64,000 nucleotides of DNA, from the NCBI GenBank assembly GCA_015075635.1, contig JABTUA010000003.1, positions 1 through 64,000 of the forward strand. The letters run 5' to 3'. The notes beneath the pieces were generated by a model. It was given only the letters and a program-made list of their open reading frames with translations. It made no database searches and was not told where the DNA came from. Positions within the stretch are counted from its first letter, which is position 1; each line of letters opens with the position of its first letter. Below, one piece after another: positions 1-64,000 of this stretch. The translations under genes and the position numbers were made by a program. Source of the stretch: Polyangiaceae bacterium. Its GTDB lineage: Bacteria > Myxococcota_A > Polyangia > Polyangiales > Polyangiaceae.

Positions 1-1
1 C

Positions 2-3000
2 ACGCTGCGTCGTGGGCTCAGCTGTCCCGAGTGCGCGCGACCGCTCGAGCCGCCGCGGCCCGGGCTGTTCTCTTACGAATCCCCCATCGGCGCCTGCGCG
101 GAGTGCCGCGGCTTCGGCCGCACCATCGGCATCGATCTGGGTAAGGTGATCCCCGATCCGCGCCGCACGCTGAAGCAGCGCGCGGTCCGCCCCTGGGCCG
201 GCAAGTCCACCACCTGGGAACGCTCCGAGCTCGCGAAGCTGTGCCGGCGCCACGGCATTCCCCTGGACGTGCCCTGGGGTGAGCTCGCCGCCGAGCAACG
301 CCAGCTCGTCATCGGGGGCGATGGTAGCTGGGACGACGGGTACTTTCCCGGCGTGCTCGGCTGGTTCCGCTGGCTCGAGACGCGCACCTACAAGATGCAC
401 GTGCGCGTGCTGCTCTCGCGCTACCGCTCCTACGACGTGTGCCTTCGCTGCAACGGGCGGCGCCTGAGCGACACGGCGCTCGCCTACCAGGTGGGTGGGC
501 GCGACATCGCGGAGCTCCACGCCATGGAGATCCGGAAGGCGCGACAGATCCTGGCGGAGCTCGAGACGCACACCGGGCAAGGCGAGCTCGCGCGGCGCGA
601 GCTCGAGAGCCGGCTGGCGTACCTGGAGCGCGTGGGGCTCGGCTACCTGACCCTCGATCGCCAGGCGCGCACCCTGTCCGGCGGCGAAGCCCAGCGCGTC
701 ACGCTGACCGCAGCGCTCGGCACATCGCTCCACAACGCGTTGTTCGTGCTCGACGAGCCCACCGTGGGCCTGCACCCGAGCGACGTCGAGAGCCTGACCA
801 GCATCTTCAGCGAGCTGGCGCTGCGGCACAACACGGTGCTGGTGGTCGAGCACGATCCGGCGCTGATCCGCGCGGCCGATCGCGTGGTCGAGCTGGGCCC
901 CGGTGCCGGTAGCGACGGAGGACGCATCGTCGCCGACGGCCCGCCCGAGCGCGTGGTGGAGCTCGGGGGTGCCACGCGCCGAGCCGTGCTGCCCGAGCCC
1001 CGCCCCGCGCGGCCCGCGCGCGCGCCGCGCGGAGCGCTGAAGGTGTCTGGCGCGAGCGCGAACAACCTGAAGGACGTCGAGGTCGAGCTGCCGCTCGGCG
1101 TGTTGGTCGCGATCACCGGAGTCAGCGGCTCCGGCAAGAGCACGCTGGCGGTGGACGTGGTTTACCGGACGCTGGCGCGCCACTTCGGCGCGCTCGACGT
1201 CGAGGCCCCGGGCGCCCACACCGGCATCGAGGGAGTCGAGCTCTTGAAGAGCGTGGCGCTGGTCGATCAAGCGCCGCTCGGTCGCACCTCGCGCGGCAAC
1301 GCGGCGACCTACACCAAGGCCTGGGACGTGGTGCGAGCTCTGTTCGCCAAGGAGCCCGAGGCGCGCGCGCGGCAGCTCTCGGCGGCCCACTTTTCGTTCA
1401 ACGTCCAGGGCGGTCGCTGCGACGCTTGTGCCGGGGAGGGCTTCGAGACCGTCGAGATGCAGTTCTTGGCGGACGTGCGCCTGGTGTGCCCCGTGTGCCG
1501 AGGCCGGCGCTTCAAGGAGGAGGTGCTGGCGGTGCGCCAGCGCGGCAAGAGCATCGCGGAGGTGCTGGAGCTGACGGTGAGCGAGGCGCTCGAGCACTTC
1601 CCCGACGTGGCCATCAAGCGCGCGCTCGGACCCGTCGCGCGCCTGGGCCTGGGCTACCTGCGGCTCGGGCAACCGCTCTCGACGCTGTCGGGGGGCGAGG
1701 CCCAGCGGCTCAAGCTGGCGCGCGTGCTCGCCGACGATCACCGCGGCGCGCTCTTGATCTTGGACGAGCCGAGCGCAGGGCTGCACGCCGACGAGGTGCG
1801 TGCGGTGCTCGGCGCGCTGGACGTGATCCTCGAGGGCGGCGGCAGCGTCTTCGTGGTGGAGCACGACCTGGACGTGATCGGTGCCGCGGACTTCGTCGTC
1901 GATCTGGGGCCCGGCGCCGGCGCCGATGGCGGGGAGATCGTTGCCACGGGCACGCCGGCCGAGCTCCGAAGGCTGGGCACGCGCACGGCGCTGGCGCTCG
2001 CGGCCCACGGCCGACCGCTCTCTCCCTCGCGCCGCGCTCTCCAGCCGGCCGCGGAGCGCGCGCTCTCGGTCGAGCGTGCGCGCGAGCACAACCTCCGCGA
2101 CGTGAGCGTGAGCATTCCCCACGGCGCGCTCAGCGTGGTGACCGGCCCCAGCGGCTCCGGCAAGAGCACGCTGGCGTTCGACGTGATCTTCGCCGAGGGC
2201 CAGCGTCGCTTCCTGGAGACGCTCACGCCTTACGCGCGGCAGTTCCTGCCCACCATGCCCAGGCCCGACGTGGACCGGGTGACGGGCGTGCCGCCGTCCA
2301 TCGCCCTCGAGCAACGCACCCAACGCGCCGGCGCGCTCTCCACCGTCGCCACGGTGACGGAGGTCGCCCACTACCTGCGTTTGCTCTTCGCCAAGCTCGG
2401 CGTCCCGCACTGCCCGGAGCACGACGAGCCCATCGCCGGCACCAGCGCGGACGCGGTGTACGCCCTCGTGCGGGCCGAGAAGGCCGGCTTCGAGCTCTGT
2501 GCGCCGGTGGTGCGCGCCCGCAAGGGCCTGTACCTGGACGTGTTCACCGCCGCGGCGCGCGCCGGCATCGAGCGGGCCCACTGTGACGGGGAGCTCGTCT
2601 CCACCGAGGAGCCCCCGCGGCTGAAGAAGACTCGCGAGCACACCATCGACCTGATCATGGGAAGCGTGGACAAGCCCCGCGCGCTCTCGCGCGAGCTGTT
2701 CGAGCGCACGCTCGGCTGGGGTGGGGGTGCCGTGAAGCTCCGACACGCTGACGGCAGCGAGCGACTGCTCTCGACCAAGAGCGCCTGCCCGCGCTGTGGG
2801 CTCGCGGTGCCGGAGCTCGATCCGCGCTGGTTCTCGTTCAACACCGCGCAGGGGCGCTGCGCGACGTGCGAGGGGTCCGGCTCGATCGAACGACCGGCGC
2901 CGCGGCGCCGGGGCAAGAGGCCGCCGCCGCCGCCCAGCTTCGAGGTTTGCCAGGACTGCGGCGGTTCCCGCCTGTCGCCCATGCCGCGGGCGGTGCGCGT

Positions 3001-4612
3001 GAACGACCAGCGCTATCACGAGGTGGTTCGGCGCTCGGTCGCCCAGGCGCTGGGCCTGGTGAAGGGCTGGCGCTTCTCGGGCGACGCCCGGAAGATCGCG
3101 ACGCCGGTGATGACCGAGCTGGTCCGTCGGCTCGAGTTCTTGGTCGAGGTCGGCCTCGACTACCTCTCGCTGGATCGCTCGGCAGCCACGTTGTCCGGCG
3201 GCGAGATGCAGCGCCTGCGCCTGGCGGCGCAGCTCGGCGCCGGGCTGACGGGGGCGCTCTACGTGCTCGACGAGCCGACCATCGGCCTGCACCCTCGCGA
3301 CACGCGGCGCCTGCTCGACAACCTGAAGAACCTGGTGAGCATCGGCTCCACGGTGGTCGTGGTCGAGCACGATGCGGACACGATCCGCGCCGCGGACTAC
3401 CTGGTCGATCTCGGCCCCGGCGGCGGCGCTCGTGGCGGCAGGGTCATGGCCGCAGGACCTCCGCGGGAGGTGCTCGAGAACCGGGACTCTCCCACCGCTC
3501 GCGTCCTCCGGGCCCCCGCGGAGGTTCGCCAGGGCCTCGGAGTGGGCCGCGCAGTGCCCTACCTCGAGCTCCTGGGCGCGTGCGAGAACAACCTGAAGGA
3601 CGTCGACCTCCGCGTGCCGCACGGGCGGCTGTGCGTGGTGGCGGGCGTCAGCGGCTCCGGCAAGAGCACGCTCGTGCGCAAGGTGCTGCTCCCCGCGCTG
3701 CGGAGCGCGCTCGGCCTGAGCAGTGAGCCGGCGGGTGCGCACTCGAAGCTCACCGGGCTCGGATCGTTGGCGCGGGCCGTGGCGGTCGATCAGTCGCCAA
3801 TCGGGCGCACGCCCCGCTCGGTCCCCGCGACGTTCCTCGGCATCTGGGACGAGCTCCGGCGCATCTACGCCCGCACACCCGACGCGCAGGTCGCCGGTTT
3901 CTCGGCCTCGCGCTTCTCGTTCAACACGCCCAACGGCGGGCGCTGCCCGACCTGCGAAGGGCAGGGCGTGATCAGCCACGAGATGAGCTTCTTGCCCGAC
4001 GTGGTCACCCCGTGCCCCGCCTGTGGCGGCAAGCGCTTCGAGCCGCGCACCCTCGACGTGACCTACCAGGGGCTCAGCATCGGCGACGTGCTCGACCTCA
4101 CCGCCGAAGAGGCCGCGCTGGTGTTCGAGCACCATCCGAGCATCGCCCAGCCGCTCCGCACGCTCACGGATCTGGGCGCCGGCTACGTTCACCTGGGACA
4201 AGGCTCGCACACGCTGTCCGGTGGCGAGGCGCAACGCTTGAAGCTCTCGGCCGAGCTCACCGCCAGCGTCCGCCACCTGCCCACCCTCTACGTGCTCGAC
4301 GAGCCCACTACCGGCCTGCACCTGGCCGACGTCTCGAAGCTCGTCGCGGTGCTCAGCCGCCTGGTCGAGCGGGGGGACACGCTGGTGGTCATCGAGCACC
4401 ACCCGCTGGTCATCGCCGGGGCGGACTGGGTGGTCGAGCTCGGCCCGGACGGGGGCGAGCGTGGTGGGCGGGTCGTCGCCGAGGGCCCCCCCGCGAAGAT
4501 TGCCGGCAGGAAGACTCCCACCGGATCCGTGCTGCGGGAGGTCTTCGGGGCTCCTGCGGCGCCGGGTAAGCAGAACGACAGTGCTGCGGAGCGCACCGCG
4601 AACCCGCTATGA
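2..4612 (+). CDS. uvrA: UvrA-like excinuclease ABC subunit A, tandem-duplicated form (5' end outside window)
   Basis: Open from the window edge, so the N-terminus is missing. UvrA is the DNA-damage-sensing ATPase of nucleotide excision repair. Four ABC half-sites can be followed, numbering residues from base 2. The tail of a first NBD has LSGG near residue 226 and LDEPTVGLHP. Walker A GVSGSGKST recurs near 372, GPSGSGKST near 715 and GVSGSGKST near 1215, each followed by LSGGE(A/M)QR and LDEP(S/T)xGLH. CxxC zinc modules lie between, e.g. CDACAGEGFE and CPTCEGQG. A normal UvrA (about 950 residues) has two NBDs, so this is two UvrA units in one chain of over 1,530 residues. Such long UvrA-like proteins occur in other bacteria; whether this one replaces or supplements a normal UvrA cannot be seen here. 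Family assignment is secure, exact role less so. Confidence 0.93.
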   Translation, partial: TLRRGLSCPECARPLEPPRPGLFSYESPIGACAECRGFGRTIGIDLGKVIPDPRRTLKQRAVRPWAGKSTTWERSELAKLCRRHGIPLDVPWGELAAEQRQLVIGGDGSWDDGYFPGVLGWFRWLETRTYKMHVRVLLSRYRSYDVCLRCNGRRLSDTALAYQVGGRDIAELHAMEIRKARQILAELETHTGQGELARRELESRLAYLERVGLGYLTLDRQARTLSGGEAQRVTLTAALGTSLHNALFVLDEPTVGLHPSDVESLTSIFSELALRHNTVLVVEHDPALIRAADRVVELGPGAGSDGGRIVADGPPERVVELGGATRRAVLPEPRPARPARAPRGALKVSGASANNLKDVEVELPLGVLVAITGVSGSGKSTLAVDVVYRTLARHFGALDVEAPGAHTGIEGVELLKSVALVDQAPLGRTSRGNAATYTKAWDVVRALFAKEPEARARQLSAAHFSFNVQGGRCDACAGEGFETVEMQFLADVRLVCPVCRGRRFKEEVLAVRQRGKSIAEVLELTVSEALEHFPDVAIKRALGPVARLGLGYLRLGQPLSTLSGGEAQRLKLARVLADDHRGALLILDEPSAGLHADEVRAVLGALDVILEGGGSVFVVEHDLDVIGAADFVVDLGPGAGADGGEIVATGTPAELRRLGTRTALALAAHGRPLSPSRRALQPAAERALSVERAREHNLRDVSVSIPHGALSVVTGPSGSGKSTLAFDVIFAEGQRRFLETLTPYARQFLPTMPRPDVDRVTGVPPSIALEQRTQRAGALSTVATVTEVAHYLRLLFAKLGVPHCPEHDEPIAGTSADAVYALVRAEKAGFELCAPVVRARKGLYLDVFTAAARAGIERAHCDGELVSTEEPPRLKKTREHTIDLIMGSVDKPRALSRELFERTLGWGGGAVKLRHADGSERLLSTKSACPRCGLAVPELDPRWFSFNTAQGRCATCEGSGSIERPAPRRRGKRPPPPPSFEVCQDCGGSRLSPMPRAVRVNDQRYHEVVRRSVAQALGLVKGWRFSGDARKIATPVMTELVRRLEFLVEVGLDYLSLDRSAATLSGGEMQRLRLAAQLGAGLTGALYVLDEPTIGLHPRDTRRLLDNLKNLVSIGSTVVVVEHDADTIRAADYLVDLGPGGGARGGRVMAAGPPREVLENRDSPTARVLRAPAEVRQGLGVGRAVPYLELLGACENNLKDVDLRVPHGRLCVVAGVSGSGKSTLVRKVLLPALRSALGLSSEPAGAHSKLTGLGSLARAVAVDQSPIGRTPRSVPATFLGIWDELRRIYARTPDAQVAGFSASRFSFNTPNGGRCPTCEGQGVISHEMSFLPDVVTPCPACGGKRFEPRTLDVTYQGLSIGDVLDLTAEEAALVFEHHPSIAQPLRTLTDLGAGYVHLGQGSHTLSGGEAQRLKLSAELTASVRHLPTLYVLDEPTTGLHLADVSKLVAVLSRLVERGDTLVVIEHHPLVIAGADWVVELGPDGGERGGRVVAEGPPAKIAGRKTPTGSVLREVFGAPAAPGKQNDSAAERTANPL

Positions 4613-4619
4613 TCGGCGC

Positions 4620-5423
4620 ATGCGCCATCGGGGATCGCTGCTCTGCTTGCTCACCTGCATGACGGTCGCACCGCCACTGGCGGCTCAGGCTGGGAAGGAC
4701 GAGAAGAAGGAAGACGACATCGTCATCGACAACCGTCCGCGCTCCAAGCAGCGGGAGATCAAAGAGGGGCAGACCGAGACCACGGAGTTCGAGAGCGACA
4801 CACCGTTCGGCGGCGCGGCGCCGGATCCGCGAGTGCTCCGCGAAGAACGCTGGAAGCCGGGCGTCGGCTGGGGGTTCCGGCTGGGCTTCGCCTTCCCCAT
4901 GGGCGACTACTCCGGGAACGCCAAGCTCTCGCAGGTGGCGGATGGCCTGATCTTCCTGGGCGGGGAGGTGGGCTACTGGTTCCTCCCGCAGCTCTTCACC
5001 GGCGTCGCGCTGAGCGGCGGCTACATGCTGCCGGACTGCGGCGACGACGCCAGCTGCATGGCCTGGCAGCTGCGCGGGGGCCCGCTGGTCTTGTGGAGGG
5101 TCGCGCCGTTCTCCAACCTGACGCCGTTCTTCGGCGTCGGTGCCGGCTACGAGTGGATCACCTTCAACGCCTCGACCGACACGATCTCGGCGAACACGTC
5201 CGCGCACGGCTTCGAATACGTGAACCTTCAGGCGGGCCTGGACGTCAGGTCGCGCAGCGAGATCTACGGCGTCTTCGTCAGCTGGTCCCTCGGCAAGTAC
5301 ACGAAGTACAGCAGCAGCGTCGAGAGCGATCTGCCCGGGTTCAGCAAGGAGGAATCCGGGAGCATCGAAGATCCACAGACCCACAGCTGGCTGGGCATCG
5401 GCGTGCGCGGCACGTTCGAGTGA
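4620..5423 (+). CDS. Putative outer-membrane beta-barrel protein
   Basis: 267 residues from the ATG 7 bp after the uvrA-like stop. The start is chosen because it opens directly into a signal peptide (MRHRGSLLCLLTCMTV, cleavage probably after AAQA); the frame runs further upstream but only inside the uvrA-like gene. A charged linker (about residues 25-75) is followed by alternating aromatic/Gly strands such as GWGFRLGFAFPMGDYSG, GGEVGYWF and FFGVGAGYEWITF. It ends in GIGVRGTFE, typical of 8-stranded OmpA/OprF-like barrels. Two Cys (LPDCGDDASC) may form a loop disulfide. Function unknown; it may be co-transcribed with the uvrA-like gene. Confidence 0.75.
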   Translation: MRHRGSLLCLLTCMTVAPPLAAQAGKDEKKEDDIVIDNRPRSKQREIKEGQTETTEFESDTPFGGAAPDPRVLREERWKPGVGWGFRLGFAFPMGDYSGNAKLSQVADGLIFLGGEVGYWFLPQLFTGVALSGGYMLPDCGDDASCMAWQLRGGPLVLWRVAPFSNLTPFFGVGAGYEWITFNASTDTISANTSAHGFEYVNLQAGLDVRSRSEIYGVFVSWSLGKYTKYSSSVESDLPGFSKEESGSIEDPQTHSWLGIGVRGTFE

Positions 5424-5436
5424 GCTGCTCTCCCTA

Positions 5437-6264
5437 CTACTTCGCGCCGCCCGGGAGCTTCAGCCGGCCGCCGCCGGTCTTTGCAGGCGGCGGTGGCGGC
5501 GGCAGCTCCGGCTGAGTGGGCTGCGTCGGAGGCGGTGGAGTGGTCGGCGCGGTCGGCGGCGGCGGCAAGGTGCTCGGGCTCGTCGTGGGCTTCGGCTTGG
5601 CGGTGCTCGCGGGCTTGGTCGTGCTCACCGGCGGAGGCGGCTCCGCGGGCGGCGGAGCCGGGGCCGCGGCCGGCTCCGGAGGCGGCGTGCCTTGCGGCTG
5701 AATCACCACCGGGCCGCCACCCGTGGGCACCGACAGCGTCTGCGTGGGTTCGTCGTCCTTGCCACGCATGACGACGACCAGGGCGATCACGCCGCCGATC
5801 ACCGCGAGCAGGCCGAGCAGTCCGCCGACGAGGAGCCCGGTGCTCGAGCCGCCGCCGCGCGCTGGCGGCGGCGCGTAATAGGGCGCTGCGACGCGAACCG
5901 GCGGGGGCGCAGGCGAGACCGCCGGCGCGAACGGAGTCGGCGCGACCTGCGGGAAGGCGCCCGGTGCGGCGGGCGCGTCGAAGATCGGCGGCTCACCCGG
6001 TTGCGTCTTGCCAGCCTTCTCCCAGGGCGCGGCGTTTGCCGGCGGGCCGGGCACGGGCTCGTCCACGACGGTCGCCGCGACCTTCTTCGGCGGAGCAGCC
6101 TCTGTCGCCTCGGGCGCCGTCTCCGGCGCGATCGGAGCGTCGGCGCGCGGAGCGTCGGGCGCCGTCTCCGGCGGAGCGTCGGCGGCGTTCTTCTCCGTGT
6201 CCGGCGCCGTCGTCGGGTCGGACATCTCCTGTGTTCGTTTGGGCGCCGTGGGTTCGTCGCTCAT
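5437..6264 (-). CDS. Pro/Ala-rich single-pass membrane protein
   Basis: 275 residues, start ATG MSDEPTAPKR. About 130 acidic, Ala/Pro-rich residues lead to one transmembrane segment (GLLVGGLLGLLAVIGGVIAL, about residues 148-170), the stop-transfer MRGKDDE, and a long Pro-rich tail (PPPTAPTTPPPPTQ) ending GGRLKLPGGAK. There is no signal peptide, so the N-terminal half is probably cytoplasmic. The layout (variable region, GGLLGLL-type TM, xKDD, Pro-rich tail) resembles the C-terminal part of the Ser/Thr kinase at 16938-18590, as if it were a kinase tail without its kinase. Divergent from the glycosyltransferase across 66 bp. No specific function can be assigned. Confidence 0.7.
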   Translation of the reverse strand: MSDEPTAPKRTQEMSDPTTAPDTEKNAADAPPETAPDAPRADAPIAPETAPEATEAAPPKKVAATVVDEPVPGPPANAAPWEKAGKTQPGEPPIFDAPAAPGAFPQVAPTPFAPAVSPAPPPVRVAAPYYAPPPARGGGSSTGLLVGGLLGLLAVIGGVIALVVVMRGKDDEPTQTLSVPTGGGPVVIQPQGTPPPEPAAAPAPPPAEPPPPVSTTKPASTAKPKPTTSPSTLPPPPTAPTTPPPPTQPTQPELPPPPPPAKTGGGRLKLPGGAK

Positions 6265-6330
6265 CTGGGGCAGGCTCCGCGCCCTTCTTGGTACCGAATT
6301 CCGACCGGACGTGCAAACCTCGCCAGCGTC

Positions 6331-7464
6331 GTGCTGCGCGTCGTCGTCGATGCTCGGAGCATTTCCGGCAAGAAGAGCGGCGTCGGCAACGGCCTGGAGG
6401 CGCTGCTCCGGCACATGCTGCCGCTGGCCGAAGGCTTCCGCTTCCTGCTGCTCCGCCACCCGGATGCCGAGCAGCCCTTGCTGCGGGACGAACGCGTCGA
6501 GGAGCTCACCTTCCCGGGTGAGACGAAGAGCGCGGCGACGGTATTCGGTCTGGGCTTCGCCCACCGCTTCGGCGACTGGGACCTGTTTCACTCGCCGGGT
6601 GACATCGTGCCCCTCGGCCTCGGCTGCCCCTGGGTGGTGACGACCCACGATCTGATGTGGGTCGAGGCGCCGGAGCTGGCGTCAGCGTTCGCCCCGGTGC
6701 GCCTCGGCTACGGGCTCTGGTACCGCGCCACGTTCGGGCGCGCCATCCGCGGCGCGCGCCGGGTCATCGCGATCTCGGAGACCACCGCGCGCGCCATCGC
6801 GCGGATCTACCCGAGCGAGGCCGAGAAGGTCCGTGTCGTGCGCCACGGCTTCGATGCGTCGCGCCACGACGCGCGCCTCGCAGGCCCGCGCTCGCTGCTC
6901 GAGCCGTGGCTGCCGCGCGGGGTGCGCTACTCGCTGATCGTGGGGCAAGGCTCGCCCTACAAGAACCACGTGCGGATGGTCCGCGCCTTCGTCGAGGCCA
7001 TGGGCTCCCGCAGCGATCACAGGCTGGTGTTGGTGCGGCGCTTCGCCCGCGTGGATCCGGAGATGGACCGCCTGCTCGCCCGCCCCGACGTTCGCGCGCT
7101 GGTCGTGCCTTTGCCCCACGTGACCGACGAGATCCTCTTTGCGCTGTACGCGCACGCACACATGCTCCTGTTCGCGTCGCTCTACGAGGGCTTCGGGCTG
7201 CCCGCGCTCGAGGCCATGGGCTTCGGCCTACCCGTCCTGGCCTCCACGACGGACGCGCTCCTGGAAGTGACGGGTGACGCCGCGCTGCACGCCGATCCGT
7301 GGGACCACGCCGACCTGGTCGCGAAGATCCGCGCGCTGGACGCGGACGTGGAGCTCCGCGGGCGGCTCTGCGAGGCTGGCAAGCGTCGTGCGCAGAGCTT
7401 CTCCTGGGAGCTCGCCGCGCGTAAGACGCTCGAAGTGTATCGGGAGGCAGTGGAGGCAAGATGA
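6331..7464 (+). CDS. Glycosyltransferase family 4 (GT-B fold)
   Basis: 377 residues from GTG at 6331, where the first Rossmann strand begins (VLRVVVDARSISGKKSGVGN). The frame is open much further upstream, but that stretch is antisense to the membrane-protein gene and non-natural in composition. The C-terminal domain carries the GT4 signature EGFGLPALEAMGFGLPVLAS (EX7E motif), the VVRHGFD strand-turn and VGQGSPYKNH at the donor-domain start. Expected to transfer a sugar from an NDP- or lipid-linked donor to a surface glycan; substrate unknown. The stop overlaps the next start by 4 bp, so the two are translationally coupled. Confidence 0.9.
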   Translation: MLRVVVDARSISGKKSGVGNGLEALLRHMLPLAEGFRFLLLRHPDAEQPLLRDERVEELTFPGETKSAATVFGLGFAHRFGDWDLFHSPGDIVPLGLGCPWVVTTHDLMWVEAPELASAFAPVRLGYGLWYRATFGRAIRGARRVIAISETTARAIARIYPSEAEKVRVVRHGFDASRHDARLAGPRSLLEPWLPRGVRYSLIVGQGSPYKNHVRMVRAFVEAMGSRSDHRLVLVRRFARVDPEMDRLLARPDVRALVVPLPHVTDEILFALYAHAHMLLFASLYEGFGLPALEAMGFGLPVLASTTDALLEVTGDAALHADPWDHADLVAKIRALDADVELRGRLCEAGKRRAQSFSWELAARKTLEVYREAVEAR

Positions 7465-8153
7465 CCGCATTCATCGCCGGCGCGACCGGCTACACCGGAC
7501 GGGAGCTGGTTCGCGTGCTCCGCGAGGGCGGGCGGACGGTCGTCGCCCACGTTCGCCCCGACTCGCCCCGCCTCGACGAGTGGCGGGCTCGCTTCGAGGC
7601 GCTGGGCGCGGTCGTGGACGCGACCCCATGGGAAGCAGCGCCGCTCCGCGACGCCTTGGTCCGGCACGCGCCCTCCGTGGTCTACGCCTTGCTCGGCACC
7701 ACGCGCGCGCGCGCCCGCGCCTCGGGCGGACACGACGACTACGAGCACGTGGACTACGGGCTCACCGCCTTGCTCCTGCGCGCGGCGGTGGCGAGCGGGC
7801 TGCGCCCGCGCTTCGTCTACCTGTCGGCGTTGGGCGCCACGCCGACCAGCAAGAACCGCTACCTCGCGGTGCGCGCGCGCCTCGAGCGGGAGATCGGCGA
7901 GAGCGGCCTGCCCTACAGCTTCGTGCGCCCGGCGTTCATCACCGGGCCCGACCGCGACGACGGGCGCCTCGGAGAGCGCGTCATGGCCGGCACCTTGGAC
8001 GCGGCGCTGGCGCTCGCGGGCGCTCTGGGCGGGAAGGACCTCGCCGCTCGCTACCGCTCCACCACCGCCACGACGCTCGCGGCTGCGCTCGCGCGAGTCG
8101 GCTACGACCCCGCCTTCGAGAACCGCTCCGCGCAGGGCGACGCGCTGAGATAG
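7461..8153 (+). CDS. NmrA-like/atypical SDR NAD(P)-binding protein
   Basis: 230 residues. ATGA overlap with the glycosyltransferase and a GGAGG-type ribosome site just upstream fix the start. The N-terminus has the Rossmann motif AGATGYTGRELVRVL (GxxGxxG), followed by a segment like those of atypical SDRs. VYLSALGATPTSKNRYLAVR resembles the YLSxxGA...K region, and SFVRPAFITGP the conserved RP.xxxGP turn of NmrA/HSCARG proteins. Likely a nucleotide-sugar or sterol-like oxidoreductase or a redox-sensing NAD(P)-binding protein. Coupling to the GT suggests a role in glycan tailoring, but this is inference. Confidence 0.8.
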   Translation: MTAFIAGATGYTGRELVRVLREGGRTVVAHVRPDSPRLDEWRARFEALGAVVDATPWEAAPLRDALVRHAPSVVYALLGTTRARARASGGHDDYEHVDYGLTALLLRAAVASGLRPRFVYLSALGATPTSKNRYLAVRARLEREIGESGLPYSFVRPAFITGPDRDDGRLGERVMAGTLDAALALAGALGGKDLAARYRSTTATTLAAALARVGYDPAFENRSAQGDALR

Positions 8154-8198
8154 TCAAAACTTTCCGAGCGCGCGCGACGTGTGGTTGCGGAGAGCCGC

Positions 8199-8213
8199 GT
8201 CGGATTGATTATG
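8199..8213 (+). promoter_or_regulatory. Candidate upstream element shared with 9978-9992
   Basis: GTCGGATTGATTATG here and GTCGAATTGACTACG at 9978-9992 match at 12 of 15 positions. Both lie upstream of sigma54-type motifs (66 and 36 bp before the -24 GG). This could be an enhancer-binding-protein site, but with two copies the evidence is thin. Confidence 0.3.
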
Positions 8214-8263
8214 CCCGCGAGGCCGGTTCGGGCGCGGCGCGGGGTTCTCGAGTGCCCGGGGGG

Positions 8264-8279
8264 TGGCACGACGGTTGCT
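8264..8279 (+). promoter_or_regulatory. Sigma54-type promoter for the methyltransferase gene
   Basis: TGGCACG-N4-TTGCT with GG at 8265-8266 and GC at 8277-8278, the exact GG-N10-GC geometry of RpoN promoters. Counting 12 nt from the -12 C puts +1 at about 8290, one base before the ATG at 8291, so the transcript would be essentially leaderless. Confidence 0.8.
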
Positions 8280-8290
8280 GATGGCTCGGC

Positions 8291-9055
8291 ATGATCGACG
8301 AGCCTTCGCGCTATCAGACTTTCTGGCGCGTGCAGCACCATCGGACGGACAACGACGTCGTGCTCGCGCGCGTGCCCACCTGGCTCGCCGAGACCGTGCA
8401 GGGGCTCTTTCGCACCGCGATGTTGAGTCGGATCACGGCGCACCTCGGCGGTCGCGAGCTCGCTCACGCGCTGGATCTGGGCTGCGGCGTGGGAGACTGG
8501 ACGCTCGGCTACCTCGGCTTCGCTCGGCGCGTGACCGGGGTGGACATCAACGAGAACTTCCTGGGCGTGGCTCGGCGTCGCGCGGCGGCGCTCGGGGTCG
8601 ATGCGCGAGCGAGCTTCGAGGCGGCTGCGCTGGAGGCGTTTCCCGTCGCCTCGGACATCGACTTCGTCGGTTTGGGTGCGTGCCTGATGTACGTCCCCGA
8701 CGTCCGGGTGAATCGCCTGCTCGCGAAGGTAGCGGGTGGGATGCAGAACGGCGGCTTCGTCTACGTCCGGTCGACGGTCATGGCACCGCTTCGGCGCCGC
8801 CAGACCACGGCCTTCGGCGTCTACCGCTGCAAGGAAGAGTACGAGACCTTGTTCCGCTGCAACGGCTTCTCCGTGCTCGACTGCGCCTATAGCAGCGGCG
8901 TGGTCGCCGACTTCGTCGGGGCGGGGATCTCGCACTCGGGTGCACGGAGACTCGCCACGCGCTCGCTCGACGCCGTGGCGCGGCTCGGCCGAGCCGCCAA
9001 GAACCACACCGAGTACTACAACTGGCTGCTCTGCCGATCGCCCGGCGGCGAGTGA
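8291..9055 (+). CDS. Class I SAM-dependent methyltransferase
   Basis: 254 residues. Motif I is LDLGCGVGDWTLGYLG (about residues 60-75), with the acidic SAM-ribose residue in VTGVDINENF and a motif-IV-like DFVGLGACLMYVPD. The class I fold is clear; substrate unknown. Next to CDP-alcohol phosphotransferase, aminotransferase and nucleotidyltransferase genes, head-group or small-molecule methylation is plausible. No ribosome-binding site precedes ATG 8291 and the sigma54-type motif places +1 about one base before it. An alternative GTG in frame at 8330 would shorten the protein by 13 residues without touching the fold. Confidence 0.88.
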   Translation: MIDEPSRYQTFWRVQHHRTDNDVVLARVPTWLAETVQGLFRTAMLSRITAHLGGRELAHALDLGCGVGDWTLGYLGFARRVTGVDINENFLGVARRRAAALGVDARASFEAAALEAFPVASDIDFVGLGACLMYVPDVRVNRLLAKVAGGMQNGGFVYVRSTVMAPLRRRQTTAFGVYRCKEEYETLFRCNGFSVLDCAYSSGVVADFVGAGISHSGARRLATRSLDAVARLGRAAKNHTEYYNWLLCRSPGGE

Positions 9056-9072
9056 GGCCCGTGCCACACCGA

Positions 9073-9089
9073 TAGTGGTTAATCCACTA
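9073..9089. promoter_or_regulatory. Inverted repeat TAGTGG-N5-CCACTA
   Basis: A 6-bp perfect inverted repeat with loop TTAAT, 67 bp upstream of the next sigma54 -24 element. It has no U-tract, so an activator-binding site is more likely than a terminator. It could also act as a weak hairpin after the methyltransferase gene. Confidence 0.4.
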
Positions 9090-9139
9090 CAGCGGGCCGG
9101 CGGGACACGCTTCGGCGGCCGAAACTGGCGAATTTGCAC

Positions 9140-9154
9140 GGCACGTCGGTTGCA
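9140..9154 (+). promoter_or_regulatory. Sigma54-type promoter for the Pro-rich lipoprotein gene
   Basis: GGCACG-N4-TTGCA, GG at 9140-9141 and GC at 9152-9153 (10 bp between). Predicted +1 about 9165, six bases before ATG 9171. Confidence 0.75.
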
Positions 9155-9170
9155 GTGCGTGGGGACGGTC

Positions 9171-9974
9171 ATGCGGTACGGGCTCGAGATGTCGCTCGGT
9201 GCTCTGGCGCTGCTGGGAACCTGCGGTTGCGTCAGGACGACCACCAGCGAGCGCGATCTCGGTGCTCCGTCCAGCTTCGTTCGAGAAGATCCGCTGCCGG
9301 GCCCGCCCGAGCTCGAAGCGGTCGTGTCGCGCAGAGGCGGATCGCTCGAGCTCGAGCTGTCGCGCGTTCGTTGGTGCCGCCGGCAGGAGATCACCAAGGT
9401 CCGGCGGGTGAAGGTCGAGGAGTCGAAGCTCAGCGCTGGCACCGCGGTCGCGTCGTCCGTGGTGATGGGGGTCGGGGTCATCGCGATGAACGTCGCTCTC
9501 TTCGCCGTCGGCGGGGCATTCATCGGCGTGGGCTTGCTCCGCTCGGGCACGACCACCACCGAGCTTCCAGTGCAAGAGAGCGCTGCGCCGGGGAAACGCG
9601 TGGTCTGCCAGCGGGCGCCGGCTGCCGGCGTGGTGGTGCAGGTCACGGTCGACGACGCGCTCCACCAAGGCATCAGTGACGAGCGAGGCAAGCTCTCGAT
9701 CGCCGACGTCGAGCGCGGGCGGGTGCGGGTGGCGGTGGACGGGGAAACGGTGCGAGCGCGTCGGGGCAAGCAACAGCGCGCGAAACCGCCGGCGCTCGAG
9801 GCGAAGACGCCGGAGCCGCGAGAGAAGCCGGAGCCCCAGGCGCAGGCGCAGCCGAAGCCGCAACCGCAGCCGAAGCCGCAGCCGCAGCCGAAGCGGACGG
9901 CGCCGTCGGACGCGGCCTTGCCGTTGCCGCCACCACCACCACCGCCGCCCGGCGTGCGCCTGTTCCCGGAGTGA
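9171..9974 (+). CDS. Lipoprotein with hydrophobic hairpin and Pro/Gln-rich tail
   Basis: 267 residues. The ATG is chosen because it follows the sigma54-type motif by 17 nt and begins a lipoprotein signal (LGALALLGTCGC, lipobox LGTC). The mature part has a Cys-containing region (ELSRVRWCRR), then a long Gly/Val/Ala hydrophobic stretch (about residues 95-125, VVMGVGVIAMNVALFAVGGA) that could re-enter the membrane. A small beta domain (VVVQVTVDDALHQG) follows, then a KPQPQPKPQPQPK repeat and a Pro8 run near the C-terminus. Pro/Lys tails of this kind often span peptidoglycan. Not recognised as a named family; may help present the product of the cluster at the envelope. Confidence 0.75.
   Translation: MRYGLEMSLGALALLGTCGCVRTTTSERDLGAPSSFVREDPLPGPPELEAVVSRRGGSLELELSRVRWCRRQEITKVRRVKVEESKLSAGTAVASSVVMGVGVIAMNVALFAVGGAFIGVGLLRSGTTTTELPVQESAAPGKRVVCQRAPAAGVVVQVTVDDALHQGISDERGKLSIADVERGRVRVAVDGETVRARRGKQQRAKPPALEAKTPEPREKPEPQAQAQPKPQPQPKPQPQPKRTAPSDAALPLPPPPPPPPGVRLFPE
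9834..9897 (+). repeat. In-frame CAG/CCG/AAG repeat (QAQPKPQPQPK)
   Basis: Short tandem hexamer-like repeats encoding alternating Gln/Pro/Lys in the lipoprotein tail; a candidate for slippage-driven length change. Confidence 0.6.
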
Positions 9975-10013
9975 GACGTCGAATTGACTACGGCGGCGGG
10001 CCGGAGTGTTCGT

Positions 10014-10028
10014 GGCACGAGGCTTGCT
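10014..10028 (+). promoter_or_regulatory. Sigma54-type promoter for the CDP-alcohol phosphatidyltransferase gene
   Basis: GGCACG-N4-TTGCT (preceded by T at 10013), GG 10014-10015, GC 10026-10027. Almost identical to the 8264 site including the flanking GTGGCACGA and TTGCTGA. Predicted +1 about 10039, two bases before GTG 10041. Confidence 0.8.
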
Positions 10029-10040
10029 GAGCCATGAAGC

Positions 10041-11024
10041 GTGAGTACCGCGCTTCGCAGTCGTGACGACGCCACGAGCTTCCTCGGCGCGTATGCGCTG
10101 TCGAAGGGACCGCGCGAGGTCGAAGAGGCCAGCGACGTGATCCAGCGGCCGCTCGGCTATCTCCTGGCGCGTCTGCTCGAGCGAACGCCGGTCAGCCCCA
10201 ACGCCGTGACTGGTCTGTCCGTGCTGAGCGCCTTCGGCGCGCTCGCGTGCTTCGTCGGGCAGCGGCCGCAGCTCGCGGCGGCGTTCGTCCTTCTCACGGC
10301 AGTCCTCGACAGCACCGACGGGCAGCTCGCCCGCATGCGCAAGAGCGCATCCCTCTCCGGACGCATGCTGGACGGAACCGCGGACATGGTCAGCGGAGTC
10401 TGCATCCTGACCGGCGCCGCCTGGATGCTCGTCGCCGAACATGGAACGTCGCCCTGGCGCGCCGGCCTGGTCGTGCTCGCCTGTTTCCTGACCGCGCTCA
10501 CGACCTCGTTTCAGTGCTCGATGTTCGACCACTACAAGAACCTGTGGCTGCGCATGACGCTGCCGGGCGCCGCGGAGCCGGACGACTGGGAGAGCGCGCT
10601 CTTGCGGCGCTCGCGGGCGGGCCGAGTCGGACCCATCCAGAGCTTCGCCTGGGCGACCTACGTCTCCTACCTGAAGGGACAGGTGGACTCCGCGCGGCGC
10701 TACGACCCGTGGACCCGTTCTCGCAACTTGCCCCCTTGCGACGCGGAGCGGGCCGCCCGCTACCGCCAGGAGCACGCCGCCGTGATGCGCGTGTGGACGC
10801 TGTTTTTCGGCTTCGGGACCATGCTCCTGGGCGTGGCGGCTGCCAGCGCCCTCGACCTGCTCGAGGCCTACGTCGTGTTCCGTCTGCTGGTGCTGAACGC
10901 CATCTTCTACGGCCCCTTGCGGGCGGCGCAGCGCAGGGCGTCGCGCATCACGTTCGAAGAGGGGACCACGTTCGCGAGCGTCGCAGCCGTCGTGCCCGTG
11001 GGCTGCGAAGGGGAGCGGCCATGA
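10041..11024 (+). CDS. CDP-alcohol phosphatidyltransferase family membrane enzyme
   Basis: 327 residues from GTG 10041. The only nearby ATG (10034) is out of frame and upstream of the predicted +1. Near residue 92 lies a perfect family motif, D-x2-D-G-x2-A-R-x8-G-x3-D-x3-D (DSTDGQLARM, then GRMLDGTAD). Hydrophobic segments flank it on both sides (AVTGLSVLSAFGALACFVG, VWTLFFGFGTMLLGVAA). The family moves a phosphoalcohol from a CDP-activated donor onto an alcohol acceptor such as diacylglycerol, inositol phosphate or glycerol phosphate. At 327 residues it is longer than a minimal PgsA/PssA. With a nucleotidyltransferase nearby, the simplest model is that it consumes the CDP-activated head group made there. 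Confidence 0.88.
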   Translation: MSTALRSRDDATSFLGAYALSKGPREVEEASDVIQRPLGYLLARLLERTPVSPNAVTGLSVLSAFGALACFVGQRPQLAAAFVLLTAVLDSTDGQLARMRKSASLSGRMLDGTADMVSGVCILTGAAWMLVAEHGTSPWRAGLVVLACFLTALTTSFQCSMFDHYKNLWLRMTLPGAAEPDDWESALLRRSRAGRVGPIQSFAWATYVSYLKGQVDSARRYDPWTRSRNLPPCDAERAARYRQEHAAVMRVWTLFFGFGTMLLGVAAASALDLLEAYVVFRLLVLNAIFYGPLRAAQRRASRITFEEGTTFASVAAVVPVGCEGERP

Positions 11025-11539
11025 TCCGTCAGCAAGGCAGTCACCAGGGAAAGCGCATCTTCTTCGGCTGGGATCGTCACCTCTTGGGCCAGGTGGACGC
11101 CTACGTCGCAGCGCTCGGGCGCTTCGGTCCGGTGCTGTCCATCGACGCGATCGACGCTGCGCCGCATTACCTGGCTGCCAGCGAGTGGGTGTGCCGGAAC
11201 GTCGCGGGGGCGCCCAGGCACGCGGGCGTGCTGATCTGCGCCACCGGTATCGGCGTATCCATCGCGGCCAACAAGTTCAGGGGGATCTACGCCGCACGCT
11301 GCTCGAGCGCCGAGGACGCCGAGCTGTCCCGGACGGTCAACAACTGCAACGTGTTGTGCCTCGCGGCCCGCTCCGGGCTGGAGCTGAACCAGCAGATCCT
11401 GAGCGCTTTCTTCGCGGTGCCCTACGAAGGCCGACGCCTGGAGCAACTCGAGCTGATCACCACGCTGGAGATGGAGCGGGTGAGCCCGTTGCGCCTGGTG
11501 GGAGTCGGCGAGCCACCGTCGCGCCGGCGCGTCGGTTGA
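11021..11539 (+). CDS. RpiB/LacA/LacB-fold sugar-phosphate isomerase-like protein
   Basis: 172 residues, ATGA overlap with the phosphatidyltransferase gene. It carries the RpiB core: GVLICATGIGVSIAANKFRG corresponds to the Cys-containing CGTGIGxSIAANK active-site loop, and VNNCNVLCLAARS to the HNNANVLCLGAR phosphate/ring-opening region. The His of HNN is replaced by Val and the first Asn of NAN by Cys. RpiB interconverts ribose 5-phosphate and ribulose 5-phosphate; LacAB act on galactose 6-phosphate. Here it may isomerise an aldose phosphate feeding the head group, or may have lost canonical activity. Fold assignment strong, substrate unknown. Confidence 0.85.
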   Translation: MIRQQGSHQGKRIFFGWDRHLLGQVDAYVAALGRFGPVLSIDAIDAAPHYLAASEWVCRNVAGAPRHAGVLICATGIGVSIAANKFRGIYAARCSSAEDAELSRTVNNCNVLCLAARSGLELNQQILSAFFAVPYEGRRLEQLELITTLEMERVSPLRLVGVGEPPSRRRVG

Positions 11540-11551
11540 AGCGCTCTCGAG

Positions 11552-12673
11552 CTACGCTCCGGCCGCGACGGCTCGGTGCGTCTGGGCGCCGCAGAGCACG
11601 CGGGTCAGCGCCTCTTTCAGCCCGGCCACCTGCTGCGGCTCGAGATCGCCGAGGGTGCTGAGCTGGAAATGCCCGTGGTCACCCGGGATGCCGTAGAGCA
11701 GGTAGTAGCCCTCCGCTTCCATTTGCGCCGCGAACGCCGGGTAGGCGAGCCCGGCCGGCAGGCGGAAGTTCACCGCCACCCAGGAGCGGTGCGCCGGGTC
11801 GAGCTGGGCGGGAACGCCCAGCGACTCGAGGTGCAGCACGAGCTCGTCCATTTGCGAGCGAATGCGCCGCATGTGAGCCTCGATGCCGATGCAACGCAGG
11901 TGCTTGCAGGCTGCGTGCAGCGCTGCGTGCAGGGCCACCGGCTGCGCGAAGCGCGGCTGGTGCCCGCGTCGCTGAGCCTCGAGCTCGGCGCGGAGATCGA
12001 GGTAATACGAGCGTGGGCTGGACCCGAGCCGCGACACAGCTGCCAAGCGCGTGAAGACGATGCCGAGCCCGGGCACACCCATCAACGCCTTGGCCGACGA
12101 GGTAACCGCCAGGTCGATGTGGGCGGCTTCAAGGTCCAAGGGGTAGGCGAAGGCGTGCGAGACCACGTCCGCCGCGACCAGCACGCGGTGGCGAGCGGCG
12201 GCGCGCCCGATCTGGGTGGTCGGATTCGCGAGACCCATCCGCGTCTCGTGGCTCACGAAGTAGACCCAACGGAGGCCCGGATCCGCCGCCAGCGCGGCGT
12301 CCACGGCGGCGGGGTCGATGGGGCGGTCGTCGGGCAAGGCGAGGCGGACGTGCTCCACCCCGCACGCCGAGGCCTGAGCCACCAGGCGCGCAGCGAAGAA
12401 GCCGTTTTCGACGATCAACCCGCGGCCGCTACCGCTGAGCGCGAGCAGGCAGGCTTCGTTGGCGCCGGTGCCCGTCGTGGTCAGGACGGCGGCGGACCAA
12501 GCGCGCGGCTCCCGGATGCCGAGCAACGACTTCAGGTCGGCCTGCGTGGTGCGGAACATCGTCCGGAACCCCTCCTGTCGGTGGTAGTTGCAGGGCGGGT
12601 CCGCCAGGTATTCGGCGACCATCTGCGGGATCTGAACCGGGCCAGGCGTGAAGAGCACGAGACGAGAGCGCAT
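11552..12673 (-). CDS. Class V PLP aminotransferase, 2-aminoethylphosphonate transaminase (PhnW)-like
   Basis: 373 residues, start ATG MRSRLVLFTPGPVQIP with a strong AGGAGG site just before it. The N-terminal TPGP, TTTGTGANEA (PLP phosphate loop), HETRMGLANP, AADVVSHAF (Asp on the pyridine N) and TSSAKALMGVPGLG (Schiff-base Lys) follow the class V alanine-glyoxylate/AEP transaminase pattern, as does SYYLDL. PhnW interconverts 2-aminoethylphosphonate and phosphonoacetaldehyde using pyruvate/alanine; serine-pyruvate or alanine-glyoxylate transaminases are the alternatives. No PEP mutase or phosphonopyruvate decarboxylase lies in the window, so a phosphonate role is unproven. It runs opposite to the rest of the cluster. 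Confidence 0.85.
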   Translation of the reverse strand: MRSRLVLFTPGPVQIPQMVAEYLADPPCNYHRQEGFRTMFRTTQADLKSLLGIREPRAWSAAVLTTTGTGANEACLLALSGSGRGLIVENGFFAARLVAQASACGVEHVRLALPDDRPIDPAAVDAALAADPGLRWVYFVSHETRMGLANPTTQIGRAAARHRVLVAADVVSHAFAYPLDLEAAHIDLAVTSSAKALMGVPGLGIVFTRLAAVSRLGSSPRSYYLDLRAELEAQRRGHQPRFAQPVALHAALHAACKHLRCIGIEAHMRRIRSQMDELVLHLESLGVPAQLDPAHRSWVAVNFRLPAGLAYPAFAAQMEAEGYYLLYGIPGDHGHFQLSTLGDLEPQQVAGLKEALTRVLCGAQTHRAVAAGA

Positions 12674-12754
12674 GCCTCCTGCCCAAGCAGCTTTCGTTCC
12701 GGCGCGTCTCCCCGCGAAAAACCGTGCCGCCGAGCCACGAGCGGTGTGCACGAC

Positions 12755-12769
12755 TGCAACAGGTGTGCG
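12755..12769 (-). promoter_or_regulatory. Weak sigma54-like match upstream of the aminotransferase gene
   Basis: On the minus strand CGCAC-N5-TTGCA: the -12 TTGC is good but the -24 GG is CG. Predicted +1 about 12744 gives a 71-nt leader with a Shine-Dalgarno, unlike the near-leaderless sites of this cluster. Low confidence. Confidence 0.25.
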
Positions 12770-12840
12770 CCGGGCGCCCACGCGCAGATGACCAGACGCG
12801 CGGGGAGCGTGACTTCCGTGCGCCGCCGGGCCGCTCCCGC

Positions 12841-12857
12841 TTGGCATCGAGCTTGCG
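12841..12857 (+). promoter_or_regulatory. Sigma54-type promoter for the nucleotidyltransferase fusion gene
   Basis: TTGGCAT-N5-TTGC, GG 12843-12844 and GC 12855-12856, ten bases between. Predicted +1 about 12868, four bases before ATG 12872. Confidence 0.7.
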
Positions 12858-12871
12858 ACGCTCGGCTGGTC

Positions 12872-14254
12872 ATGAAGGCCGTCATCCTCGCTGCGGGAGT
12901 CTCTTCGCGCCTGCGTCCGCACACCGACGCGCTGCCCAAGTGTCTCTTGCCCGTAGCAGGGGTCCCCATCCTGAGAGCCGCGCTCGAGACGCTGGACGCC
13001 GCCGGCGTGCACGACGTGGCCATCGTGTCGGGGTACCGCGAGCGTCAGCTCCGCGAAGCCGTGCGGCAGTGGTTCCCAGGACGCGACGTGACGTTCATCT
13101 CGAACGCGGCCTACGCCAGCACCAACAACTGCGTCTCCTTGCTGCTCGCGGAGGGCTTCGTCCAAGGCTCGGAGCTCCTGCTGCTCGACGGCGATCTGGT
13201 GTTCGACCGTGCGGCCATCCACGCGCTTTTGCGTGCCCCTCACGCCAACTGCCTGGCGCTGCGGCCCGCCCACGATCTGGGCGACGAAGAGATGAAGGCC
13301 GAGCTCGACGCCTCGCTGCGCGTGCGCGTCTTGTCCAAGGACCTCGACGTCGCTCGCGCCGCCGGCGAGTCGGTCGGCATGTTTCGCTTCAGGAGCACGC
13401 GCGAGCTGTACCAACACCTGCGCGCTCGCATCGTCGATCGCGGGCTCGTCGACGAGTGGTACGAAGCTGCGTTCCAGGAGGCGATCGACGCCGGCCTCGA
13501 GCTGTACGCCGTGCCCATCGGCGGCGCCTACGTCTCGGAGATCGACACGCCCGAAGACCTCGCGCGGGTGGACCGCGAGCTCCGGGCGCGGGCCGAGGCT
13601 CTGCCGCGGCCGCGGCGCGAGCCCTTCTGGGTCGGCCAGGCCTGGGGCAACGATCGCCGACTTCTCGAGCAGGCGGCTCGCATGGGCGTGAGCCGTGTCG
13701 AGGCCGACCTGATGCTGTGCTTTTCGAACGGAGGCTACGACGGCGCGTTGATGGTGCACCCGGGCCCGCTCCTGCCCGCTCGCACTCCGGAAGGTCACCT
13801 GGCCCATTCGGTGGCAGAGGTCCGCGAGAGATGCGGAGCCGACGTTCCTCGGCTGGAGGAGCTCCTCGCCGATCTCGAGCGCTTCGACCTGCACGCGTTC
13901 GTCGAGTCGAAGGTGCCCGGCACTGTCGCTCGCGTGCGGGAGCTGCTCAGGCCACATGCCCATCGTCTGACGCTGATCTCCTTCGACGGCGACGAGCTCC
14001 GCGAAGCGACGGCGAGCGGGCTCTCGACCGGGTGTTTGATGAAACACCGCCCGTCGGCCGCTGCCATAGAGGCTCTGCGCGCGCTCTACGGCTTCCGCGT
14101 GCTGCTGCTCGACGGCTGGTACCTCTCGCCGAGCACGATCGCCGCCGCGCACGCGCTCGGGCTCGAGGTCGTCGCGTTCGACGTTCCCGACGAGCGGCGA
14201 GAGGTGGTCCGGGAGATGGGGGTGGACGGCGTGGTGACGGTCTCGCCGAAATGA
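12872..14254 (+). CDS. Sugar-phosphate/phosphoalcohol nucleotidyltransferase fused to a degenerate GDPD-like TIM barrel
   Basis: 460 residues. Residues 1-240 are an NTP-transferase of the LicC/PntC/GlmU-N type: VILAAGVSSRLRPHTD (nucleotide loop), LPKCLLPVAG (PK.L motif), LLLLDGDLVF (metal Asp) and SEIDTPEDLARV near the end. Residues about 250-460 look like a glycerophosphodiester phosphodiesterase barrel: VSRVEADLMLC (ExD metal pair), MVHPGP and repeated beta/alpha steps. The first catalytic His-Arg is missing (the strand reads WVGQAWGN), so the barrel may bind or act differently. The pair could activate a phosphoalcohol as its CDP ester for the CDP-alcohol transferase, while the barrel edits or recycles head group. 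That is inference from neighbours. Start fixed by the promoter and the ILAAG strand. Confidence 0.85.
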   Translation: MKAVILAAGVSSRLRPHTDALPKCLLPVAGVPILRAALETLDAAGVHDVAIVSGYRERQLREAVRQWFPGRDVTFISNAAYASTNNCVSLLLAEGFVQGSELLLLDGDLVFDRAAIHALLRAPHANCLALRPAHDLGDEEMKAELDASLRVRVLSKDLDVARAAGESVGMFRFRSTRELYQHLRARIVDRGLVDEWYEAAFQEAIDAGLELYAVPIGGAYVSEIDTPEDLARVDRELRARAEALPRPRREPFWVGQAWGNDRRLLEQAARMGVSRVEADLMLCFSNGGYDGALMVHPGPLLPARTPEGHLAHSVAEVRERCGADVPRLEELLADLERFDLHAFVESKVPGTVARVRELLRPHAHRLTLISFDGDELREATASGLSTGCLMKHRPSAAAIEALRALYGFRVLLLDGWYLSPSTIAAAHALGLEVVAFDVPDERREVVREMGVDGVVTVSPK

Positions 14255-14295
14255 CCAAGCGGGTCATGGCTGTCCGAGTTGCGTCCAGGCCAGAC

Positions 14296-14310
14296 GGCAC
14301 ACGCCTTGCA
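14296..14310 (+). promoter_or_regulatory. Sigma54-type promoter for the first LuxR-type HTH gene
   Basis: GGCAC-N5-TTGCA, GG 14296-14297, GC 14308-14309. Predicted +1 about 14321, three bases before ATG 14324. It lies inside the region an upstream TTG start would claim, so it also decides the gene start. Confidence 0.75.
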
Positions 14311-14323
14311 CTTCGGGTGCAAA

Positions 14324-14710
14324 ATGCGCGACTCACTCTCGTGCCAGGGCTTGGGGACGTTGGTCGCCGTGCGCCGCGTTTCCGCAGCGGAGGCGGCCGC
14401 CACGTGGTGGCAGCTGCTGCGAGGGGCTTGGGTCGAGCTCGACCGCTTCGACGACGGGCGCGGGCGGCGGCTGGTGCTCGCGCGCCACGACGGAGTCCCA
14501 GCCAGGCCCTGGCATCGCCTCAGCCAGCGTGAGAAGAGCGTGGTGGCGGCGGTGGCCGCGGGGCGCTCGAATCGGCAGATCGCCGCCTTGCTCGGGGTCT
14601 CGGTGTCCACGGTCGCCGGACACCTGCGCAGTGCACGCAAGAAGCTCGGCGACCCGCGTCGCGTCGACCTGGTGCGGGAGTGGGGCTCTGGGTCTGTCGG
14701 GGAGGAGTAG
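14324..14710 (+). CDS. Small LuxR-type HTH protein
   Basis: 128 residues. A short N-terminal region (GAWVELDRFDDGRGRRLVLAR, beta-like) precedes a GerE/LuxR helix-turn-helix: LSQREKSVVAAVAAGRSNRQ, then IAALLGVSVSTVAGHLRSAR. There is no receiver or autoinducer domain, so it is a stand-alone DNA-binding protein. It lies 4 bp before a second protein of the same layout. ATG 14324 is preferred because the sigma54-type motif ends 13 bp upstream. Probably local or cluster regulation. LuxR-type proteins do not activate sigma54 themselves, so a separate enhancer-binding ATPase must exist elsewhere. Confidence 0.85.
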   Translation: MRDSLSCQGLGTLVAVRRVSAAEAAATWWQLLRGAWVELDRFDDGRGRRLVLARHDGVPARPWHRLSQREKSVVAAVAAGRSNRQIAALLGVSVSTVAGHLRSARKKLGDPRRVDLVREWGSGSVGEE

Positions 14711-14714
14711 CTCG

Positions 14715-15032
14715 ATGACACCAGGGGACGACTCTCGGGGCGACCGCCCGCCACCGCTCCCGGCGGGGCTCGTGGTGTTCCACATCGACGTGCCGGGATC
14801 GCGCCTCGCTCTGCTCAGCTACGAAGTGGGCGAGTGCGCCGAGCTCCCGCCGCTGTCCGACGCCGAGCGTGCCGTCATGATCGCCGTGCTGCGCGGTAGG
14901 TCGAACGCGCAGATCGCCGCTGCCCGGGGCACGGCCACCCGCACCGTGGCGAACCAGGTCAGGAGGCTGTTCGAGAAGCTCGGCGTTCGCTCGCGAGCGG
15001 AGCTCGCGGCTCGGTATCGTCTGGAGGGCTGA
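14715..15032 (+). CDS. Second small LuxR-type HTH protein
   Basis: 105 residues, start ATG 4 bp after the previous stop, with GGAGGAG overlapping the end of the first gene. Same plan as its neighbour: a short beta-like N-terminus (VVFHIDVPGSRLALLSYEVG) and a LuxR-type HTH (LSDAERAVMIAVLRGRSNAQ, then IAAARGTATRTVANQVRRL). The two are diverged tandem paralogues and probably co-expressed; they could heterodimerise. Confidence 0.83.
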   Translation: MTPGDDSRGDRPPPLPAGLVVFHIDVPGSRLALLSYEVGECAELPPLSDAERAVMIAVLRGRSNAQIAAARGTATRTVANQVRRLFEKLGVRSRAELAARYRLEG

Positions 15033-15045
15033 GGTGGACGAGGCG

Positions 15046-15462
15046 TCAGGGCGCCGAGAGCCGCAAGCGAATCGCCTCCGCGAAGTCCAGCAAGTCCTGC
15101 AAATGGTGCTCGACGACGTCCCGAACGACGTCGACGTCGACCGATGCGTAGCCGTGCACGACTACATTTCGGAACCCGACCGCCCGGCGCATGGCCAGCG
15201 CGGTCTCTGGGGGCACCCAGCCTCCGGTGGCGAGCAAGTCGAACAAGGCCTGGTTGGTCCGGGGTTCGCCGAGTCGTTCGTCCGAAACGATGTGCGAGGC
15301 GACATCGAGAGCAGCCTGGATCGCGATCTGCAGCGTGTGCTCGACGAAGCGTCGCTCGCGCAAGTCCGTCGCGATCAAATCCGGACGAGCCAGACGCCTC
15401 AGCTCGGCAACGTAGGTCTCGACCTGCGCGAGCTTCTTCGCCACCAGCTCGGCATCGGTCAC
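15046..15462 (-). CDS. hepT: HepT-like HEPN ribonuclease toxin
   Basis: 138 residues, mostly helical, with the HepT active-site motif RNVVVHGY (RX4HXY: Arg and His are the RNase pair, Tyr is the residue modified in HepT). HEPN-domain HepT toxins cut RNA and are silenced by AMPylation of that Tyr by MntA. Start ATG overlaps the stop of the upstream mntA-like gene by 4 bp (ATGA), the usual antitoxin-first order. Encoded opposite to the sigma54 cluster. High confidence in family; activity untested. Confidence 0.88.
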   Translation of the reverse strand: MTDAELVAKKLAQVETYVAELRRLARPDLIATDLRERRFVEHTLQIAIQAALDVASHIVSDERLGEPRTNQALFDLLATGGWVPPETALAMRRAVGFRNVVVHGYASVDVDVVRDVVEHHLQDLLDFAEAIRLRLSAP

Positions 15463-15902
15463 GGCGCCCTCGGTAGCCGGCGGTACTCGTTCAAAACCGG
15501 CTGGAGATCGAAGTACTGCGCTCGCTGCCGGGTCTCCACGGCGATGCGTTTCGAACGATCGGCCTCGAGCACGAGGATTCCGTCGGTCAAGATGCGGTGG
15601 GCCAAGTCCGCCGGAACCGCCTCGAGGTCCACGACCTCGACTGGACGTTCCAGCAAGCGCTCGAGCCGACCGGCGAGCTCGGTGTCCAGCCGATCGAGCG
15701 GGCTAGGAGCTGGGCGAAGGTGAATCACGGCGACATCGACGTCGCTCTCCGCCCGCGCAGCGGCGCGAGCGACGCTCCCGAACAGGTAGACGGCAGCGAG
15801 GTCGCTGGCGTTCGCCGCGAAGAACGCGCGGAGTCGGGCCATGACGTCGTCCCGCAGAGCCACCGCGTCGGGCTCGAGAGTGGACGTCGCCGGCGACACC
15901 AT
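15459..15902 (-). CDS. mntA: MntA-like minimal nucleotidyltransferase antitoxin
   Basis: 147 residues. It carries the pol-beta-type MNT signature GS-x-D-x-D: LFGSVARAAARAESDVDVAV (GSx10DxD), with a possible third Asp/Glu in VEVVDLEAV. MntA enzymes transfer AMP from ATP to the HepT tyrosine. Coupled by a 4-bp overlap to hepT; a type VII toxin-antitoxin module by composition. Start ATG 15902 precedes a short N-terminal extension (MVSPATSTLEPDA). Confidence 0.87.
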   Translation of the reverse strand: MVSPATSTLEPDAVALRDDVMARLRAFFAANASDLAAVYLFGSVARAAARAESDVDVAVIHLRPAPSPLDRLDTELAGRLERLLERPVEVVDLEAVPADLAHRILTDGILVLEADRSKRIAVETRQRAQYFDLQPVLNEYRRLPRAP

Positions 15903-15959
15903 GCGCCGAGTATACGCCCAAGGCGCGCAGCGCGCCCAGCGTGCGCCCGGGTTCGTCGC

Positions 15960-16700
15960 TCAGCCGCCCAGCTGCACGGCCGACAGCACTGCGACCTGGA
16001 TCTCCAGGCGGCGTCCCGGTTGAATGGGCCGACCGTCCAGCTCGACGATCTTGAAGCGGTCGAGCACACGGGCCCCCGAGGTCTTCACCTCGGACTCGAC
16101 GATCTGCACCTTCTGCTCGAAGAGGGCCTGAGACAGCGCGAGGAGCAACCCGGAACGATCGTCCGTCTCGACCTCGAGCGTCGCCAGATCGCCGTCCGGG
16201 TTCTCGACGAAGCGCACCGTGGTCTCGCTGGCCTTGGCGACGGGGCGTCCGGTCCGCCGCGAGGCGACCTCACGGTCGAGCTTGCCCTCGAGCAGCTCGA
16301 AGAGCACGCGTCGGACCTCGTCGACGTCGCTCTGAGCGATCCGTGCCGCGCGCTTCGCCGGGTCCGCGTAGCGTACCCAGAACAGGTCCACGGCTTCCTT
16401 GCGGCCGCCGGAGGTTTTACGGGTGTGCGCCGTGGCGTCCACCACGTCGAGGTTCGCCAGCACGAAGGCGGCGCTGATGGTCGCGAGCAGTCCCGGCCGA
16501 TCGTCGGCGACGACGCACAAGACCCCCGGTGCGCCGTGCGTGTGCTCGAGCAGCTCGACGTTGGCGACCGCGTTCCCGCGGCGGAGGGCTGTTCCCGCGT
16601 GCTCTGCCATCTCGGCTTGCCCGTGGGTGTTGCGGTAGGCGCGCGACATGCTCGCGACGAACTCGCGCACGTAGTCGGCGGAGGGATCTTTGCGACTCAC
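15960..16700 (-). CDS. Tandem ACT-domain regulatory protein (GlnD C-terminal-like)
   Basis: 246 residues from a GTG start. Two ACT domains: about residues 55-125 (GVLCVVADDRPGLLATISAA, then DVVDATAHTR) and about residues 165-235 (LEVETDDRSGLLLALSQALF, then KVQIVESEV). Both carry the DRPGLL/DRSGLL ligand loop seen in the ACT repeats of the uridylyltransferase GlnD. There is no nucleotidyltransferase or HD domain, so it is a free-standing amino-acid or nitrogen sensor of unknown ligand. Between the domains runs a basic linker (SRRTGRPVAK). Neighbours give no clear pathway. Confidence 0.82.
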   Translation of the reverse strand: MSRKDPSADYVREFVASMSRAYRNTHGQAEMAEHAGTALRRGNAVANVELLEHTHGAPGVLCVVADDRPGLLATISAAFVLANLDVVDATAHTRKTSGGRKEAVDLFWVRYADPAKRAARIAQSDVDEVRRVLFELLEGKLDREVASRRTGRPVAKASETTVRFVENPDGDLATLEVETDDRSGLLLALSQALFEQKVQIVESEVKTSGARVLDRFKIVELDGRPIQPGRRLEIQVAVLSAVQLGG

Positions 16701-16937
16701 TGCGGGGGTTCTAGCCTCGACTTGGGGAGTCTTGCCATGATCAGATTACGATCGTCAGGCGTGGCGAGAACCCACGGAAACTGCCGGCTAGGCCGGCGGA
16801 GGCCTCCTCGTGCGGGCGCGAGTCGCGACTTTCCGGCGGGTCGCGCTCCGCGGGTGACCTCGAAGAAACCCGCCCGCAGCGAGATTTTCGCGGCGCGAAG
16901 CTGGGTTTGCTCGAGTCTAACAGGCAATCCAGCGCGC

Positions 16938-18590
16938 TCACTGACTGTTTGCGGGCGGAGGCCAGACCGGGATCGGGAACGGCAGCGCCGACGGGAACGG
17001 CGGAAGGCCGCTCGGCATCGGCAGCGGCCAGGTCGGCATCGGGAGTCCAGCGTCTTCCCCGGCGTCGGCGCCTCCGTCCTTGGGCTTGGGCTTCGCAGTT
17101 CCGGTGGCGGTCGGCTTGGGGCCGGGACCGGGATCCGTCTGCGGAGGCGGGTTCTGCGGCACCTGGGGCGGCGTGTCGGTGCCGCCCTGCCCCGTCACCG
17201 TCGTGGCCGGAGTCGTGCCGCCGAGGTTCAGCGGCGGATCCTTGCCGGAGTCGTCCTTGTTCTGGCGCACCCACAAGATGCCGGCGGTGACGGCGCCGAT
17301 CACGAGAAGCCCGCCGAGGAGCGCCAGGATCAGCCCGACGCCGCCGCCGCTCTTCTTGGAGGTGGCGCGCGGGTACGGCTGCGGTTGGAACGGCGCGGGC
17401 GAGGGGCTCGCTGGGCTCTGCCCGTAGGAGTGCGCCGTCGCGGCGGGGACGGCCTGCGCCGCCGCGTTGTGCGCTGCGATGTTCGCGATCAGGTCCTTGC
17501 TGGCCTCCTGCGTCCCGCCCATGGGGATCTGCTGCGCGGGCATGTCGCCCACGGTCGCCGGGTGGCCGCCTGCCGGCTCGTCTTCGGGAGGCAACGTGGG
17601 CGCCACGCCCGGCGTCGCCGGCTGGAGCGCGGGCTCGTCCGCGGTGATCGGCGGCTTCTGCGGCGTGGTCTCGACCGGCGGCGGAAAGCCCGACACGCCT
17701 GCGGGAACCGGCGTGGCCGCGAGCCTACCGGCGTGCGAGAGCTGGCCCGCGAAGGTCGCGAGCGCCGCGCGCATCTCGAGGGCGCTCTGGAAACGCCTGC
17801 CCTTGTCCGGCTCGATGCTCTTGTGCACCACCGCTACGAGGTCGGCAGGCAGCGACTTGTCGAGCTCGTCCAGGCGCTTGACCTTGCCGGCCATCACGTT
17901 GCCGACGATGGCGGCGGCGTCCTCGCCGATGGCAGGGCGCTCGCCCGCCAGCATCTCGAACAGGATCACGCCGATGGAGTAGAGATCTGCCCGGTGATCG
18001 ACGCGGTCGGCGGAGTAGAGCTGCTCCGGCGACATGTACTCCGGCGTGCCCATCAGCGCGCCGGGCCGGGTCAGGCCTTTGTTCTCGGCGGATTGCTTGA
18101 GCTTTGCGATGCCGAAGTCGAGCAGCTTGCACACCGGTCCCCCGGTGCTCGGCGTGATGAACACGTTGTCCGGCTTCAGATCGCGGTGCACGACGCCGAG
18201 CGCGTGGGCGGCCTCGAGCCCCGAGAGGATCTGGAGCGCGAAGTCGATGGCCTGGTCCTTCGGGAGCTTGCGCTGCCGATCGATGAGCTGCTGCAAGGAC
18301 TCGCCGGACAAGAGCTCCATCACCAGGTAGGGTGTTCCGTCCGGCGTCTGCTCGACGTCCGTGACCTTGGTGACGTGCGGGCTCTGGATGCTGGCGGAGA
18401 CCCGCGCCTCCTGCAGGAAGCGCGTGGACAGCCCCTGGCGTCGCGTCAGCTCGGTGTGCAGGAACTTCAGCGCGACGCTGGTGCCCAGCACCTCGTGGCG
18501 GGCCTCGTACACGGCGCCCATGCCGCCGTCGCCGATCATGCGCAGGATGCGGAACTTGCCGCCGATGACGTCACCGGGATTGGGTCGCAT
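16938..18590 (-). CDS. PknB-type Ser/Thr protein kinase with TM segment and Pro-rich extracytoplasmic tail
   Basis: 550 residues. Kinase domain residues 12-270: Gly loop IGDGGMGAVYEA, VALKF (ATP Lys), VVHRDLKPDN (catalytic loop), LLDFGIAKL (DFG), GTPEYMSPEQ (APE-like) and DLYSIGVILFEML. An Ala/Pro linker with Thr/Pro-rich stretches, likely phosphorylated, leads to one TM (GLILALLGGLLVIGAVTAGI, about residues 410-430). Outside is a Pro/Gly tail (GPGPKPTATGTAKPKPKDGG) ending in repeated LPMPSGLPPFPS. Typical of abundant myxobacterial eukaryote-like kinases. No sensor domain is recognisable. Its membrane/tail plan resembles the protein at 5437-6264. Confidence 0.93.
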   Translation of the reverse strand: MRPNPGDVIGGKFRILRMIGDGGMGAVYEARHEVLGTSVALKFLHTELTRRQGLSTRFLQEARVSASIQSPHVTKVTDVEQTPDGTPYLVMELLSGESLQQLIDRQRKLPKDQAIDFALQILSGLEAAHALGVVHRDLKPDNVFITPSTGGPVCKLLDFGIAKLKQSAENKGLTRPGALMGTPEYMSPEQLYSADRVDHRADLYSIGVILFEMLAGERPAIGEDAAAIVGNVMAGKVKRLDELDKSLPADLVAVVHKSIEPDKGRRFQSALEMRAALATFAGQLSHAGRLAATPVPAGVSGFPPPVETTPQKPPITADEPALQPATPGVAPTLPPEDEPAGGHPATVGDMPAQQIPMGGTQEASKDLIANIAAHNAAAQAVPAATAHSYGQSPASPSPAPFQPQPYPRATSKKSGGGVGLILALLGGLLVIGAVTAGILWVRQNKDDSGKDPPLNLGGTTPATTVTGQGGTDTPPQVPQNPPPQTDPGPGPKPTATGTAKPKPKDGGADAGEDAGLPMPTWPLPMPSGLPPFPSALPFPIPVWPPPANSQ

Positions 18591-18675
18591 GGTCGGGCGG
18601 GGCTCTCGAGGCCCAACATCGTAGCAGGCCTCGAGAGGAGCGAGGCAAGCGGGAGTTCCCGCGCGAATTTGCCCA

Positions 18676-19260
18676 TCAGTCCACGAGCTCGACTCCGTCC
18701 ACCAAGCGCAGCTCGCGAGGCACGTAGCGGTCGTACTCCCGGAGGAACGTCAGCGAGCGTGGGTCGGCGCGGTCCACGAATAGGATGCCGTCGAGGTGGT
18801 CGGTCTCGTGCTGCACCACCGCCGCCGGCACGCCCTCCCAGGTGAAATCGAGCGCGTGGCCTTCGCGATCGAGCCCACGCACGCGCACCTTGCGCGGGCG
18901 GCGCACGCGTCCGCGGATGCCGTTCACGCTCAAGCAGCCCTCGTACATCACGATCGAGTCGCGCTCGGCGAGCGGCGCGGTGCCGACCAACGGCTCGATC
19001 AGTGGATTAACCAGTACGGTGAACGGGATGCCAGGGAAGTCGGGGTAACGCGGGTTTCGAACCACCTCGATCACGGAGATGCGCAGCGACTCGTTCACTT
19101 GTGGAGCGGCGATTCCGGCGCCGTCGGCGTCGCGCATGGTCTCGATCATGTCGTCGATCAGGCGCTGGATCGCAGCGGACGCGAGCTCCGCTGGTGGAAC
19201 CTCTTCCGCGCGCCGCCGGAGCACGGGATCTCCCATCTGAGCAATCTTGCGAATCGCCAT
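18676..19260 (-). CDS. def: Peptide deformylase
   Basis: 194 residues, normal length. The three family motifs are present: GAGIAAPQVN (GxGxAAPQ), YEGCLSVNG (EGCLS, Cys metal ligand) and QHETDHLDGILF (HExDH, two His ligands and catalytic Glu). Removes the N-formyl group from nascent proteins in the cytoplasm. Only 28 bp separate its ATG from the divergent FabH-like start, so the two promoters must overlap each other or the coding sequence. No fmt gene adjoins it, unlike the common def-fmt order. Confidence 0.96.
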   Translation of the reverse strand: MAIRKIAQMGDPVLRRRAEEVPPAELASAAIQRLIDDMIETMRDADGAGIAAPQVNESLRISVIEVVRNPRYPDFPGIPFTVLVNPLIEPLVGTAPLAERDSIVMYEGCLSVNGIRGRVRRPRKVRVRGLDREGHALDFTWEGVPAAVVQHETDHLDGILFVDRADPRSLTFLREYDRYVPRELRLVDGVELVD

Positions 19261-19288
19261 CGCGCCATGTTAGCGAGCGCAGCTTGCG

Positions 19289-20290
19289 ATGGTAGTCCGA
19301 TCCGCGATCCTGGGCGTTGGTAGCCACGTTCCGAGCAAGGTCGTGACCAACGACGACCTGGCGAAGCTGATGACCACCAGCGACGAGTGGATCTTCCAGC
19401 GCTCGGGCATCAAGGAACGCCGCTACATCGAGGAGGACGGCATCGGCGCAGCCGACCTGGCGGTCCCCGCCAGCGAGCGGGCGCTCGAGCACGCGGGAGT
19501 GAAGAAGGAAGAGATCGACGCGATCATCTTCGCGACGCTCTCGCCCGACTACACCTTCCCGGGTTCCGGCTGCCTCTTGGGAAACAAGCTCGGGCTGCCG
19601 GGCGTCCCGGCCCTCGACATCCGCAACCAGTGCTCGGGCTTCATCTACGGGCTCAGCATCGCGGATGCCTGGATCCGCGCTGGCATGTACGAGAAGGTGC
19701 TGCTGGTCGGCTCGGAGGTCCACTCCACGGGCCTCGATTTCAGCGATCGTGGTCGGGACGTCGCCGTGCTGTTCGGCGACGGCGCCGGCGCCGCCGTGAT
19801 CGGCAAGGCCAAGGACGGAGACACTGGCCTGCTCTCCATCGCGCTTCACGCCGACGGCTCCGCCGCGCAGGACTTGTGGCTCGAAGCGCCGGCGTCGAAG
19901 TACATCCCGCGCATCACCAAGGAGATGCTCGACGAGGGCCGGCACTTCCCCAAGATGAAGGGCAAGCAGGTGTTCCGCTGGGCGACGGACAAGATGCCGG
20001 AGGTCGCCCATGAGGTGCTGGGCAAGGCCGGGCTCGGCATCCAGGACGTGGACCTGTTCGTGCCTCACCAGGCCAACCAGCGCATCAACCAGCTGGTGGC
20101 GTGGCGCCTGGAGATCGACGAAGAGAAGGTCGTCCACAACATCGAGAAGTACGGCAACACCACCGCCGCGACGATCCCCATGGCGCTGGACGTGGCCATC
20201 AAGGACGGGCGTCTCGCCGCCGGCAAGACGGTGTTGCTCGCGGCGTTCGGCGCCGGCTTCACCTGGGCCGGCGCGGTGCTCAAGTTCTGA
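19289..20290 (+). CDS. fabH: FabH-like beta-ketoacyl-ACP synthase III
   Basis: 333 residues. Thiolase fold with the KASIII triad: Cys in RNQCSGFIYG (near residue 115), His in VPHQANQRIN (near 258) and Asn in YGNTTAATIP (near 289). The GDGAGAAVIG glycine loop and C-terminal FGAGFTWAGAVLKF complete the family signature. Condenses an acyl-CoA primer with malonyl-ACP to start fatty acid or polyketide chains. A close relative lies at 30954-31985. Not beside other fab genes, so it may start a special acyl chain rather than being the main FabH. Confidence 0.92.
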   Translation: MVVRSAILGVGSHVPSKVVTNDDLAKLMTTSDEWIFQRSGIKERRYIEEDGIGAADLAVPASERALEHAGVKKEEIDAIIFATLSPDYTFPGSGCLLGNKLGLPGVPALDIRNQCSGFIYGLSIADAWIRAGMYEKVLLVGSEVHSTGLDFSDRGRDVAVLFGDGAGAAVIGKAKDGDTGLLSIALHADGSAAQDLWLEAPASKYIPRITKEMLDEGRHFPKMKGKQVFRWATDKMPEVAHEVLGKAGLGIQDVDLFVPHQANQRINQLVAWRLEIDEEKVVHNIEKYGNTTAATIPMALDVAIKDGRLAAGKTVLLAAFGAGFTWAGAVLKF

Positions 20291-20296
20291 GCGCGG

Positions 20297-21196
20297 CTAC
20301 TCCGCGTTGCGGGTCAGCTCGGCCTTGCCGGTTCCGGTGACGTCCAGCGTGCCCTTCTTGTGGTCGAGCGTGCCGCTGGCCTTGGCGGTGCCCTTGAGGG
20401 AAAGCGCGCTCACCCAGCCGGTCTTCATGTCGATCTTGGCCGGACCGCTCAGCGTCAGCTCGAAGCGCGTCTTGCCGCCGACGAGCGTCAGCGTCGCGGT
20501 CGCGTCGAGCGACAGCACGTCTCCGCTCTTGCCCTTGGAGGTGACGCTGACCTTGGAGCTCGCGTAGTCCACGCCGGCGAGCACGCCGACCAGCGCGCGC
20601 GTCTCCGCGGAGCCGCCTTCGAGCTTCTTGCCTTCGGCCAGGCCGTCCGCGCCCAGCCACTTGGCGAGCGGGCTCGGGCCGCCGACCCAGTCGTACTCCG
20701 CCATCAGCGCGTCGCGCTCCGCTCCGCTGAGCTCTTTGCCGTCGGCGCGGGTGATGTTCACGTCACCCCCCTTCGACTCGAGCTCGTAGGTGTGACCCGC
20801 CGTCGCCGCCGTGAGCTCCACGCCGAGCAACGGCTTCGACTCGCGCTTGCCGAAGACGACCCTCAGCTTCTGCACCGCGCTGCCCTCGCTCGCCAGCACC
20901 TCCAGCGCGCGCTCCTCCTCCAGGGACCAGCTGCCGGCCTGCATGCCGCCGGCGGCGTCACCCTTCTTGAGCGTCAGATCGAAGGTCAGCTGCGCGGTGC
21001 GCTTCTCGAGCGCCTTGGTGCCGGCGGCCGGCGCCTTGCCGGGCTTGGCCTGCGCGGGCTCACCCGCCGGATCGTCCGTGGTCTCGCCCGGCTCCTTGGC
21101 TCCGGGCCCGGAGCCTCCGGCACCACCGCCGCCGCAGCCGGCGACGAAGCCCAAGCAAAGCGCCACCCAGAGTCCCGAGCTCTTCCTGATCCCCAT
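20297..21196 (-). CDS. Hypothetical lipoprotein
   Basis: 299 residues from ATG MGIRKSSGLWVALC. Lipoprotein signal with lipobox FVAGC, then a Gly-rich and acidic/Pro linker (about residues 25-60). The mature domain is rich in beta strands: AQLTFDLTLKKGD, GVELTAATAGHTYELES, TATLTLVGGKTRFELTLSG and SGTLDHKKGTLDVTGTG. The alternating Thr/Leu pattern suggests a lipid- or ligand-binding beta sandwich or clam, but I do not recognise the family. Convergent with fabH, stop codons 6 bp apart. Confidence 0.78.
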   Translation of the reverse strand: MGIRKSSGLWVALCLGFVAGCGGGGAGGSGPGAKEPGETTDDPAGEPAQAKPGKAPAAGTKALEKRTAQLTFDLTLKKGDAAGGMQAGSWSLEEERALEVLASEGSAVQKLRVVFGKRESKPLLGVELTAATAGHTYELESKGGDVNITRADGKELSGAERDALMAEYDWVGGPSPLAKWLGADGLAEGKKLEGGSAETRALVGVLAGVDYASSKVSVTSKGKSGDVLSLDATATLTLVGGKTRFELTLSGPAKIDMKTGWVSALSLKGTAKASGTLDHKKGTLDVTGTGKAELTRNAE

Positions 21197-21263
21197 GGTG
21201 GGGCGGAGCTTAGCCCGGGCCACGCCCAGAGCCCAAGGGCGTCAGACGCGAGCTCCGCGGCTT

Positions 21264-21521
21264 TCAGCTTCCGCGCTTGCGGTCCGTGGTTTCCACGACG
21301 TCGCCCCGCTCGTCGTCGTGCTCGAGATCTTCGAAGCGCTTGGCCAAGGTGCCCAGGGCGCCGGCCGTGACGTCGAGGGTGCGGGCGCTGGTCTCGACCG
21401 AAGCGCGCGCGATGCTCAGGCCGTAGCGGGCCCAGGCCGCGCCCACGCGCAGGAAGGCGCCGGCGATCTCGGCGGCGTCGGAGCGGGTTTCGGCGGTGTG
21501 GCTCTGGTTCTCGATGTTCAT
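21264..21521 (-). CDS. Small hypothetical protein, amphipathic helices
   Basis: 85 residues, start ATG MNIENQSHTAETR with GGAGAGG just upstream. Predicted mostly alpha-helical (IAGAFLRVGAAWARYGLSIA, then ASVETSARTLDVTAGALG), then a charged tail (EDLEHDDERGD). The pattern recalls small phasin-like or envelope-associated helical proteins. No recognised domain. Same strand as, and downstream of, the RHH/zinc-ribbon gene. Confidence 0.6.
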   Translation of the reverse strand: MNIENQSHTAETRSDAAEIAGAFLRVGAAWARYGLSIARASVETSARTLDVTAGALGTLAKRFEDLEHDDERGDVVETTDRKRGS

Positions 21522-21619
21522 GATGGACCTCTCCCGATGCGCGCCGAAGCGGCGCGTTTGACACACGTCCGGCTGCGCGAGCACTGCGCTCGCGTCAGGA
21601 CGTTGGAAATTTTCTTCAG

Positions 21620-22105
21620 TCAGGCGCTGGGCATGCAGGACGCGCACACGAAGCGCGGGACACCGGGCAGCTCGCCGACGGCGAGCCCGGCTTTGTCGCC
21701 CTCCGCGAGGGCGGCGCCGCACTTGGCGCAGTCGCTCGCCTTCGCCATGACGACGGGTTGATAAGCCACCACGTCGTCCAGATTCGGTTTCTTCTCGACC
21801 TTCGAGCGCAGCCGCCCGCGCTCGTCGTGGACCGTCTTCGCGGCCCGGCTCAGCCGATCTTCCACGCGCTCCGAGGCGCGGTCGGCGATGCTGACCGCGT
21901 CCTCGAGGATGGTGCGCACCAGGTTCGAGACCGGAACCCGAAGCGCGCGGGCCGCCGCCTTCAGCTCGCCTTCGAGCACGGCGGGAATGCGCGTGTGCAG
22001 CACGCGTTCCTTCTTGGGCTCGCCGTCATCGGCCGCCTCCACGGTCTCTGGGTTTTCTTCCGGGGGCGGGGACTCGGAGGGTTTTTGTGTCACGACGTGA
22101 TACAT
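21620..22105 (-). CDS. RHH-like DNA-binding protein with C-terminal zinc ribbon
   Basis: 161 residues. An acidic N-terminus is followed by a ribbon-helix-helix-like core: LHTRIPAVLEGELKAAARAL, then VPVSNLVRTILEDAVSIAD (strand then two helices with the S/N-L-V turn of Arc/CopG proteins). A helical linker leads to a CxxC...CxxC module (DCAKCGAALAEGDKAG, then VCASCMPS). Its ATG sits at the centre of a perfect 16-bp palindrome, so autoregulation is likely. Targets beyond itself and the divergent lipoprotein gene are unknown. Confidence 0.78.
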   Translation of the reverse strand: MYHVVTQKPSESPPPEENPETVEAADDGEPKKERVLHTRIPAVLEGELKAAARALRVPVSNLVRTILEDAVSIADRASERVEDRLSRAAKTVHDERGRLRSKVEKKPNLDDVVAYQPVVMAKASDCAKCGAALAEGDKAGLAVGELPGVPRFVCASCMPSA

Positions 22106-22122
22106 GTATCACCGTGTATCAC
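22097..22122. promoter_or_regulatory. Palindromic operator overlapping the RHH gene start
   Basis: GTGATACATGTATCAC (22097-22112) is a perfect 16-bp palindrome whose central CAT/ATG is the RHH gene start codon. A third half-site GTGTATCAC follows at 22114-22122. AT-rich in an otherwise GC-rich region, as expected for a repressor operator. Confidence 0.7.
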
Positions 22123-22178
22123 GCTGGTCAAGGGGCGTCGGGATTTTTTTCGTGGGCGCCCGGGGTCAGGATGGGCGG

Positions 22179-22652
22179 GTGAGTCGCCTGGCCTGGATCA
22201 CCCTCGTCGCCGCGGCCTGCGCGGGTCCCGCCGCCCAGGGCTCAGCCGGAGAGATCGTGGTCCCGCCCCAGCGTGCTCCGGAGCGAGGTGACGAAGCGCC
22301 GCCTCCCCGGGCCGAGCCGATGGGCGAGCGTGACGACCCTTACCTCTACTTCGTCGGCAGCTGGGAGGGGCTCGTGAACGACAAGCTCCAGACGCGCCTG
22401 ATCGTCAGCGACGACGGCCGCTTCCACATCCACCTGCCCGTGCACCAGCACCGCCCCACCTGCGATCTCTGGGGCAAGCTGCGCGTGGCCGAGAAGGTCG
22501 TCTACTTCGACATCGACAAGAGCAGCTGCGAAGCCGAGAGCGTCGGTTCGACCCTGGAGCGACACGTCGTCACCAAGACCGACGACGTCCTGGTCGTGCG
22601 CGCCGCGGACTCGAAGATGCAGATCCGGTACACGCGGCAGAAGGAGCCCTAG
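22179..22652 (+). CDS. Small lipoprotein
   Basis: 157 residues from GTG 22179, the codon that begins the signal sequence SRLAWITLVAAACAG (lipobox VAAAC). The mature chain has a Pro/Arg-rich spacer, then a compact beta domain: YFVGSWEGLVNDKLQTRLIV, FHIHLPVHQHRPTCDLWG, VVYFDIDKSSC and MQIRYTRQ. It looks like a lipocalin/META-like small barrel with two Cys; family not recognised. Divergent from the RHH gene; its promoter would share the 22097-22122 operator. Confidence 0.7.
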   Translation: MSRLAWITLVAAACAGPAAQGSAGEIVVPPQRAPERGDEAPPPRAEPMGERDDPYLYFVGSWEGLVNDKLQTRLIVSDDGRFHIHLPVHQHRPTCDLWGKLRVAEKVVYFDIDKSSCEAESVGSTLERHVVTKTDDVLVVRAADSKMQIRYTRQKEP

Positions 22653-22653
22653 G

Positions 22654-23865
22654 TCAGCGGCTGAACTCGATCTCGCGCAGGAAGCGCCGCATCTGACGGA
22701 AGTAGTCGCCGCGGTCCAGGTGCACGAGGTGGCTGCCGGGGAACCAGTGGATTCGACAGCGCCCCCAGTGGTCCCAGAGCAGGCGCGAGTGCGTGGGCGG
22801 CGCGAGCCGGTCGCCCACGCCGCCGATGATCATCAGCCGCTCGCGTGGGATGCGCGGCGGATAGGAGAGCGGGCAGCTGACCGAGAGCATCTGCCGCGCG
22901 TCGCGCACGTCCTTGCCGGTGGCAGCCAGGGCCGCCTTGAGCACGCTGGCGATGGGCTCCCACTCCAGCACCAGATCCGCGATGCTGGTCACCGGCACGT
23001 TGGGGATGGCGAATGCCAGGCGCGGCTCGACGCTGGCCAAGAGCGCGGAGGTGAAGCCGCCCAGGCTCACTCCCGTCACGCCCATGCGCGGCACGCCGAG
23101 ATCGTGCTCCAGGTGGTCCATGAAGATGCGAAGATCGAAGATCGCCTGCGCCATCGCCTCGTTGATGCGGCTCACGCCGCCGGCGAAGAAGCCGTGGCCC
23201 GAGAAAGGCGAGAGCCGGGTCTGGCGCTTGCCGTGGAACGGTAGGGTCACCAGCATCACGTCGTAGCCCTCTCGGTAGAGCCACGGGATGGAGAAGAACC
23301 ACTCGTTCAAGTGGTAGAGGTCCGCCGAGAAGCCGTGCACGGCGATGACCGTCGGCCGGGGCTCGTCGCCGTGGCGCCAGTGGCGAGCATGGGCCACGCG
23401 GTTCTTGCCGTGGTGCAGGTAGGCGCGTCGCTCGTGGGGGTTCACCGGCACGAACGGGCTCTGGAAGCGCACGTCTTCGCACACGCCGTCCTTGGGGCGG
23501 AACAGCGGCAGGCGGGCGCGCCGGCGCTCGAGCTTCACCCCGCGAGGCGGCGTCAGGAAAAAGCGATCCGGGTTCCTGCCTCTGGCCATGGAGCCGTACA
23601 GCTCGCGGTCGCCGAGCGCGCGGGAGAGCGCCCGCGGGTGGTAGCCGACGGGGATGGCCAGCGTGGCCACGAGCGACGCGCCCAGCGTGCGCAGCACCAC
23701 GTCGCTGGCCGCCGTCGCGGTGACCTTGGCGCGCTCGCCGCGCGTCATCTCGAAACGCTCGCGCGACCGGTGGAAGTCCGCCGACAGCGACTCCCACCAC
23801 GGGCGGTCGTCGTCCGACGGCTTGGGTCCCCCGTCCTCGTGCACGATGCGCGATACGACGGTCAA
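22654..23865 (-). CDS. Alpha/beta-hydrolase family protein
   Basis: 403 residues, no signal peptide. An N-terminal region of about 170 residues precedes the hydrolase core: TVIAVHGFSADLYHLNEWFF (HG oxyanion turn), VMLVTLPFHGKRQ, and GVTGVSLGGFTSALLA (nucleophile elbow GVSLGG). A late Asp (GGVGDRLAPP) and His (GSHLVHLDRGD) complete the triad. Similar two-part hydrolases are annotated as abhydrolase_18-type or dipeptidyl-peptidase-like esterases. Substrate unknown. Convergent with the small lipoprotein gene, stops 1 bp apart. Confidence 0.87.
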   Translation of the reverse strand: MTVVSRIVHEDGGPKPSDDDRPWWESLSADFHRSRERFEMTRGERAKVTATAASDVVLRTLGASLVATLAIPVGYHPRALSRALGDRELYGSMARGRNPDRFFLTPPRGVKLERRRARLPLFRPKDGVCEDVRFQSPFVPVNPHERRAYLHHGKNRVAHARHWRHGDEPRPTVIAVHGFSADLYHLNEWFFSIPWLYREGYDVMLVTLPFHGKRQTRLSPFSGHGFFAGGVSRINEAMAQAIFDLRIFMDHLEHDLGVPRMGVTGVSLGGFTSALLASVEPRLAFAIPNVPVTSIADLVLEWEPIASVLKAALAATGKDVRDARQMLSVSCPLSYPPRIPRERLMIIGGVGDRLAPPTHSRLLWDHWGRCRIHWFPGSHLVHLDRGDYFRQMRRFLREIEFSR

Positions 23866-23902
23866 ATGAGCGACTAGCTTAGCGCAGGCGGGGCACGCGG
23901 GC

Positions 23903-24091
23903 CTACTTCGGCACCAGCTTCATCTTGCACTTCGGGCAGCGGCTGGGCTTGGTGTCGGTGACTTCCGGGTGCATCGGGCAGGTGTAGACGTCGGCGGCCT
24001 CCGCCGCGTTCTGGGCCGCGTCAGCAACCGGAGGCGCGAAGACGACGAGGCAGGCCGCAGCGAGGGCCCAGGTGGAGAGCCAGCGCAACAT
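23903..24091 (-). CDS. Small secreted heavy-metal-binding-domain protein
   Basis: 62 residues from ATG MLRWLSTW. Signal peptide LSTWALAAACLVVFAPPVAD, then the heavy-metal-binding domain YTCPMHPEVTDTKPSRCPKC with KMKLVPK after it (CPMHP...CPKCxMxL). That pair of Cys motifs is normally found at the N-terminus of CopA-type P-ATPases or CusB. Here it is a free-standing periplasmic peptide, possibly a copper/zinc sponge or chaperone. The frame extends upstream, but only this start gives a signal peptide. Confidence 0.75.
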   Translation of the reverse strand: MLRWLSTWALAAACLVVFAPPVADAAQNAAEAADVYTCPMHPEVTDTKPSRCPKCKMKLVPK

Positions 24092-24141
24092 CGCCGAGAA
24101 ATCTGCCACGCCCTTCGGCGGGCGCCAGTGACGGGCGTCAA

Positions 24142-25197
24142 CTACTTGGTGGCGCGCGTGCACATCGACACCACCAGCTCGCCGCTGAAGGCGCCCAGAG
24201 GCCCCTGACCGGTGAGGCGAGCGAAGAAGAACGGGGGCGGCGTCGGGAGCGCGGCGTCCATCGGCGCCGGGAGCGGGCAGGCCTCGCCCAGCGGGTCCTT
24301 GTCGCTGAAGGCGTTCAAGCTGGTTGAGAGCTCGCCGGTGACCGGGATGCTCGACTCACTCAGATTCACCGTCCAACCCGTGGTGTCGAACGGCGCGACG
24401 GGCGTGCCGCCGCCGAAGGGCGACGCGAACGGCACGATGCGGATGCTCGGATCAACCGAGGTCACGCCGGGGCCCGGTTCGTGCGGGAACTGACCGTAGA
24501 GTGTGGTGCCGGTGACGGGTCCCATCGGCTGAACCATGGCGTTGCCGAAGGCCGGCGGACGGGTGAGCCCGCTGTGACAGGTCAGCATCACCCGCGGCGG
24601 CCAAGAGCTGCCCATCTCGACCCCGGTGCCGCACTTGGCTTCGAACTTCCCGCCGTCGGAAAGTCCCTTCACGATGATGCCGTAGGGCTCGATGCGGTCG
24701 AGCTCGTCCTTGCAGCGCGCGCTGATCTCGGCTGCCGCGTCGGCGCTCGCCCAGTGCACGTTGTCCCAAGAGGTGAGCGCATCTCCGCTGGCCGTGAGCG
24801 TCTGCGCGACGCTCTTGTCCGGACGCACGAGCTCGATGCTCTCGGGCTTCAGGCAGGTGCCGTCGCTCGCCACCAAGCGGCCCGCGACGCGTAAGCCCGC
24901 AGGCTTGCCGCTCGTCTCCAGGACGGCCAGCGTGACGCCGTCGCAGTACACGTCGAGGGTGGCGCTGCCTCCGCTCGGCGTGCAGCTGGCGGTGCCGCCG
25001 CTGCCCGCGCTGCCGCCGCTGCCGCTCGAACCGGCGCTGCCGCCCGAGCTGCCGCCGCTCTGACCGCCGCCGCCGCTCGAAGTGCCGCCCAAGCCGGCGC
25101 TGCCCGCGCCGCCGGAGCCAGCGCCCGACGAACCGGAGCTCGAGCAGGCGGCGTTCGACACCAAGAGCAGCACGATGGGCACGAAACGCAGCGTCAT
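24142..25197 (-). CDS. Gly/Ser-linker lipoprotein
   Basis: 351 residues. Lipobox SNAAC, then about 60 residues of Gly/Ser repeats (GSGGAGSAGLGGTSSGGGGQ), then a globular domain with three or more Cys (SCTPSGGSATLDVYCDG, EISARCKDEL, FEAKCGTG, VMLTCHSG). It ends with a beta-rich part. A flexible tether plus disulfide-stabilised head suggests a surface-displayed lipoprotein. I do not recognise the head domain. Member of a recurring class in this window. Confidence 0.8.
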   Translation of the reverse strand: MTLRFVPIVLLLVSNAACSSSGSSGAGSGGAGSAGLGGTSSGGGGQSGGSSGGSAGSSGSGGSAGSGGTASCTPSGGSATLDVYCDGVTLAVLETSGKPAGLRVAGRLVASDGTCLKPESIELVRPDKSVAQTLTASGDALTSWDNVHWASADAAAEISARCKDELDRIEPYGIIVKGLSDGGKFEAKCGTGVEMGSSWPPRVMLTCHSGLTRPPAFGNAMVQPMGPVTGTTLYGQFPHEPGPGVTSVDPSIRIVPFASPFGGGTPVAPFDTTGWTVNLSESSIPVTGELSTSLNAFSDKDPLGEACPLPAPMDAALPTPPPFFFARLTGQGPLGAFSGELVVSMCTRATK

Positions 25198-25232
25198 GGG
25201 TGCGCGTCCGGTGCTGGCGGCGCGAGCTGCAT

Positions 25233-25862
25233 TCAGCTGGCGATGCCGAACGCTCGCTGATAGCGCCGCCAGGCGTCCCGAGAGCCGGCAACGCGCAGCT
25301 TTCCGTTCTGCTCCATCGCCTCCGCGGAGGCACCGCCGTAGAGCAGGGCTCGGAACACCTCAGGGACGGTGTCGACCGTCGCCTCGGCTTCCCAGGGCGT
25401 CGCCTCGCGGACGTCCACGTAGTCGCGCTTGGCCCGCACCTGGAAGCGGCGCTCGCCGAAGCCGAGCTCGAGCGTGACCTCCGCCTTGCCGGTGTAGCGG
25501 CGCTTGCTGGAGAGCAGCGCCCAGCCGACATCGAGCTTGTCGCCCTTTTTGGGCGCAGCCATGAAGCGAAAGCCGAAGCGCCCCAGGGCCATCAGCACCG
25601 GCTCGAGCTCGCGCCCGAGCTCGGTCAGCTCGTAGGCGAAGGCACCCCGGCCGAGCGCGCGCTTCTGCACGATGCCGTTGTCCGCCAGCTCCTTCAGCCT
25701 CAGGGCGAGCAGGTTCGTGGTGATGCCGGGCAGCCCTTCGAGCAGGTCGGCGTAGCGGCGCGGGCCGAGCAACAGGTCCCGGGCGATCAGCAGAGTCCAG
25801 CGCTCGCCCACCAGGTCGAGCGCCCGGGCGACCCCGCAGAACTGCTGGTAGCTGCGCTTCAC
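25233..25862 (-). CDS. HxlR-family transcriptional regulator with SCP2-like C-terminus
   Basis: 209 residues. Residues 1-95 are a HxlR winged helix: SYQQFCGVARALDLVGERWT (with the N-terminal Cys common in the family), GPRRYADLLEGLPGITTNLL and KRALGRGAFAYELTELGREL. Residues about 105-205 resemble the SCP2/sterol-carrier-like ligand domain found in some HxlR proteins (LELGFGERRFQVRAKRDY). Divergent from a multi-pass membrane protein across 64 bp of AT-rich DNA with three palindromes, its probable operators. Likely represses that gene in response to a small hydrophobic or reactive ligand. Confidence 0.9.
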   Translation of the reverse strand: MKRSYQQFCGVARALDLVGERWTLLIARDLLLGPRRYADLLEGLPGITTNLLALRLKELADNGIVQKRALGRGAFAYELTELGRELEPVLMALGRFGFRFMAAPKKGDKLDVGWALLSSKRRYTGKAEVTLELGFGERRFQVRAKRDYVDVREATPWEAEATVDTVPEVFRALLYGGASAEAMEQNGKLRVAGSRDAWRRYQRAFGIAS

Positions 25863-25880
25863 GAGTCTCTTCCTAACTTT

Positions 25881-25920
25881 ATCTTAAGATAGTTGCAACT
25901 AATAAAAAGTAAAGTATACT
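25881..25920. promoter_or_regulatory. Three adjacent palindromes in the HxlR/membrane-protein intergenic region
   Basis: ATCTTAAGAT (25881-25890), AGTTGCAACT (25891-25900) and AGTATACT (25913-25920) are each perfect palindromes. They sit in the most AT-rich stretch of the window. Probable HxlR operator and divergent promoter. Confidence 0.65.
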
Positions 25921-25926
25921 CTCTTC

Positions 25927-26805
25927 ATGGCGTCCCCCTCGCTGGCTCTGTCCCTGGGTTTCTGGGTCTTTCCTCCGCTGATGATCGCGCTCCTCCTGGT
26001 CGCCGTGGCGGCGGTCTCCAAGCGGGCGGGGCTCCAGCCGGCCGAGCGCTCGCGGCGTTTGCTCGGCATCGGGCTCGCGGTGGGCGGCTTCTGGCTGCTC
26101 GGCGTGGGGCTGGCCGCCGCTGGGCTGACCGCCTTCGGCACGCTGCCGCCGCGGCCCTTCCTGCTGTTCATGGCGGGCTTCGCGCTGACCGTCGTCTTCG
26201 CGCGCTCGCGCGCCGGCGCCGATCTGGCGCGCCACCTCCCGCTCTGGCTCCTGGTGGGGTTCCAGTCGTTCCGGATCCTCGTGGAGCTGCTGCTCCACCG
26301 CGGCGCCCTCGACGGGCTCACGCCGCCGCAGATGACCTACACCGGTTGGAACTTCGACGTGGTCACGGGGCTAGCGGCCGTCGTCGTAGCGATCGGGCTC
26401 GAGCGCGGCGTGCTCGGCCGGCGCGCTGCCTGGGCGTTCAACGTGCTGGGTATCTTGCTCTTGGCCAACGTGCTGACCATCGCGGTGCTCAGCATGCCGA
26501 CGCCGCTGCGGGTGTTCGTCGACCATCCGGTCAACGTCTGGATCGCCGACGCACCGTTCATCGGCCTGCCGACCATCCTGGTGCCCTTCGCGATGCTCGG
26601 GCACATGCTGCTGTGGAAGCGCCTGCGCGACGAAGGACGTCAGGTCGGCGACGTCTTGGCGGCGGCCGTGGCGGCCGGCCGCGCCTCTTCGAATGGAGAC
26701 GGCAGCGACGTGGGCCTAGCGGAGCGGATCAAGCCGAGGGCCAGCGCGACAGAGGCGAACAGGAACATCATCCGGAACTCGGGCGACCAGCTCTCCGTCC
26801 ACTGA
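25927..26805 (+). CDS. Multi-pass membrane protein divergent from HxlR
   Basis: 292 residues with about seven hydrophobic segments (GFWVFPPLMIALLLVAVAAV, LLGIGLAVGGFWLLGVGLAA, FLLFMAGFALTVVF, AFNVLGILLLANVLTIAVL and others). The conserved-looking FRILVELLL and TGWNFDVVTG are internal. The last 55 or so residues (after LRDEGRQ) are low-complexity and lie antisense to the J-domain gene, so the natural C-terminus may have been extended by a lost stop. Function unknown; regulation by the divergent HxlR protein is likely. Confidence 0.75.
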   Translation: MASPSLALSLGFWVFPPLMIALLLVAVAAVSKRAGLQPAERSRRLLGIGLAVGGFWLLGVGLAAAGLTAFGTLPPRPFLLFMAGFALTVVFARSRAGADLARHLPLWLLVGFQSFRILVELLLHRGALDGLTPPQMTYTGWNFDVVTGLAAVVVAIGLERGVLGRRAAWAFNVLGILLLANVLTIAVLSMPTPLRVFVDHPVNVWIADAPFIGLPTILVPFAMLGHMLLWKRLRDEGRQVGDVLAAAVAAGRASSNGDGSDVGLAERIKPRASATEANRNIIRNSGDQLSVH

Positions 26806-27185
26806 TCGAACTGGGCGCTGAGCCGAGACGGCCAGGAGCGCAGGCGATCGATCCACTCGAGGTCGCGCGGATCGAGGCGCACGCTCGAGACGTCGATGGG
26901 CGGCGCGTGCGGAACACCGCGTCCCTCGGGCTGGCGATCGTCGTCACGGTCGGCGCGCATGCGGTCGTAGGCGGCCCGGCGGGCCGGGTCCATCAACACG
27001 CCGGCCGCGACGTTGATCTGCGCCATGCGGCGCTCGGCGCGGCTCATGTCGTGCGGGTTCAGGTCGGGGTGACTGATGGACGCGAGCCGGCGATGGGCTC
27101 TGCGAATCTGCTCAGGGGTGGCGTGGCGGGGGACCTTCAGGACCGCGTACAAGTCGACGTTCACGAGCGCCCGATCGAACCGCAT
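26640..27185 (-). CDS. J-domain (DnaJ-like) protein with C-terminal TM segment
   Basis: 181 residues from ATG MRFDRALVNVDLYAVL; an earlier ATG at 27269 would add 28 unlikely residues. J-domain residues about 8-70 with helices IRRAHRRLASISHPDLNPHD (HPD motif intact) and MAQINVAAGVLMDPARRAAY. A Pro/Arg linker leads to one hydrophobic segment (MMFLFASVALALGLI) and a short tail, so a membrane-tethered Hsp70 co-chaperone. Its 3' end overlaps the convergent membrane-protein gene by 166 bp. Confidence 0.82.
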   Translation of the reverse strand: MRFDRALVNVDLYAVLKVPRHATPEQIRRAHRRLASISHPDLNPHDMSRAERRMAQINVAAGVLMDPARRAAYDRMRADRDDDRQPEGRGVPHAPPIDVSSVRLDPRDLEWIDRLRSWPSRLSAQFDQWTESWSPEFRMMFLFASVALALGLIRSARPTSLPSPFEEARPAATAAAKTSPT

Positions 27186-27278
27186 GCGCACCTCCCGGCA
27201 GATGAAGGGGGCTGACAGCCCGAGCGTGCCGAAGTTCCGGACCTTGCGCGGCGCCCCGACCGGAGCCATGATTGCGAT

Positions 27279-27293
27279 ATTCCCGACCGGAAT
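27279..27293. promoter_or_regulatory. Inverted repeat ATTCC-N5-GGAAT upstream of the sulfur-transport pair
   Basis: Perfect 5-bp arms around CGACC in a 50-bp leader that also holds TATGTAGATT. It could be an ArsR-type (BigR-like) or other repressor site for the YeeE/YedE genes. No regulator gene adjoins it. Confidence 0.45.
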
Positions 27294-27319
27294 TATGTAG
27301 ATTGAGGTTCTAGCGGAAA

Positions 27320-27739
27320 ATGACCGACTTCACCCCTGCGCCGGCGTTGATCGGCGGGCTGCTCATCGGCGCCGCGGCCTCGCTCCTGTGGCTCGGGTCC
27401 GGCAAGGTCGCCGGCGTCTCCGGCATCCTGGCCGGCGCGCTCACGCGCTCGCCCGAGCGGGACTGGCGGCTGCTGTTTCTGCTGGGTCTGGTGGCGGGCG
27501 GCCTGGGTGTCAGCCTCTGGCGACCCGAGGCGCTGTCGCCTTCGCAGGCGCCGCTGCCGCTCCTCGCGGCTGCCGGCGCGCTGGTCGGCTTCGGCGCTCG
27601 GCTCGGTGGGGGCTGTACCAGCGGTCACGGCGTGTGCGGGCTCTCCCGGCTCTCGAAACGCTCCTTCGTCGCTACGCTGACCTTCTTCGCGACCGCCGCG
27701 CTGGTCGTCTGGCTGATGCGACACGGAGGCGGAGGATGA
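27320..27739 (+). CDS. YeeE/YedE-family sulfur transporter, first half
   Basis: 139 residues, four hydrophobic segments. It has the conserved GARLGGGCTSGHGVCGLSRL loop (GGGCTSGHGxCG), whose Cys passes thiosulfate or persulfide through E. coli YeeE by hydrogen bonding. In YeeE both halves are in one chain; here they are split into two overlapping genes like the PmpA/PmpB arrangement. Expected in the inner membrane, importing thiosulfate/sulfur species. ATGA overlap with the second half. Confidence 0.9.
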   Translation: MTDFTPAPALIGGLLIGAAASLLWLGSGKVAGVSGILAGALTRSPERDWRLLFLLGLVAGGLGVSLWRPEALSPSQAPLPLLAAAGALVGFGARLGGGCTSGHGVCGLSRLSKRSFVATLTFFATAALVVWLMRHGGGG

Positions 27740-28194
27740 AGGCGCTGATCCCGCTCTTTTCCGGGCTGCTCTTCGCGCTCGGGCTGGCGCTCTCGGGCAT
27801 GACGCGGCCGGAGAAGGTCACCGGCTTCCTCGATTTCACCGGGGCCTGGGATCCGAGCCTGGCCTTCGTGATGCTCGGAGCCATCGGCGTCCACCTCGTC
27901 GCGTTGCGCTTCGCCAAGCGGCTCTCCCGGCCCCTTGCGGCAGCGGCGTTCGAGCCTCCTGGTCGAGAGCGCGTGGACGGGCGCCTGGTGCTCGGAGCCG
28001 CCCTGTTCGGCGTGGGTTGGGGCCTCGCCGGCTACTGCCCGGGGCCCGCCCTGGTGTCCGTCGGAAGCGGGTCGCTCCCGGTGTTGGTGGTCGCGGGCGG
28101 GATGCTGGCCGGAGTGGCGCTCTTCCGCCTCTCCGCGCGGACGCGGCGCGAGCCACGACAATCCCCGGCATCCCTCGGCGCCCGTTCGGCGTGA
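27736..28194 (+). CDS. YeeE/YedE-family sulfur transporter, second half
   Basis: 152 residues. Starts at ATG 27736 with GGAGG directly before and a 4-bp overlap with the first half. Pattern SGLLFALGLALSGMTRPEKV, then GAALFGVGWGLAGYCPGPAL with the second conserved Cys loop (GYCPGP). C-terminal tail basic. Together with the first half it forms the full pore; neither is likely to work alone. Confidence 0.9.
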   Translation: MKALIPLFSGLLFALGLALSGMTRPEKVTGFLDFTGAWDPSLAFVMLGAIGVHLVALRFAKRLSRPLAAAAFEPPGRERVDGRLVLGAALFGVGWGLAGYCPGPALVSVGSGSLPVLVVAGGMLAGVALFRLSARTRREPRQSPASLGARSA

Positions 28195-28242
28195 ATCCTC
28201 CCGACCACCGCTTGGCTCCCATCGACTGGGAGACACGAAAAC

Positions 28243-28629
28243 ATGCACACCACCGAGCTCACCTCCGCCAACTTCGAGAACACGGTCGAAAAGAACGGCA
28301 TCGTCTTCATCGACTGGTGGGCTTCCTGGTGCGGCCCCTGCCGAGCATTCGCCCCCATCTACGAGCGCGTCGCGGCGCAGCACCCCGACATCGTCTGGGG
28401 CAAGATCGACACCGACGCCGAGCAGCAGCTGGCCGGTGGCTTCGGCATCCGCTCGATCCCGACGCTGATGGTGTTCCGCGACGGCATCCTGATCTTCGAG
28501 CAGCCTGGGATGATGAACGCCATGAGCCTGGGCGCGCTGGTGGACAAGGTCCGCGCGCTGGACATGGGGGAGGTCAAGCGCCGCATCGCCGAGCACCACC
28601 GCGAGCACGCCGCCGAGCAGCGGCACTGA
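28243..28629 (+). CDS. Thioredoxin
   Basis: 128 residues, cytoplasmic (no signal). WASWCGPCRAFAPIYE active site, IDTDAEQQLAGGFGIRSIPT (cis-Pro loop) and FRDGILIFEQPG complete the fold. Slightly longer at the C-terminus than TrxA (tail DMGEVKRRIAEHHREHAAEQ, helical). Lies 48 bp after the sulfur transporter genes, so it may reduce imported persulfide or thiosulfate sulfur; general thiol reduction is the alternative. Confidence 0.94.
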   Translation: MHTTELTSANFENTVEKNGIVFIDWWASWCGPCRAFAPIYERVAAQHPDIVWGKIDTDAEQQLAGGFGIRSIPTLMVFRDGILIFEQPGMMNAMSLGALVDKVRALDMGEVKRRIAEHHREHAAEQRH

Positions 28630-28671
28630 CGCCCTTGCCATGCGCCCGCGCCTTCATCAGGATGCGCGCGC

Positions 28672-29277
28672 ATGAGGGTGAACGCGATTGGACTTTCGTT
28701 GTGCCTGCTCGCCTGCGACAAGCCGGCGGCACCTGGCGGGGCTCCGCCGAGCGCGAGCGCTCCGCTCGCCGCCAGCGCCCCGAGCCCGATTCCGACGTCG
28801 CTGACGCACGGCAACGCCAAGGAGATAGGGGTCACCTGGGCAGACCCCGCGGGCTGGAAGAAGGTCCCGCCGACCTCGCCGATGCGTAACGCGAGCTACG
28901 AGATCCCAGCGGCCGGCTCCGACAAGGAGCCCGGCGATCTCGGCGTGTTCTACTTCGGACCCGACAAGGGCGGCGCCGTGGAGAAGAACGTGCAGCGCTG
29001 GATCGAGCAGTTCGAGGGGATCGACCCGGCGAAGGTCGAGAAGAGCGAGCGCAAGGCCAACGGCCTCGCGCAGCGGCTGGTGGAGATCCCGAGCGGCACC
29101 TACAAGAGCGGCATGCCGGGCGGTCCCACCACCGCCAAGCCGGACTTCGCCCTCATCGGCGCCATCGTGGAGACGCCCACCGGGAGTCACTTCTTCAAGC
29201 TGGTTGGCCCCAAGGCGACGGTGGCCGGGGCCCGGAAGCAGTTCTTGGAGCTGCTCGACTCCGTGAAGCCGAAGTAG
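28672..29277 (+). CDS. Small lipoprotein
   Basis: 201 residues. Lipobox CLLAC, a Pro/Ala/Ser linker, then an alpha/beta domain beginning GVTWADPAGWKKVPPTSPMR. That resembles PsbP/DUF-type domains which often start with a W-x-P-x-GW strand. Further parts: LGVFYFGPDKGGAVEKNVQRW and FALIGAIVETPTGSHFFKLV, then KATVAGARKQFLELLDSVK. Fold probably PsbP/LpqN-like; function unknown. Confidence 0.75.
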   Translation: MRVNAIGLSLCLLACDKPAAPGGAPPSASAPLAASAPSPIPTSLTHGNAKEIGVTWADPAGWKKVPPTSPMRNASYEIPAAGSDKEPGDLGVFYFGPDKGGAVEKNVQRWIEQFEGIDPAKVEKSERKANGLAQRLVEIPSGTYKSGMPGGPTTAKPDFALIGAIVETPTGSHFFKLVGPKATVAGARKQFLELLDSVKPK

Positions 29278-29283
29278 CGTAGA

Positions 29284-30027
29284 ATGCCCGCGATGCGTTG
29301 GTCCTGGCTCATGCTCGCTCTGCTCGGGTGTGCGACGGGCGAGGGCGTCGGCGATCCGTCGCCAGGCGGCGGGGGCGGCCTCGCGGGCGCTGCGCAGGGC
29401 GGCGCTGCCGGGGCCGGCGGCTGGCCCAGCGGGGGCGCCGGCGGGCAGAGCGGCGGCGGAACCAGCACCGGCGGCGGCAGCGGCGGCGCCACGGGCGGGG
29501 CCGGCGGAGCCAGCGGCGCCGGGACCGGCGGCGGAACCGGCTGCGCGATCCAGGGCTGCCAGGACGGCGCGTCCAGCGGGTCGGGGTGCGCGCAAGCGCG
29601 GGTCATCGGTCGAGCGAGCGCGGGCAGCTCCCTGGGCTACGTCAAGACCGACACCACCTGCAACGCGACGAACCAGAGCACGGGTTTCGGCTCGGGCTGC
29701 ACGGACGCCGGCCGCGACCACACCTACCGGATCTTCATGCGGGCCGGCGAGAGCTTCGCCGCAACGCTCACGCAGGGCGCCAAGTGCGCGTCAGCGCCGA
29801 GCTGGGATCGCACGTTCAAGATCTACGCCGGCACGAGCTGCTCCGACACGAGCTGCAGTAACGCGAACTTCTGCTACGCGCCCGGTGCCGGCAACTACAA
29901 CAAGAGCCTCAACGTCACTCAAGAGGGCTGGTACCACCTGGTCGTCGACGGCGTGGGCGCCGAGGACAGCGGCAGCTACACCTTGACCGTGAAGCTCACC
30001 TGCAAGACCCCGGGCTGCGAGTGCTGA
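29284..30027 (+). CDS. Gly/Ala-linker lipoprotein
   Basis: 247 residues (ATG 29284, or 29293 three residues in). Lipobox LALLGC, a roughly 75-residue Gly-rich tether ([14 protein letters not shown]-type), then a Cys-rich beta domain. Signatures are [38 protein letters not shown] and [12 protein letters not shown](A)EDSGSYTL. These strands match bacterial pre-peptidase C-terminal (PPC)-like beta-sandwich domains, with extra disulfides. Probably a surface binding protein. Stop overlaps the MBL-fold start by 7 bp. Confidence 0.75.
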
Positions 30028-30887
30028 AGAAGCTCTGGAGCATCGCCGGCAACACCCAGCGCCTGGACGGCGGCGCGATGTTCGGCAACGCGCCGCGTGC
30101 GGTGTGGGAGCGCTGGATCGCCCCGGACGACAAGAACCGCATCCCGCTCGCGTGCCGCGCGCTGCTGCTGCGGGAGGACTCCGGTAGGAGCGTGCTCTTC
30201 GAGGCGGGGATAGGCGCTTTCTTCCCGCCCAAGCTGCGGGAGCGGTACGGCGTGGAGCAGGCCGAGCACGTGCTCCTCGTCGAGCTCGAGCGGGCGGGTA
30301 CGCCCCACTCCGAGGTGGACGTGGTCGTGCTCTCCCACCTGCACTTCGATCACGCCGGGGGGCTGCTCGCGTCCTTTCAGGAGGGCAGGCCGCCGGAGCT
30401 CTTGTTTCCGAAAGCGCGCTTCGTCGTGGGGCGCGCCGCGTTCGAGCGCGCGAAACGGCCGCACGCGCGCGATCGGGCCTCGTTCATCCCCGAGCTCCCG
30501 GCGCTGCTCGAGGCGAGCGGCCGCCTCGAGCTGGTCGACGGCGAACGCTCGGCGCAGCTCGGCGACGACTACCGCTTCCACTTCTCCGACGGCCACACCC
30601 CCGGGCTGATGCTCGGTGAGATCGCCTGCTCCTCCGGCCCGCTGCTCTACGCCGGCGATCTGGTGCCGGGCGCGGCCTGGGTCCACCTGCCGATCACCAT
30701 GGGCTACGACCGCTACCCCGAGCTCTTGATCGACGAGAAGGAGCGCATCCTCTCCAGCCTGGCCGAGCGAGGCGGGAGCCTGTTCTTCACCCACGATCCG
30801 CGGCTGGCGTGTGCCGCGGTCCTCTGGCGGGACGGGCGCTACGTCGCCGAGGCAGCGCAGGAGAGCCTCTGGGGCGCCGAGCTCTGA
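30021..30887 (+). CDS. MBL-fold metallo-hydrolase (lactonase-like)
   Basis: 288 residues from GTG 30021, overlapping the upstream stop. Metallo-beta-lactamase fold: [16 protein letters not shown] (HxHxDH), [12 protein letters not shown] (third His) and [15 protein letters not shown] (bridging Asp). The order and spacing fit the AHL-lactonase/alkyl-sulfatase-like or organophosphate-hydrolase-like group rather than true beta-lactamase. Cytoplasmic, likely two zinc ions; substrate unknown (lactone or thioester). Confidence 0.88.
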
Positions 30888-30953
30888 GCCGCAAAACCCG
30901 CGGATGACGCGCGTCGGTTGACGCCGGGCGAGCCAGGGGTAAAGCGCGCCTTC

Positions 30954-31985
30954 ATGCCCAACGCCTACATCTCGGGGACCGGCTTCTACGTTCCGCCCAA
31001 GGTCGTGTCGAACGACGCGCTGGCGAAAGAGTACGGCATCGACACGACTCACGAGTGGATCGTGCAGCGCACGGGCATCGAAGAGCGCCGCTTCGCGGAG
31101 GAAGGCGTCGGCACCAGCGACCTGGCGGTGCCGGCGGCGCGTCAGGCCATCGAGCGGGCCGGTCTGACCCCGCGCGACCTGGACATGATCGTGTTCGCGA
31201 CGCTCTCTCCGGACCACGCCTTCCCGGGGTCGGGCGTGTACCTGCAGCAGAAGCTCGGCCTGTGCGACGGGGACGACGCGAAGTTCGTCCCGGCGCTCGA
31301 CGTGCGAAACCAATGCTCGGGCTTCGTCTACTCGCTGACGGTCGCCTCCTCGATGGTGCGCGCGGGCACGGCCAAGCACGTGCTGGTGGTCGGCGCCGAG
31401 ACGCATTCGGCGGCGCTGGACCTCTCGGCGCGGGGCCGCACGGTGGCCTCGCTGTTCGGCGACGGCGCGGGCGCGGTGGTCGTCAGCGCCACCGACGAGG
31501 ACCGCGGCATTCGCGGCACGTACCTGGGCGCCGACGGGCGTGGCGCGGACGTCCTGGCGCAGCGGGTGTGGGACATCAAGAAGCGTCCCTTCATCAAGCT
31601 CGACGAGAACGGCGTGGGACAGGTCCCGCCGGAGGACATCTGGGCGCAGATGGACGGTAAGCAGGTGTTCCGCAACGCCGTCGAGCGCATGATCGGCGTG
31701 CTGATGCAGGCCTGCGCGGATCAGGGCCTGACCCGAGACGACATCGACCTGTTCTTCTTCCACCAGGCGAACCTGCGCATCAACCAGTACATCGCGAAGG
31801 AGATCGGCCTGGGCGAGGAGAAGCTGGTCTCGAACATCCAGCGCTACGGCAACACCACCGCCGCGACGATCCCCATCTTGCTCGCCGAGGCGGAGCAGAG
31901 CGGAAGGCTCCGGCGCGGCATGAAGATCGCGATGGTGGCGTTCGGCTCGGGGTACACCTGGGGCGCCGTGATCGCCGACTGGTGA
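30954..31985 (+). CDS. FabH-like beta-ketoacyl-ACP synthase III, second copy
   Basis: 343 residues from ATG 30954; an upstream TTG adds 12 unnatural residues. Triad: Cys in VRNQCSGFVYSLT, His in FFHQANLRINQ, Asn in YGNTTAATIPILL. Closely similar to the 19289 protein from end to end (VVSNDALAKEYG/VVTNDDLAKLM; ERMIGVLMQACADQ), sharing an insertion before the His motif (MDGKQVFRNA / MKGKQVFRWA). Two such copies 11 kb apart suggest specialised priming, for example branched or long-chain starters, besides the housekeeping FabH. Confidence 0.9.
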   Translation: MPNAYISGTGFYVPPKVVSNDALAKEYGIDTTHEWIVQRTGIEERRFAEEGVGTSDLAVPAARQAIERAGLTPRDLDMIVFATLSPDHAFPGSGVYLQQKLGLCDGDDAKFVPALDVRNQCSGFVYSLTVASSMVRAGTAKHVLVVGAETHSAALDLSARGRTVASLFGDGAGAVVVSATDEDRGIRGTYLGADGRGADVLAQRVWDIKKRPFIKLDENGVGQVPPEDIWAQMDGKQVFRNAVERMIGVLMQACADQGLTRDDIDLFFFHQANLRINQYIAKEIGLGEEKLVSNIQRYGNTTAATIPILLAEAEQSGRLRRGMKIAMVAFGSGYTWGAVIADW

Positions 31986-32052
31986 GCGTCAGGCACCCGG
32001 TGGGCCGCGGGGGGTCGCCGCCTTCGAGCAGGTGAGCTAACATCCGCTCATC

Positions 32053-32922
32053 ATGCGCTTCCGGACGTTGTTCCTCACGGCTGGGCTCGGAGTGCTGAGC
32101 GCGTGTGGCAGCGCCAGCGATCAGGGGCTCAAGGGCGGTAGCAGCTACGGGCAAGGTGGTAGCGGCGCCGGTGGCAGCGGCGGCGCGACGGGTGGCGAAG
32201 CCGGCGGTGGCGCTCCGAGCGGCGGCGCCCCGTCTGGTGGAGCGCCGTCTGGCGGAGCGCCGAGCGGTGGTGGAGCGCCCGGTGGTGGCGGCGCTCCGAG
32301 CGGCGGTGCCCCGAGCGGCGGTGCCCCGTCTGGTGGAGCGCCGAGTGGTGGTGGAGCGCCGAGCGGCGGTGGAGCGCCGAGTGGCGGTGGAGCGCCGAGT
32401 GGTGGTGGAGCGCCGAGTGGTGGTGGAGCGCCGGGTGGTGGCGGCGCGCCGGGCCTCTGCGTGGGGCACTGCGGCAGCTCGAGCCCGCAGCCGGGCCCGA
32501 CCGGCAATTGCTACTGCGACGCGCAGTGCGTGGCGCAGAACGACTGCTGTCCCGGTTACAAGGATGCTTGCGCGTCGGGTCAAGTGGCCTGCGGCGCCGA
32601 TCAGTGCGAGCTCGGCTCGGGCGAGCGCTGCTGCCACAAGTACGGGAGCGGGAGCTGGAGCTCCGCTTGCCAGCCCCAGTCGCAGGCGTGCTCGGGGATC
32701 GCGACCTCGAACTGCGACGGTCCGGAGGACTGCCCGGGTCAGGTGTGCTGCGGCAAGGTCGCGAACAACTACCTCAGCAGCATGACTTGTGAGGCGGCCT
32801 CGGCCTGCCAGTACAGCAGCGGCTACCGGGTGATCTGCGGCGCCTCGGGCCAGTGCCCGTCGGGCTACGTGTGCAAGACCTTGTCCTCACCGCCGGGTTA
32901 CAAGTACTGCGGCGTGCCCTGA
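32053..32922 (+). CDS. Gly/Ala/Pro-repeat lipoprotein with somatomedin-B-like Cys cluster
   Basis: 289 residues. Lipobox VLSAC. Residues about 35-135 are tandem GGAPSGG/GGGAPSGG repeats. After that comes CYCDAQCVAQNDCCPGYKDA, matching the somatomedin-B (SMB) pattern C-x-C-D-x2-C-x4-D-C-C-x-x-Y-x2-x-C. Further Cys-rich segments follow (CGADQCELGSGERCCHKYG, CPGQVCCGK, CQYSSGYRVICG, CPSGYVCKT). SMB domains are small disulfide knots best known from animals, where they mediate protein-protein contact. A long, length-variable stalk with a disulfide head implies an adhesin-like surface protein. The SMB match is by motif only. Confidence 0.8.
   Translation: MRFRTLFLTAGLGVLSACGSASDQGLKGGSSYGQGGSGAGGSGGATGGEAGGGAPSGGAPSGGAPSGGAPSGGGAPGGGGAPSGGAPSGGAPSGGAPSGGGAPSGGGAPSGGGAPSGGGAPSGGGAPGGGGAPGLCVGHCGSSSPQPGPTGNCYCDAQCVAQNDCCPGYKDACASGQVACGADQCELGSGERCCHKYGSGSWSSACQPQSQACSGIATSNCDGPEDCPGQVCCGKVANNYLSSMTCEAASACQYSSGYRVICGASGQCPSGYVCKTLSSPPGYKYCGVP
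32209..32455 (+). repeat. Coding tandem repeat (GGAPSGG stalk)
   Basis: Repeats of 12-15 bp of the form GGCGGTGGAGCGCCGAGT with minor variants, in frame with the lipoprotein. Not CRISPR: no spacers, translation is maintained. Prone to slippage. Confidence 0.8.
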
Positions 32923-32938
32923 GTCGGGCAGACCCGAC
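32923..32938. terminator. Hairpin GTCGGG-CAGA-CCCGAC
   Basis: Perfect 6-bp GC stem with 4-nt loop directly after the lipoprotein stop and before the convergent giant gene end. No T-run, so weak as an intrinsic terminator; plausible 3'-end structure for both genes. Confidence 0.4.
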
Positions 32939-32974
32939 GCGGCTCGAGCGCGGTCGCGAAGGGCGAAACCGCGG

Positions 32975-35900
32975 TCACAGCTCCTTGAGCAGCGCCAGGA
33001 GGGCCCGCGCCTCTTCGCCGTCGGTGACCTCGACCAGCGCGCGGTTCACCTCGCACACGGCGTGAGCGGCCAGCACCGCGAGCGCACCCGAGTCTTGGCT
33101 GCCCGCGCGGAGCAGCTGACTGGCGGGCGCGGTGTTCGGGCTCAAGAGCAGCCGCTTGCCGTCTTCGTCGTAGCGCAGCGCGCGCTTGCTGCGGGTGGTC
33201 GCCACGCTCTCGACCGGGCCCCCGGTCAGCCCGAGGCCGAGCACCAGCGCGAGCAGCGCGCGATGCTCCGGCGCGCTGGACTCCACTGGAGCCGCACCGG
33301 TCAGGCTCCTGGTCAGCGCCTTGGTGAAGCGCTCCCACCAGGACGGCCCTTCGCTGATCGCCTCGAGGTCCGGGGGCGCGAGGTCCCGAGGCGCCTCGAT
33401 GGGCTCCGGCGGTGCGAGGTTTCGCGCGCCGGTCACCTCGCCCAGCGAGCGAAGGACGCCAGTCGGCGCGCGCGCGGCGAGCACCCGGACCAGCGCGGAG
33501 CCCTCCGGCAGGAAGAAGCGGGGCATCCCGGCGGGGAAGGCACCCTCCGAGAAGCCACGCCCGTCGCTGGTCCAGAGCGCACCGGCTCGCGCGAGCTCCG
33601 CGAGGACGCTGGCGACCTCGAGCGGGGATCCATCCGCGGCCACGAGCGCCGGAGCGGGTACGTCGAGCCCCAACAGGCGAAGCGACAGCGCGTGCTCGTC
33701 CAGGGTCGGCGTCTCCACGCCTCGCGAGCGCGCGTCGCGGACGAGGTCGGCGGCGACGCGGACACCGAACTCGTTCAACGAATCCCAGGTCTCCGAGAGC
33801 GTCTCCAGGTTGGAGAGTGTGGTCGCGATGTCCAGGGCGATGGCGTTCTTGCCTTCCGGAGCGCCGCCCTCCCAGCGCACGAGCAGGTCTCCCTCCAGCG
33901 GTAGGGCCGTGCCCAGGTGGGCGGCGTCGAGCCGGGCCTCGAGCGCGCGAACCATCGGGGCGGCGCGTTCGCCCATGTACACGCGCACCTTCGGCGCCTT
34001 TGGGAACGTCGTCCCGAGCCAGAGGCAGCCGGTGACGCGGAAGCCCCCGGCGGGCTCGTCCTCGAGCCAGCGGGCCGCGAGCGCGGCGCTCGGAGCGAAG
34101 GTACGCTCCAGCGCCAGACGCGCGACGTCGCGCGCGAGCCGGGCCAGGGGCGGCAGCACGTCGCGATCCGCCGGGCCCTCGAAGAAGCGATCCGGCACGA
34201 CGGAGTCGTCGTTCAGCGCCATCACGAGCGGCCAGCCCTCGCCGTCGGCCAGCTTGCAGAGCGGACGGCGCTCCACGAAGAGCGTGCCGCCGCGCGCGTC
34301 GGCTCGGGCTGGCGAGAGCACGCCGACCTCGCCGCTCACGCCCTCGGTCCGCACCGGCGCCGTGACGAAGCAGGCGGTGCGTTGCTCGGCGGTGAGCATC
34401 ACGGACGACAGCTGCGGAGCCGTGCGCCGGCGCTCCGCCTCCCGCGTCCGCTCGATCCGCCAGTCCACCTTGACCAGCTCGACTCCGCCGCGCAGAGCGG
34501 CGGCCTCCTGCTCCGAGAGCAGCAGCGTCGGGCGCTTCGCCGGTGGAAACGGCGGCTCGAGGGTGGTGTAGAGCCAGCGCGCCTCCGCCACCAGCCCGCC
34601 CAGGCTGTGCCAGTAGCCGCCGGTGTCCTCGAACACGGCCGCGGCGGCGAGCGAGTTCTCGTCGCGGAGCTCCGGGTGCAGGCAGAGCGCGCGTCGCGTG
34701 GCGTGACGCACGAAGGGCGGCAGCGAGTCGAGCGCGGCGGCCGCTCGCACCAAGAGTCGCCGGGCCGCGGCCTCGAGCTCCTGCGTCAGACGTGCCCGCA
34801 CCGCTCGGAGCTCGATGGCATCGACCCGCGCCACCGCCCGGAGCGGACACGACAGGTCCACTTCGAAGCTCTCGCTGCGGCCGTCGAGCAAGAGCACGCT
34901 CACGCTGCTGCTCGGCCCGCGCGTGAGCTCGAGCTCGCCATCGCCGGACGTCACGCCGAGCTCCCCGAGAGGCGCGCGCAGCGCCGGGTGGACCGGCACG
35001 CCGTCGAGCTTCGGTGCAGCCGCGGCTCCGCCGCCCCTCTGGCGTTGGAGGGCGGCGAGCGCTTGGCTCACGTCGGCGAGCTCGTAGCCGTGGCGGCCGA
35101 GCAGCGCGGTGAGCTGCGCGCCGAGATCGCCAGGCGGGAGGAACGCCACCGGCTGGTCGAGCTCCGACGGACGCTCCGCCGAGGCCAGCCACTCCGGGTA
35201 GCGTTCGGAGCCGAACAGGAGGCGGAGGCCGTTCGCCGCGAGCTCGCCGAGGGCGGCGCTACCGCCCTGGACCGTCGGGAAACGCAAGTGCGGTCCCTGG
35301 AAGAGCAGGCGCACGAGCTCGCCGGCGCCCAGATCGTGCAGCGCCAGACACAGGGCGAGCGCCCTGCCGTCCGAGAGCAGCAGGCCCTGCCGAGCGAGCG
35401 CCTGCAAGAGATCGAAGGACGCCTCGCGCAACATGCTGCCCACGCGTCCCAGCCCAGCTTCGCTGGGCGCCGAGAAGGCGACGAAGTCCGAAGCGCGTGT
35501 GGAGCTGACGTTCGCGACGATCGGCAGCCCGACCTGGCTCGGCCCGAGCAAGTGGATCGGTCGCCCCGCGAAGCAAAGGCTCACCCAGCCGACCCCGGGC
35601 GACAGCCCTGCGGGCGGGAGCGCCACCGCGACCTCGAGCTCGCCGAGGAGCTCCGCCGCTGGCCGCGCCGGGACGTGCTGGACCAGGTCACCAGAAGCGT
35701 GGCGCGTGTCCAGATCGCGGATCTCGCGCGCCGGGCTCGCCAGGAGCTGCTGCTTCTGGAGCTCCGAGAGAGCGCGCTCGCGGCGCTGGCCCAGCTCCGG
35801 AGCGCCGCTCACGGCCCGCGGGAAGAGCCGCGTCAAGAGGTCGCGCTCGCGCTCGCTGCGTACGAGCAGAGGCTGCCAGTCGCCCGTCGAGAAACCCGGC

Positions 35901-38596
35901 GCGGCGTCGAGCAACGGCACGCTCTCGCCGTGTCGCGCGGCAATCGACGCGATGGACCGCGCGCATGGCGCCCCTCTGTCGTCGAGCGAGCACAAGATCG
36001 GCAGCTTCTCGATGCGCTCGAGCAGCTGGCGCTGCTGAGCGTCGGTGGGGCGCTCCGGCTTCCCTGCACGCCCGGCGACGCGGGCGCGTAGGTTCAGCGC
36101 GCGTCCGAGCAAGCACAGGACGAGCGCGAGATCTTCGCCGGCCAGCGGCGACACCAGACCCAGGGCTCGTTGCGCTTTCAGATCGCCCTCCAGCGCGTCT
36201 ACCAGGCGCTCGACGAAGCGCTGCTCGAACCAGGACGGGAGGCGCTTCGGTTTGTAGTGGATGCCGTTCCAGGCGGCGTTCGGCACGGTCGCGGGATCGT
36301 CCATGGCCACGATCAGCGAGCTCAATCCGTCGTCGCGCGGGGTGCATGACAGAGCGACGCTCCGATGATGCTCGATGCTCGCTGCGAACACGGCCGGCGC
36401 GACGACCACGAGCGCACCTTCGCGCTCGAACCAGAGCTTCGCCGAGAGCGGGCTCAGCCCCTGGCGCACACGCTCGTCGGTGACGGCGCGCATCAGCGCC
36501 GCGCGGCGTCCTTCCGGCGTGTCCGTTCGCAGCGCGGCGTCGTCGTAGGGGATGCGCTCGACCTTGCCGTCCAAGAGCGCGAGGATGGCCTCCGTCTCCA
36601 CGCCGCCGACGATGACCACCGGGCGTCCGTCGGCGGCGGGTCGAGCGGGCGCGTCCCTGAGACGCGAGGCCACGCACAGCGCCTTGGTCTTCTCGGCGTA
36701 GGCAGCCAGGCTCGCTAGGCTCACGTAATCGCCGGCGACGCTGGGATAGATCGGCGCGCGATACAGCCGGACGAAGTCCCGCTGGAAGCGCTTCGCGAGC
36801 GGGGCGTTCTGACCGAGGCGAGCCGGCACGACGCTGTAGGCCGCGACCGCGTTGCGCAGCACCAGCTCGAGGGCGGCTCGCTCGGGCGCGGGCAGCGTCT
36901 CGAGCCGCTCCGCCGCGCGGTCCGCGATGCCGATGGCCGCGAGCGTCACGGCGTGCAAGGCCTGATTCAGTCGCGCGTCGCGCTCCACGCCGTCGTAGTC
37001 GAAGCGCGGCCGCAGCGCGCTCGGCCAGGCGATGGCCGCGTCGAACGCCAACGGACAGAAGCTCGGCTCGACGGGGATCGCCTCGAGCATGCGCTCTTCG
37101 ACGAAGACCCGGAGCAAGGACGGGCGGGTCGCGCCCGCCGGCAGCGGGGCGAGCAGCACCACCTCCCCGTGCAAACCCTGGGTGGTCCCCGAAGCGGTCG
37201 AGAAACTCTGCCGGAGGAGCTCGGCAGCCACCGGCGGCACCCGGGGCTCTCCCGGCGCGTGCGCCAAGAAGCGCTGGCGGCGTGCCGCGCCTTCCCGCGC
37301 GCGCTTCACCAGGCGCGCGGCGTCCTCGACGTCCATGTCGTCGAGCATTCGCTCCACGAAGTATCCGCGGAGCCACACCACGTCGGAGAGCCAGGGCGCG
37401 AGCTCCTCGGGCAGGTCCTCCTTGCTCCTCCAGACCCGCACCGGACGGCTCGAGAGCACCCGCCCGACCGAGACGCGCCCGCCGCCCGGAGAGTCGAACA
37501 GCGGCAGGTCGAACAGCGCGCGCACCTCGGGGTCGAGCTGGTGCCTGGCGCGGAGCGCTGCCGTCGCCAAGCACACCAGAGTGCCGAGCGAGGTGCGCCA
37601 GGCTTGCTCGGTGAGCGCCGGGGCCTCCACCCCCTCGGGCAGCGCTTCCCTCTGGGCGCGCGCCACCAACCCGGCGAGGAGCTTGCGAAAGGCGGCCTCG
37701 GCGGCCGGCAGGAGCTCGCGCGCCAGGGGCGAGTCTTCGCGCAGCGCCGAGCGAGATGCGTTGGTCGGCAGCTCGTCGGCATCGACGACCACGCGCACCG
37801 GCGCGGCCAGCCCTTCGGTGGCGCCCAGGCCGAGCAGGGGCGTCCAGCTCAGGGTCAAGAGGCGTACGCCGCGCTCCATCACGTCGATGCGGCACGGCGC
37901 GCCGGGCGCGCGGAGCTCCACGGCCGCGCGTCGCGCGAGCGGCAAGGTGAAGGGCACGCGAGCGAGGAGCGGGGGCTCCGGTTTGCGCGGCGCGGGACTG
38001 CCACCACACGAGAGCGCCAGCGGCGACTCGGCGGTGTGCTCGATCAAGAGCGCGACCTCGACCGGCACGCTGCTCGACACTGCGCGCTTGAGCACGTCGA
38101 GCCCCAGGCGCTTCTTGACGTGGACGTGAGTGCCGCGGGTGAACGCGTCCCTGGGCGGACTGCAACTCTTCGCCTGGAGCCCGAGGGGCTTGTCGCTCTC
38201 GTCGGCGAACAGCTCGGGGGTGAAGCGCACGGCGCACGCAGCGGCGTCGTCCGTGCTGGTCACGGTGACCGCTTCGGCGCCCAGGCCGAGCGCGGCGTTC
38301 ACCCCCAAGGCCAGCGAGCGCAGCGGCGCCGCGCGCTCGTCCTCGGCGTCGCTCAGCGCAAAGTCGAGCAAGCGCGCGAGCCGCTCGCCGGGCAAGGCCG
38401 GGCCGTCGAACGCGAACGCCACCTCGTCCGCGTCCCAGCTCACGTTCATCGCGCCGGCGCCCAGCGCGATGGCGGCGCGTGCGAGCTCGAGCGAGTAGCC
38501 ATGCAGATCCACGAGCAAGTGCTCGCGGAGCTTGGCGCGGGCGCGGCGTGCGTCCACGCGGATCGAGCCGCGCAGCACGACCCGCCGGCCGCTCAC
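32975..38596 (-). CDS. Giant protein (1,873 aa) with degenerate HSP90-like GHKL N-terminus
   Basis: 1,873 residues, ATGA overlap with the upstream HSP90-like gene, so the two are translated together. Residues about 25-130 align by eye with the N-domain of that partner, but key ATP residues are gone. The N-box ELxxN is ELARAAIALG (no Asn), the DxGxGM box is FDGPAL (Asp lost), and the glycine lid reads LALGVNAALG. Near residue 265, VRVVVDADELPTNASRSALR matches the middle-domain strand of the partner (VRVKISSSKLKHTLSRDNVR), where HSP90 has a catalytic Arg. The remaining 1,500 residues are alpha/beta with several GEVxLL...LxVxxExRxL-type modules (about 480, 1430 and a weaker one). No signal, TM or enzyme motif seen. 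Not recognised; a multi-module pseudo-HSP90 scaffold is my best description. Confidence 0.85.
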   Translation of the reverse strand: MSGRRVVLRGSIRVDARRARAKLREHLLVDLHGYSLELARAAIALGAGAMNVSWDADEVAFAFDGPALPGERLARLLDFALSDAEDERAAPLRSLALGVNAALGLGAEAVTVTSTDDAAACAVRFTPELFADESDKPLGLQAKSCSPPRDAFTRGTHVHVKKRLGLDVLKRAVSSSVPVEVALLIEHTAESPLALSCGGSPAPRKPEPPLLARVPFTLPLARRAAVELRAPGAPCRIDVMERGVRLLTLSWTPLLGLGATEGLAAPVRVVVDADELPTNASRSALREDSPLARELLPAAEAAFRKLLAGLVARAQREALPEGVEAPALTEQAWRTSLGTLVCLATAALRARHQLDPEVRALFDLPLFDSPGGGRVSVGRVLSSRPVRVWRSKEDLPEELAPWLSDVVWLRGYFVERMLDDMDVEDAARLVKRAREGAARRQRFLAHAPGEPRVPPVAAELLRQSFSTASGTTQGLHGEVVLLAPLPAGATRPSLLRVFVEERMLEAIPVEPSFCPLAFDAAIAWPSALRPRFDYDGVERDARLNQALHAVTLAAIGIADRAAERLETLPAPERAALELVLRNAVAAYSVVPARLGQNAPLAKRFQRDFVRLYRAPIYPSVAGDYVSLASLAAYAEKTKALCVASRLRDAPARPAADGRPVVIVGGVETEAILALLDGKVERIPYDDAALRTDTPEGRRAALMRAVTDERVRQGLSPLSAKLWFEREGALVVVAPAVFAASIEHHRSVALSCTPRDDGLSSLIVAMDDPATVPNAAWNGIHYKPKRLPSWFEQRFVERLVDALEGDLKAQRALGLVSPLAGEDLALVLCLLGRALNLRARVAGRAGKPERPTDAQQRQLLERIEKLPILCSLDDRGAPCARSIASIAARHGESVPLLDAAPGFSTGDWQPLLVRSERERDLLTRLFPRAVSGAPELGQRRERALSELQKQQLLASPAREIRDLDTRHASGDLVQHVPARPAAELLGELEVAVALPPAGLSPGVGWVSLCFAGRPIHLLGPSQVGLPIVANVSSTRASDFVAFSAPSEAGLGRVGSMLREASFDLLQALARQGLLLSDGRALALCLALHDLGAGELVRLLFQGPHLRFPTVQGGSAALGELAANGLRLLFGSERYPEWLASAERPSELDQPVAFLPPGDLGAQLTALLGRHGYELADVSQALAALQRQRGGGAAAAPKLDGVPVHPALRAPLGELGVTSGDGELELTRGPSSSVSVLLLDGRSESFEVDLSCPLRAVARVDAIELRAVRARLTQELEAAARRLLVRAAAALDSLPPFVRHATRRALCLHPELRDENSLAAAAVFEDTGGYWHSLGGLVAEARWLYTTLEPPFPPAKRPTLLLSEQEAAALRGGVELVKVDWRIERTREAERRRTAPQLSSVMLTAEQRTACFVTAPVRTEGVSGEVGVLSPARADARGGTLFVERRPLCKLADGEGWPLVMALNDDSVVPDRFFEGPADRDVLPPLARLARDVARLALERTFAPSAALAARWLEDEPAGGFRVTGCLWLGTTFPKAPKVRVYMGERAAPMVRALEARLDAAHLGTALPLEGDLLVRWEGGAPEGKNAIALDIATTLSNLETLSETWDSLNEFGVRVAADLVRDARSRGVETPTLDEHALSLRLLGLDVPAPALVAADGSPLEVASVLAELARAGALWTSDGRGFSEGAFPAGMPRFFLPEGSALVRVLAARAPTGVLRSLGEVTGARNLAPPEPIEAPRDLAPPDLEAISEGPSWWERFTKALTRSLTGAAPVESSAPEHRALLALVLGLGLTGGPVESVATTRSKRALRYDEDGKRLLLSPNTAPASQLLRAGSQDSGALAVLAAHAVCEVNRALVEVTDGEEARALLALLKEL

Positions 38597-40302
38597 CCCA
38601 TACCTCCGGCGTAGTCCTTGGCCAGGGCGTCGTTGACCCGCGCCTCGAGCGGGCCGCGGCGCGCCAGGAGCAGCATCCGCGCGAGCAGCTGTGCCGTGGC
38701 GCGGAGCCGGCGCTTGGCTCGATCACGCGCGACTCTCACGGGCTCGGTGCGGCAGTCGAGCAGGAGCACCGCCCCGCGGCCCCAGCGCTGGGTGGCGCGC
38801 GTGGCTGCTTCCACCGAGACGATGCCGTGGGTGGGCGCGCGGGCGAGCACCAGGTCGTGAGGAGCCGCGCCGTAGGCTCGCGCGAGCGTCACGCGTTCGA
38901 CCACCGTGCCGCTGACGCCGATGCAGCGCCGGACCTCCTCGAGCAGGGCCAAATCCGTGGCGGAGAGCTCGCCGGGCGCGAGCTCGGCGACCAGCATGTG
39001 GCGCTCGTAGGCGGGCTCGACGCGGCGCCCGCCGCCGCCGCGCAGCGCGGCCAGGCGCCGCACCACGTCGGCGTGCGGACAGAGCACGACCGGACGCCCC
39101 GTGGCGGCGAACGCCGCGCCGAGCGCGTCGGGCTCGGCCACCGTCAAGATGGGAGCGCGCCAGGGCGTGCGCGCGGCGATGTCTTTCGCCGACATCGCCC
39201 GCTGGTCGGCGATCGGGCTCGCTAGCGGGAACCACGTTCGGCTCGCACCGAGCGGGGCGGCGTCGCTGCCCGCCGCCGCGAGCAGCGCCAGGTAGAGCTT
39301 CGGGCTGTCGCCGGCCGCGACTGCCTCCGCCTGCGCTCTCAGCGCCTCTTCCACCGCGCCGGGCAGGCTTCTTCGTGCCAGCTCCCGAGCGCGCTCGAGC
39401 AGATCGTCGAAGGCCTGCTCGCGGCGCACGTTGTCGCGGGACAGCGTGTGCTTCAGCTTCGAGCTCGAGATCTTGACCCGAAGGCCCCCGAGTCCGGGAA
39501 ACTCCTCGGCGCTGGTCTCGAACAGCGTCAGGCCGCGATTGTAGAAGCCCGTGAACGAAGTGGCGTGCTCGTATGCCAGCGCGTGTGGTTCCGGCGGCAA
39601 GTGCTCGGCGCCCACGCCGGGCCCGAGCACGATGCTGTCCTCCCCGTCTACCTCGCTGACACTCACCGCGGCGTGGACCTGGAGCGGCGTGTCGAGCTGG
39701 GTGCGCGACGACCCCTGCGGGTTCGCGTAGTCCGTCACCGAGAGCCAGATGGGCACCCGGGCGTGCCGGCACCAGCGCAGGAGGCTCGCGCGCACTTGGC
39801 CCGCGTGCTCGTCGAATGCGCTCGACTCCATGGTCTGCGTCAGGGTCACGCTGGTACCCGAGAGCGGTCGCGGCGGGATCTCCTCGACGACGTAGGAGTG
39901 GTCGCGCTGGATGGTGGCTCGCCAGGCGCCGCCGTCGCGCCAGGTATCCACGATCACCGCGTCCGGGTCGATGGCCAAGACCGAGATGAAGCCGACGCCG
40001 TATTTCCCGATCATCGAGCCGTCGCCCTCCTTCGAGGACGAGAACAGCGTGAGCAGGGCGCTCTCGATGATCTCCGGCGTCATGCCAGACCCGCTGTCGG
40101 TGACCCGCGTGCGCGTGTCGCCGTCCGCGCTGCGGATCAGGTCCACCTCGATGCGCGTGGTGCCGGCGTCCATGCTGTTCTGCACGAGCTCGCGCAGGAA
40201 CGCGTAGGGGTCGGCGAACTGCCGCACCATCTCCGAGACCAGCCCCGGCTTGTCCCCGTCGCGCGGCGCGGGCCGGTCCTTGCGGGCGCGATAGGGGCTC
40301 AC
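38593..40302 (-). CDS. HSP90-like GHKL ATPase
   Basis: 569 residues from GTG 40302 (VSPYRARKDRP); the frame continues upstream but without a plausible start. The Bergerat ATP site is intact: FLRELVQNSMDAG (N-box, Asn42), TDSGSGMTPEI (G1, Asp69), IGKYGVGFISV (G2 lid), LSGTSVTLTQ (G3). A middle-domain-like part ends in SKLKHTLSRDNVRREQAFDD, with the Arg expected to contact ATP gamma-phosphate. HtpG itself is about 620 residues with a C-terminal dimer domain; here the C-terminal 250 residues differ (Ala-rich, many Arg). So it is an HtpG relative rather than HtpG. Operon partner: the giant protein just downstream. Confidence 0.88.
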   Translation of the reverse strand: MSPYRARKDRPAPRDGDKPGLVSEMVRQFADPYAFLRELVQNSMDAGTTRIEVDLIRSADGDTRTRVTDSGSGMTPEIIESALLTLFSSSKEGDGSMIGKYGVGFISVLAIDPDAVIVDTWRDGGAWRATIQRDHSYVVEEIPPRPLSGTSVTLTQTMESSAFDEHAGQVRASLLRWCRHARVPIWLSVTDYANPQGSSRTQLDTPLQVHAAVSVSEVDGEDSIVLGPGVGAEHLPPEPHALAYEHATSFTGFYNRGLTLFETSAEEFPGLGGLRVKISSSKLKHTLSRDNVRREQAFDDLLERARELARRSLPGAVEEALRAQAEAVAAGDSPKLYLALLAAAGSDAAPLGASRTWFPLASPIADQRAMSAKDIAARTPWRAPILTVAEPDALGAAFAATGRPVVLCPHADVVRRLAALRGGGGRRVEPAYERHMLVAELAPGELSATDLALLEEVRRCIGVSGTVVERVTLARAYGAAPHDLVLARAPTHGIVSVEAATRATQRWGRGAVLLLDCRTEPVRVARDRAKRRLRATAQLLARMLLLARRGPLEARVNDALAKDYAGGMG

Positions 40303-40481
40303 GGGCCTTTTCGTAGAGCGGTTTGTGCCGCGATGGAACACCGAGCTGGCCCGGCATGGTCCGGCCTTGCCGGCCTGTGTAAGCTCCCCGCCGCGTCCGG
40401 CGTTGCCGTCCCGGCACTGCCAGATTTCGTTCGAATCCTTTTCGTTTCTGATGCGTCTCTCTGGCGCACCAAGGACATCGC

Positions 40482-41957
40482 ATGACCCACGGAACATCTG
40501 CGCCTGGTTGGCGCGCGGCCGTCGTTCTCGCCGCGCTCACCCTTCCGGCCTGCGGCGGCAAAGGTCCCGAGCACGCCAAGAGCGATCACAGCGGCCCGGC
40601 CAAGGAGAGCAAGTCCACCGCCAAGGCGCGCGAGAAGGTGGCGATCACCGTCTACAACCAGAACTTCGGCCTGGTGCGGGAGATCCGCAAGCTCGATCTC
40701 GGGGAAGGCAAGGTGAGCCTGGAGTACCGGGACGTGTCGGCGCACATCCAGCCGGAGACGGTGCACATCAAGTCGCTGGAGGGCGAGGACGCGCTGGCGG
40801 TGCTGGAGCAGAACTACCGCTACGACCTGCTCAGCCCGCAGAAGCTGCTCGAGAAGTACGTGGACAAGAAGATCAAGGTCTACCGCTACAACGAGAAGCT
40901 CGGCCGCGAAGAGATGAAGGAGGCCAAGGTGCTGGCGGTGGAGCAGGGCACCGTGCTGGAGATCGACGGCGAGGTGACCTACGGCTTCCCAGGGCGCTTC
41001 GCCTTCCCGGAGGTGCCGGCGAACCTGATCGCGAAGCCCTCCCTGGTGTGGTTGCTCGGCAGCAAACGGGCGCAGCAGCGGGTGGAGGTCAGCTACCTGA
41101 GCCAGAACCTGAACTGGGTGGCGGACTACGTGATGGTGGTGGGCGCCGACGACAAGGTCGGCGACCTGAACGGCTGGGTGACGCTGACGAACCAGAGCGG
41201 CACGGACTACGAGAACGCCGAGCTGAAGCTGGTGGCCGGTGACGTGCAACGCGTGATGCCGCCGGCGAGCCCCGCGCCCGGGTACTACGCGCAGGCGGAG
41301 GCCTCCTCCCGGCCCCGCGAGCAGTTCAAAGAAGAGGGCTTCTTCGAGTACCACCTGTACACGCTCCAGCGACCGACGACGCTGCTGGACAAGGAGCAGA
41401 AGCAGGTGACCTTGCTGGAGGGTCACGACATCGGCATCGACAAGAAGCTGATCTTCTGGGGCGCCGAGTACTACTACCGGGGCAACTACGGGCAGGTGGT
41501 CAGTAACCAGAAGGTGGGCGTGTATATCGACATCAAGAACAGCGAGAAGAACCACCTGGGCATGCCGCTGCCGAAGGGCACGGTGCGGGTCTACAAGGCC
41601 GACAAGAGCGGGGCCAAGCAGTTCATCGGCGAGGACCGCATCGACCACACGCCGCGGGACGAAGAGATCCGCATCAAGATGGGCGAGGCGTTCGACGTGG
41701 TGGGGGACCGAAAGCAGATGGAGTGGAACGCCATCGGCAGCTGCACGTCGGAGAGCGCGTTCGAAATAGAGCTCCGGAACCACAAGGACACGGCCGAGAA
41801 GGTGGAGATCTACGAGCCCATCGGCGGCGATTGGGAGATGGTGCAGTCGAGCCATCCCCACGAGAAGAAGGACGCGCACACGTTCACGTTCACGGTGGAC
41901 GTACCGTCCCGCGGCAAGACCAAGGTCACTTACCGAGTGAGGGTGCGATGGTGCTGA
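40482..41957 (+). CDS. DUF4139-type lipoprotein, copy 1 (A)
   Basis: 491 residues. Lipoprotein signal ALTLPACGGK (lipobox LPAC), a charged KSDHSGPAKESKSTAKAREK linker, then a beta-rich domain starting VAITVYNQNFGLVREIRKL. GWVTLTNQSGTDYENAELKL followed by VAGDVQRV is the conserved block of DUF4139 proteins. The C-terminal half has KEEGFFEYHLYTLQRPTTL, KQVTLLEGHDIG and a C-terminal VTYRVRVRWC ending on Cys. Envelope-located, function unknown. First gene of a five-gene chain with 10-, 7-, 10- and 7-bp overlaps. The 179-bp upstream region is shared with the divergent HSP90-like gene. Confidence 0.87.
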   Translation: MTHGTSAPGWRAAVVLAALTLPACGGKGPEHAKSDHSGPAKESKSTAKAREKVAITVYNQNFGLVREIRKLDLGEGKVSLEYRDVSAHIQPETVHIKSLEGEDALAVLEQNYRYDLLSPQKLLEKYVDKKIKVYRYNEKLGREEMKEAKVLAVEQGTVLEIDGEVTYGFPGRFAFPEVPANLIAKPSLVWLLGSKRAQQRVEVSYLSQNLNWVADYVMVVGADDKVGDLNGWVTLTNQSGTDYENAELKLVAGDVQRVMPPASPAPGYYAQAEASSRPREQFKEEGFFEYHLYTLQRPTTLLDKEQKQVTLLEGHDIGIDKKLIFWGAEYYYRGNYGQVVSNQKVGVYIDIKNSEKNHLGMPLPKGTVRVYKADKSGAKQFIGEDRIDHTPRDEEIRIKMGEAFDVVGDRKQMEWNAIGSCTSESAFEIELRNHKDTAEKVEIYEPIGGDWEMVQSSHPHEKKDAHTFTFTVDVPSRGKTKVTYRVRVRWC

Positions 41958-43369
41958 AGAGAGTCTTGATCCTGGGCGTGCTCGCCATTACGCCCGCCGC
42001 GCTGGCCGGGCCGAAGAAGGTCTCAGGCAGCGAGCAGCGCAAGGAGGTGAGCATCACCGTCTACAACCAGAACTTCGGTCTGGTGCGCGAGGTGCGGGAG
42101 ATCGACGTCGGCACCGGCACGGTGGACCTGGAGTTCCGGGACGTGGCGGCGAACATCCAGCCGCAGACGGTCTCGATCAAGTCGCTCACCGGCGGAAATT
42201 CGCTGTCCGTGCTGGAGCAGAACTACCGCTACGACCTGCTCACGCCGCAGAAGCTCCTGGAGAAGCACGTCGGCAAGAAGGTGCGGGTCTGGCGCTGGAA
42301 CGAGAAGCTCGGCAAAGACGAGGCGTTCGACGCCGAGGTCCTGAGCGTGGCCGACGGCCAGACGGTGATGAAGATCAACGGCGAGGTCACCTACAACTTC
42401 CCCGGCCGTATCGCCTTCCCCAACGTGCCGGACAACCTGATGGCGAAGCCCACGCTGGTCTGGAAGCTGGACAGCAAGCAGGCAAAGCAGCAGGTCGAGG
42501 CGACGTACCTGACGCAGAACCTGAACTGGCGCAGCGACTACGTGTTCGTGATCAACGACGCGGACACGGCCGGCGATCTGACCGGCTGGGTCACGCTCAC
42601 CAACAACTCCGGCGCCGCCTACAAGAACGCCAAGCTGAAGCTGGTGGCCGGCGACGTGCAGCGAATCAGCGGCGGCGAAGACTACGAGTACGAGCGCGCC
42701 GCCAAGAAGTCCGCAGAAGCGCCGGCGCAGGACCGCTTCAGGGAAGAGAGCTTCTTCGAGTACCACCTGTACACGTTGCAGCAGCCGACGGACGTGCTGG
42801 AGAACGAGCAGAAGCAGGTGACGCTGCTCGAGGCGAAGAACGCCAAGGTGAAGAAGAAGCTCATCTACTACGGGCAGCAGTACTGGTACCGCGGCAAATA
42901 CGGCGAGGTGCAGAAGAACCAGAAGGTCGGCGTGTACCTCGACATCGAGAACGCCAAGGCGAACGGCCTGGGTATCCCGCTGCCGAAGGGTACGGTGCGG
43001 GTCTACAAGGCCGACAAGAGCGGGGCCAAGCAGTTCATCGGCGAGGACCGCATCGACCACACGCCGCGCGACGAGAAGGTCCGCATCAAGATGGGCGAAG
43101 CGTTCGACGTGGTCGGGGACAGGAAGCAGATGGAGTGGCGCACGCTCGGGGTGTGCACCTCGGAGAGCACCTGGGAGATCGAGCTCCGGAACCACAAGGA
43201 CAAGGCGAGTCGGGTGGAGGTCTACGAGCCCATCGGCGGCGACTGGACCATCATCGAGAGCACGCACAAGCACGACAAGAAGGACGTCTTCACCTTCACC
43301 TTCGACGTGGACGTGCCCGCCAACGGCAAGACCAAGATCAAGTACAAAGTGCGGGTGAAGTGGTGCTGA
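41948..43369 (+). CDS. DUF4139-type secreted protein, copy 1 (B)
   Basis: 473 residues. ATG 41948 overlaps the end of A by 10 bp. Signal peptide MVLKRVLILGVLAITPAALA (cleaved after ALA, no lipobox). Same fold as A (VSITVYNQNFGLVREVREID, NNSGAAYKNAKLKLVAGDVQ), but A and B have clearly diverged in the N-terminal half, so the A/B split is older than the duplication. Ends KIKYKVRVKWC, Cys-terminal like A. Probably partners A at the inner leaflet of the outer membrane; inferred from strict pairing. Confidence 0.86.
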   Translation: MVLKRVLILGVLAITPAALAGPKKVSGSEQRKEVSITVYNQNFGLVREVREIDVGTGTVDLEFRDVAANIQPQTVSIKSLTGGNSLSVLEQNYRYDLLTPQKLLEKHVGKKVRVWRWNEKLGKDEAFDAEVLSVADGQTVMKINGEVTYNFPGRIAFPNVPDNLMAKPTLVWKLDSKQAKQQVEATYLTQNLNWRSDYVFVINDADTAGDLTGWVTLTNNSGAAYKNAKLKLVAGDVQRISGGEDYEYERAAKKSAEAPAQDRFREESFFEYHLYTLQQPTDVLENEQKQVTLLEAKNAKVKKKLIYYGQQYWYRGKYGEVQKNQKVGVYLDIENAKANGLGIPLPKGTVRVYKADKSGAKQFIGEDRIDHTPRDEKVRIKMGEAFDVVGDRKQMEWRTLGVCTSESTWEIELRNHKDKASRVEVYEPIGGDWTIIESTHKHDKKDVFTFTFDVDVPANGKTKIKYKVRVKWC

Positions 43370-44817
43370 AGCGGGTGGGCGCGCTGGCCTTCGCGCTCGT
43401 GCTCGCCGCCTGCGGCGGCAAGGGGCCGGAGCACGCCAAGAACCAGGACGGCCCGGCGAAGGACAGCAAGTCGAGCGCGAAGCAGCGCGAGAAGGTCGCC
43501 ATCACCGTCTACAACCAGAACTTCGGGCTGGTGCGGGAGATCCGGAAGCTCGATCTCGGGGAAGGCAAGGTGAGCCTGGAGTACCGGGACGTCTCCGCGC
43601 ACATCCAACCAGAAACGGTTCACATCAAGTCGCTGGACGGCGACGACGCGCTGGCGGTGCTGGAGCAGAACTACCGCTACGACCTGCTCAGCCCGCAGAA
43701 GCTGCTCGAGAAGTACGTCGACAAGAAGATCAAGGTCTACCGCTACAACGAGCAGCTCGGGCGCGAGGAGATGAAGGAGGCCAAGGTGCTGGCGGTGGAG
43801 CAGGGCACCGTGCTCGAGATCGACGGCGAGGTTACCTACGGCTTCCCGGGGCGTTTCGCCTTCCCGGAGGTGCCGGCGAACCTGATCGCGAAGCCCTCGC
43901 TGGTGTGGCTGCTCGGCAGTAAGCGGGCCCAGCAGCGGGTGGAGGTCAGCTACCTGAGCCAGAACCTGAACTGGGTGGCGGACTACGTGATGGTGGTGGG
44001 AGCCGACGACAAGGTCGGCGACCTGAACGGCTGGGTGACGCTGACCAACCAGAGCGGAACGGACTACGAGAACGCCGAGCTGAAGCTGGTGGCCGGCGAC
44101 GTGCAGCGCGTGCAGAGCCAGGTGATGACGCTCGACGAGAGCGGCTTCGGGCCCAACGACGCCACGATTCGCACGCGGCCGAACTTCAAGGAAGAGGGCT
44201 TCTTCGAGTACCACCTGTACACGCTCCAGCGACCGACGACGCTGCTGGACAAGGAGCAGAAGCAGGTGACCTTGCTCGAGGGCCACGACATCGGCATCGA
44301 CAAGAAGCTGATCTTCTGGGGCGCCGAGTACTACTACCGGGGCAACTACGGGCAGGTGGTCTCGAACCAGAAGGTGGGCGTGTATCTCGACATCAAGAAC
44401 AGCGAGAAGAACCACCTGGGCATGCCGCTGCCAAAGGGCACGGTGCGGGTCTACAAGGCGGACAAGAGCGGGGCCAAGCAGTTCATCGGCGAGGACCGCA
44501 TCGACCACACGCCGCGGGACGAAGAGATCCGCATCAAGATGGGCGAGGCGTTCGACGTGGTGGGGGACCGAAAGCAGATGGAGTGGAACGCCATCGGCAG
44601 CTGCACGTCGGAGAGCGCGTTCGAAATAGAGCTCCGGAACCACAAGGACACGGCCGAGAAGGTGGAGCTCTACGAGCCCATCGGCGGCGACTGGGAGATG
44701 GTGCAGTCGAGCCATCCCCACGAGAAGAAGGACGCGCACACGTTCACGTTCACGGTGGACGTACCGTCCCGCGGCAAGACCAAGGTCACTTACCGAGTGA
44801 GGGTGCGATGGTGCTGA
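43363..44817 (+). CDS. DUF4139-type lipoprotein, copy 2 (C)
   Basis: 484 residues from GTG 43363 (overlap 7 bp with B). Lipobox VLAAC, KGPEHAKNQDGPAKDSKSSA linker. Nearly identical to A outside the leader and the linker 44113-44184 (VMTLDESGFGPNDATIRTRP versus MPPASPAPGYYAQAEASSRP in A). That shows either selection on, or fast loss of constraint in, this surface loop. C-terminal VRVRWC as in A. Confidence 0.87.
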   Translation: MLKRVGALAFALVLAACGGKGPEHAKNQDGPAKDSKSSAKQREKVAITVYNQNFGLVREIRKLDLGEGKVSLEYRDVSAHIQPETVHIKSLDGDDALAVLEQNYRYDLLSPQKLLEKYVDKKIKVYRYNEQLGREEMKEAKVLAVEQGTVLEIDGEVTYGFPGRFAFPEVPANLIAKPSLVWLLGSKRAQQRVEVSYLSQNLNWVADYVMVVGADDKVGDLNGWVTLTNQSGTDYENAELKLVAGDVQRVQSQVMTLDESGFGPNDATIRTRPNFKEEGFFEYHLYTLQRPTTLLDKEQKQVTLLEGHDIGIDKKLIFWGAEYYYRGNYGQVVSNQKVGVYLDIKNSEKNHLGMPLPKGTVRVYKADKSGAKQFIGEDRIDHTPRDEEIRIKMGEAFDVVGDRKQMEWNAIGSCTSESAFEIELRNHKDTAEKVELYEPIGGDWEMVQSSHPHEKKDAHTFTFTVDVPSRGKTKVTYRVRVRWC

Positions 44818-46229
44818 AGAAGGTTCTCGTTCTGGCTGTCCTCGTCGTGGCGCCGGCGGCTCTCGCCGGACCGAAGAAGACCTCGGGCAGCGAGCAGCGC
44901 AAGGAGGTGAGCATCACCGTCTACAACCAGAACTTCGGTCTGGTGCGCGAGGTGCGGGAGATCGACGTCGGCACCGGCACGGTGGACCTGGAGTTCCGGG
45001 ACGTGGCGGCGAACATCCAGCCCGAGACGGTCTCGATCAAGTCGCTCACCGGCGGAAATTCGCTGTCCGTGCTGGAGCAGAACTACCGCTACGACCTGCT
45101 CACGCCGCAGAAGCTCCTGGAGAAGCACGTCGGCAAGAAGGTGCGGGTCTGGCGCTGGAACGAGAAGCTCGGCAAGGACGAGGCCTTCGACGCCGAGGTC
45201 TTGAGCGTGGCCGGTGGCCAGACGGTGATGAAGATCAACGGCGAGGTCACCTACAACTTCCCCGGCCGCATCGCCTTCCCCAGCGTGCCGGACAACCTGA
45301 TGGCGAAGCCCACGCTGGTCTGGAAGCTGGACAGCAAGCAGGCCAAGCAGCAGGTCGAGGCGACGTACCTGACGCAGAACCTGAACTGGCGCAGCGACTA
45401 CGTGTTCGTGATCAACGACGCGGACACGGCCGGCGATCTGACCGGCTGGGTCACGCTCACCAACAACTCCGGCGCCGCCTACAAGAACGCCAAGCTGAAG
45501 CTGGTGGCCGGCGACGTGCAGCGGGTCAGCGCCCGGGACGACTACCGCTACCCCACGGGCGGAGCCCGGGCCAAGGCCGAAGAAGGCGCCACCGGGTTCA
45601 AGGAGGAGGGCTTCTTCGAGTACCACCTGTACACGTTGCAGCAGCCGACGGACGTGCTGGAGAACGAGCAGAAGCAGGTGACGTTGCTCGAGGCGAAGAA
45701 CGCCAAGGTGCAGAAGAAGCTCATCTACTACGGGCAGCAGTACTGGTACCGCGGCAAATACGGCGAGGTGCAGAAGAACCAGAAGGTCGGCGTATACCTG
45801 GACATCCAAAACACGAAGCAGAACGGCCTCGGCATGCCGCTACCGAAGGGCACGGTGCGGGTCTACAAGGCCGACAAGAGCGGGGCCAAGCAGTTCATCG
45901 GCGAGGACCACATCGACCACACGCCACGCGACGAGAAGGTCCGCATCAAGATGGGCGAGGCCTTCGACGTGGTCGGGGACAGGAAGCAGATGGAGTGGCG
46001 CACGCTGGGCGTCTGCACCTCGGAGAGCACCTGGGAGATCGAGCTCCGGAACCACAAGGACAAGGCGAGTCGGGTGGAGGTCTACGAGCCGATCGGCGGC
46101 GACTGGACCATCATCGAGAGCACGCACAAGCACGACAAGAAGGACGCCTTCACCTTCACCTTCGACGTGGACGTGCCCGCCAACGGCAAGACCAAGATCA
46201 AGTACAAGGTGCGCGTGAAGTGGTGCTGA
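44808..46229 (+). CDS. DUF4139-type secreted protein, copy 2 (D)
   Basis: 473 residues, same length as B, 10-bp overlap with C. Signal peptide MVLKKVLVLAVLVVAPAALA. Near-identical to B except the linker 45528-45596 (ARDDYRYPTGGARAKAEEGA versus GGEDYEYERAAKKSAEAPAQ) and scattered substitutions. Closes the second duplicated unit. Confidence 0.86.
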   Translation: MVLKKVLVLAVLVVAPAALAGPKKTSGSEQRKEVSITVYNQNFGLVREVREIDVGTGTVDLEFRDVAANIQPETVSIKSLTGGNSLSVLEQNYRYDLLTPQKLLEKHVGKKVRVWRWNEKLGKDEAFDAEVLSVAGGQTVMKINGEVTYNFPGRIAFPSVPDNLMAKPTLVWKLDSKQAKQQVEATYLTQNLNWRSDYVFVINDADTAGDLTGWVTLTNNSGAAYKNAKLKLVAGDVQRVSARDDYRYPTGGARAKAEEGATGFKEEGFFEYHLYTLQQPTDVLENEQKQVTLLEAKNAKVQKKLIYYGQQYWYRGKYGEVQKNQKVGVYLDIQNTKQNGLGMPLPKGTVRVYKADKSGAKQFIGEDHIDHTPRDEKVRIKMGEAFDVVGDRKQMEWRTLGVCTSESTWEIELRNHKDKASRVEVYEPIGGDWTIIESTHKHDKKDAFTFTFDVDVPANGKTKIKYKVRVKWC

Positions 46230-46948
46230 AGCGGGTCTTGCTCGCGGGCGTGCTCGTGGCTGCCTGCGGGCCCCCGTCGCCGCCGTCGCCCCCGGGGCCG
46301 CCGGCGACGACCACTGCCGTGCCGCCGCCCGTTGCGGGCACGGCGCCGGAGGTGGCGGCGCCGGAGCGCTCGTCGCTCTCGTGTGCGACCCCGCTGCCGG
46401 AGGCGCCCAGCCTGCCCCCCGCCGATCCGAGGGCCGCACCGGTCAGCGCGGGGCAGATGAGCGAGGAGGCGGCCCAGGCCAAGCGCCTGTTCGACGGCGA
46501 GCGCTGGCCCGAGGCGATCAGCGCGATGGAACGGGTCGTCTCCGGCGCCAGCGGCGACGACGCCGGCAACCGCGAGCTCGCGGAGTACCACCGCGCGGTC
46601 GCCCTGTACCGGGCCGGGAGCGCCGACGACGCGGCGAGCGCGTTCTTGCAGATCGCGTCACGCCCCGCGCACCTGAAGCACACCGAGACAGTGCTCTGGA
46701 TCGCCAAGCTCGCGGAGGCGACGCCGGTGGTGGTGCACGGGCTCCGGCACTACGACGGCAAGATCGCCGCGCGCTTCCAGAACGCCCAGCAGATGGAGAC
46801 CTACCAGACCCTGCTGTTCCTGTTCGGGCGCGAGCGCCTCGCTCGCGGCGCGAAGGCCGAGGCGGCGGCGTTCTTCGAGCAGGTGCCCGCCGAGAGCCGC
46901 TTCCGCGCGCTCGCGGCGGAGTGCGAAAGGCTCGCCCAGGGGCGCTGA
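46223..46948 (+). CDS. Lipoprotein with TPR-like repeats, last gene of the DUF4139 array
   Basis: 241 residues from GTG 46223, 7-bp overlap with D, using the same GTGGTGCTGAAG junction as C. Lipobox VLVAAC, Pro-rich linker (PPSPPSPPGPPATTT), then helical TPR-like repeats: AKRLFDGERWPEAISAMERV, ELAEYHRAVALYRAGSADDA, QTLLFLFGRERLARGAKAEA. A likely protein-protein scaffold for the array products. Not paralogous to the other four genes. Confidence 0.78.
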   Translation: MLKRVLLAGVLVAACGPPSPPSPPGPPATTTAVPPPVAGTAPEVAAPERSSLSCATPLPEAPSLPPADPRAAPVSAGQMSEEAAQAKRLFDGERWPEAISAMERVVSGASGDDAGNRELAEYHRAVALYRAGSADDAASAFLQIASRPAHLKHTETVLWIAKLAEATPVVVHGLRHYDGKIAARFQNAQQMETYQTLLFLFGRERLARGAKAEAAAFFEQVPAESRFRALAAECERLAQGR

Positions 46949-46951
46949 GGT

Positions 46952-49006
46952 CTACGGCAGGCTGGCGAGCGCGACGTTGTTCAGGGACGTGCCGCCGATG
47001 GCCACCGGCGTGCTCCAGGTGCTTCCCACCAGCCGCGAGTGGTAAGCGACACCGTCGCTCTCGATGAAAGCGACCTCCGCGCTGGCGGTGCCGACGCCCT
47101 TGGCGACCGCCGGGGAGGAGGTCGAATTCACGTTCGGCGACGAGAGCCCCGCCGGCGCCGACCAGCTGCCGCTGGCGAAGAAGGACAGATAGAGCTTGCC
47201 ATCGGTGCCCTTGAAGGCGAGCACGGCGCCGCCGCTCGGCAAGGCGGCGAGCGACGGTCGCGCGGCGGTGCTGGCGCCGGTGATGTCGGCGGGGCTCGAC
47301 CAGGTGCCGCTGGTGCGGGTGGCGTAGCGTAGCTGCCCGCCGCCGCTCTGGGCGTACACCAGGAGCAGCTCTGGCCCGCTGCCGAGGGCGACGACGGCCG
47401 GGATCACGTTGTGCTCCATGCTGCCGGAGATCGAGACCGGCGTCTGCCAGGTGCCCGAGGCTCGCTCGTCCACGTACAGGTCGTTGCTGGCGTCGCCGTT
47501 CGCGTAGGCCACGAAGGTGCTGGTGCCGACGCCGGCGAGCTCCGCCGCGTTTGGCCCGAACTGGTGGCTGCCGCTGGGGCCGACGGGCTCGACGCTGGAC
47601 CAGCTGCCGGAGTGAGTGGCGAAGTAGTACTTGAAGTCGGTGCCCTGGAACACCAGCTGCGCGCTCGTGGCGCCGCCGACGATGGCGGGACGTGAGCGCG
47701 TCGTGATGCCCGCGCCGACGTTGGCGAGCGCGCCCCAGCCGCTCGTGCTCCAGGTCGAGTACTGGACCGCTTCGTCGTTCGTGTCACCAGAGGCGGTGAA
47801 GCGCACTGCAGCGATGGCCGACGTGCCGCCCACCGTCGCGATGGACATGCCGTCCACGGACTTGCCGCTGAGGCTGCTGGTGGCCCAAGCCCCGCCGGCG
47901 ACGAGCTGACCGCCGAGCACGCTGCTCGCATTGCCCACCACGGCGAGCACGGTGGGGCAGAGCGGGCACGAGCCGCCGCAGTCCACGCCGGTCTCCGTTC
48001 CGTTTTGCACGTTGTCCGTACAGCTCGGCGCGCTGCAGGTGTGGCTCGTCGTGTCGCAGACCAGGGACGTGCACTGGCTGCCGCTGTTGCACTCCACGCA
48101 GTTCCCTCCGCCGTCGCAGAACTTTCCGCCGCCCTCGGTACACACCGTGTCCAGCGTCTTGTCCGAATGAGACGGCACGCCGGCGGTGCAGAGGTCGTTG
48201 GTGCACTCCTTGTTGTCGTTCGGCGTGTCGGTGTCGTCGGTCTGGGTGCTCACGACGCCGGCGCCGTCGCACATCACCTTCTTGCAGTCGCCGGCGGTCT
48301 GCTGGGGCGAGGGCCCGGCGGCGACGAAGTCCATGCCGCAGGTGTTCGACAGGCAGGTCCGCGTCTGACAAGCGTTGTCCTGGCCCGGACACTCCGACGC
48401 CGCGGTGCACCCGCCGGTGCCACCGGTCCCACCGGTTGCGCCGCCAGTACCGCCTGTCGCGCCACCGGTCCCACCGGTTGCGCCGCCAGTACCGCCTGTC
48501 GCGCCACCGGTCCCACCGGTTGCGCCGCCGGTGCCGCCGGTCGCGCCACCGGTCCCACCGGTAGCGCCGCCAGTACCGCCCGTGGCGCCACCGGTCCCAC
48601 CGGTAGCGCCGCCAGTACCGCCGGTGGCGCCGCCAGTACCGCCCGTGGCGCCACCGGTCCCACCGGTACCGCCGCCAGTACCGCCGGTCGCGCCGCCGCT
48701 GCCCGCGGCGCCGCCGCTGCCCGCGGCGCCGCCGCTGCCGGCAATGCCACCGCTGCCAGCGCTGCCAGCGCTGCCAGCGCTGCCGCCGCTCCCAGCGCTG
48801 CCGCCGCTGCCACCACCACCGCCGCTGCCGCCGGTGCCACCGCTGCCACCGGTGCCACCGCTGCCGCCCGTGCCGCCGGTCGCGCTTCCCGCAGCGCCGC
48901 CGCTCGAGTCGATCTGGTCTCGATCGACGGAGGTGATGAGCGAGCAGCCGAACAGCGGCAGCGTTGCACAGGCGAACAGACCGGTACGGACGAGCGAAAG
49001 GCGCAT
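46952..49006 (-). CDS. Very long Gly/Thr-linker lipoprotein with Cys-rich and beta-propeller-like domains
   Basis: 684 residues. Lipobox LFGC. Residues about 35-200 are Gly-rich, including a 7-residue tandem repeat (GGATGGT). A Cys-rich region follows (ECPGQDNACQTRTCLSNTCG, VECNSGSQCTSLVCDTTSHT, CGGSCPLCP) similar to eukaryote-like disulfide-rich modules common in myxobacterial surface proteins. The last 330 residues repeat a beta-blade pattern, each with an SGxWSxP-type turn (SGSWSSVEP, SGTWQTPVSISG, SGTWSSPADITG, SGSWSAPAGLSS, GSTWSTPVAIGG). That suggests a PLL/fucolectin-like propeller, so carbohydrate binding is a reasonable guess. Convergent with the DUF4139 array, 3 bp apart. Confidence 0.82.
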   Translation of the reverse strand: MRLSLVRTGLFACATLPLFGCSLITSVDRDQIDSSGGAAGSATGGTGGSGGTGGSGGTGGSGGGGGSGGSAGSGGSAGSAGSAGSGGIAGSGGAAGSGGAAGSGGATGGTGGGTGGTGGATGGTGGATGGTGGATGGTGGATGGTGGATGGTGGATGGTGGATGGTGGATGGTGGATGGTGGATGGTGGATGGTGGTGGCTAASECPGQDNACQTRTCLSNTCGMDFVAAGPSPQQTAGDCKKVMCDGAGVVSTQTDDTDTPNDNKECTNDLCTAGVPSHSDKTLDTVCTEGGGKFCDGGGNCVECNSGSQCTSLVCDTTSHTCSAPSCTDNVQNGTETGVDCGGSCPLCPTVLAVVGNASSVLGGQLVAGGAWATSSLSGKSVDGMSIATVGGTSAIAAVRFTASGDTNDEAVQYSTWSTSGWGALANVGAGITTRSRPAIVGGATSAQLVFQGTDFKYYFATHSGSWSSVEPVGPSGSHQFGPNAAELAGVGTSTFVAYANGDASNDLYVDERASGTWQTPVSISGSMEHNVIPAVVALGSGPELLLVYAQSGGGQLRYATRTSGTWSSPADITGASTAARPSLAALPSGGAVLAFKGTDGKLYLSFFASGSWSAPAGLSSPNVNSTSSPAVAKGVGTASAEVAFIESDGVAYHSRLVGSTWSTPVAIGGTSLNNVALASLP
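48412..48695 (-). repeat. Coding tandem repeats, 21/42 bp (GGATGGT)
   Basis: About 13 copies of a 21-bp unit in two alternating variants (42-bp higher-order period), in frame with the lipoprotein. No spacers, so not CRISPR. Candidate for length variation of the stalk. Confidence 0.85.
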
Positions 49007-49077
49007 GCGAGACCTCCGAGGGGTCAGGCGACGATATCAGCTCGACGCAGCTTGCCAACCCGTTCAGGCCCACCCAC

Positions 49078-50484
49078 TCAAGGGAGCAGCTTGAACTCGA
49101 TGCGCCGGTTCTTCTGCTTGCCCTCTTTGGTCGTGTTGTCGGCGATGGGCTCGTCCGGTCCGGCGCCGCGTGACTCGACGCGGCTCGGGTCGATGCCCTT
49201 GTCGGTCAGGTACTTCTTGACCGCGTTCGCGCGGGCCTTCGAGAGCAGCATGTTCGCTTCGCGCGACCCATCGGGATCGGTGTGGCCGCTGATCTCGATG
49301 CGCAGCTTCGGGTACTGCTTCAGCACCGCCACCGCCTCGTCCAGGGTTTTGTAGCTCTTCCTGCGGATGGTGGCCTTGGCGGTGTCGAACTCGATGCCCT
49401 GGATCACGCCGCTGAACTTCTGAATCTCCGCCGGCAGCTCGTCCGGGCAACCGTCGTCGTCCTCGAAGCCGTTCTTGGTCTCGGGCTCCGCCGGGCACTT
49501 GTCCACGTTGTCGAGGAGGCCGTCACCGTCGCTGTCCTTCAGCGGGCAGCCGTTCGGCGCGACGCCCTTCTCGTCGGGGCACTTGTCGTCCGGGTCGAGG
49601 AAGCCGTCGCCGTCCCGGTCTTTGATCGGGCAACCGTCGGGCGCGACGCCCTTTTCGGCCGGACACTTGTCGTCCGGATCGAAGAAGCCGTCGGCGTCCG
49701 TGTCCTTCGGCTTCACCGGGCAGCCGTCCGGGGCCACGCCCTTGTCGTCGGGGCACTTGTCTTCGGGATCGGCGAAGCCGTCCTGATCGCGGTCGCTCGG
49801 GGGCTTCGGCGCGGGGGGCGGAGTGCGTCCAAAGGTCAGGGTCAGACCGAGGAGGATCTCCGGGTTCAGCGCCTTGGCGTGGCGCGATGAGCGCGTGTCC
49901 GGGTTCTGGGTGATGAAGTGGTCGCGCAGATCCAGGCGAACGCCGAGCAGCTCGGAGAACGCCAGCTTCGCGCCGCAGCCGAGGTGGAACGTGGGATCGC
50001 CGTCGTCCTTCAGCTGGTCGCTGAACACTCCTAGTCGGCCGGCGCCCACGAGCGCGAAGGGCGTCACGCTGTAGCCCGGCAGCTGCGCGACGAGTTGCCC
50101 TCGTGCCCCCCAGAGCGTCAGGCTCTCGCCACCTGCCTTGCCCATGGGTCCCACCGCGGCTTCGAGCTCGGCGCCGAGGAAGCTCAGCGGGAAGTAGCCA
50201 GCGCGCAGGCCCAGCTCGAGGGTGGGGCGGTCGATGGTGTAGTGCTCGGCCTGAACGTCCCTGAGGTTGTGGTTCTGCGAGACCCAGATGGCGCCGGCGA
50301 ACACGCCGAGCTCGAGCAGGCCGGCTTCGGCGGGGTACTTCTCCAGGAAGCCGGCGCTCGAGTCAGCGCTCGCGGCGTTGCTCGACAGTGACAGCGAGCC
50401 GGAGGCTTCTTGCGCGGCGGCAGGGGCGGCGGCGCTCAGGGCGAGGAGCAGAGGGAGGAAGTTGCGCGCGAACGTGCCGGGCAT
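49078..50484 (-). CDS. OmpA-family protein with TSP type-3 repeats
   Basis: 468 residues from ATG MPGTFARNFLPL; the frame goes further upstream but this ATG starts the signal peptide (LLLALSAAAPAAAQ). Barrel-like N-terminal part (about residues 30-215, e.g. ALVGAGRLGVFSD). Four or five calcium-binding TSP3 repeats follow (DRDQDGFADPEDKCP, DTDADGFFDPDDKCP, DRDGDGFLDPDDKCP, DSDGDGLLDNVDKCP). The C-terminal OmpA domain binds peptidoglycan (IEFDTAKATI, LRIEISGHTDPDGSREANML, RVESRGAGPDEP). Anchors outer membrane to cell wall. A sigma54-type site sits 15 bp before the start. Confidence 0.92.
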   Translation of the reverse strand: MPGTFARNFLPLLLALSAAAPAAAQEASGSLSLSSNAASADSSAGFLEKYPAEAGLLELGVFAGAIWVSQNHNLRDVQAEHYTIDRPTLELGLRAGYFPLSFLGAELEAAVGPMGKAGGESLTLWGARGQLVAQLPGYSVTPFALVGAGRLGVFSDQLKDDGDPTFHLGCGAKLAFSELLGVRLDLRDHFITQNPDTRSSRHAKALNPEILLGLTLTFGRTPPPAPKPPSDRDQDGFADPEDKCPDDKGVAPDGCPVKPKDTDADGFFDPDDKCPAEKGVAPDGCPIKDRDGDGFLDPDDKCPDEKGVAPNGCPLKDSDGDGLLDNVDKCPAEPETKNGFEDDDGCPDELPAEIQKFSGVIQGIEFDTAKATIRRKSYKTLDEAVAVLKQYPKLRIEISGHTDPDGSREANMLLSKARANAVKKYLTDKGIDPSRVESRGAGPDEPIADNTTKEGKQKNRRIEFKLLP

Positions 50485-50497
50485 GTCGGGCGCGTTC

Positions 50498-50512
50498 TGC
50501 AAGCCAGATGCC
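50498..50512 (-). promoter_or_regulatory. Sigma54-type promoter for the OmpA/TSP3 gene
   Basis: On the minus strand GGCAT-N5-TTGCA, GG at 50512-50511, GC at 50500-50499. Predicted +1 about 50487, three bases before ATG 50484. Same core as the site at 12841. Confidence 0.6.
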
Positions 50513-50765
50513 GGGTTTCTCGCAGAGGCTTCGCGCAGGGCCTGTGGACAGGAATCAGCTGCGCGTATCGGCCTTCCTTCCGCCACTTCCGGCAATGCTT
50601 GCGCGCAGTTTGGCCGCGGTCTGCGTGAGCGATGCGCCTCGTCCATCCTTCGACGCAGAAGGTTCGTGAAACGCGTCGCGAAAAGCCCGATTTCGCTGAG
50701 CCCGGTTCTTGCAAAGGGGCCGTCACCGGTTGAGCGTCTCGGGGGGAGTACGGAGGTAATTTCCC

Positions 50766-53717
50766 ATGGTCAGATTCCCGATTTGGGCCGCAGCCAGCCT
50801 AGGGCTGCTGTTCGCTACTGCTTGTAGCGGCGACGACGGAGGTGCGGGACCCAAGGGCTCGGAAGGGAAACCCTGCACCGTGACGAGCAACGGCGACGGC
50901 ACGTCGACGATCAGCTGCGCGGACGGGACCAAGGTCACCGTCAAGGACGGCCAGCCTGGCGATCCCGGGACGCCTGGCGATCCGGGCGAGGCGGGGCCGC
51001 CCGGTGACCCCGCTGAAGCGGGCGTTTCCTGCACCATCGTGGACAACGGCAACGGCACCAAGACCATCACCTGCTCCGACGGGACGACGGTCACCATCGC
51101 GAGCGCGCTGAAGGACTACGCAGCCCTGTCGACCGACGAGAAGGCCGCCCTCGATCCGACTCTGACGATCACCAAGGTGACCTTCCCGACCGACGGGAAG
51201 CCCGTGATCGACATGAAGATCACCGACAAGATGGGCAACCCGGTCAAGGGCCTCGACGCGGCGACCGCCGGCGCCGGCCTGACCTGGCGGCTGTCGGTGT
51301 TGAAGCTCGTCGCCGGAGGCGCAACCGCCCCGGGCAAGAGCGGGAACGACACCTGGGTGAGCTACATCGCGGCCAACGCGACCAGCTCCGCCAGCACGGA
51401 GTCCGCCGCCGCCGTGACGCCGGCCCCGGCCGGCCAAGGCGCCCTCAAGGACAACGGCGACGGCACGTACACGTACACGTTCGCCAAGAACATCACCGAC
51501 GAGGCCAACGCCGGGACCAAGTACGAAGCCGACAAGACCCACCGCGTGGTCGCCCTGGCCTACAAGAGCGGCAATCCGTTCCGGCCCATGGACGCCTGGC
51601 AGGATCTGATCCCGCAGACCGGCGCCGACGTGTCCGGTCAGAACGACAAGGTCAACGCGGCTTCTTGCATGAACTGCCACTCGGACTGGCGCGCTCCCGC
51701 TCTGGGGACGTCGGCCTTCCACAGCGGCACCCGGTACGAGCCGCACACCTGCGTGGCCTGCCACAACGACCAGCGCCGCTTCACCAGCACCGGTACCGCG
51801 AAGACCGAGCCGGCCATGACCGCCGGCACCAAGGCCGGCACCGTCAAGTGGACCGGCAGCGCCGAGATCATCAACGACGAGTCGGTGATCAACTTCCCAG
51901 TCTTCATCCACAAGATCCACATGGGTCACAAGCTCGGCCTGGTGCCCGACCGCGGCAACGGCAGCGGCGAGTACGCCGCCGTGCAGTACGACGAGGTGAC
52001 CTACCCGCAGGACGTGCGCAACTGCACGAAGTGCCACAACACCGTGGCCAAGGCGGACAACTGGAAGAGCTCGATCAGCCGGCGCGCCTGCGGCGCCTGC
52101 CACGACACCCGCTCCTTCGCCGCCACGCCGCCGTTCGGCCGCGTCGCCCACAGCTTGGGAGCGTACTCGGACGACACGGAGTGCGCCAACTGCCACGGCG
52201 CCGGCAAGGCCAACGCGGTGGACGCGAAGCACGAGCCCATCGACCCGCCGAACACCATCACCACGGGTACGCTGCCGGCCTCGCCGGACGGCCAGTACGT
52301 GATGAACGGTTGGCAGGGCGACAGCTCGGCCCAGGGCTACAAGGCCTGCACCGTGGCCTCGCCGTGCACCTGCACGACGGCCGCGCCGTGTTTGCCCAGC
52401 GCCAACAGCAACGCCGCCTGGATGGCCGCCGCCGGCTACGTGCCGACTGGAGCCGCGAAGATCACCTACGACATCAAGGAAGTCCTGGTGGATGCCACCA
52501 CCAAGAATCCCAAGATCGTCTTCAAGCTGCTCAAGGACGGCACCGACGTCGACTTCGGCACCTACGACGCCACCACCAAGCCGGAGCTCATCACTGGCTT
52601 CGTCGGCTCGCCGAGCGCGTACTTCGCCTGGTCGTTGCCGCAGGACGGCATCACCTCGCCGGCGGACTACAACGCCACCACCAGCGTCTACATCAAGGGC
52701 GTCTGGAACGGCTCGAACACCAACGCGACCCTGACCAAGGACGCGACGACCGGCTACTACACGCTGACCGTCACCAACCTGGCCCTGCCCTCCGTCGCGA
52801 AGATGGTCACCGGTGGCCTCGGCTACACCTACAGCATGTCGAGCACGCAACCGCTCACGCAGGTGGACCTGACCAGCAAGTTCCCGTACAGCGCGGTGAC
52901 CAAGGTCGGCGGCCTGATCGTGCCGGCACCGAACGTCTACAAGGCGGCTACGGGCTACACGGCTCGCCGCGCCATCGTGGAGACGGCTCGCTGCAACAAG
53001 TGCCACGACGGTCTCGGCGTCGCGCCGACCTTCCACAGCGGCCAGCGCAACGACGCACCGACCTGCTCGTTCTGCCACAACCCGAACCGCGCCAATAGCG
53101 GCTGGGCGGTGAACTCCAAGGACATCATCCACTCGATCCACGCCGGCGCGAAGCGCACCGTTCCGTTCACCTGGCACGGCGAGATCAAGGCTTGGGAGGT
53201 CACGTATCCGGGCGTGCTCAACACCTGCACGCAGTGTCACATCGAAGGCACCTACGACTTCAGCGCCAACGCGACGAAGAACGCGCTGCCCAACATGTTG
53301 CACAGCACGGCCGCCACCGGCACCTACAGCGGGACCGCGAACGCACCGGCGACCATCCCGCCGTTCCTCTCGCCGTACGTCACGGCGGGCACGAACTACG
53401 GCAGCAACTACACCACCTCGGGCACCAGGACCGTGGGCTCGCAGAACACCACGACTGGCGTCGTGGCCTGCACCGTGGCCTCGCCCTGCACCTGCACGAC
53501 GGCCGCGCCGTGCAACGCCGAGGACACCACGCTGGTCAACTCGCCCATCACCGCCGCTTGCGGCGCCTGCCACGACTCGGCGATCGCGAAGAAGCACTTC
53601 GCGGACAACGGTGGCTCGCTCTTCAAGCCGCGCGGCACGGCGCTGGCCACGCCAGAAGCCTGCTTGATGTGCCACGGCCCGAGCAAGATCGCGGCCATCG
53701 CGGAGGTTCACAAGTAA
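50766..53717 (+). CDS. OmcA/MtrC-family decaheme c-type cytochrome, outer-membrane lipoprotein
   Basis: 983 residues. Lipobox FATAC. The early region repeats GDGTSTISCADG/GNGTKTITCSDG around a short collagen-like run (PGDPGTPGDPGEAGPPGDP). Ten CXXCH heme motifs sit near residues 301, 329, 420, 442, 473, 743, 767, 821, 932 and 966, i.e. two pentaheme clusters as in MtrC/OmcA. Between them lie beta-sandwich-like stretches (about 560-735). Two copies of a four-Cys element (CTVASPCTCTTAAPC, near 528 and 902) are not heme sites. This family moves electrons across the cell surface to extracellular metals or acceptors. The porin and inner decaheme partners (MtrB, MtrA) are not in the window. Confidence 0.93.
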   Translation: MVRFPIWAAASLGLLFATACSGDDGGAGPKGSEGKPCTVTSNGDGTSTISCADGTKVTVKDGQPGDPGTPGDPGEAGPPGDPAEAGVSCTIVDNGNGTKTITCSDGTTVTIASALKDYAALSTDEKAALDPTLTITKVTFPTDGKPVIDMKITDKMGNPVKGLDAATAGAGLTWRLSVLKLVAGGATAPGKSGNDTWVSYIAANATSSASTESAAAVTPAPAGQGALKDNGDGTYTYTFAKNITDEANAGTKYEADKTHRVVALAYKSGNPFRPMDAWQDLIPQTGADVSGQNDKVNAASCMNCHSDWRAPALGTSAFHSGTRYEPHTCVACHNDQRRFTSTGTAKTEPAMTAGTKAGTVKWTGSAEIINDESVINFPVFIHKIHMGHKLGLVPDRGNGSGEYAAVQYDEVTYPQDVRNCTKCHNTVAKADNWKSSISRRACGACHDTRSFAATPPFGRVAHSLGAYSDDTECANCHGAGKANAVDAKHEPIDPPNTITTGTLPASPDGQYVMNGWQGDSSAQGYKACTVASPCTCTTAAPCLPSANSNAAWMAAAGYVPTGAAKITYDIKEVLVDATTKNPKIVFKLLKDGTDVDFGTYDATTKPELITGFVGSPSAYFAWSLPQDGITSPADYNATTSVYIKGVWNGSNTNATLTKDATTGYYTLTVTNLALPSVAKMVTGGLGYTYSMSSTQPLTQVDLTSKFPYSAVTKVGGLIVPAPNVYKAATGYTARRAIVETARCNKCHDGLGVAPTFHSGQRNDAPTCSFCHNPNRANSGWAVNSKDIIHSIHAGAKRTVPFTWHGEIKAWEVTYPGVLNTCTQCHIEGTYDFSANATKNALPNMLHSTAATGTYSGTANAPATIPPFLSPYVTAGTNYGSNYTTSGTRTVGSQNTTTGVVACTVASPCTCTTAAPCNAEDTTLVNSPITAACGACHDSAIAKKHFADNGGSLFKPRGTALATPEACLMCHGPSKIAAIAEVHK

Positions 53718-53740
53718 CTAGCGCTCAGCAACGGTAACCG

Positions 53741-53777
53741 CGCGAGGCGTCGAGCAATCGGCGCCTCGCGTCTTTTT
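53741..53777 (+). terminator. Intrinsic terminator after the decaheme cytochrome gene
   Basis: CGCGAGGCG (53741-53749) pairs with CGCCTCGCG (53762-53770) around a 12-nt loop, followed by TCTTTTT. Classic rho-independent form. Confidence 0.85.
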
Positions 53778-53785
53778 GTGCTCGA

Positions 53786-53809
53786 GAGCTGTCGAAGATT
53801 CGACAGCTC
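53786..53809. terminator. Second hairpin, 11-bp perfect inverted repeat
   Basis: GAGCTGTCGAA-GA-TTCGACAGCTC followed by TTTCAC. The 2-nt gap means the stem opens slightly in RNA. Lies 9 bp past the first terminator, between converging genes; back-up terminator or protein site. Confidence 0.5.
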
Positions 53810-53928
53810 TTTCACTCTTTCATCGGGGAGGCACGCGCCTCCCCGCCCCGCCGAAGTGAATTCGTCGGGGCCCCACCCCACGCGGGCCGGCTTCGCCGGC
53901 TGTCACCAGGCCAGTCTTCGACGAGCTT

Positions 53929-54528
53929 TCAACCAGGCGAGCTGTCGGACGCATCGGCTGCGTCGCTGCCGCCGGCGTCGCTGGCGTCTCCCGCGTCGCT
54001 GCCGGCGTCGCTGCCGGCGTCGCTGCCGCAGATCGGCGGCAACGGCACGCACAGGCAGTTCGGGCTGCACACGACGTCGCCGGGCTTGACCGCGTCGTTC
54101 GAGCAGGCGAAGCACGCGAACGGGTTGAAGCAGAAGCCGATCTGGAACAATTGGCTGCTCTGCGCGTCCACCTCGGCCTGCGTCACGCAGTCGCCGAAGC
54201 CGCTGGCGCTGCCAGCGTCGGCCGCGGCGCTGCCGCCCAGACCGCCGCTGCCGCCGAGACCGCCGGAGCCGCCGACACCGCCGAAGCCCCCGCTGCCGCC
54301 GAAAGCGCTGGAGCCGCCGCTGCCGCCGAAGGCGCCGGAGCCGCCGAAGGCGCCCGAGCCGCCGCTGCCGCCGAAGGCGCCGGAGCCGCCGCTGCCGCCC
54401 TTCGCGCCGCCGAAGCCGCCGCTGCCGCCGAAGCCGGCGTCGGTGTCATAGCCCAGCTCGTCCTCCGGCGTCGCGCAGGCGACGAAGCCCGAGAGTCCCA
54501 GCACAGCGAGCGTCACCCCAACGCGCAT
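53929..54528 (-). CDS. Gly/Phe-linker lipoprotein with short Cys-rich core
   Basis: 199 residues. Lipobox FVAC (GFVACATPEDE), then about 75 residues of GGSGGFGGxGGSGAFGG repeats. A small Cys core (FGDCVTQAEVDAQ, FCFNPFACFACSN, CSPNCLCVPLPPICGSD) follows, then a Ser/Ala/Asp-rich tail (GSDAGSDAGDASDAGG). Same stalk class as 24142 and 46952, with a smaller head. Function unknown. Confidence 0.78.
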   Translation of the reverse strand: MRVGVTLAVLGLSGFVACATPEDELGYDTDAGFGGSGGFGGAKGGSGGSGAFGGSGGSGAFGGSGAFGGSGGSSAFGGSGGFGGVGGSGGLGGSGGLGGSAAADAGSASGFGDCVTQAEVDAQSSQLFQIGFCFNPFACFACSNDAVKPGDVVCSPNCLCVPLPPICGSDAGSDAGSDAGDASDAGGSDAADASDSSPG

Positions 54529-54621
54529 GCCGCATTTCTACCACGGAGCAGAACGCGACAGCGTCGCGAAATCCGTGGCGCCCGCCGCCGACGAGCGCGG
54601 ACTTCTGCGCGGTTACGCGCT

Positions 54622-54637
54622 CGGCTCGGCGCTTGCA
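54622..54637 (+). promoter_or_regulatory. Candidate sigma54-type promoter for the small membrane protein
   Basis: GGCTC-N5-TTGCA with GG 54623-54624 and GC 54635-54636. -24 differs at one base (GGCTC for GGCAC). Predicted +1 about 54648, 17 bases before ATG 54665, leaving room for the AGGAGAAG ribosome site. Confidence 0.45.
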
Positions 54638-54664
54638 CCTTCATCTACCCACAGGAGAAGCCGA

Positions 54665-54925
54665 ATGCGAACCGAGAGCTCGAGCTCGAGCCGGTGGCTC
54701 GATGTCGTGATGCTGTCCGCGGCGGGGGCGCTGCTCTTGCCGATCATCGCCCTGGCGCTCGCCCCAGTCCTGCTCACCTTCATGGCGCTGTGGCCGATCT
54801 TGATCCTGCCGGTGCTCGCGGCGCCGCGCTCGCTGCCGCTGGGAGAGCCGCGGCGACCGGCGCAGCGCCGCCGCCCGAGCGTGCGCGAGCTCGACCCGAC
54901 GCGACACTTGCCGCAGGCGGCGTGA
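54665..54925 (+). CDS. Small membrane protein
   Basis: 86 residues from ATG 54665, preceded by AGGAGAAG. Two adjacent hydrophobic stretches (WLDVVMLSAAGALLLPIIAL and ALAPVLLTFMALWPILILPV) form a hairpin; both ends are polar or basic (RRPAQRRRPSVREL). No recognised domain. Upstream of the GH5-like gene by 26 bp. Confidence 0.6.
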   Translation: MRTESSSSSRWLDVVMLSAAGALLLPIIALALAPVLLTFMALWPILILPVLAAPRSLPLGEPRRPAQRRRPSVRELDPTRHLPQAA

Positions 54926-54951
54926 GGCGAGCGAGCGTGGTACCGTGCGCC

Positions 54952-56313
54952 ATGCGCGCGGCGATCTACGGGTGGGCCGCCGTGGGGGCGCTCGCCCTCG
55001 CGGCGTGCGGCGGTGACGACTCGTCGGGGGGCACCGCCGGGGCCGCCGGAAGCGCCGGGACGAGCAGCGGAGGGGGAGGCAGCGGTGGCGGGCCGACCGG
55101 CGGTTCCGGCGGTCTGGCCGGCGCCGGCGGAAGCAGCGCTTCGGGTGGAGCGGGAGCTGGCGGCGCCGGGGGCTCCGGCGGCGCCGCCTGCGTGGACACC
55201 TGCCCGGCGCCCGGCGGCGGGATCACTTGGGAGTGCAAGAAGCGCTTCATGTACGGCATCAACTACGCCTGGAAGGACTTCGCCGGCGACTTCGGCGGCA
55301 TCGCGCCCTGGAACATCAAGGGCGTCTCCGGTCAGGCGAGCGCTCACCAGAGCGCCCTCGCCGACATGCGCGCGCACGGCGTGAGCGTGGTGCGCTGGTG
55401 GATGTTCCCCGACTTCCGGGGCGACGGCGTCGACTTCGACTCGACGGAGACGCCCACCGGTCTCGGTGGCACCGCCGTGGCGGACATCCAGAAGGCGCTC
55501 GAGCTGGCGGAGCAGGCCGACGTCTACCTGATGCTCACCGTGTTTTCCTTCGACAACTTCAAGCCGAGCGAGGACGTCGCTGGGATCTGGACGCCCGGTA
55601 TCACGCCGATGGTCAAGGACGCGGCGAAGCGCAAGGCATTGCTCGACAAGGTGGTGAAGCCGGTCGCGCAGACGGTGGCGCAGAGCCCCTACGCGCGACG
55701 GGTCGTGGCCTGGGACGTGATCAACGAGCCGGAGTGGGCGATGATCGGCAGTGACCCGTATGGTGATCCCGCGTTCGAGGCGGACTCGACGCTGGCCCCG
55801 GTCTCGTTCGCCGAGATGGAGACCTTCGTCTCCGAGACGGTGGTCGCGTTGCGCAGCGAGAGCCAGGCGCTGATCACCGTGGGCGGCGCGGCGGCGAAGT
55901 GGGCCAAGGCATGGACCAAGGTGGGCGTCGATTTCTACCAGCTCCACATCTACGACTGGGTCGACAAGTACTGGCCGCACACGAACCCCGCGTCGAGCTA
56001 CGGCCTCGACAAGCCCATCGTGATGGGCGAGCTGCCGCCGGGTCCCTTGAACGGCGTGCCCTATTCGAGCGTGGTGAAGAGCTTCTGGGATCAGGGCTAC
56101 GCCGGCGCGTTGCCCTGGATGTACGACGGCATCAGCGCCGGCGAGCTCGATGCCGTGAAGGCCCTCGCCGACGGCCACGTCTGCGAGACGCACTACACCC
56201 AGAAGGCCAATGCCTCCGTCGAGCGAGTGGCGACGACCCGTGCTCTGCCGCCCGTGCGCAGCGTCAGGCGTTGTAGTGTCGTGGGCGGGCGCCCGAGCTG
56301 CGTGCGGCTCTGA
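54952..56313 (+). CDS. GH5-like glycoside hydrolase lipoprotein
   Basis: 453 residues from ATG MRAAIYGWAAVG; the frame is open far upstream but that part is antisense to the lipoprotein gene. Lipobox LALAAC, then a Gly/Ser tether of about 55 residues. TIM-barrel glycosidase: MRAHGVSVVRWWMFPDFRG, YLMLTVFSFDNF, VVAWDVINEPEWAMIG (acid/base in the NEP motif), FYQLHIYDWVDKYWP and KPIVMGELPPG (nucleophile Glu in strand 7). The spacing is that of clan GH-A, family GH5/GH53-like cellulases or mannanases. Displayed on a stalk, it probably attacks external polysaccharide. The tail after ADGHVCETH is likely noise-like. Confidence 0.86.
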   Translation: MRAAIYGWAAVGALALAACGGDDSSGGTAGAAGSAGTSSGGGGSGGGPTGGSGGLAGAGGSSASGGAGAGGAGGSGGAACVDTCPAPGGGITWECKKRFMYGINYAWKDFAGDFGGIAPWNIKGVSGQASAHQSALADMRAHGVSVVRWWMFPDFRGDGVDFDSTETPTGLGGTAVADIQKALELAEQADVYLMLTVFSFDNFKPSEDVAGIWTPGITPMVKDAAKRKALLDKVVKPVAQTVAQSPYARRVVAWDVINEPEWAMIGSDPYGDPAFEADSTLAPVSFAEMETFVSETVVALRSESQALITVGGAAAKWAKAWTKVGVDFYQLHIYDWVDKYWPHTNPASSYGLDKPIVMGELPPGPLNGVPYSSVVKSFWDQGYAGALPWMYDGISAGELDAVKALADGHVCETHYTQKANASVERVATTRALPPVRSVRRCSVVGGRPSCVRL

Positions 56314-57108
56314 CTACCGCTCCACGAAGTCGAACACCTCGCCGAGCACGCGGGGCGCCTCGGGTCCGAGCTCGCCGTGGCTCGCGCCGGGGAGCTCCCA
56401 GAAGCGCGCGCTGACGCCGGCCTTGTCGAAGTGCTCCGCCGCAAGCCGATAGGTGCGGCGATACTCACGCCCGCCGCGCAACACCGCGACGCGCTCGAGG
56501 CCGCGGACCTTTTCGAAGGCCGGCACCGCGGGCCCACTCATCAGCACGGCGCGCCGGTAGTGCTGCGGGAACAGCCAAGCCAACGACTCCGCGCGGGACG
56601 CCCCTTCGGAGTAGCCTGCGAGCGTCACGTCGCTCTGGGCCAGCTCGACGCCCAACGCCTTGCCGACCGAGCGAATGGCGCGCTGAACGCGGTAGTCAGT
56701 GAAGCGGATGTCGTTGCCCCAACGGAAGTGCCCCGGCTGCCCCGCGCAGCCCAGCTCGCCGTGGGGGGCGATCAGCGTGGCATGACGCTGCACGGCGGGC
56801 GCCCACTCGGCGATCGTGCTCGCGTCGCTGCAGAAGCCGTGCAGGTAGACCACCACACGCCTCGAGTCGCCTTGGGCCGGGGCCACCCGGGCGGGCGCCT
56901 CGCCGGAGATCGGCACGAAGCGCACCTCGGGCAGCCGAGCATCCGGCGCTCGCGCCTCGGGCGACGGCGCCGTTGCCGGGGCCGCGGGCTCGACCGGAGT
57001 GGCAGGGAGTCGCTCGGGCTCGGCGCCCCCGGCGGGTCGGGCGTGCCGGAGCGCCCAGAGAGCGCCGCCTGCGCCGACCAGGAGGCTCAGCACGAGGAGG
57101 CGGCGCAT
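56314..57108 (-). CDS. Secreted alpha/beta-hydrolase (serine esterase)
   Basis: 264 residues. An N-terminal signal anchor (RLLVLSLLVGAGGALWAL) is followed by an Ala/Pro linker and a hydrolase: VVVYLHGFCSDAST, LIAPHGELGC, VTLAGYSEGASRAESLAWLF (nucleophile GYSEG), a late His in PGASHGELG. Like phospholipase/carboxylesterase family enzymes. Substrate unknown. Adjacent stops with the GH5-like gene (56313/56314). Confidence 0.84.
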   Translation of the reverse strand: MRRLLVLSLLVGAGGALWALRHARPAGGAEPERLPATPVEPAAPATAPSPEARAPDARLPEVRFVPISGEAPARVAPAQGDSRRVVVYLHGFCSDASTIAEWAPAVQRHATLIAPHGELGCAGQPGHFRWGNDIRFTDYRVQRAIRSVGKALGVELAQSDVTLAGYSEGASRAESLAWLFPQHYRRAVLMSGPAVPAFEKVRGLERVAVLRGGREYRRTYRLAAEHFDKAGVSARFWELPGASHGELGPEAPRVLGEVFDFVER

Positions 57109-57159
57109 GAAGGCAATTGTGGCATGCGTCCAGAAACTGCGCCGCTTTTCGGCGGAAGC

Positions 57160-57792
57160 TCAGTCGGGCGAGAAGCGCGCGCGGAGCCGGATCACCGTCG
57201 TTCCCGCGTCGGTAGGGGGCAGCGCCACGGCGGACATCCGGCGCACCACGCACTCCATCACCGCCGAGTCCGGCAGGTCGGAGCCGGCGTTCTTCGCCTG
57301 CGTGATGCGACCGTCGGCGGCGACCGTGAGCTCGAGGCCCACGCTCCCCATCAGGATCGGGTTCCGCGCCAGGCCCCGCCCGTAGCAGCTGCGCAACCCA
57401 GGCTTGGCCGACTCCAGGGGTCGCTTGCACGCTTCGGCTGTCAGCGCTCCGCTGATCTCCAGGTTCGTGAGCTCGAGCTTGGTCTTCTTGCGCGGCGCGA
57501 GCTCTTCCCGAAGCCCTGGGTCCAAGGCCTCGCCGGCTTCGGTTGCGACTTCCGGCAGATCGCCGGCCGCCACCTCGCCGCGGAGCAGCGACAGGACTCT
57601 GGCCTCTCGCTCCGCGCGCGGCGCCGATGCGACAACCGGGGCCAAGGCGAGCGGCGGCGGGGAGGCGTCGGCGCTCTGGGCCGCGCTCGGCGTTGGAGCC
57701 ACCGCCACGGTGGGCTCGGGCGTTCCCGTTCCAGGGTCGCGCGCGCAGCTCGCGCTCGCGAACGCGGCGAGGAGGACCCAGCGGTTGTTCAT
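57160..57792 (-). CDS. AgmX/PglI C-terminal-domain lipoprotein
   Basis: 210 residues. Lipoprotein-like signal (LLAAFASASC), Pro/Ala linker, then the AgmX/PglI C-terminal (TonB-like) domain. KPGLRSCYGRGLARNP, MGSVGLELTVAADGRITQAK and VMECVVRRMSAVALPP fit the family pattern with its two Cys. In Myxococcus such domains occur in gliding-motor and surface proteins. Its ATG overlaps the DUF2330 stop by 4 bp. Confidence 0.83.
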   Translation of the reverse strand: MNNRWVLLAAFASASCARDPGTGTPEPTVAVAPTPSAAQSADASPPPLALAPVVASAPRAEREARVLSLLRGEVAAGDLPEVATEAGEALDPGLREELAPRKKTKLELTNLEISGALTAEACKRPLESAKPGLRSCYGRGLARNPILMGSVGLELTVAADGRITQAKNAGSDLPDSAVMECVVRRMSAVALPPTDAGTTVIRLRARFSPD

Positions 57793-58829
57793 GGCGCCTC
57801 CTTTGCGCCGGCGAGGCTCGGATCGAGCGCCGACAAGAGCGGGCCCAGGGCGCGGGCGTCGAGCGCCACCTTCTGACCCGGCACGAACACCACGTCACCG
57901 AAGCCAGCGCGGGAGCGCTTCTGGTCCATGAACCGCTGAATGATGGGCCTGGCCGCGAACAGGAGCTTCTTGTCCGCGCCGAGGGCCTCCTCCAGATCCG
58001 AGCGGCGCGGGGCCTCGTAACGAAAGCCCTCGGCGAACGGGCGGACGAAGCTGGCGGTGCCGCCGCTCTCGCGCAGCGCGACGGGGATCGCCGGCCGCGG
58101 CGTGACCAGCCAGAGCTCCAGCAGGCGAGGCTCGCCCGAGTCCGGGCGCTCCGGCTCGAAGTACGGGTAGTAAGGCAGCGGAGTGTCGAACGAGAAGCGC
58201 ACCGTCTCGGACTGCGTCTTACCGACTTCCCCGTCGTCGCTGGGGACCGGGTCGTAGCGCATCGCGACGAAGAAGTATTTGGCGCGCACGTAGTGAGCGA
58301 GCCACGCGCGGGTTTCGGGGCCGCTCTCGAGGCGATGCTTGGCCAGCCAACTCGAGAGCGCCGCCTCGTCGTCCGCCGCCAGCACGAAGGCGGTGAAGCT
58401 GCCGACCTTCTTGACCTCCAACACGCGCACGCCCCCGCCCTTCGGTCCCGCGCCGGAGCCGAAGCCTTGGCCCAACCCGTGACCGACGCCGAGCGGCGAG
58501 CGATACGGGAACGCGGCGCGCAGGCGTTCGAAGGGGTTCTTGGCGAGCTTGGCGACCTCCGGTCGGGCAGGAGTCGGAACCACGAACCCGAAGGGCTGGG
58601 AAGCCGCTCGGAACACCACCTCGCGCACGAAATGCTCCCGACCCAGCTCCGGGTCATGGACGATCAGTGTCTGCTCGTAGCTCAGAGAGGGCTTGCGCTC
58701 GTCCTTCTTCAGTCTCCCCGAGAACACTCCGCCGCAGGCCTTAGCCAGCTTCGGGCCAAAGGGCCCGCCGCTCCAGAATGCCGCTGAGGCGAGGGACACC
58801 GAGAGCAGAAGCCACGCCAGGCGCCGCAT
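57789..58829 (-). CDS. DUF2330-domain protein
   Basis: 346 residues with signal peptide (LAWLLLSVSLASAAFW). Mature start KLAKACGGVFSG, then SYEQTLIVHDPELGREHF, FGFVVPTPARPEVAKLAKNP and LAHYVRAKYFFVAMRYDP. These are hallmarks of DUF2330 proteins, abundant in Myxococcales. Secreted or periplasmic; function unknown. Coupled by ATGA to the AgmX-like gene. Confidence 0.85.
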   Translation of the reverse strand: MRRLAWLLLSVSLASAAFWSGGPFGPKLAKACGGVFSGRLKKDERKPSLSYEQTLIVHDPELGREHFVREVVFRAASQPFGFVVPTPARPEVAKLAKNPFERLRAAFPYRSPLGVGHGLGQGFGSGAGPKGGGVRVLEVKKVGSFTAFVLAADDEAALSSWLAKHRLESGPETRAWLAHYVRAKYFFVAMRYDPVPSDDGEVGKTQSETVRFSFDTPLPYYPYFEPERPDSGEPRLLELWLVTPRPAIPVALRESGGTASFVRPFAEGFRYEAPRRSDLEEALGADKKLLFAARPIIQRFMDQKRSRAGFGDVVFVPGQKVALDARALGPLLSALDPSLAGAKEAP

Positions 58830-58852
58830 CCGTGCGAAGCTAACACGCGAGC

Positions 58853-59827
58853 TCAGCCGTGCTCCACCACGCGGTTTCGCCCCAGGTGCTTGGCCTCGTA
58901 CATCGCGGCGTCGGCCTCGCCCAGGAGCGCCTCCGGTGCCTTGTAGGCGTGCTCTGGTCCGGCGAACGTCATGCCGATGCTGATGCTGATGTTCGAGCTG
59001 TCCTCGAGCGGCAAGGAGAGGCCGGCGATGTGCGAGCGCAAGCGCTCGGCGAGGATGTGAGCGTTCTCGCGGGTGATGCGCCGCGTGACGATCACGAATT
59101 CGTCACCACCGAATCGCGCCAGAAGATCTTCGGGGCGCAAGATGCGTTGCATCGCGGCAGCGACGACCCGGAGCACGGCATCGCCGACGTGGTGTCCGTG
59201 TACGTCGTTGATCTGCTTGAAGTGGTCGATGTCCACCAGCAAGACAGCGATGGTGTCCGAGTGACGTTGGGCGAACGAGATTTCACTCGCCAGGCGCTCG
59301 AGCAAGTAGCGGCGGTTGTGGACGGACGTCAGCGCGTCCTTCACCGTGGACTCGTACAGGCGCTGCGCTGCTTCTTCCTCCAGCTCATCGGCGCAGGTCA
59401 GCTTCAGCACAGTGTGGCCGCCCAGGCGGATTCGGGTGCCGTCCACGATCTGCGTGGGCTCGCGGATGCGCCGCTCGCCGACGAAGGTCCCGTTGGTGGT
59501 CCCCAGATCCTCGACGTAGATGTGCTCCCCGCGGCGGAAGATGCGGGCGTGGACCCAGGACAGGCCCGGGTCGTCGAGGACGAAGCTCGCGTTTTCGCCG
59601 CGCCCGATCACGATGTCGGCGTCCTCGACTCGGACCACGCGGCCGAGCGGGTCGCCCCGGAGCACGGTCAGGAGGTAGCGGTCGCCAGCGGGGGCCGCGC
59701 GCTCCTTGGCCACGAAATCGGCGATTTCGGCCGCGGTCGGGACCCTCAGCTTGGTGGTGCTGATGCGACGAGCCCGGTGCGCGGGCCGGTGGCCGGTGTC
59801 GCGCGGGCGGCGGCTCGTAGGCATCAT
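58853..59827 (-). CDS. FHA-GGDEF diguanylate cyclase
   Basis: 324 residues from ATG 59827 (or 59824). FHA residues about 60-130: IVIGRGENASFVLDDPGLSW (GR...S phosphothreonine pocket), VHARIFRR, TTNGTFVGERR. GGDEF residues about 155-320: LTSVHNRRYLLERL, LLVDIDHFKQINDVHGHHVG, ARFGGDEFVIV (active site) and LLGEADAAMYEAKHLGRNRV. An I-site RPED precedes GGDEF by five residues, so product inhibition is expected. Makes c-di-GMP under control of a phosphothreonine partner, i.e. kinase-linked. A sigma54-like site lies just upstream. Confidence 0.93.
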   Translation of the reverse strand: MMPTSRRPRDTGHRPAHRARRISTTKLRVPTAAEIADFVAKERAAPAGDRYLLTVLRGDPLGRVVRVEDADIVIGRGENASFVLDDPGLSWVHARIFRRGEHIYVEDLGTTNGTFVGERRIREPTQIVDGTRIRLGGHTVLKLTCADELEEEAAQRLYESTVKDALTSVHNRRYLLERLASEISFAQRHSDTIAVLLVDIDHFKQINDVHGHHVGDAVLRVVAAAMQRILRPEDLLARFGGDEFVIVTRRITRENAHILAERLRSHIAGLSLPLEDSSNISISIGMTFAGPEHAYKAPEALLGEADAAMYEAKHLGRNRVVEHG

Positions 59828-59844
59828 TGCACTTTCGCAGGGAT

Positions 59845-59858
59845 ACAAGTCGCGTGCC
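59845..59858 (-). promoter_or_regulatory. Imperfect sigma54-type promoter for the FHA-GGDEF gene
   Basis: Minus strand GGCACG-N4-TTGT: -24 perfect, -12 has T for C. Predicted +1 about 59833, six bases before ATG 59827. It excludes the upstream ATG at 59848 as start if the promoter is real. Confidence 0.4.
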
Positions 59859-59999
59859 CGCTGGGGTCGTTCGGGGAAAGCCGATTGGATCCGCGTGCGT
59901 CCGAGGCAGTTCCCCTACGGTGCTTGCGCACCATTTGCGATCGCTGCGTCTCGGCATGCGATTGTTGCAGACCGCATCGGGCGAGGTGTGCCGCGAAAA

Positions 60000-61349
60000 C
60001 TACCAGCGCCGGCCCGGTGGTGCGTTCTTCAACACTGCATCACCGTGCACCTCTTCGTTGGGAATGCTCGCCGAGAGCTCCGTGTAGAGCTTCAGCATGC
60101 GACGGAAGTCGTCGCGACGCGTCTCGGTCAGGTTCTTCCGCTCTTTGGGATCACCCACAACGTCGTACATCAGCCATCGCTCGTCGTCGCCGCGGGAGAT
60201 CAGCTTGAGCTCACCGTCCAGAACGGCACGCCTTCGGTCCTGAAGGTTGTCGCGCGGCAAGTCCGCGACGATGGGGCGGGGCGGCAGGTCTTCGCCGAAC
60301 ACCTCGCTGACCAGGCTCTTGCCGCGCAGCGGGGGAGAGGCCGGGACTCCCATCAGCTCGAGCACCGTCGGCGCCAGATCGATGTGGCTGCGCGGCGTGC
60401 CGATGCGGCGCGGTGGCGCGTCCGGCACCAAGAACAGCAGCGGCACGTGGATCAGCGCCTCCCAGAGCTCGTAGCCATGGCGGATTTGCCCGTGCTCGCC
60501 GAAGCACTCGCCGTGATCGGCGCTGACGATGATGGCGGTGCGCTTGCCCCAGGGCTGCTTCTCGATCCACGCGATCAGATCGCCCACCGCGCGGTCGGTG
60601 AACCAGATCTCCTGGTCGTAGAGGTCCCGGGGTTCGTCGCCGAAGTCCGGGGCGTCTTCGTGCTCGAGGTAGTCGTGATGCGGATCCAGGTAGTGAAAGT
60701 ACGCGAACAGTCGCCGTTCTCCGCTCGGGTCGGCGTTCTTGGCGAGCATCCGCTTCGCGGCGGCGGTCAGGCGCTCGCTCGTCGGCTTGGGCTCGGGGTT
60801 GTTGTAGATGGTGCCCGGCAGCACGTGGTAGTCGTCGAACCCCTGCTTCATGCCGTTGCCGAAGAAGTAGGCGTGGGCGTGGGCGGCCACCGCGCGGTGC
60901 CCCGCGGCCTTCAGCCGCTCGCCCAGGAACAGGTTGTCCGGGTACCACTGCGTGAAGAAGTAGCCGTTGCGCGGCATCTCGCTGGCGTATTTCCCGACCA
61001 GGAGCGGCGCGACGGAGCGCGCGGTGACGCTCGAGAGCGAGTAGGCCCGCGTGTAGCTCACGCTGCGCTTCTCCAGCGCAGTCAGGCGCGGCGCGATCTT
61101 CCGCCGGTAGCCCGCCCAGGGCATGTCGGCGCGCATGCTGTCGATCAGGATCAAGACCACGTTCAGCGGCGCGCGCTCGGCCGCCGGCGGGGCCGCGTCG
61201 GGCGGCTCGGCCGCAGGCGCGCTGGGCGCCACCGCCACGCTGACGGACGCGGGAGGCGTGGGCGCGCGCTCGGCGCTCGGGTCCGCCCGCGAGGTGCTAC
61301 AGGCCGCGCAAGAAAGCGCGAAGACCAGCTCAATCCAGCGCCGATGCAT
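60000..61349 (-). CDS. Sulfatase/alkaline-phosphatase-superfamily lipoprotein
   Basis: 449 residues. Lipobox SCAAC, Pro/Ala linker, then the fold: LNVVLILIDSMRADMPWAG (first metal Asp), YFHYLDPHHDY, IIVSADHGECFGEHG (DHG metal site), HVPLLFLVPDAP, HIDLAPTVLELMG. At the nucleophile position the segment is SLSSVTARSVAPLL. There is a Ser or Thr but no C-x-P-x-R formylglycine signature, and SVTAR lacks the Pro/Ala at +2. So it may be a phospho-group transferase or hydrolase using Ser/Thr rather than a classical sulfatase. Overlaps the M48-TerB gene by 20 bp. Confidence 0.85.
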   Translation of the reverse strand: MHRRWIELVFALSCAACSTSRADPSAERAPTPPASVSVAVAPSAPAAEPPDAAPPAAERAPLNVVLILIDSMRADMPWAGYRRKIAPRLTALEKRSVSYTRAYSLSSVTARSVAPLLVGKYASEMPRNGYFFTQWYPDNLFLGERLKAAGHRAVAAHAHAYFFGNGMKQGFDDYHVLPGTIYNNPEPKPTSERLTAAAKRMLAKNADPSGERRLFAYFHYLDPHHDYLEHEDAPDFGDEPRDLYDQEIWFTDRAVGDLIAWIEKQPWGKRTAIIVSADHGECFGEHGQIRHGYELWEALIHVPLLFLVPDAPPRRIGTPRSHIDLAPTVLELMGVPASPPLRGKSLVSEVFGEDLPPRPIVADLPRDNLQDRRRAVLDGELKLISRGDDERWLMYDVVGDPKERKNLTETRRDDFRRMLKLYTELSASIPNEEVHGDAVLKNAPPGRRW

Positions 61350-62448
61350 AGCGAGCGATGGCCTTCTCCACGAAGCGTGGGTCGATCCCGAGCCAGATGG
61401 CAGCCGTCCCCAGCACCTCTACCTCGGCGTCCGCCAGGTCTCCATCGGCCAGCGCGATGGCCACCAGGTCTTCGAGGATCTTCTGCCGGCGTTCCGGCGA
61501 GACGCGCACACACAGCTTTTCGGCGATGCCGAGCACGCGCCGCTCGAACTCCTCGTCACTCAGCTCTTCGATCAGCGTCCCGTCCGACAGCCGACCCTCC
61601 GGTCCCACCAGCCCGATCACCAGCTCGTGCTCGGCGTCCACCACCTTGCCGTCGGCCGCAGCGACCGCCACCCCGGCCAGTGCCAAGAAGTCGCGAACGA
61701 CGACGCTGGCGTCGCGCCGGTCGTTCAGGCAGCTCGGGTCCATGAGCTGCATGATCGCCGTGACCTCGCGCTCGAGCTCGGTCTGGTCGAGCTCGCCGCC
61801 CGTCTTGCCCACCAGCGCGTGGTAGGTGAGCGAGCGCGCGAACACCTCCAAGGCCCTGAGCCGGAGCGGGCTGTAGGGGGTCAGCTTGAAGAAAGCACGC
61901 ACCGCCGCGTCCGGGTCTTGGCAGCACACCAGGCCGACGCGGTCGGCGCTCAGCCCCGCGTAACGCATCCAGGCGTCGTAGCGAGCGAGCTGCGTCGGGG
62001 CCAAGCGACCGTCGCGCTCGAGCAACTCCGGCGAGAGCGAGAAGTGATCGAGCAACGCATGTCCGAGCTCGTGCCCCAACACGAACGTGAGCTCCGCGCC
62101 GTCCAGCGTCTCGAGCGCAGCGCTCGACACTCCGACGAGCAGTCGCCCTCGCTCCGGAGCCGTGACGAACGCGTCGGGCAGCGGCTCGGTCAGGCAGTAT
62201 GCCTCGATTTCGGCCTCGATCCCCAGGTGCTCCACCACGCGGTCGAGCGCAGCGAAGAAGTCGGGGCGGGCCTGTCGGGTCAAGCGCAGGGACGAGACGA
62301 GCCGGTCACGGCGAGCGGAAGCCACTTCATCCTCCTCGACCAATTCGCGAAACTGCGGGTCGCCGAGCAGCGCCGCGCGCAGCTCGCGGTCGCCGGCGAG
62401 CACCAGCGCGGTGAGGTCGATGCGGGGAGTCAGGGTGCTCTCGGGCAT
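61330..62448 (-). CDS. M48-like zinc protease fused to TerB-like domain
   Basis: 372 residues, no signal. Residues about 70-230 resemble M48 peptidases: FVLGHELGHALLDHFSLSPE (HExxH helix) and an acidic segment around DAWMRYAGLSADRVGLVCC (third ligand region, reading SADR where M48 usually has ExxAD). Residues about 260-370 are all-helical, with two TerB-type metal-binding turns (VAAADGKVVDAEHELV, IALADGDLADAEVEVL). M48-TerB fusions are known in some bacteria; role unknown, perhaps a regulated cytoplasmic protease. Translationally coupled to the sulfatase-like gene. Confidence 0.82.
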   Translation of the reverse strand: MPESTLTPRIDLTALVLAGDRELRAALLGDPQFRELVEEDEVASARRDRLVSSLRLTRQARPDFFAALDRVVEHLGIEAEIEAYCLTEPLPDAFVTAPERGRLLVGVSSAALETLDGAELTFVLGHELGHALLDHFSLSPELLERDGRLAPTQLARYDAWMRYAGLSADRVGLVCCQDPDAAVRAFFKLTPYSPLRLRALEVFARSLTYHALVGKTGGELDQTELEREVTAIMQLMDPSCLNDRRDASVVVRDFLALAGVAVAAADGKVVDAEHELVIGLVGPEGRLSDGTLIEELSDEEFERRVLGIAEKLCVRVSPERRQKILEDLVAIALADGDLADAEVEVLGTAAIWLGIDPRFVEKAIARYASALD

Positions 62449-62452
62449 GCGC

Positions 62453-63586
62453 TCACCACTCCAAGATGGCGTACTCTGCCACGGGGGTGCGGTTCATCAG
62501 CCCGTCGATGAAGACGAGCCTGGCCGTCGTCGCCAGCGGCGCCCCGCTCGGCAGGCCCGTGCGATAAGCCACTCGGGTGCCATCGCTCTCCAGGTGGCGC
62601 AGCGCGCCCGGGCGGGGTTCCTCGTCCCGGGCCCAGGGCCCGAGCAGCTCGCGACACTTCGCGTCGGCGACGTGCCCGATCACCTGCGTCAGCCCAGCGG
62701 GCAGTCGGCGCGGGTCGAAGCGGCGCCCGAGCGTGTCCCCGAGATCGTGCCCGCGGTTCTGGGCGACCTCGGGGTTGGCGGGGCGATGGTAGAGCATCCC
62801 TCCGCCCTCGCCGCCCTCCCACGCGCCGGGTCGGTGCAAGCCGCGCACCGAGAGCGCGCCCGCGCTGTGGTTCGACACTGCCGCGTCGAGCGCGGCGTTC
62901 AGCGCGCCAGCTACCGCGCTCGCACGCGCGTGCTCGGCTGCGGGTAGGCCGACGGCGGTGAGATGATCGCAGGTGACCCCGGCGTGGCAGAAGACGACTT
63001 CGTCGTTCGGCGCGTAGGCCAGGCGGAGGCGTCGTGCTCGGAGCAGCGCCCACACGAGCTCACGTTGCGCCACCGAGAACGCGGAGAAATCCCGCGCCGC
63101 GACCTCGGCCGTTGCCAAGCTCGGGTACGCCTCGCACAGCGCGCGCTCGAGGTCGGGCTCCGGATCGCCGTCTCGGTAGGCGAGTATCGCTTGCTCGTGG
63201 ACCGTCGCGAACGTGTCGTCGTCGAAGTCGCAGAGCTCGCCGACGCGGCCCAGGTCGTGGTTGCCTGCGATCAGCACGACCTGATCGGGTGGGTGGGCGC
63301 CGAGCCAGGCCAGGATTGCCAGGCCATCCGCTGCCGCCTTGTGCCGCTCGGTGCTGCCGCCGAAGTCGAAATGGTCGCCGATCGAGACCAGCTCGACGTC
63401 GTCGGCGAGCCAGCCGTCTTCTCCCAGGAGCCCGTGGCGCTCCAGGATCTGGAGGAACACCGGGAGCGGGGCTTGCGGGTCTCCCACCGCGACGCGGCGC
63501 GAGCGCGGGCGGCCCTCTGCCTCCTGGGGTTGCCACGGCTCGGTCGCGAGAGCGCGAGCGCGGCGCTCGGCGATCTCGGCGCGCAC
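62453..63586 (-). CDS. Calcineurin-like metallophosphoesterase
   Basis: 377 residues if started at GTG 63586 (VRAEIAERRARALATEP). An in-frame ATG at 63700 is possible but its extra residues look non-coding, so the start is uncertain. Motifs: VAVGDPQAP (D-x-Q/H), VSIGDHFDFGG (GDxxD/GDxH), VLIAGNHDLGRVGE (GNHD), VFCHAGVTCDHL, VIGHVADAKC (late GHxx). Hydrolyses a phosphoester such as a nucleotide, diadenosine polyphosphate or phosphoprotein. The M48-TerB ATG lies just 4 bp after its stop. Confidence 0.82.
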   Translation of the reverse strand: MRAEIAERRARALATEPWQPQEAEGRPRSRRVAVGDPQAPLPVFLQILERHGLLGEDGWLADDVELVSIGDHFDFGGSTERHKAAADGLAILAWLGAHPPDQVVLIAGNHDLGRVGELCDFDDDTFATVHEQAILAYRDGDPEPDLERALCEAYPSLATAEVAARDFSAFSVAQRELVWALLRARRLRLAYAPNDEVVFCHAGVTCDHLTAVGLPAAEHARASAVAGALNAALDAAVSNHSAGALSVRGLHRPGAWEGGEGGGMLYHRPANPEVAQNRGHDLGDTLGRRFDPRRLPAGLTQVIGHVADAKCRELLGPWARDEEPRPGALRHLESDGTRVAYRTGLPSGAPLATTARLVFIDGLMNRTPVAEYAILEW

Positions 63587-63734
63587 GTCCGGGAGGTTGT
63601 CGCATCGCTCGCGCCTATGCAATCGGTGCGTAGCTGCGCGGTCCGAGTCAGTGCGGCATCCACGTGGAGCGCGGAATTCCCGAAGGAAAACTTGCGGCAT
63701 GGACGCTGCATCCGGGTGGCGCGCGGAGGTTTCC

Positions 63735-64000
63735 ATGCGGGCGAGCTGGTTCGTGGTGGTGGGCGCGGTGGTCTCGGCGGTGACCGCCTGCGGTGGGGAG
63801 GACCAAGGCGAGCTCTTCGGCTCCGGGGGCGGCGCCGGAGCCAGCAGTGGCGGGTCCAGCACCGGTGGCAGCGGCGCGACGGGCGGCACGTCCAGCACCG
63901 GTGGCAGCGCCGGAGCGCCGAGTGGTGGCGCTGCGGGCGCCGGGGCCGCGCCGACCGGAGGCGCGGGTGGAACCGGTGGCAGTGCAACCGGGGGCACGGG
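63735..64000 (+). CDS. Gly/Ser-linker lipoprotein, truncated by window end
   Basis: At least 88 residues, still open at the window edge. ATG 63735 (GGAGGTTTCC just upstream) begins a lipoprotein signal FVVVGAVVSAVTACGGE (lipobox VTAC). After a short acidic spacer (EDQGELFGS) it enters a GGxGASSGGSSTGGSGATGG tether like those at 24142, 29284 and 54952. The head domain lies outside the window. Confidence 0.85.
   Translation, partial: MRASWFVVVGAVVSAVTACGGEDQGELFGSGGGAGASSGGSSTGGSGATGGTSSTGGSAGAPSGGAAGAGAAPTGGAGGTGGSATGGT

Follow-up and report, generated by a model that had tools for sequence, protein, structure and literature searches.

A compact HSP90 relative and its giant ATP-dead sibling, encoded side by side in myxobacteria and their relatives, suggest a lopsided two-protein form of the chaperone

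Studies of HSP90 usually treat it as a homodimer with two ATP-binding arms, and why it needs two active sites is a standing question that has been approached via engineered half-dead dimers. HtpG is a homodimer made from a single gene, and TPR proteins serve HSP90 as helpers. The 'HSP90 family protein' of Streptomyces, Pseudomonas and Xanthomonas (PRK14083 / NF010683) is a non-HtpG HSP90 followed by a large gene, and the eukaryotic giant sacsin carries the N+M unit three times, with ATP sites that are apparently intact and without the HSP90 C-terminal domain (PMC9880540, PMC3629688). Here, we describe a gene pair found in many myxobacteria and their relatives, in which a compact ATP-burning HSP90 relative adjoins a giant ATP-dead HSP90 sibling. 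This suggests a lopsided, two-protein form of a chaperone whose known forms otherwise consist of two identical halves. The window is a 64,000-nucleotide stretch from a Polyangiaceae bacterium (contig JABTUA010000003.1), and the pair lies in it as follows:

38593..40302, minus strand (read 40302-38593): gene A, compact non-HtpG HSP90 ATPase, 569 aa, GTG start (ORF and homologous starts)
32975..38596, minus strand (read 38596-32975): gene B, giant pseudo-HSP90, 1873 aa, GTG start (ORF)

The two genes overlap by 4 bp (GGAGGtatgGGTGAgc), as a preliminary description of this DNA had claimed; the TGA of A overlaps the GTG of B, and GGAGG is located upstream.

Gene A resembles HtpG and TRAP1 over its whole length, and profile, hhalign, Foldseek and fold comparisons (VIA) agree on this. 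Its profile comparison with HtpG matched positions 10-609 (E 2.5e-18), hhalign aligned the two with an E of 1e-27 and ran on through the C-terminal domain motif LN..HP.V, the Foldseek match to HSP90 (HtpG/TRAP1) had an E of 1e-23, and the AF2 model (pLDDT 90.6) found its best match in HSP90 (Z 22, VIA). The ATP motifs are present (N-box RELVQNSMDAG, G1 DSGSGM, G2 KEG..IGKYGVGF), and residues E38, N42, D69, G71, G73, G99, G102 and G104, together with R289 of the middle domain, are invariant in all 51 relatives. The domains of A are:

39733..40245, minus strand: N-terminal ATPase domain, aa 20-190, with N-box, G1 and G2 intact (Pfam HATPase_c_3, 3e-13; motifs invariant, n=51)
39313..39732, minus strand: HSP90-type middle domain, aa 191-330, with catalytic-loop Arg289 (51/51; model and profile match to HSP90)
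38596..39255, minus strand: second alpha/beta domain (aa ~350-440) and C-terminal dimerisation-type region (aa ~445-569) (hhalign to HtpG)

Judged by sequence and model, A is a full-length, ATP-competent-looking, non-HtpG HSP90, with N-domain ATP motifs, a middle domain with the catalytic Arg, and a C-terminal domain. The preliminary description, which saw in the 569-residue protein an HSP90-like ATPase with every GHKL ATP motif, was right about the motifs; the protein is homologous to HSP90 from end to end and thus more than a GHKL ATPase. Two other weak matches to A in the genome were dropped as paralogues, both being ordinary sensor histidine kinases.

Searched alone, B gave nothing in Pfam, NCBIfam, PADLOC or the PDB sequences and has no Pfam domain; a profile of its residues 1-960 drew only chance matches from the PDB. 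Its nature is apparent only through profile-profile comparison and structure. A27-413 aligns with B26-414 (P 97%, E 1e-10), while reversed and shuffled controls for the hhalign comparisons all gave E of at least 0.02. The AF2 model of the N-terminal part of B (pLDDT 88) matches HSP90 N+M with a Z of about 17, a fold match (VIA) that covers aa 5-427 only, modules 2-6 described below being assigned from profile alignments. B has an N-M fold related to that of HSP90 and lacks intact ATP-binding motifs. The Mg-binding Asn of the N-box is missing in 43 of 43 relatives (Ala in 39), as is the pocket Asp of G1 (W/F/Y in 39). B has also lost the glycine lid, two of the three G2 glycines being gone; these losses extend throughout the phylum. 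Both the kinship of the giant N-terminus to GHKL proteins and the loss of these three elements had been read from the letters of the window beforehand, and both stand. We conclude from the alignments and the model that B is an ancient paralogue of A, its first ~430 residues forming an HSP90 N+M unit.

The loss of the ATP motifs would also be expected if B were a functionless, decaying duplicate of A fused to junk modules. We regard this as practically negligible, and it is contradicted by the conservation of B: the gene is open and conserved across the phylum, 18 order-level homologues share 40 invariant columns, and B has invariants of its own (A96, in 43/43) and co-diverges with A.

The rest of B had been described as about 1,500 residues of unknown modules, an account that must be replaced. 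Pairwise hhalign of segments, with reversed and shuffled controls, indicates that they are mainly repeats of the HSP90 middle domain, followed by an HSP90-like C-terminal segment: segments within 200-1640 align above controls to one region of A (248-420) and to one another. The parts of B are:

38027..38557, minus strand: pseudo-ATPase N-domain, aa 14-190, with N-box Asn->Ala, G1 Asp->aromatic and the glycine lid lost (hhalign to A, E 8.7e-12; motif counts; AF2 model)
37277..38026, minus strand: middle-domain module 1, aa 191-440, with Arg282 of LPTNASR kept within the order (24/24) (hhalign to A 248-418, E 2.5e-6; AF2 Z about 17)
36497..37234, minus strand: middle-domain-like module 2, aa ~455-700 (hhalign to A 280-422, E 9.6e-6; to module 5, E 1e-10)
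35762..36454, minus strand: middle-domain-like module 3, aa ~715-945 (hhalign to A, E 1.5e-3; to module 2, E 4e-5; to module 6, E 7e-6)
34997..35614, minus strand: middle-domain-like module 4, aa ~995-1200 (to module 2, E about 1e-5; to module 5, E 5e-6; to A only 0.012)
34412..34969, minus strand: middle-domain-like module 5, aa ~1210-1395 (to A, E 2.4e-4; to module 1, E 7e-8)
33677..34369, minus strand: middle-domain-like module 6, aa ~1410-1640, its C-terminal part uncertain (to module 2, E 1e-5; to module 3, E 5e-5; to A only 0.013)
32978..33229, minus strand: HSP90-like C-terminal segment, aa ~1790-1873 (hhalign to the A C-terminal domain 509-544, E 3.8e-6; to that of HtpG, E 5.5e-4)

In order, B comprises an N-domain that has lost its ATP motifs, about six middle-domain-like modules in tandem and, at its C-terminus, a segment resembling that of HSP90. 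For modules 4 and 6 the match to A itself is weak (E about 0.01), the C-terminal match spans about 36-50 residues only, and the middle-domain Arg of B is conserved only inside the order of the window. The short B proteins of distant families have the same layout, with repeats that are less strongly supported.

The two genes travel together. Among 284 genomes sampled from the phylum, to which these counts apply, 51 have both A and B, none has a strong A only and two have B only. B lies directly downstream of A in 47 of the 52 A loci that were fetched and is not adjacent in the other five, so that conservation of the pair as neighbours, on which the preliminary description had staked its reading, holds. 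Mirror-tree comparison of A and B gives an r of 0.89; swapping partners between copies of the same genome lowers it, and only 0.35% of such swaps reach the observed value. A and B have been kept and inherited together and have co-diverged as partners. Replacement of HtpG by the pair was rejected as a general rule, as 38 of the 51 A/B genomes retain HtpG. We looked for HtpG in the genus of the window and found none there, and for this reason the pair may be the only HSP90 of that genus.

These observations lead us to a two-component HSP90 chaperone as the probable nature of the pair, A providing ATP-driven clamping and B, the dead partner, contributing an extended array for client binding. The heteromer and its clients are what we infer from the sequences. 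A and B would join via their related C-terminal segments, possibly also via their N-domains, and the product would be either a lopsided HSP90 or a dimer of A with B docked to it. Closure of the clamp would be driven by ATP binding to A; B, unable to bind ATP, would be a fixed regulatory arm, and the row of middle-domain modules in B could form a long surface holding large or multi-domain clients. The task may be the folding or remodelling of cytosolic proteins rather than phage defence. At some loci (L094, L104) a single A is accompanied by two or three B genes, an arrangement more easily reconciled with a shared motor than with a strict 1:1 dimer. The stricter version, a natural, obligate, asymmetric HSP90 made of an ATP-driven protomer and a giant, ATP-dead one with its middle domain multiplied into a multi-site client-binding arm, we hold only tentatively, a little short of even. 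The same loci suit an arrangement in which A is an ordinary HSP90 homodimer and B a separate large docking co-chaperone or scaffold in the manner of the TPR proteins, its HSP90 ancestry mere history. A retains its own C-terminal domain, and non-HtpG HSP90s of other phyla adjoin large TPR proteins unrelated to B, which means that the combination of an HSP90 with a big helper occurs again with a different helper. We nevertheless find this rather unlikely, because a mere scaffold would have no need of the conserved dead N-domain and the HSP90-like C-terminal segment of B.

The preliminary description had also left room for a defence system. The pair is patchily distributed (51/284 genomes) and present in multiple copies in some genomes, and PADLOC profiles of TmtA, from the Tiamat family of large proteins with a GHKL ATPase domain, a trait shared with the pair, match A weakly (E 1.7e-6). 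An anti-phage or other conflict system related to Tiamat-type or GHKL defence proteins is very unlikely all the same. The TmtA matches fall on the ATPase domain and take in some 80 residues of a profile 1,100-1,650 aa long, far from most of its length; B is unmatched by TmtA and has one chance match in PADLOC, where neither B nor the pair matches as a system. No defence family recurs among the 81 neighbours of A/B, which yield just two generic kinases, and the surrounding genes are ordinary (metabolic, regulatory) and non-recurrent. B was searched for on plasmids and is absent from them, and viral contigs and phages yield only short matches to the ATPase domain, 21 of them in a viral scan with the A profile. 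As neither recurrent neighbours nor defence islands nor mobile carriage turned up, the defence reading is unsupported. At a few loci only, an unannotated two-gene cluster (~350 and ~335 aa) lies close to A/B.

Within the libraries and literature searched, the two-component HSP90 chaperone proposed here does not correspond to a described system, as the preliminary description suspected, and the pair fits none of HtpG, PRK14083, sacsin or Tiamat. A has the N-M-C domain order, the ATP motifs and the middle-domain Arg in common with HtpG (NF003555), but scores 38.5 bits against a cut-off of 371, and B does not score; A is not HtpG, and whereas HtpG is a homodimer from one gene, A has a giant dead paralogue encoded alongside. 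The idea of an active/inactive HSP90-type pair that is distinct from housekeeping HtpG and best read as one machine is upheld. The PRK14083 / NF010683 proteins are of A-like size, yet the score of A is 47 bits where the cut-off is 455, and no relative exceeds that cut-off; their partners in Pseudomonas, Xanthomonas and Streptomyces were rejected as relatives of B, being TPR proteins without similarity to it. Sacsin, like B, repeats HSP90-derived domains in one giant protein. The sacsin combination of N+M repeats whose ATP sites are intact with DnaJ and HEPN domains in one chain is not found in B, where one dead N-domain precedes about six M modules and an HSP90-like C-terminal segment, with a separate ATPase adjoining, and A stays below the cut-offs of Pfam SACS (25.6 vs 32.8 bits) and of the NF047352 N-terminal domain (46.2 vs 50), with B matching neither. 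The middle-domain array of B suggests a way to scale up client binding, parallel to sacsin and different in architecture. If true, the asymmetric pair would be the first case of an HSP90 whose motor and client platform nature has divided between two proteins. A natural lineage that has kept, phylum-wide, an active HSP90 together with its dead giant sibling would make the two-site question testable in a native system. Engineered one-sided TRAP1 dimers still close and reopen slowly (PMC5550277). Such TRAP1/Hsp90 heterodimers combine an active with an impaired arm, as proposed for A/B, but they are laboratory constructs, whereas the proposed A/B assembly would be natural and ancient, with a giant inactive arm.

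The pair is encoded on the minus strand:

40302-38593, minus strand: gene A, compact non-HtpG HSP90 ATPase, 569 aa
38596-32975, minus strand: gene B, giant pseudo-HSP90 paralogue, 1873 aa, directly after gene A

Because the two genes overlap by 4 bp (the TGA of A lies within GGTGAG and B starts with GTG) and are flanked by a divergent gene upstream (starting at 40482) and a convergent one downstream (ending at 32922), they look like a self-contained operon. A GGAGG is located 5' of the B start codon, and both starts agree with those of relatives: 'PYR' likewise opens the related A proteins, and 'RG.lRVDA' the related B proteins.

As judged from sequence profiles and structure prediction, gene A is a full HSP90. 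First, its single sequence matches HATPase_c_3 (Pfam, 3e-13), the profile of 51 relatives covers E. coli HtpG residues 10 to 609 (E 2.5e-18) and likewise matches TRAP1, and hhalign aligns A15-533 with the HtpG proteins of related genomes (E 1e-27), a span that reaches into the C-terminal domain and includes its 'LN..HP.V' region. Second, the AlphaFold2 model (pLDDT 90.6, pTM 0.87) has Hsp90/HtpG as top matches in both Foldseek and VIA (Z about 22, near full length); the rmsd is large, owing to a different placement of the arms. Third, all 51 A proteins share E38, N42, D45, D69, G71, G73, G99, G102 and G104 and, in the middle domain, the Arg R289. A falls below the curated cut-offs of both HtpG and PRK14083, and thus belongs to neither family. 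No canonical HtpG turned up in the window's genome or in the two others of its genus (each at least 94% complete), and 10 of the 17 genomes of the order that carry A/B lack it; the sole HSP90 of the window's genus may be gene A.

Sequence searches of Pfam, NCBIfam, PADLOC (a defence-system profile set) and PDB found no match to B. When profiles are compared with each other, B26-414 pairs with A27-413 (P 97%, E 1e-10), and in the AF2 model of residues 1-960 (pLDDT 88, pTM 0.60; Foldseek against HSP90, E about 1e-11) residues 5-427 match the HSP90 N and M domains (VIA, Z about 17), which bears out the likeness to A proposed in the preliminary description. None of 43 B proteins sampled phylum-wide has the Mg-binding Asn or the pocket Asp (39 have Ala, and 39 have W, F or Y, respectively); the first of the three G2 glycines is mostly Arg and the second always Ala, and the N-box Glu is retained in 38. 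These common losses indicate that the decay of the ATP motifs is old and shared, not recent. By its motifs and modelled fold, B is a dead sibling of A, so that the earlier notion of an active/inactive pair holds.

The 1,500 or so residues taken as unknown do follow the dead N-domain, but they consist mainly of middle-domain-like repeats and an HSP90-like end. B was cut into six segments for hhalign comparison, all of which align to one region of A (~248-420, covering the middle domain plus the next one).

B segments against A (E-values are from single comparisons and are to be taken as P-values)
200-450: E 2.5e-6
440-700: E 1e-5
700-960: E 1.5e-3
960-1200: E 0.012
1200-1400: E 2.4e-4
1400-1640: E 0.013

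Reversed controls against A gave 0.02 to 0.85, and column-shuffled controls were never below 0.14. The segments also align among themselves (E down to 1e-10), and support for the fourth and sixth modules comes mainly from such matches to other B modules. The final ~80 residues match the C-terminal domains of A (E 3.8e-6) and of HtpG (5.5e-4). Across relatives B ranges from about 720 to 2,030 aa; the short B proteins of distant families (about 950-1,300 aa) have the same layout, with repeats less well supported.

The pair is conserved as neighbours. In a profile survey of 284 genomes of a single phylum, all 51 with a strong A match had B, and two had B without A; with phylogeny left aside, Fisher's test gives P about 1e-54. 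At 47 of the 52 fetched loci with a complete A, no more than about 100 bp separates A from the start of B downstream. These loci were selected by A, and five of them are close Polyangium-type ones. One A is followed by three tandem B genes at L094 (2158-14001) and by two at L104 (2050-11314), which bears on the A:B stoichiometry. Distances between A proteins correlate with those between B proteins (r 0.89), and since partner exchange within a genome lowers this value (0.35% of 2,000 swaps reach it), each A is, at the level of sequence divergence, tied to its own B.

The suggested defence role finds no support here. The few PADLOC matches among 81 neighbours at other loci were generic kinases, no neighbour family was seen more than three times, a search for B on plasmids found none, and matches to viral contigs and phages were confined to short stretches of the ATPase domain of A. 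A two-gene cluster (about 350 + 335 aa), whose tested members lack a Pfam match, lies upstream of A at three loci (L092, L102, L103) and beyond B at two (L097, L101).

The window neighbours are DUF4139 genes, a FabH-type synthase, OmpA and a multihaem cytochrome, and include:

32053-32922, plus strand: 289-aa ORF with a match (E 2.4e-7) to Somatomedin B, a domain found mostly in animals
40482-46229, plus strand: four tandem DUF4139 genes
50766-53717, plus strand: multihaem cytochrome of 983 aa whose MtrC/MtrF-type domains suggest a role in extracellular electron transfer

The first and third DUF4139 genes are 93% identical, as are the second and fourth, pointing to recent duplication of a two-gene unit.

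The HSP90 middle domain is the binding region for many clients. A would close upon ATP, as other HSP90s do, and B would retain the fold of the ATPase arm without binding ATP. B also carries several middle-domain modules in tandem and ends in an HSP90-like segment. The simplest interpretation is a putative heteromer of A and B or, alternatively, docking of an A dimer onto B. By analogy with TRAP1 dimers with a single hydrolysis-dead arm, which still close and reopen slowly (PMC5550277), the dead partner could give a slow-release clamp.

We found no description of the A-B pair in the literature searched, which was covered in part. Sacsin carries the ATP-binding unit three times, without the HSP90 C-terminal domain (PMC9880540, PMC3629688); it multiplies the ATP-binding unit, whereas in B it is the middle domain that is repeated, following a single dead ATPase domain. 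At L042, L043 and L044, on replicons of Xanthomonas, Pseudomonas and Streptomyces, the gene right after a non-HtpG HSP90 encodes a large protein with TPR repeats (764-1039 aa). These HSP90s are NF010683 or near it and differ from A, and their TPR partners are unrelated to B; the recurrence of such an arrangement suggests that pairing a non-HtpG HSP90 with an adjacent helper gene may be a more widespread pattern.

Follow-up and report, generated by a model that had tools for sequence, protein, structure and literature searches.

DUF4139 (PF13598) and DUF4140 (PF13600) are protein families without an assigned function. Herein, we describe an array of four DUF4139 genes (A–D) followed by gene E in the window, i.e., the whole analysed stretch of 64,000 nucleotides from a Polyangiaceae genome. 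In a Pfam search, all four proteins scored above the PF13598 cut-off (35.0–36.6 bits against 31.8), the likeness residing in their C-terminal halves. DUF4140 was matched by 53 of 94 relatives at E values up to 1, the matches of B and D being below the cut-off. The MuiA family (TIGR02231, 'mucoidy inhibitor') matched weakly over about 60 residues, with 14.7 bits for A and 12.7 for C against a cut-off of 112.6, and no match was reported for B and D; thus, the array proteins are not members. Among the open literature mentioning DUF4139, we found nothing titled on the gene pairing described below.

Two further systems offer points of comparison. Adjacent same-strand genes with short overlaps, coupled by termination-reinitiation, often encode heteromers: subunits of heteromeric complexes are over-represented among such genes, the overlap couples their translation, and a distance of about 20 nt nearly abolishes this coupling (PMC10666635). 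The array likewise consists of adjacent overlapping genes on one strand; however, its overlap is 10 nt instead of the common 4 or 1, appears to be set by how the upstream protein ends and is not kept in relatives. The second system is Ost1 (ribophorin I), a subunit of the eukaryotic oligosaccharyltransferase (OST), whose luminal part comprises two beta-rich domains and which binds glycosylated peptides (PMC7226087). An AlphaFold2 model of B built from a 94-sequence alignment (pLDDT 88.7, against 33 from a four-sequence alignment) is mostly beta with short helices, combining the DUF4139 C-terminal half with a DUF4140-like N-terminal part. Seven Foldseek matches to this model fell below E 0.001, all of them to chains from entries of OST complexes and aligned over most of the length, the best having an E value of 6.6e-6 at a TM-score of 0.14; unrelated beta-rich proteins came behind them. 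We took these chains for Ost1 from their length, the rows themselves giving no names. With TM-scores of 0.12–0.16, 9–11% identity and no sequence-profile match, the likeness may serve as a fold lead only, and we claim no kinship. At E 10, the 94-sequence profile matched nothing among the PDB sequences, Ost1 included, and sequence searches of solved structures returned no relative. With VIA-align, the matches were middling ones to beta-sandwich proteins only (best Z 8.5, for glycoside hydrolase entries), and Ost1 did not appear among the 50 entries listed; we draw no function from these matches.

Layout of the array

The genes are arranged as follows:

Gene A, 40482..41957, + strand: DUF4139 lipoprotein, lipobox LPAC; PF13598 36.6 bits
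Gene B, 41948..43369, + strand: secreted DUF4139 protein, signal peptide end AALA; model pLDDT 88.7
Gene C, 43360..44817, + strand: copy of A, lipobox LAAC; 91.6% nucleotide identity to A
Gene D, 44808..46229, + strand: copy of B, signal peptide end AALA; 92.7% nucleotide identity to B
Gene E, 46220..46948, + strand: lipoprotein with weak TPR similarity, outside the conserved unit

The gene order, the alternation of lipoproteins (A, C) with signal-peptide proteins (B, D) and the DUF4139 identity of the four genes were all as the original prediction had described them, and the DNA identities mark C and D as copies of A and B. A and B share 73.7% of their DNA and are full-length paralogues, both carrying the invariant residues of the family. 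The predicted distance of 2,860 bp between the stops of A and C and between those of B and D is also exact; since B and D both measure 1,422 bp, the two equalities count as a single fact.

Gene E had been read as a TPR lipoprotein closing the array. It is a lipoprotein gene overlapping D by 10 bp, but its TPR matches are sub-threshold (best 16.3 bits against a cut-off of 32.7) and it is not conserved in the genus. In the congener G002, similarity to the next gene of the window resumes 26 bp past the last DUF4139 stop, E being absent there, and in the congener G001 no match to E was found behind the array. Over about 157 residues, E shares 43% identity with a segment of a 620–675 aa reading frame located elsewhere in this genome and in congeners (six genomes). 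Judging from these sequences, E is not part of the pair unit.

Two divergent genes lie upstream on the − strand, one encoding an HSP90-like ATPase protein that weakly resembles sacsin domains (38593-40497) and the other being a very long ORF of 1,873 aa (32975-38596). The downstream gene (46952-49006, − strand) carries a long Gly/Ala/Thr-rich repeat (GGATGGT...) behind a lipobox-like start and matched no Pfam family. The top DUF4139 match of the genome (124.6 bits; G000:C3:254069-255073) is located elsewhere and is not an array gene. A, B and E had no match in a defence-system library, and a viral collection held no relatives of the array proteins, so that no phage link was seen.

Gene junctions and the protein C-terminus

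The four junctions read as follows:

A/B overlap, 41948..41957, + strand: ATGGTGCTGA, the Trp-Cys-stop codons of A
B/C overlap, 43360..43369, + strand: GTGGTGCTGA
C/D overlap, 44808..44817, + strand: ATGGTGCTGA
D/E overlap, 46220..46229, + strand: GTGGTGCTGA

Neighbouring genes thus share 10 bp at every junction, and a second in-frame GTG gives the alternative of 7 bp, in agreement with the predicted overlaps of 7 or 10 bp. Almost all family genes of Polyangia and Gemmatimonadota end in (R/K)-W-C-stop, encoded by TGG-TGY and usually TGA. Read in a different frame, TGG-TGY-TGA becomes NTG-GTG-YTG-A, which offers a ready start codon if TGG is preceded by A or G. The same protein end is equally present in single genes with no family member behind them. 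The reuse of junctions noticed in the original prediction is real, but the letters repeat because the C-terminal Trp-Cys-stop of the protein is conserved; the recurrence of ATGGTGCTGA and GTGGTGCTGA is mainly a by-product of this end, carrying no independent signal.

Such evidence bears directly on the further claim that the overlap enforces equal synthesis of A and B, and on the idea that it was selected for equal amounts through termination-reinitiation. Short overlaps are indeed enriched among heteromer subunits and couple translation (PMC10666635), and the identical ATGGTGCTGA overlap recurs at three loci of relatives (L043, L045 and L050). However, the overlap letters are the Trp-Cys-stop codons found in single genes too, and in L042, L048, L051, the first pair of L057, L163 and L165 the second gene starts +1 to +58 nt past the stop, so that neither overlap nor very short spacing is conserved across relatives; extra B-type copies also occur in L047 and L049. 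The gaps in relatives argue that the overlap is not what enforces equal synthesis, and we consider selection for equal amounts unlikely. Translational coupling within the window is plausible; given these gaps and the loss of coupling at about 20 nt (PMC10666635), it would not be a conserved property of the pair.

The conserved end also includes a cysteine. Among 94 family members, the only conserved cysteines are Cys403 and the C-terminal Cys473:

Cys403 codon of B, 43154..43156, + strand: likely partner of C-terminal Cys473 (43364-43366)

Both residues are present in 63 of the 94 proteins and both are missing from the other 31, the final Cys always being accompanied by Cys403; this co-occurrence amounts to one clade difference and not to many independent events. 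Since the two cysteines occur together, a Cys403–Cys473 disulfide is likely.

Pairing and co-duplication among relatives

A scan of named genomes yielded 79 loci. A relative at E 1e-50 was present in 20 of 377 genomes of the phylum, and the unit is therefore patchy there. In Polyangia-type Myxococcota the genes come in pairs, the lipoprotein gene leading and that of the secreted protein following in all 16 readable loci besides the window. Two lipoboxes at these loci were read by eye, and the B protein of L044 was flagged as a possible lipoprotein but has a later AVA cleavage site. Three lineages have duplicated the pair as a whole: in tandem in the window and as two dispersed pairs per genome in L039/L041 and L045/L050, each on two contigs of one MAG, with both members duplicated. 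Five genes stand in L057, and the extra B-type genes of L047 and L049 are unpaired and lie beside pairs. No conserved neighbours were found around the Polyangia pairs, which makes the pair itself the unit.

Gemmatimonadota, NC10, Rokubacteria, Binatia, Omnitrophota and others had one copy in the stretch seen. Unpaired genes, which the original prediction had regarded as evidence against it, count against it in other phyla, where the gene is single, but not in Polyangia, and the conserved A/B pairing was confirmed for the latter. In the phylogenetic tree, the A and the B proteins of the window family each formed a clade of their own, with SH-aLRT values of 98 and 97, and the AU test did not reject a topology uniting the A proteins of every lineage (p 0.24). 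The lipoprotein-type genes of L047 and L057 grouped with B-type genes, and A/B identity may have been partly overwritten there or may have arisen more than once. Overall, the pairing of A and B is, by comparison of the loci, real and old. We would also like to comment on L093, a record titled Klebsiella pneumoniae: its DUF4139 gene and that of a Deltaproteobacteria MAG group together, with end branches of 0.015 and 0.035, and the record is probably a mislabelled bin.

Signal peptides occur throughout the family, and in other phyla two recurrent neighbourhoods were seen:

ECF sigma, zinc-finger anti-sigma, DUF4139 gene, in this order: L117:4185-7379, L083:7336-10422 and L089:301-3455, NC10/Rokubacteria-type genomes
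ABC-2 type ATPase and permease, then directly the DUF4139 gene: L097:7144-10440, L100:7074-10368, L106, L108 and L115, Binatia

A zinc-finger anti-sigma gene (PF13490) lay upstream of the DUF4139 gene in 13 loci, mostly of NC10 and Rokubacteria, being directly adjacent in most, and in the six of these loci where an ECF sigma gene was detected it preceded the anti-sigma gene. Such neighbourhoods point to an envelope-related role.

What the two members of a pair do together can be pictured in two ways. Most likely, A and B are periplasmic or outer-membrane partners, A providing the anchor in the membrane and B being soluble; that the two form an anchored/soluble complex is the best-backed guess, with chances a little below even. 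Alternatively, A and B might each do their work alone, as an anchored and a free form of one protein, linked by the operon only and forming no complex. Both being full-length paralogues with the invariant residues of the family fits this second picture, as do the single-gene relatives of other phyla, which need no such partner. The strict lipoprotein-first order and the threefold co-duplication of the whole pair speak against it, and we regard it as somewhat unlikely.

Near-identical cores and divergent loops

The copies are nearly identical in protein except for the signal peptide and one loop of 29–30 codons:

Hypervariable loop of A, 41253..41339, + strand
Hypervariable loop of B, 42665..42751, + strand: model pLDDT about 50–56
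Hypervariable loop of C, 44110..44199, + strand
Hypervariable loop of D, 45525..45611, + strand: matches the loop of the congener G001

Around the loop, the core dS was 0.21 before and 0.04 after it for A/C and 0.06 before and 0.16 after it for B/D, against 0.8–1.3 in the loop and signal peptide. The loop dN/dS was about 0.6–0.9, not above 1. Core DNA of B and D is 96–98% identical, either being 88–91% identical to G001. Sites grouping B with D against G001 number 107 in the core and 16 in the loop; those grouping D with G001 number 18 and 24, respectively (core versus loop, Fisher p 5e-8). In the syntenic place, the last B-type gene of G001 has a loop resembling that of D (VSGGFDRRAPTGGLRAKSEEG versus VSARDDYRYPTGGARAKAEEG), the loop protein scores being 62 for D and G001 and 26 for B and D.

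Since the loop of D matches that of the congener, the duplication probably predates the species split; with the congener arrays in broken assemblies and the G001 copy frameshifted, this age depends on a single loop of about 28 residues. The contigs of both G001 and G002 end within the array, as one would expect at repeats. In L132 (contig C201 of G001), the last B-type gene shows a deletion and a frameshift, being either a real pseudogene or an assembly error in the repeat. Were the duplication recent, the loops and signal peptides would have to have been replaced or changed rapidly after the species split. The core identity of B and D, closer to each other than either is to the congener, is what such a history would leave; the uneven dS between blocks, its very high values in the loop and signal peptide, the match of the D loop to the congener and the breaks inside the congener arrays all speak against it, making a recent duplication rather improbable.

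The A/C and B/D cores look instead as if they had been homogenised by gene conversion, an aspect that is new here. Duplication ahead of the species split, with later conversion of the cores, is the most economical history. The case for conversion is built on the contrast between blocks and on the comparison with the congener; the longest identical runs in the core blocks were not unusual and play no part in it. As to A-to-B conversion within a pair, a 77-bp identical stretch was suggestive, but the clustering of identity between A and B was not significant (p 0.07), and the idea was dropped.

It is tempting to suppose that the loop is a specificity determinant, e.g., in cell-surface recognition, kept diverse by selection against conversion tracts that carry it. 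The loop escapes in both A/C and B/D with both flanks homogenised, and other copies within one genome show the same contrast (the A genes of L039/L041, 90% amino acid identity against 36% in the loop). However, its dN/dS is not above 1, it is a low-confidence region of an otherwise good model, and it evolves faster also between the single-copy relatives L060 and L064 (94% against 68% in the loop), as a relaxed linker would. Thus, relaxed constraint suffices for the divergence of the loop, and we deem selection for diversity rather improbable. The fuller version, in which the A–B pair is a surface recognition module, conversion keeping the scaffold uniform and selection keeping the loops different, is more speculative still; if true, one cell would have several distinct recognition proteins.

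Overall, we favour, with reasonable though not high confidence, the following account. The array would have arisen long ago by tandem duplication of an envelope unit of two genes, in which a lipoprotein and its secreted paralogue are made from closely spaced genes. The last-residue Cys of each protein would probably be tied back to Cys403 by a disulfide, which would fix the Trp-Cys-stop codons; these offer an NTG start in a different frame, where downstream genes may have repeatedly started. Conversion after the duplication would have maintained the likeness of A to C and of B to D, and the signal peptides and one disordered loop would have escaped it and kept their old differences. The unpaired B-type copies of L047 and L049 and the grouping of the L047 and L057 lipoprotein-type genes with B-type genes weigh against this account.

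The array illustrates that an eye-catching 'reused' gene junction can arise merely from a conserved protein end. For a very conserved (about 50% identity between phyla) and uncharacterised envelope protein family, it also provides testable handles: the fixed pairing of anchored and secreted members, a disulfide that probably secures the C-terminus, a loop that evolves fast and the ECF-sigma/anti-sigma neighbourhood in other phyla.
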